In this document: positions 1 to 14,750 of the stretch, piece after piece
Position numbering within the stretch: the first letter of the stretch is position 1
How the letters are laid out: every line of letters begins with the position of its first letter
Assembly: GCA_037442505.1 (NCBI GenBank)
Contig: JBBIPZ010000033.1
Location: forward strand, 1-14,750
Direction: 5' to 3'
Length of the DNA: 14,750 nt
Source of the DNA: JBBIPZ01 sp037442505 [NCBI: Deltaproteobacteria bacterium]
GTDB lineage: Bacteria; CALINM01
The notes under the pieces: model-generated
The model's database searches: none
Told to the model about the DNA's origin: nothing
The model's input: only the letters and a program-made list of their open reading frames with translations
Made by a program: the position numbers and the translations under genes

Positions 1-8
1 AATGTGTT

Positions 9-82
9 GGCGGCGTAGCTCAGGTGGTTAGAGCATGCGGCTCATATCCGCAGTGTCCGGGGTTCGAATCCCTGCGCCGCCA
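9..82 (+). tRNA. tRNA-Met (CAT), elongator type
   Basis: A complete cloverleaf can be folded. The acceptor arms are 9-15 and 75-81, seven G-C pairs. The D-stem is GCTC/GAGC, the anticodon stem 36-40/48-52 encloses the loop CTCATAT, and the T-arm 58-62/70-74 encloses TTCGAAT. The discriminator base is A82. The anticodon CAT could mean elongator Met, initiator Met or lysidine-modified Ile. The G1-C72 pair argues against a bacterial initiator, which has an unpaired first position, and the body resembles elongator tRNA-Met. No CCA is encoded after base 82, so the end must be added by the CCA-adding enzyme. It converges on paaK. Confidence 0.95.
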
Positions 83-104
83 CTTAGTTTTAGTTCTAAG
101 TTTT
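82..104 (+). terminator. Weak intrinsic terminator after tRNA-Met
   Basis: A 6-bp inverted repeat (ACTTAG at 82-87, CTAAGT at 96-101) with an 8-base loop is followed by a short T run. It sits directly behind the tRNA and just before the stop codon of the convergent paaK. The stem is short and A/T-rich, and its first base is the tRNA discriminator, so the call is tentative. Confidence 0.35.
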
Positions 105-110
105 ATCTCT

Positions 111-1418
111 CTATCTTTTTTTCCGATTGTCTACGACCCTGATTGCCTTTCCAATTGTTCTTTCTAATGTGTTAGGCTTGTGTAAATGAATTTTCGGAGA
201 GAGGCTTAATACCGCAAGTAAACGCATACTGATTTCTTTTAAAAGCGCATTTTTTTTCTCGTTTGAATTGAGTAAATCTTCTTTAACTTCAACATGAACA
301 GCTATCTCGTCTAATCTATTTTTAGTAGTTAGTTCTATCTGATAAAAAGGGAGTAATCCTTTTATCTTTAAAAGCACATCTTCGATTTGAGATGGAAAAA
401 CATTCACACCTTTAATTATCAACATATCGTCACTTCTACCTTTTACCTTATGCATTCTTAAGTGGGTTCTCCCACACTGACAGGGCTCAGGATTAAGCGT
501 TGTCAAATCTCTTGTTCTATATCTTAATATCGGCAATGCTTCTTTGGTTAATGTTGTGATTACAAGTTCTCCACTCTCACCATAAGGCAAAACCTCACCT
601 GTATCTGGATTTATAATTTCTGCAATAAAATGATCTTCTGCAATATGAAGGCCGCATTTATAAAGACATTCACCCGCAAATCCAGGCCCAATGATCTCTG
701 AAAGTCCATAATTATCAGTAGCAATAATGTTCATTTCTCTCTCTATTTCTTGCCTCATACTATCTGACCACGGCTCCGCACCAAAAAAACCCAATTTCAA
801 AGATGTCTTTTTAATATCTACCCCTAATTGTTTGGATGCGTCTAATATCTGCAATGCATAGGAAGGAGTACATATTAATGCAGTGGTTCCGAAATTTTTT
901 ATAATATCAACCTGACGAGCAGTATTTCCAGAAGATATTGGTATGACTGTTGCGCCAACCCGTTCTGCTCCATAATGCATACCAAAAGCACCAGTAAATA
1001 ATCCATATCCAAAAGATATCTGAGCTATATCTTCACTTGTAAGCCCTCCTGCACTAAGCACTCTCGCCGTCAAGCTTGACCATGTTTTTAGATCATTTTT
1101 TGTGTAACCAACTACTGTAGGTATACCTGTTGTGCCAGATGATGCATGTACTCTAACAACTTTTTTTAAAGGTTCTGCAAAGAGCTTGTATGGAAAATTT
1201 TTTCTTAAATCGTCTTTTGTCGTAAAAGGCAGTTTTGATATATCAGAAAGTTTCTTAATATCCGAAGGTTTTATCCTGTGCTTCTTTAATAATTCTGAAT
1301 AAAAGGGAACTTTTTCAAAAAGCTTTGCTACTATATATTTTAACCTTTCTAACTGCAGCTTTTTGATGTTGTGTCTCGTTTCACACTCAATTTTTTTGTT
1401 AAAGTAATTTATTCTCAA
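111..1418 (-). CDS. paaK: Phenylacetate-CoA ligase (AMP-forming), PaaK family
   Basis: Adenylate-forming ligase that activates phenylacetate, or a related aryl acid, with ATP and CoA in the cytoplasm. Counting from the TTG start (435 aa), visible motifs are the ATP loop SSGTTG at 93-98, GLSE at 238-241, RYRTRD at 299-304, a CxC pair in CQCGR at 313-316 and GRSDDMLIIKG at 327-337 leading into the C-terminal lid domain. The longer frame starting at ATG 1457 would give 448 aa. I prefer TTG at 1418 because AAAGGGG lies six bases upstream, the protein then begins like family members (short N-terminus running into LQLERLK), and a promoter overlaps the ATG. In anaerobes such enzymes often serve aromatic amino acid breakdown together with indolepyruvate ferredoxin oxidoreductase, but no such gene is in the window, so the exact substrate is inferred. 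Confidence 0.93.
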   Translation of the reverse strand: MRINYFNKKIECETRHNIKKLQLERLKYIVAKLFEKVPFYSELLKKHRIKPSDIKKLSDISKLPFTTKDDLRKNFPYKLFAEPLKKVVRVHASSGTTGIPTVVGYTKNDLKTWSSLTARVLSAGGLTSEDIAQISFGYGLFTGAFGMHYGAERVGATVIPISSGNTARQVDIIKNFGTTALICTPSYALQILDASKQLGVDIKKTSLKLGFFGAEPWSDSMRQEIEREMNIIATDNYGLSEIIGPGFAGECLYKCGLHIAEDHFIAEIINPDTGEVLPYGESGELVITTLTKEALPILRYRTRDLTTLNPEPCQCGRTHLRMHKVKGRSDDMLIIKGVNVFPSQIEDVLLKIKGLLPFYQIELTTKNRLDEIAVHVEVKEDLLNSNEKKNALLKEISMRLLAVLSLSPKIHLHKPNTLERTIGKAIRVVDNRKKR

Positions 1419-1424
1419 AATTAT

Positions 1425-1431
1425 CCCCTTT
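1425..1431 (-). promoter_or_regulatory. Ribosome binding site that sets the paaK TTG start
   Basis: Reading the - strand, AAAGGGG is followed by six bases and then TTG at 1418-1416. The upstream ATG at 1457 has no purine-rich sequence before it. This site is the main reason for choosing the shorter paaK protein. Confidence 0.7.
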
Positions 1432-1447
1432 CTAAAAATTTTAGTCC

Positions 1448-1475
1448 ATTTTATCATTTAATCTAAAAATGTCAA
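1448..1475 (-). promoter_or_regulatory. Sigma-70 type promoter of paaK
   Basis: A perfect -35 box TTGACA (1475-1470) is separated by 16 bases from a -10 box TAAAAT (1453-1448). Transcription would start near 1441, giving an untranslated leader of roughly 20 bases before TTG 1418. The -10 box overlaps the alternative ATG at 1457-1455, so a transcript from this promoter could not use that ATG. Confidence 0.7.
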
Positions 1476-1586
1476 TAATTTGTAGATTCGATTATTTTTT
1501 GTTAAATTTAATCTCTGTTACGGAAAGTATTGTTATGTTGTTTAATGATATTTCGCACTCTTGAAAGCGCTCCTATGAATGCTAAT

Positions 1587-1625
1587 GTGAGATATTCTTT
1601 TCTTTACGCTCAGGACGACTGAGGC
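1587..1625. repeat. Possible degenerate dispersed repeat with small hairpin
   Basis: Within the gap between the divergent genes, the stretch GTGAGATATTCTT followed by TTTACGCTCAGGACGAC resembles a decayed copy of the short dispersed palindromic elements of the CGCTCAG-GATGAC type found in many bacterial genomes. A 5-bp inverted repeat CTCAG/CTGAG with a 5-base loop is at 1609-1623. No T tract follows, so it is not a terminator. Only one copy is in the window, so this rests on resemblance alone. The remainder of 1476-1753 shows no credible gene and no convincing promoter for the + strand genes. Confidence 0.22.
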
Positions 1626-1688
1626 AAAAGGCTAAGAATGATTAATGAAGATAATAAAAAATGACTAAACTCTGCATAAACGGCTATT

Positions 1689-1703
1689 TTATGTTACACA
1701 TAA
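1689..1703. promoter_or_regulatory. Candidate operator: perfect 15-base dyad
   Basis: TTATGT and ACATAA flank the three bases TAC. The dyad lies about 50 bases before the start of the membrane protein gene, where an operator would be expected. I do not recognise the regulator, and A/T-rich DNA produces such dyads by chance. Confidence 0.25.
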
Positions 1704-1753
1704 TTTGTACTTTTGTGATTGTTTATTAGCAAATTTTATTTTAAAATTTATCT

Positions 1754-2050
1754 ATGGAGTTTGTGAATTTTCTTCATGGTTTATTTTTAAATTTTCCTAC
1801 TACTATTGAAACTTTTATTGAAAATCCCTACCCTGTAATTTTAACCGCTTTCTTGTTAATTTTGATTCTCAAAGGCAAATTTGGATTTATTTTCTATTTT
1901 CTGATTTCTCTGTTTATTTTTATAGCTGGACTTTTTTATGGTGTAGTCAATCCTGTTTATTCTGAGATTGTTGGAATATTAGTCTTTGCATCTTGCAGCT
2001 TAGTTTCTATCGGTCTAATTTTGTTTAAATTGTTAGTTAAACACAATTGA
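1754..2050 (+). CDS. Small three-helix membrane protein of unknown function
   Basis: A 98-residue very hydrophobic protein that I do not recognise. Predicted membrane segments are about 27-40, 43-62 and 71-95, with a basic KGK turn between the first two and a basic C-terminal tail (LLVKHN). There is no signal peptide or catalytic motif. ATG 1754 is the first start after an in-frame stop at 1742, but it has no good ribosome binding site, so the start is less certain than the frame. The stop lies 11 bases before the ATG of a membrane-anchored diheme cytochrome on the same strand, so the two are probably co-transcribed. By association it may hold or interact with the cytochrome in the inner membrane. 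That is inference only. Confidence 0.7.
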   Translation: MEFVNFLHGLFLNFPTTIETFIENPYPVILTAFLLILILKGKFGFIFYFLISLFIFIAGLFYGVVNPVYSEIVGILVFASCSLVSIGLILFKLLVKHN

Positions 2051-2057
2051 GAGAAGG
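2051..2057 (+). promoter_or_regulatory. Ribosome binding site that sets the cytochrome start
   Basis: GAGAAGG stands four bases before ATG 2062. The longer frame would start at TTG 2047, which overlaps the preceding stop codon and has no such site, so the ATG is preferred. Confidence 0.7.
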
Positions 2058-2061
2058 TAAT

Positions 2062-2292
2062 ATGAAAATTAAGAAATGGGATATTATTTTTGTTGTCATC
2101 GCTTTGGCAGTTATTATTTTCTTTTCTTTAGCGCCCAAACAAACCACTCCAAGAGTTCCGTTTGATGATACGCATAAAGAGTTGAAAGACGAAAAGAAAT
2201 GCATAGATTGTCACGGTGCGGGGACACAAATGCCATTACCAGAAAAGCATCCAAATAAAGAACGCTGCTTATTATGCCACAAAAGGAGATAG
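2062..2292 (+). CDS. Small membrane-anchored diheme cytochrome c
   Basis: A 76-residue protein. Residues 1-6 are basic, and about 8-23 form one hydrophobic helix (uncleaved anchor or signal sequence), placing the rest outside the inner membrane. Two CXXCH heme c attachment motifs follow: CIDCH at 47-51 and CLLCH at 69-73. Two further histidines (H38, H63) could serve as distal heme ligands, giving bis-His, low-potential hemes. Such a protein would carry electrons in the periplasm and needs the cytochrome c maturation system for heme attachment. It follows the three-helix membrane protein with an 11-base gap, which suggests translational coupling. The gene it serves is not in the window. The heme motifs are plain. 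The specific role, for example as a quinol-oxidase or reductase subunit, is unknown. Confidence 0.87.
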   Translation: MKIKKWDIIFVVIALAVIIFFSLAPKQTTPRVPFDDTHKELKDEKKCIDCHGAGTQMPLPEKHPNKERCLLCHKRR

Positions 2293-2296
2293 TAAC

Positions 2297-3067
2297 TTAG
2301 AGTTTCTGAATATTATCCCAGATACGAACAAGCTCTTGCCTGAGTTTCTCAGATAGATCATATGCAGATATACCCATTTTATCAGAAGTTATAATCTTTT
2401 CATCATACGGTAGATAACCAAGAATTTTGAAGTCGTTTAATTCGTTCTCTATTAATATCTTGTCTTCTTCGCTCCGTATTTTGTTGCCTACAATCCAGAC
2501 ATCGTTGATTTTTAGATCATTTGCAAGCTGCTTTATCTGGCGAGCAGTCTGGAAGCTGCGTAAACCCGGCTCTACTACTACTATAAATTTATTCACATAA
2601 CCCGTTGTACCTCTACCTAAATGCTCTAACCCAGCCTCCATATCAACAATAACAACCTCATCACGAGCAACAAAAAGGTGACGTAAAAGTGCTCTCAATA
2701 AAGCGTTTTCAGGACAAAAACAGCCAGAACCAGCAGTATTAAGTGTGCCAAGCAACATCATTTTTACGCCTTTATAGTCAATACTGTATTTTTCTGGTAA
2801 ATCATCCACCTTGGGATTTAATACAAACATATTCCCATAACTGCCTGGTTTTGCCCCAGTCCGTTCTGAGATCAGCTCTTTCATTTCAGAAATCGGTGTT
2901 ATGTTTGAAGAGATTTCTTTTGGCACACCAATAGCTGAAGCTAAATTTGCATCAGGATCAGCATCTATTGCAAGCACTTTATAACCATTGTCTGCAAGAT
3001 ACCTTGCAAGTGTGCCTGCTAATGTTGTCTTTCCTACTCCACCTTTGCCTGAAATCGCTATTTTCAT
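2297..3067 (-). CDS. cooC: CooC-type carbon monoxide dehydrogenase maturation ATPase
   Basis: A 256-residue P-loop ATPase of the MinD/ParA-like (SIMIBI) class. The deviant Walker A loop GKGGVGKTT is at residues 7-15 with signature lysine K8. IDADPDANLA follows at 34-43, and the switch II/Walker B region VIVDMEAGLEH at 139-149. The diagnostic feature is the C116-F-C118 pair in GSGCFCPENAL, matching the metal-binding CxC of CooC, which lets the dimer bind nickel and assist insertion into the C-cluster of Ni-Fe carbon monoxide dehydrogenase. Length matches the family. AAGGGA precedes ATG by six bases. It follows rpoC after a terminator and is not beside any CODH or ACS gene here, so its client enzyme must be elsewhere. 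Other CxC-bearing relatives with unproven metal roles are a possible alternative. Confidence 0.88.
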   Translation of the reverse strand: MKIAISGKGGVGKTTLAGTLARYLADNGYKVLAIDADPDANLASAIGVPKEISSNITPISEMKELISERTGAKPGSYGNMFVLNPKVDDLPEKYSIDYKGVKMMLLGTLNTAGSGCFCPENALLRALLRHLFVARDEVVIVDMEAGLEHLGRGTTGYVNKFIVVVEPGLRSFQTARQIKQLANDLKINDVWIVGNKIRSEEDKILIENELNDFKILGYLPYDEKIITSDKMGISAYDLSEKLRQELVRIWDNIQKL

Positions 3068-3082
3068 AACTATCCCTTCTTT

Positions 3083-3119
3083 AAAAATGAGGGAGAGGAT
3101 ACACTTTATCCTATCCCTC
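3083..3119 (-). terminator. Intrinsic terminator after rpoC
   Basis: A 13-bp stem with one mismatch (arms 3107-3119 and 3089-3101) has a 5-base loop and is followed on the - strand by A and TTTTT (3087-3083). It lies 11 bases past the rpoC stop and ends the ribosomal protein/RNA polymerase operon. cooC, which starts 15 bases further on, would need read-through or a promoter within the end of rpoC. Confidence 0.85.
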
Positions 3120-3129
3120 TCTTCAATAT

Positions 3130-6100
3130 TTATGCTACAGACTCTTCTTTGTCTTTTGCATCTATAGGCTCGAAATCAATGCTTTTGTAAATTTCAAGTC
3201 CGGTCCCTGCAGGAATTAATCTACCAACAATAACGTTCTCTTTTAAACCATGTAAGTAATCAATTTTACCTTCGATAGAAGCCTGTGTAAGCACCTTAGT
3301 TGTTTCCTGAAACGAAGCAGCAGAGATAAAACTTTCGGTGCTCAAAGCTGCTTTTGTGATACCATAAAACTGAGGTTCTGCGATAGGCGGCTTTTTCCTT
3401 TGCTCTCTCAATTTGATGCTTTCTTCCTCATAAATATACTTATCAATTATTTCGCCTTCAAGGAATTGTGAATCTCCAGGCGACTTTATCTTAACCTTTC
3501 TCAACATCTGTTTAACAATAATTTCAAAGTGTTTGTCGTTTATTTTAACACCTTGCAGTCTATAAACATTTTGAATCTCATCTACCAAAAATTTAGCCAA
3601 TACCTTTTCACCTAAAACTCTCAGGATATCGTGTGGATTGGGTGAACCTTCAATAATCTTTTCACCGGCCTTTATCAACTCACCTTCTCTAACTATAATG
3701 TATTTTCCCTTAGGTATGATATACTCTTTTGGCTCTCCAACCTCTGGCGTGATAACAACTTTTCTTTTTCCTTTACTATCTTTACCAAAAGATACACGTC
3801 CGTCAATCTCAGAAATGATCGCATATTTCTTCGGTTTTCTTGCTTCAAACAGTTCAGCAACTCTTGGAAGTCCACCTGTAATATCGTGCTGTTTAGAAAT
3901 TTCTCTCGGGAACCTTGCTATAACATCTCCCGGCTCAACCTCTTGCCCTTCTATGACTGTAATCATAGACTCTACAGGCAGATAGTATCTTGCTTCCATG
4001 CTTGAATCACTAATTTTTTTAGTTTTGCCTGATTTGTCTTTGATAGATATTCTTGGTCTTAAATGCTGCTCTTTGTGGTCAAGTATTATCTTCTGAGACA
4101 TTCCTGTTACTTCGTCTACCTGTTCTTTTACTGTAACACCATCAATAATATCGCCAAATTTAACAACGCCACCAACTTCAGCAATTATAGGTATGAAGTA
4201 AGGATCCCAGTCTGCAACCAATTGGCCAGCTTTCACAGTATCACCATCATTAACAACTAATTTTGTTCCATACAATATAGGATACTTCTCTCGCTCTCTG
4301 CCAAATTTATCCAGCAATACCAATTCACCATGTCTATTTGTAACAACATTATGACCATCACGACCTTTAACAGTAATAATATTTACAAACTTTATAACTC
4401 CATCATTTCTCACTTCGAGTGTGTTCTTTTCAGCCTTTGTACCTGCAGTGCCGCCCAGATGGAACGTTCTCATTGTCAACTGTGTGCCAGGTTCACCAAT
4501 TGATTGAGCAGCAATGATACCAACAGCTTCACCTATATTCACTAAATGTCCTCTTGCCAGGTCTCTACCATAGCATTTTATACACAGACCTTTTTTTGCT
4601 CTGCATGTAAGTGGTGAACGCACTTTGACCCTATCAATACCAGCTATATCAATTCTTTGTGATATGCTTTCTGTAATCTCTTCTCCAGCTTTCACAATAA
4701 GTTCACCCGTAACGGCATCATATACATCTTCAGCCGCCACCCTACCCAACACTCTTTCTGAAATTCTTTCTTCAATTTCACCTGCAGAGTTGATTAGATG
4801 TGTAACCTCAATAAAATCAATCGTTCCGCAATCTTCTTGTGTGATAGTTACATCTTGTGACACATCTACAAGCCTTCTTGTCAAATATCCAGCGTTTGCT
4901 GTTTTTAGAGCTGTATCTGCTAAACCTTTTCTTGCACCATGCGTTGATATAAAGTATTGTAAAACACTTAACCCCTCTTTGAAGTTAGCGGTAATTGGTG
5001 TTTCTATAATCTGCCCAGAAGGTTTAGCCATCAACCCTCTCATTCCTGCAAGCTGAACTATCTGCTGAGTACTACCACGAGCTCCAGAGTCCGCCATGAT
5101 ATAAATCGGGTTAAAACTTTCTGTTTGAACTTTTTTGTTATCCCTTTCAATAACTTCAACCTTAAGCTCGTTCATCATCTCTTTTTTTATCTTTTCTGTA
5201 ATCGTCTGCCAGAGGTCAACCTTTTTATTATATTTCTCCCCTGCAGTGATATGACCTTGTGCATATTGGGCATCAATCTCCCTATCCTTCTTTAGCCCAT
5301 CTTCAATAATCTTGTCCTTTTTTGAAGGGATAACAAGGTGATCAACGCATATTGATATACCAGCACGCTTTGCCATCTTGAATCCAAGGTCTTTCAGTCT
5401 GTCAGCAACTAAAACTGTCGCCTTTTGGCCACAATGTCTGTAACAATAATCAATAATATTATTCAACTCTTTCTTGTTCAGCACTTTATTAACAACGCTA
5501 AATTCCACATTTTTTGGCATTATTTCATAAACCAAACACCGTCCAACAGTAGTATCAATAAGCTCCCCATTTATTCTAATCTTAATCTTTGCATGTAAAT
5601 CAAGCTCTCCAGATTCATAAGCTATCCTGACTTCATCTAAATTTGAAAATACTTTTCCTTCCCCTTTTACCAAAGGCCTTTCTCTCGTCATGTAATACAA
5701 TCCCAGAACTATATCCTGCGTTGGACCAATGATGGGTTTACCATTAGCTGGTGAAAGGATATTGTTGGTGGACATCATCAAGCAACGTGCCTCTGTTTGT
5801 GCTTCTATAGACAAAGGAACATGCACCGCCATCTGGTCGCCATCAAAGTCTGCGTTAAAAGCAGTACAAACAAGAGGATGTAGCTGAATGGCCTTTCCCT
5901 CAATAAGAATAGGCTCAAAAGCCTGTATTCCAAGCCTATGCAGCGTTGGTGCTCTGTTTAAAAGAACGGGATGTTCTGTTGTCACCTCTTCTAATGCATC
6001 CCACACTTCTGGACTCTGACGCTCAACAACCTTTCTTATCGCCTTAAGTGTAGAAGCAATTCCTTTCTTTTCTAACTTCCAGAAAATAAATGGTTTGAAA

Positions 6101-7230
6101 AGCTCTAAAGCCATAATTTTAGGCAAACCACACTGATGCATTCTAAGATGCGGGCCCACAACGATAACCGATCTACCAGAGTAGTCAACTCTTTTACCTA
6201 AAAGGTTGTGACGAAATCTCCCCTGTTTTCCCCTTATCATATCGCTGAGTGACTTTAGTGGACGTTTGTGACTACCAAGCGCAGCTCTGCCTCTTTTACC
6301 ATTATCAAAAAGGGCGTCTACAGCTTCCTGCAACATCCTTTTTTCGTTACGTAGAATGATTTCTGGGGCACCCAACTCTATCAATTTCTTAAGTCTGTTA
6401 TTTCTATTTATAACCCTTCTGTACAGATCATTCAAATCTGAAGAACCAAACCTTCCTCCATCGAGCTGAACAAGAGGCCTTAAATCTGGTGGCAAAACAG
6501 GCAACACGTCTAAAATCATCCATTCAGGCCTGTTTCCGGATCTAATGAATGCATCAACTATTTTAAGTCTGTTGACAAGTTTTTTCTTTTTAACATCAGA
6601 GATAGCTTCCTCAAGCTCTTTTGTAAGGGATTCAGAAAGAGCCTTAAGGTCAACGCTCTTTAGCAGTTCTTTGATAGCTTCTGCGCCCATCTTTGCCTCA
6701 AAGTTACCTTCTCCATACTTTTCAACAGCTTGACGATACTGCTCTTCTGTCAAAACTTCTCCCTTTAGAAGTTCAGTTTTCTTGGGATCTAATACAACGT
6801 AAGCTTCGAAATAAAGTATTTTTTCGAGCTGTTTTAACTGTAAATCAAGCAAAACGCCGATCCTTGACGGGAGACTTCTTAAAAACCATATATGGGCAAC
6901 CGGCGCAGCTAATTCTATGTGTCCCATCCTTTCACGTCTTACTTTGGAATGAATTACCTCGACACCGCACTTTTCGCAGGTGATATTTCTATGCTTCATT
7001 CTTTTGTATTTTCCGCAGTTACACTCATAGTCTTTAACAGGACCAAAAATTTTAGCGCAAAATAATCCATCCCTTTCTGGCTTAAAAGTTCTGTAATTGA
7101 TTGTTTCTGGTTTTTTAACCTCACCGTGAGACCACTCTCTTATTCTTTCTGGGGAGGCAATGGATATCTTAATTGCATTAAAATCTTTGGTGTCTTCAGT
7201 CTTTGTGTAAAAGTTATATATGGTATCCAA
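3130..7230 (-). CDS. rpoC: DNA-directed RNA polymerase subunit beta-prime
   Basis: The 1366-residue largest subunit of RNA polymerase. The N-terminal zinc site is C70, C72, C85 and C88. The catalytic NADFDGDQM motif begins at N459, with D461, D463 and D465 binding the active-site magnesium. The second zinc site is C801, C876, C883 and C886. The trigger loop starts near M920 (MRTFHLGG) and is split by an insertion of about 185 residues before [19 protein letters not shown] (from D1116). That insertion is the SI3 type known from Proteobacteria and related phyla. No frameshift or loss of key residues is seen. The start is TTG, with AGGAGGT seven bases upstream. The gene is 17 bases downstream of rpoB and is followed by a terminator. 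Confidence 0.99.
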
Positions 7231-7236
7231 AATAAT

Positions 7237-7243
7237 ACCTCCT
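7237..7243 (-). promoter_or_regulatory. Strong ribosome binding site of rpoC (TTG start)
   Basis: AGGAGGT on the - strand sits in the 17-base rpoB-rpoC gap, with the AGGAGG core seven bases before TTG 7230-7228. It supports the unusual start codon, and the protein begins correctly for the family. Confidence 0.85.
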
Positions 7244-7247
7244 GTTT

Positions 7248-10200
7248 TTAGTTTTCTTTTTCAATTTTAAGAAGCTCTACATCGAGAGCAAGGCTTCTTA
7301 ACTCTTTAAGCAACACGTTAAAAGACTCTGGAATGTTGGGATCTGGAATTACATCGCCTTTAACTATTGCTTCATAGACTTTAGCTCTACCAGGTTTATC
7401 ATCGGACTTAACTGTTAAAAACTCCTGTAATGTGTATGCAGCACCATAAGCCTCCAACGCCCATACTTCCATTTCTCCTAACCTCTGTCCACCAAAGTGA
7501 GCCTTACCACCTAATGGCTGTTGTGTTACAAGTGAGTAAGGTCCTGTTGAACGAGCATGCACTTTGTCATCTACAAGATGATGTAATTTGAGCATGTACA
7601 TCACGCCAACAGTGGTATGCTGATGGAATGGTTCTCCGGTTTTACCATCATATAACTGAACCTGTCCACTTTCAGGAAGCCCGGCGGCTTTTAGCAGCTC
7701 TTTTATTTCAAAATCTGATGCACCTTCAAATACCGGAGTTGCGACAAACAAGCCTTTTTTCGCAATTTCTCTGGCTAACTTCATAATTTCTTCATCATCG
7801 TAACTATCAAGGAGCTCATCTACTCTTTTGGATTTATATAGTTTTTTAAGCTCGCTCCTTACTACCTTCGGTGCAGCATCAAGCACATCTTTAATTTTCT
7901 TGCCTAACTCTTTAGCAGCCCAACCCAAATGAGTCTCCAGAATTTGTCCGACATTCATACGGGAGGGAACTCCCAATGGATTTAAAACCATATCAACTGG
8001 TGTTCCATCTTTTAAAAATGGCATATCTTCTTGTGGCACAATCACTGACACAACACCCTTATTACCATGACGCCCAGCCATCTTATCTCCAGGGGACAAT
8101 TTCCTCTTTATTGCAATGTAAACCTTTACCTGCTTCTGAACGCCCGGTGGCAATTCATCACCTTTTTTGAGCCTGTTTATTTTCTCTTTGAAAACCATCT
8201 CTATAAGCTCAAGGTCTTCCTTCATTTTGTCAAACGCAAGCTTGATTCTTTGTTCATAGTCAGCTTTTTGGGCAAGAGAGATGTTTTCCCACTCTTCAAA
8301 AGGAATCTTATTCAACACATCTTCAGTAATTTCCTTACCCTTATCAAGAATCACCTTTTGTCTTTCATCAAGAATTTTATTCGCCGTCTTTTTCCCAATA
8401 AGCAATTTCTTTATCTTTTTCTGAAACTCTTCTTTGACAGCAAGAATTTCGTCTTCTTTGTCTCTAAAAAGCCTGTCATACTCTTTTTCTTCTATCTCTT
8501 TTAAACGGTCCTCTCTTTCAAGCCCCTTTCGAGAAAATATTTTTGTCCCAATAACGACACCTTCCACCCCGGGTGGAACTCTTAGAGATGTATCTTTCAT
8601 ATCGTTGGCTTTTTCACCAAAAATAGCCCTAAGCAGTTTCTCTTCTGGGGAAAGCTGTGTCTCCCCTTTTGGAGTAACTTTACCTACGAGTATATCGCCA
8701 GAACATACCTCAGCCCCTACCTTAACAATACCATTTTCGTCAATATTTTTTAAGGCATCATCGCCTACATTAGGAATATCTCTTGTTATCTCTTCTTTCC
8801 CAAGCTTGGTATCCCTTGCAGACACTTCAAACTCTTCAATATGAATAGATGTAAACACATCCTCTTTAACAAGGCGTTCGTTGATAACAATTGAATCTTC
8901 GAAGTTAAAGCCTTCCCAGGGCATAAAAGCAACAAGAACATTTCTACCCAAAGCAAGCTCCGGTCCATCTGTTGCAAAACCTGAAGCGATAATCTGATCC
9001 TTCCTCACATGTTGTCCAATAGAAACAATAGGAACCTGATTAATGCAGGTATTCTGGTTAGTTTTTCTGAACTTTATAAGATTGTATATATCAACTTTTG
9101 TAGAGGTTTTAGAACTGCCTTCATCCACCGTTGGCCTAATTACGATTCGAGTTGCATCCAAACTTTCTACAACACCACCTCTTCTCGCCTTGATTACTGC
9201 GCCAGAATCCCTCGCTACAATATACTCTATTCCTGTGCCTACAAGAGGAGCCTCTGGCCTTACAAGGGGAACAGCCTGTCTCTGCATGTTTGAACCCATG
9301 AGTGCTCTGTTGGCATCGTCGTGTTCAAGAAAAGGAATAAGTGCCGCAGCAACACTCACAACCTGTTTTGGAGAGACGTCCATGTAGCTAATTTCTTCAG
9401 GCTTTTTGGTAACAAACTCTCCACCCAACCTCGCTAACACAAGTTCGTCAAGAAATCTGCCATTTTCATCCAATCTTGCATTTGCCTGTGCTATAACATG
9501 CTTTTCTTCTTCAAGAGCGGAAAGGTATTTAACTTCATCCGTAGCAATGCTGTCTCTAACAATCCTGTAAGGAGATTCTATAAATCCATACTCATTAATA
9601 CTCGCATACGTACTTAAAGATGTAATCAATCCAATGTTAGGACCTTCTGGAGTTTCAATAGGACAGATTCTACCATAGTGTGTTGGATGAACATCTCGAA
9701 CTTCAAACCCTGCCCTCTCCCTTGAAAGTCCTCCTGGACCTAATGCACTTAGCCTTCTTTTATGGGTAACTTCAGAAAGTGGGTTTGTTTGATCCATAAA
9801 CTGTGACAACTGGCTGCTACCAAAAAACTCTTTTAAAACGCCCAATACCTGTTTTGGATTAATAATATCCTGTGGAGTAGCAATATCCATATCCAACTGC
9901 CCACTCATGCGCTCTTTTACCTGTTTCTCCATTCTGACAAGTCCCATGCGGAACTGATTCTCAACTAATTCGCCAACTGTCCTAACCCTTCTGTTACCCA
10001 GATGGTCTATATCATCGGGAGTACCTTTTCCAGTTTTTAAATTAATTAATATTTCAACAAGTTTGATTATATCATCCTTCTTCAACGTGCAATCGTCCAG
10101 CGGCACATCCTGCTTAAATTTGTAGTTTAATTTTAATCTACCAACTGGAGACAAATCATATTTATCAGCTTCAAAGAAAAGTCCATTAAAATATTCTGTT

Positions 10201-11357
10201 GCTACCGCCAATGTCGCTGGCTCGTTTGGTCTCATTTTCCTGTATATTTCTATCAGAGCTTCCTTTTGCCCCTTTATCTTGGCATCAGCAAGCAGGGTCT
10301 CTCTTATACATGATGAAACGTTATAGCCATCGATAAAGATTAAGTCAAATTCTGTCACGCCCTTCGAAATAATTTTATCAAGTAAAGCTTCTGTCATTTC
10401 CTCATTGCAATTACATACTTCTTCACCTTCACTGGTATAAATTGGCTTTGCTACGATTCTGCCAATTATGTCATCCTTAGTTATCTCTATTTCGTGTATA
10501 GATGCATTTAAAAGTTTTTTGATATTTCCTCTCGAAAACTTAACACCCTTTTTTACTAAAACATCACCTTTAGGTCCCACTATATCACAGCTTGCCCTTT
10601 GCCCATCAAGTACTTCCGGGACAACTAATTTATAAAATTTACCGTTTTTTATAAAAGTCTTCTCTGGTTTATAGAAAGTGTTCAAAATATTTTCTGTAGT
10701 AAGTCCCAATGCTTTAAGAAAAGTTGTTATGTAAAACTTCTTTTTTCTGTCTATGCGAACATAAAGAATGTCCTTCTGGTCAAATTCAAAATCTAACCAG
10801 GAACCTCTTATGGGAATAATCCTTGCTGTAAACTGTCTCTTTCCAGTAAGAGAGTTTTTCTGGCTTTCTTCCTCAAAAAACACACCAGGTGAACGCTGTA
10901 ACTGATTTACAATAACCCTTTCAGTGCCACTGATAATAAAAGTTCCATTTTCAGTCATCAGTGGTATATCGCCAAAATACATGAAATCCTCTTTAAATGT
11001 TACAACATCACCAAGTTTACCTTCGCTATCTTCAGCACGCGTTAAAAGTCTAACCTTAATCTTTAGAGGCGCAGAATATGTCAAACCTTTAGTCCTTGCT
11101 TCATCCTCAGTGTACTTCGGTTCACCAATAACATAATCGACAAACTCAATAGTGTATTTACCTGTGTAATCTGTAATAGGAAAAACGCTCTGGAATACAC
11201 CCAGAAGACCTTTTTTTCTGGGCGAATCAGACGTATCTCGTGCGAGAAAATTTTCATAAGACCTTTTTTGAATATCAAGCAGATATGGAACATCAAGGGT
11301 CTGTTTAATTTTACCAAAATCTTTTCTGATTCTTCCGAAGAAAGAATTTTCTTTCAT
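7248..11357 (-). CDS. rpoB: DNA-directed RNA polymerase subunit beta
   Basis: The 1369-residue second-largest subunit of RNA polymerase, slightly longer than the E. coli protein (1342). The rifampicin pocket [18 protein letters not shown] is intact. D522 here corresponds to E. coli D516 (offset +6), and the usual His and Ser contacts are present, so the target looks rifampicin-sensitive. The catalytic-centre stretch [19 protein letters not shown] and the C-terminal [19 protein letters not shown] motif are conserved. Insertions matching SI1 (roughly residues 225-350) and SI2 (a lysine/glutamate-rich helical stretch roughly 945-1050) are present. The start is ATG with AAAGGAG 11 bases upstream, a rather long spacing. 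An attenuator-like region separates it from rplL, and rpoC follows after 17 bases. Confidence 0.99.
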
Positions 11358-11399
11358 AGATTATAATACTCCTTTGTTTTTTTGGAGAGATAATTTTTG

Positions 11400-11422
11400 A
11401 TGAAAAAAGTGATTTTTTTCAT
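11400..11422 (-). other. A/U-rich hairpin in the rplL-rpoB gap
   Basis: A perfect 9-bp inverted repeat ATGAAAAAA/TTTTTTCAT with a 5-base loop lies between the attenuator and the rpoB ribosome binding site. As RNA it forms a weak stem of six A-U pairs closed by AUG/CAU. It could act as a second pause, a processing site or part of termination. No further evidence was seen. Confidence 0.45.
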
Positions 11423-11434
11423 GATATTTTTTGT

Positions 11435-11463
11435 AAAAAAGGAAAAGGGAGGATATCCCTCCC
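11435..11463 (-). terminator. Probable transcription attenuator between rplL and rpoB
   Basis: On the - strand, GGGAGG (11463-11458) pairs with CCTCCC (11452-11447) around a 5-base loop, followed by TTTT, CC and TTTTTT. It lies 8 bases after the rplL stop. In E. coli a leaky terminator at the same place lowers rpoBC expression relative to the ribosomal proteins, and this hairpin fits that role. The interrupted T tract agrees with partial read-through. Confidence 0.7.
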
Positions 11464-11471
11464 CAGTGTAT

Positions 11472-11861
11472 TTATTTTACTTCTGCCTTTGCTCCGACTT
11501 CTTCTAACTTTTTCTTTCCTGCCATTGCTTCATCTTTCGAAACGGCTTGTTTTACTGGCTTTGGAGCACCTTCAACAAGTTCCTTAGCCTCTTTGAGTCC
11601 TAAGTTTGTTAACTCTCTAACAACCTTAATTACCTTAATCTTGTCAGCGCCAGCTTCTGTTAAAATAAGATCAAACTCTGTCTTCTCTTCTTCCTGTGCT
11701 GCTGGAGCTGCACCTGCTGGACCAGCTGCTACTGCTGCAACTGCAACTGGTGCAGCTGCTGAAACACCAAACTTCTCTTCTAACTCTTTTACAAGCTCAG
11801 CTAACTCAAGAACTGTCATGTTCTCAATAAACTTTATTACATCTTCTTTTGTGATTGACAT
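11472..11861 (-). CDS. rplL: 50S ribosomal protein L7/L12
   Basis: A 129-residue stalk protein that recruits and activates translation factor GTPases. The N-terminal helical dimerisation domain (about 1-33) binds L10. An Ala/Pro/Gly-rich flexible hinge (about 34-56) leads to the C-terminal factor-binding domain, with FDLILTEAG and the conserved [20 protein letters not shown] segment. Length and layout are standard. AAGGAGG lies seven bases before ATG. It follows rplJ after 30 bases and is needed in excess over other ribosomal proteins (four or six copies per ribosome), which fits the strong ribosome binding site and the attenuator directly downstream. Confidence 0.98.
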
Positions 11862-11891
11862 TAAACTGCCTCCTTTTGATTTTTATAAATG

Positions 11892-12410
11892 TTAGTTAGT
11901 TTTTTTATCTTTTATTGCATTTAAAACATTCAATAGGCTTCTTGGAACTCCCGCCAACACATTAACAATTCCTGACGTTGGGGATTTGAAGCTGCCAAGC
12001 ATCTTTGCAAGTAACTCGTTGCGTGATGGTAAATTTGCAAGGGTATTTAGCTCGGACAGATTGAAAATCCTTCCTCTGATCGAGCCAACTACAAATTCAG
12101 CCTTGGGTTGCTCTTTTAAAAAGTTATTAAGAACTTTTGCGGGTGGAACAGGGTCATTATACCCCCATAAAGTAACAGTTGGACCAGCAAGATACTCTTT
12201 TATAGAAGCATATTCCGTTCCCTCAATCGCTATTTTTGATAGCGTATTTTTGGCAACTTTAACTTCTACGCCAACTTCTTTAAGCTTTCTTCTGAATCCA
12301 GTGATATCCGCAACAGTCAGCCCTTTGTTTTTAAAGACAAAGGTAACTTTTGCCTCGCTGTAGCGCTTTTTTAAACTCTCAACAATTTTAGTTTTGTCCA
12401 GCTTTTTCAA
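11892..12410 (-). CDS. rplJ: 50S ribosomal protein L10
   Basis: A 172-residue stalk base protein that binds 23S rRNA next to L11 and holds L7/L12 dimers by its C-terminal helix. The N-terminal domain shows the family pattern FRRKLKEVGVEVKVAKNTL (39-57) and the later LAGPTVTLWGYNDPVPPAK segment. The C-terminus (about 135-172) is the L7/L12-binding tail. The start is TTG, with a near-perfect ribosome binding site GGGAGGTGA ahead, and the protein then begins as expected (MKKLDKTKIV). It is preceded by an L10-type leader RNA that probably lets the L10-L7/L12 complex repress its own synthesis. Confidence 0.98.
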   Translation of the reverse strand: MKKLDKTKIVESLKKRYSEAKVTFVFKNKGLTVADITGFRRKLKEVGVEVKVAKNTLSKIAIEGTEYASIKEYLAGPTVTLWGYNDPVPPAKVLNNFLKEQPKAEFVVGSIRGRIFNLSELNTLANLPSRNELLAKMLGSFKSPTSGIVNVLAGVPRSLLNVLNAIKDKKTN

Positions 12411-12414
12411 ATCC

Positions 12415-12423
12415 TCACCTCCC
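12415..12423 (-). promoter_or_regulatory. rplJ ribosome binding site, regulated by pairing
   Basis: GGGAGGTGA on the - strand closely matches the 16S rRNA 3' end and stands seven bases (counted from GGGAGG) before TTG 12410-12408. Its GGGAGG core (12423-12418) is exactly complementary to CCTCCC at 12446-12441, so it can be hidden in a 6-bp hairpin with a 17-base loop. Confidence 0.7.
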
Positions 12424-12437
12424 TTCTTTATTTTGTT

Positions 12438-12465
12438 GACGGGAGGATATCATCCTTAACCCGTC
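12438..12465 (-). promoter_or_regulatory. Switch hairpin between L10 leader and rplJ
   Basis: GACGGG (12465-12460) pairs with CCCGTC (12443-12438), and AGGAT (12456-12452) pairs with ATCCT (12448-12444), with a 3-base bulge and a 3-base loop. No T tract follows, so it is not an intrinsic terminator. It competes with two other pairings: GACGGG is also the 3' side of the basal stem of the L10 leader, and CCTCCC inside the hairpin is also the complement of the rplJ ribosome binding site. Confidence 0.6.
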
Positions 12466-12528
12466 TCGGTAGGCACTTTTAAGTTTTAAACACCTGATTG
12501 GTGTACCTACTTTCTTAGACCAGGGTTA
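12460..12528 (-). ncRNA. L10 leader: autoregulatory mRNA element for L10-L7/L12
   Basis: The rplA-rplJ gap folds like the known L10 leader. The basal stem CCC-TG-GTCT (12525-12517) pairs with AGACGGG (12466-12460). The middle stem GTAGGTAC (12510-12503) pairs with GTGCCTAC (12476-12469), with one G-U. A small hairpin ACACC/GGTGT is at 12490-12504, overlapping the end of the middle stem by two bases. The purine-rich AAGAAAG and CCGAGA strands between the lower stems look like the kink-turn that L10 recognises. The arrangement GTAGGT...GCCTACCGAG resembles the leader known from Bacillus. It is expected to bind the L10-L7/L12 complex and repress rplJL. Confidence 0.82.
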
Positions 12529-13233
12529 TTACTTAAACATGGTCCTAAGTGGCAATGTATCTATCTTTATACCAGGTCCCATAGTAGTGCTGATATAACA
12601 TTTCTTCAGATATACGCCCTTACTTGTAGCTGGTTTTAATTTTATAATGGTTTCGATTAAAGTCTTGAAATTTTCTTTCAATTTTTCTACAGGAAAAGAC
12701 ACTTTTCCGAGGGGTGCGTGAATTATTCCAGCCTTATCCACCTTAAATTCAATCTTTCCTGCCTTTAACTCTTTAACTGCTCTACCTACATCAAAGGTGA
12801 CAGTACCTACCTTTGGATTCGGCATAAGACCTCTTGGACCTAAAATTTTACCTAACTTACCAACCAACCCCATTATATCAGGTGTTGCCACAGCCTTGTC
12901 GAAATCAAACCAACCAGATTGAATCTTTTCAACCAAATCTTCTGCTCCGACATAATCTGCGCCGGCATCTTTAGCCTCTTTTTCTTTTTCACCTTTTGCA
13001 AAAACGAGAACTCTCGCAGTTTTACCTGTACCATGAGGCAATACCACAGCTCCTCTAACCATCTGATCGGAATGCTTTGGATCTACACCCAGATTTATAG
13101 CAACATCAACAGTTTCGTCAAACTTTGCATACGCAGTTTCTTTCACTAAATCAAAAGCTTCGTCTACAGAATAACTCTTCGTAAAATCAACTTTACTTGC
13201 AGCAGAGGCATATTTTTTAGCTACCTTACTCAT
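12529..13233 (-). CDS. rplA: 50S ribosomal protein L1
   Basis: A 234-residue protein of the L1 stalk that helps release deacylated tRNA from the E site. The family signature [16 protein letters not shown] is at 131-146, and the C-terminus [11 protein letters not shown] is conserved. Length is normal. AAAGGAG precedes ATG at a good distance. It follows rplK after 12 bases. In E. coli L1 also represses the rplK-rplA mRNA by binding its leader. The 17-base gap before rplK here is too short for that site, so if such control exists it must use a site inside a coding region. The L10 leader starts directly after its stop codon. Confidence 0.98.
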
Positions 13234-13245
13234 TACATCTCTCCT

Positions 13246-13671
13246 TTAATCAACTATTTGTAAGCCCATACTCTTAGCTGTGCCCTCGACGAGCCTGATA
13301 GCTGCTTCCATGCTTTCACAGTTTAAATCGGGCAATTTAATTTTAGCAATCTCCTGCACTTGTTCTCTCTTGATTTTTCCTGCTATCTCTTTCTTTGCTT
13401 TAGAAGACCCTTTCTCAATTCCAGCATATTTTAATAACAAGGTGGATGTGGGAGGGGTTTTTGTAATAAACGTAAAACTTCTGTCTGCATAGATTGTAAT
13501 CAAAGCAGGTATTATCATCCCTTCCTGTTTAGCCGTAACAGCATTAAAAGCCTTTACAAACTCCATTATGTTTACACCATGCTGACCCAAAGCCGGACCA
13601 ACTGGTGGAGCAGGAGTAGCTTTGCCTGCTGGTAACTGAATTTTAACTTGCGCAACAACTTTCTTAGCCAT
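13246..13671 (-). CDS. rplK: 50S ribosomal protein L11
   Basis: A 141-residue protein of the GTPase-associated centre, binding 23S rRNA at the base of the L7/L12 stalk. The N-terminal proline-rich [17 protein letters not shown] segment (22-38), where thiopeptide antibiotics and factors contact, is intact. The C-terminal RNA-binding domain ends in [14 protein letters not shown]. The length equals the typical family length. AGGAG stands six bases before ATG. It lies between nusG and rplA with short gaps, as in most bacteria. Confidence 0.99.
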
Positions 13672-13688
13672 CTATATCTCCTAATAAT

Positions 13689-14225
13689 TTAAGTTTTTTC
13701 TACCTGATGGAAATCGACTTCCACCGGAGTTGATCTCCCAAATATGCTGACAAAAACCTTTAACCTGCCTCTATCTAAATTAACCTCATCAACCACACCA
13801 TGGAAGTTTGCAAAAGCTCCATCAATAACCCTAACCGTATCACCCTTAGCAAAATCAACCTTAGGTTTTGGCTTTTTAATACCTTCTTGCATCTGACTAA
13901 TTATTTTATCCACTTCTTCTTGAGATAGCGGAACTGGCTTTATCCCTCTCTCAGAACCAACAAAACCAGTTACTTTTGGCGTTGATTTGACCAGATGCCA
14001 GGTATCGTCATTCAACTCCATCTGGACAATGATATAGCCAGGATAAAACTTCCTTGAACTAAGCCTCTTTCCGCCCTTACCAGATTCGATTACTTTCTCA
14101 ACAGGAATTATAATATCACCGAAAAAGTTTTCGAGCTTGTTTGCTTTTACTCTTTCTTGAAGCAGTTGTTTTACACGCTGCTCAAAGCCAGAATATGTAT
14201 GTACTATATACCATTCAAGTGCCAT
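13689..14225 (-). CDS. nusG: Transcription elongation and antitermination factor NusG
   Basis: A 178-residue factor that binds RNA polymerase through its N-terminal NGN domain (about 1-110, with WYIVHTYSGFE and KFYPGYIIVQM at 59-69). Its C-terminal KOW domain (124-178, with GDTVRVIDGAFANFHGVVDE) contacts S10 or Rho. The length matches the common form, with no extra inserted domain. Only three bases separate it from the secE stop, and its ribosome binding site is weak (GGGA inside the end of secE), so translation is probably coupled to secE. Confidence 0.99.
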   Translation of the reverse strand: MALEWYIVHTYSGFEQRVKQLLQERVKANKLENFFGDIIIPVEKVIESGKGGKRLSSRKFYPGYIIVQMELNDDTWHLVKSTPKVTGFVGSERGIKPVPLSQEEVDKIISQMQEGIKKPKPKVDFAKGDTVRVIDGAFANFHGVVDEVNLDRGRLKVFVSIFGRSTPVEVDFHQVEKT

Positions 14226-14228
14226 AGA

Positions 14229-14429
14229 CTATCCCACTAACCAGTTAACAATTTTTGCCAAAAAATAATCCACAATACCAAGAAAGAATGCAACAATAAC
14301 AACAAAAACGATAACGGCGTAAGATGCCTTTATCGATTCCTTCCTTGGTGGCCAGGAAACCTTTTTAAGTTCTGAGTAAGATTCCTCAAAAAACTTCTTA
14401 ACTTTATTTATGCTTTCAGATACGCCCAT
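14229..14429 (-). CDS. secE: Protein translocase subunit SecE
   Basis: A 66-residue subunit of the SecYEG channel in the inner membrane. The amphipathic conserved segment ELKKVSWPPRKE (20-31), which lies on the cytoplasmic face and clamps SecY, is followed by one membrane helix (about 35-56). It is the short single-helix form common to most bacteria, unlike the three-helix 127-residue form of E. coli. AAGGA lies shortly before ATG. It sits between tRNA-Trp and nusG, the standard arrangement. Confidence 0.97.
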   Translation of the reverse strand: MGVSESINKVKKFFEESYSELKKVSWPPRKESIKASYAVIVFVVIVAFFLGIVDYFLAKIVNWLVG

Positions 14430-14451
14430 ACCAATCCTTCGATTTTATTAG

Positions 14452-14525
14452 CAGGACAGGAGGGATTCGAACCCCCAACCCTCGGTTTTGGAGACCGACG
14501 CTCTAGCCGTTCGAGCTACTGTCCT
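14452..14525 (-). tRNA. tRNA-Trp (CCA)
   Basis: A complete cloverleaf on the - strand. The acceptor AGGACAG/CTGTCCT (14525-14519 and 14459-14453) has the discriminator G at 14452. The D-stem is GCTC/GAGC, the anticodon stem TCGGT/ACCGA encloses CTCCAAA, and the T-arm GGGGG/CCCTC encloses TTCGAAT. Anticodon CCA and a G discriminator identify tryptophan. No CCA tail is encoded. It is 8 bases after rpmG and 22 before secE, so it must be cut from a shared transcript. Confidence 0.97.
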
Positions 14526-14533
14526 TCTTGCGT

Positions 14534-14683
14534 TTATTTAGATTCCTTGTGCATAACATGTGTTTTACAAAAAGCACAAAACTTCTTAAGCTCAAGCTTT
14601 TCTGAATGCTTCTTTTTGTTTTTTGTTGTTGTATAGTTTTTTCTCTTGCACCCGGTACAAGATAAATGAATTATATCCCTCAT
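14534..14683 (-). CDS. rpmG: 50S ribosomal protein L33
   Basis: A 49-residue basic protein of the large subunit, near the E site. It keeps two cysteine pairs (C9-x-x-C12 and C36-x-x-C39) that bind zinc, so it is the zinc-containing form rather than the cysteine-free paralogue. The YTTTKNKKK segment and final lysine-rich tail are typical. ATG is preceded by AGGGGA. It lies 11 bases after tuf and 8 before tRNA-Trp, an arrangement known from many Gram-negative anaerobes and from Gram-positives. Confidence 0.96.
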
Positions 14684-14694
14684 TTGTTTATCCC

Positions 14695-14750
14695 CTACTC
14701 AATTACTTCTGTAACAACACCTGCACCTATCGTTCTACCACCTTCACGGA
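14695..14750 (-). CDS. tuf: Elongation factor Tu, C-terminal end only (cut by window edge)
   Basis: Seventeen codons and the TAG stop are present, reading [17 protein letters not shown]. This is the characteristic C-terminus of EF-Tu, the GTPase that delivers aminoacyl-tRNA to the ribosome. The rest of the gene lies beyond the right edge. Position directly upstream of rpmG and tRNA-Trp agrees with the conserved tuf-secE-nusG cluster. Confidence 0.93.

What the first reader, a model, noticed from the sequence alone, without database searches (positions are those of the whole stretch)
12408..12528. L10 leader linked to a translational switch on the rplJ ribosome binding site
Three pairings share strands. 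(1) The basal stem of the L10 leader uses GACGGG (12465-12460). (2) A downstream hairpin uses the same GACGGG with CCCGTC (12443-12438). (3) CCTCCC (12446-12441), buried in hairpin 2, is also the exact complement of the rplJ ribosome binding site GGGAGG (12423-12418). The logic would be as follows: when the L10-L7/L12 complex stabilises pairing 1, hairpin 2 cannot form, CCTCCC is free and masks the ribosome binding site, and translation stops. Without free L10, hairpin 2 forms and rplJ is translated. The L10 leader is established knowledge, and in Bacillus it is reported to act through a terminator. No T tract is present here, so a strand-swap translational switch is the reading I infer.
Basis: partly seen in the sequence, partly recalled or inferred. 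Interest (0 to 1): 0.6.

Follow-up and report, generated by a model that had tools for sequence, protein, structure and literature searches.

The report
L10 leader with translational strand-swap switch
The stretch of messenger RNA ahead of a ribosomal-protein gene carries a known kind of protein-binding RNA, and a strand beside it could pair either with that RNA or with the gene's ribosome landing site, which would let the cell shut the gene off when it already has enough of the protein.

Summary
In detail: all four strands sit at the stated minus-strand coordinates between rplA (stop 12529) and rplJ (TTG 12410). A covariance model of the L10-binding core built from 29 other leaders finds 12524-12457 at 46.1 bits (E 3.7e-14), its only hit in the window; Rfam RF00557 gives 16.1 bits (cut-off 44). 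No terminator pattern lies on that strand in 12300-12700. The strand-swap reading is plausible, not proven: shuffled linkers do as well in 2.4%, 2.7% and 6% of cases in three tests, and the predicted default state depends on the 5' end chosen. The nearest kin found (74% in L1) ends inside rplA, so covariation of this exact topology was untestable. Independent support: 8 of 8 loci of one order (phylum of a Nitrospirae-titled genome) carry a strand complementary to both the leader's 3' strand and the ribosome binding site, though folding shows no clear switch in the 7 tested; other clades use the leader's 5' strand, with co-variation in part of the tests. Over 154 leaders, forming the L10 site is predicted to hide the ribosome binding site in 41 (27%), against 5.8% with shuffled linkers. 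A new variant of a known kind.

The parts
12529..13233 (-). rplA (L1, named by gene order and recall); its stop codon abuts the first base of P1
   Evidence: ORF list; relatives by tblastn
12523..12528 (-). P1 outer 5' strand UAACCC, pairs with 12462-12457
12517..12520 (-). P1 inner 5' strand GUCU (kink-turn side), pairs with 12466-12463
12457..12524 (-). L10-binding core (aptamer), with conserved GUC..AGA..GUAGG / CUUAA / CCUACCGAGAC
   Evidence: R1 cmsearch 46.1 bits, E 3.7e-14; Rfam RF00557 16.1 bits, below cut-off
12460..12465 (-). GACGGG, shared by P1 (3' strand) and hairpin 2 (5' strand)
12438..12465 (-). hairpin 2 (anti-sequestor), 11 bp with UUA bulge, -14.4 kcal/mol
12441..12446 (-). 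CCUCCC, two-faced strand: in hairpin 2 or paired with the SD
12418..12423 (-). GGGAGG, rplJ Shine-Dalgarno sequence
   Evidence: ends 7 nt before TTG 12410
12418..12446 (-). SD-sequestering stem, 6 bp core, 17-nt loop; occupies the place of the terminator hairpin in the Rfam alignment
11892..12410 (-). rplJ (L10), TTG start
   Evidence: NCBIfam NF000955 167.8 bits
11472..11861 (-). rplL (L7/L12)
   Evidence: TIGR00855 152.8 bits

Best explanation
An L10 leader with a translational expression platform. The nascent RNA first folds P1 and the kink-turn core. If free L10(L12)4 is present it holds P1, hairpin 2 cannot form, CCUCCC pairs with the rplJ Shine-Dalgarno sequence and L10/L12 translation stops. 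If not, hairpin 2 forms by taking GACGGG from P1 as soon as CCCGUC is transcribed and before the SD exists, keeping the anti-SD strand busy so that rplJ is translated. Shown here: the aptamer core by homology, the three pairings by sequence, no terminator pattern, predicted energetics, and a similar or mirror-image architecture in other lineages. Inferred: L10 binding, the direction of control, and that hairpin 2 is reached kinetically in cells.
For: R1 hit 46.1 bits; R1 also finds the E. coli K-12 rplJ leader (23.6 bits, E 7.3e-6 in a 12-locus search). P1 forced: SD unpaired 0.03; hairpin 2 forced: 0.40. At 37 C during transcription P1 is 0.66-0.90 until CCCGUC is out, then hairpin 2 is 0.97 before the SD is made (context from 12560). 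Shuffles: p 0.024, 16 of 600. No terminator or sigma-70-type promoter match on the minus strand in 12300-12700. Same two-faced strand in 8 of 8 loci of the order of G248 (TCCTTTCTCGG: SD face 6-9 bp, aptamer 3' face 6-8 bp), 7 of 7 tested with p 0.012 or less. Across 154 leaders 41 show SD accessibility falling by 0.2 or more when the aptamer is formed, against 179 of 3080 with shuffled linkers; the reverse change in 5 of 154 against 203 of 3080. Co-variation of the competing strand with the aptamer strand in one clade (1 of 2000 permutations as good; 54 of 2000 in a second) and with the SD in two (23 of 2000; 0 of 2000).
Against: No close relative with a readable leader, so covariation was not tested for this exact topology. 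Free RNA starting at 12528 or 12540 is predicted mostly off at 37 C; in the uniform test the window's change is only 0.07, reached by 6 of 100 shuffles. With hairpin 2 formed the SD is still 60% paired on average. The order of G248 shows 0 of 7 changes of 0.2 or more in the folding test. Coevolution tests were not significant in clade C2 (324 and 426 of 2000) or for X:SD in C1 (251 of 2000), and in C4 the tested strand does not face the aptamer (1487 of 2000). Permutations ignore relatedness.
Confidence: 0.6

Rival explanations
1. The SD stem and P1 simply coexist: the SD is masked by default, hairpin 2 is rarely formed, and rplJ is opened by ribosomes finishing rplA (stop codon one base before P1) or by initiation kinetics, with L10 only adding stability.
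For: Free RNA from 12528 or 12540 is predicted 0.86-0.95 P1 and 0.82-0.91 SD stem at 37 C; the rplA stop ends at 12529 and P1 starts at 12528, so a terminating ribosome would cover the P1 5' strand (inference).
Against: With starts at 12560, 12600 and 12640 hairpin 2 is the largest form at 37 C (0.51-0.84), and hairpin 2 is complete before the SD is transcribed. An 11-bp hairpin exactly on the shared strands would be unexplained.
Confidence: 0.2
2. Transcription attenuation as in Bacillus subtilis: hairpin 2 or the SD stem is an intrinsic terminator or part of one.
For: The chain of overlapping structures is like the reported anti-antiterminator/antiterminator/terminator (PMC4538822, sections 3, 14, 19 read), and the Rfam model lays its terminator hairpin on the SD stem.
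Against: No U tract after either hairpin by eye; no terminator-like match on the minus strand in 12300-12700.
Confidence: 0.04
3. Chance: the L10 leader is real, but hairpin 2 and the anti-SD match are accidental results of a pyrimidine-rich linker facing a purine-rich SD; repression works some other way (direct block, mRNA decay, Rho).
For: The chance level is only about 2-6%, with statistics chosen after the leader had been seen.
Against: Two-faced linker strands recur in other lineages more often than shuffles give, with co-variation in some tests.
Confidence: 0.14

Closest known systems
Bacillus subtilis rplJL leader (anti-antiterminator / antiterminator / terminator; Yakhnin 2015, PMC4538822)
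   Same: Kink-turn and UAA-containing L10(L12)4 site; second structure shares nucleotides with the first (8 reported there, 6 here), third shares nucleotides with the second (5 there, 6 here); default on, L10 bound = off.
   Different: The third structure here is not a terminator but the pairing of the linker strand with the rplJ Shine-Dalgarno sequence; no U tract. No leader-peptide gene was looked for here.
Escherichia coli rplJ leader (translational repression by L10(L12)4)
   Same: Related core RNA (R1 finds it at L262:2311-2368); repression at translation; SD sequestration had been proposed (statement in the introduction of PMC4538822).
   Different: The binding site is distant from the ribosome binding site (128 nt from the R1 match to the annotated rplJ start) and the mechanism is called unresolved (PMC10931766, passages read). 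In the window the core ends 46 nt before the start.
Leaders of the order of G248 (in the phylum of the genome of L019, titled Nitrospirae), found here: L172 L173 L177 L178 L184 L185 L188 L196
   Same: One linker strand (TCCTTTCTCGG) faces the aptamer 3' strand CCGAGA and the SD region.
   Different: The shared stretch lies further inside the aptamer (CCGAGA rather than GACGGG) and is invariant, so it shows conservation, not co-variation; the folding test shows no clear SD change (0 of 7).
Rfam RF00557 L10_leader
   Same: Same RNA family by position and core sequence.
   Different: The window scores 16.1 bits, under the cut-off of 44.

Membership tests
L10 leader (L10-binding RNA upstream of rplJ) | conserved L10-binding core (GUC..AGA..stem / CUUAA / CC..CCGAGAC) | tested here: met
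   R1 built from 29 other leaders: 46.1 bits, E 3.7e-14, 12524-12457
L10 leader (L10-binding RNA upstream of rplJ) | lies directly upstream of rplJ on the same strand | tested here: met
   rplJ TTG 12410, NF000955 167.8 bits
L10 leader (L10-binding RNA upstream of rplJ) | kink-turn geometry and unpaired UAA | tested here: inconclusive
   letters present and aligned; three-dimensional geometry not tested
L10 leader (L10-binding RNA upstream of rplJ) | binds L10(L12)4 | not testable with these tools
   needs a binding assay
Rfam RF00557 as curated | bit score at or above gathering cut-off 44 | tested here: not met
   16.1 bits; no hit at threshold. So not filed as an RF00557 match; filed as an L10 leader by R1
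Bacillus-type rplJL attenuator | intrinsic terminator (GC hairpin plus U tract) before rplJ | tested here: not met
   no terminator-like match on the minus strand in 12300-12700
Bacillus-type rplJL attenuator | three overlapping structures, the second excluding the first and the third | tested here: met
   P1 and hairpin 2 share GACGGG, hairpin 2 and SD stem share CCUCCC; by sequence and prediction only
Translational SD-sequestering switch | a strand complementary both to the SD and to a strand of the ligand-binding stem | tested here: met
   sequence, p 0.024; not tested in the laboratory
Translational SD-sequestering switch | SD accessibility falls when the ligand-binding stem forms | tested here: inconclusive
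   predicted 0.35 in the context 12560-12380 but 0.07 in the uniform test
Translational SD-sequestering switch | co-variation of both alternative pairings in relatives | tested here: inconclusive
   no close relatives; mirror-image clades show it in part

The most novel reading that the evidence does not exclude
The L10 aptamer is one conserved sensor attached to several independently evolved translational strand-swap platforms. In some lineages (window, order of G248) the two-faced strand competes for the aptamer's 3' strand; in others (class of G130, order of G094, part of the class of G072, Geobacteraceae L004 and L005) it competes for the 5' strand, and in some of these the sequence before the Shine-Dalgarno copies the aptamer strand (GACAGAAAGG against CAAAGACAG), so that one strand can pair with either copy. 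This would make translational control by strand exchange a common form of the L10 leader outside Bacillota and give a testable model for the unresolved E. coli case.
Probability: 0.5. Interest if true: 0.62.

Novelty: new variant of a known kind. Interest (0 to 1): 0.5.

Why it matters
L10 autoregulation is experimentally resolved as attenuation in B. subtilis (PMC4538822), while the E. coli translational mechanism is described as unresolved and other phyla as open (PMC10931766, passages). A compact leader that keeps a Bacillus-like chain of structures but replaces the terminator by an anti-Shine-Dalgarno strand suggests how one RNA sensor could pass from transcriptional to translational control, and offers a short construct for testing it. 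It also shows that the Rfam model misses at least this clear L10 leader.

Tried and rejected
Attenuation was considered and rejected for lack of a terminator pattern. The sister-group placement next to the phylum of G007 (L030) rests on FastTree runs.

A first swap test misplaced the Shine-Dalgarno sequence in several leaders and was replaced. The column 'P1 forbidden' is not used: it gave nearly the same values as P1 forced, a sign that the constraint was misapplied. In one search some rows (for example L133 and L245) were poorly placed by the aligner but were kept in the counts. Leaders with an rplA-rplJ gap outside 40-700 bases, or in which the core was not recognised by my pattern, did not enter: 66 of 169 entries and 3 of 58 had no recognised core, among them the Deferribacterota-type leaders (except L163) and 9 of the 22 loci of the phylum of G007, which by eye do carry one. 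L089 and L121, duplicates of other loci, were left out. Opposite sign: L163 (-0.42), L242 (-0.31) and 3 of 16 in the alpha/beta group at -0.2 or lower; no mechanism is claimed for these.

Papers: PMC4538822 read in outline and sections 3, 14, 19; PMC10931766 two passages; others seen only in search listings. In those listings I saw no description of this design; the library holds open-licence papers only.

Full report
WHAT IS THERE. The 118-base gap between the rplA stop (12529) and the rplJ TTG (12410), minus strand, holds the finding. rplJ and rplL were matched to named families; the names nusG, rplK, rplA, rpoB and rpoC are from gene order, size and recall, and the first four had tblastn relatives in the loci. 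A tRNA-Trp lies at 14525-14451.

IDENTITY OF THE LEADER. Rfam's L10_leader gives only 16.1 bits (cut-off 44), so I built a covariance model (R1) of the L10-binding core from 29 leaders upstream of rplJ in other genomes, the window left out. R1 finds 12524-12457 with 46.1 bits and E 3.7e-14, with no other hit in the window up to E 10. As a control it finds the E. coli K-12 rplJ leader at 23.6 bits, E 7.3e-6. At E 0.01 it matched 32 of 80 loci, 19 of 53 (20 rows, one locus twice) and 30 of 60; the 29 leaders it was built from are among the first two. It is blind to some leaders that carry the core by eye, such as most of those of the phylum of G007. Many other loci have a short rplA-rplJ gap and no room for a leader.

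PAIRINGS AND FOLDING. P1 has 10 bp, hairpin 2 has 11 bp (-14.4 kcal/mol) and the SD stem 6 bp (-10.3). P1 and hairpin 2 exclude each other, as do hairpin 2 and the SD stem; P1 and the SD stem are compatible. With P1 forced the SD is 3% unpaired, with hairpin 2 forced 40%. At 37 C growing transcripts from 12560 keep P1 (0.66-0.90) until CCCGUC is out and then switch to hairpin 2 (0.97) before the SD is made. The final balance is delicate: at 37 C hairpin 2 is 0.02-0.10 for RNAs starting at 12528 or 12540 and 0.51-0.84 for starts at 12560, 12600 and 12640. The true 5' end is unknown; no sigma-70-type promoter match was found in 12300-12700 (0 found, mean 0.9 in shuffles), so co-transcription with rplKA is likely but inferred.

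CHANCE LEVEL. Shuffling only the linker, the smaller of the two duplex strengths (linker strand with SD region, same 16 nt with aptamer 3' strand) reaches the observed 11.7 kcal/mol with p 0.024 (2000 shuffles). The fall in SD accessibility on forming P1 (0.35, context 12560-12380) is reached by 16 of 600 shuffles, and SD access of 0.1 or less with P1 together with P1 of 0.1 or less when free by 6 of 600. In the uniform test used for all leaders (32 nt upstream of the core's AGA) the fall is only 0.07, reached by 6 of 100. So the window alone is suggestive, not conclusive.

RELATIVES. A tree of NusG, L11, L1, L10 and L12 segments puts the window beside the 23 rows of the phylum of G007, to which L030 belongs (SH support 98; 99 with L030 alone in the rpoB-containing tree), with L133 and L107 nearest by path.

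SAME ANATOMY ELSEWHERE. In the order of G248, 8 of 10 genomes gave an rplA match; all 8 loci have the linker strand TCCTTTCTCGG, whose two faces pair with the aptamer 3' strand (CCGAGA or TGCCGAGA, 6-8 bp) and the SD region (GAGAAAGGA in 6 of 8; 7 bp in L172, 6 bp in L177). The linker around it varies in length and sequence. Seven were, all with p 0.012 or less. Against: in the folding test 0 of 7 fall by 0.2 or more, and with no variation in the strand there is no co-variation.

MIRROR-IMAGE ANATOMY. In other clades the two-faced strand competes for the aptamer 5' strand. In the class of G130, L133 and 7 of 8 newly fetched loci (L254-L261; L258 has no leader) have CCTTTCTGTCTTTG-like strands that pair with 7-9 bases of CAAAGACAG of the aptamer, and with GACAGAAAGG at the SD in 5 of the 8 leaders (9 bp in L133, 8 bp shifted upstream in L257, only 6 bp in L256). 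Many leaders of the order of G094 look alike; there L249 changes strand and SD partner together (own duplex -12.3, with others -10.4 kcal/mol), L238 changes both too but its own duplex is weaker than with others (-10.7, -13.5). In one group of the class of G072 (C3, 13 distinct pairs) own pairs of aptamer strand and linker strand beat exchanged pairs (mean -16.7 against -14.9 kcal/mol; 1 of 2000 permutations as good), and so do linker strand and SD (23 of 2000). In the phylum of G007 (C4) the linker-SD pairing co-varies (0 of 2000, only 3 distinct SD sequences), but that strand does not face the aptamer (1487 of 2000). C1 (order of G094 with L107 and L133): aptamer-linker 54 of 2000, linker-SD 251 of 2000. 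C2 (other group of the class of G072): 426 and 324 of 2000, not significant (all). Permutations ignore relatedness.

OVERALL SIGNAL. Of 98 testable leaders among 101 distinct ones, 16 have a 3'-strand swap and 23 a 5'-strand swap at p 0.05 or less (about 5 expected each; the leaders are related, so these are not independent). Of 154 usable leaders of 156 distinct, 41 lose 0.2 or more SD accessibility when the aptamer is formed, against 179 of 3080 shuffled-linker controls (5.8%); 5 gain as much, against 203 of 3080. By group: class of G072 15 of 28, order of G094 with L107 and L133 8 of 30, other loci of the phylum of G005 5 of 18, phylum of G007 1 of 13, order of G248 0 of 7, alpha/beta set 1 of 16 (3 of 16 in the other direction).

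KNOWN OR NEW. The B. subtilis rplJL leader works by a chain of three overlapping structures with a terminator as the third (PMC4538822). That paper says SD sequestration had been proposed for E. coli, and PMC10931766 calls the E. coli mechanism unresolved and other phyla open. The window keeps such a chain but ends in SD pairing. I therefore file it as an L10 leader, new variant, and not as a Bacillus-type attenuator. My searches listed no report of this design, in an open-licence library only.

Noticed in passing
12528-12531: The rplA stop codon is immediately followed by the first base of P1, so a ribosome terminating on rplA would cover the P1 5' strand; this could couple rplA translation to opening of rplJ.
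   Followed up: no
L133, L254, L255, L259, L260, L261 leaders; many of L225-L253: The sequence just before the Shine-Dalgarno copies the aptamer's own strand (GACAGAAAGG against CAAAGACAG), so one linker strand can pair with either.
   Followed up: partly
L081-L102, L030 leaders: A long pairing between TTTTCTTTTAAATT in a hairpin and AATTTAAAAGAAA before the SD, changing on both sides in a subgroup (TTTCATTTAAAT with ATTTAAATGAAA); a separate TTGACGT element is complementary to the aptamer 5' strand in many.
   Followed up: partly
L063, L069, L077 (alpha/beta group), L163, L242: Leaders with an L10-type core where forming it is predicted to open the SD rather than hide it.
   Followed up: no
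L078 (QNVH01000102.1): Contig filed under an archaeal bin encodes bacterial NusG, L11 and L1, in L1 and L11 the closest to the window of the loci compared (74% and 73%); probably a binning error.
   Followed up: no
L009, L021, L057 leaders: By eye these Negativicutes leaders have a hairpin followed by a T run before rplJ, as expected for Bacillus-type attenuation.
   Followed up: no
L136-L164 leaders (phylum of G006): Very short rplA-rplJ gaps with a divergent core (GGTTGAAGAAGCAGG..CCTGCGGAAACCGG) and a second copy of the 3' strand (GCCGGA..) close to the SD; mostly not recognised by my core pattern, so left out of the folding tests.
   Followed up: no
window 1754-2050 (+): 98-codon ORF without a match in NCBIfam or Pfam at E 0.001, between a PaaK-like ligase gene and a ParA/MinD-like ATPase gene.
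   Followed up: no
window 12403-12537: Rfam RF00557 scores this L10 leader at 16.1 bits against a cut-off of 44, and lays its terminator hairpin on the SD stem.
   Followed up: yes
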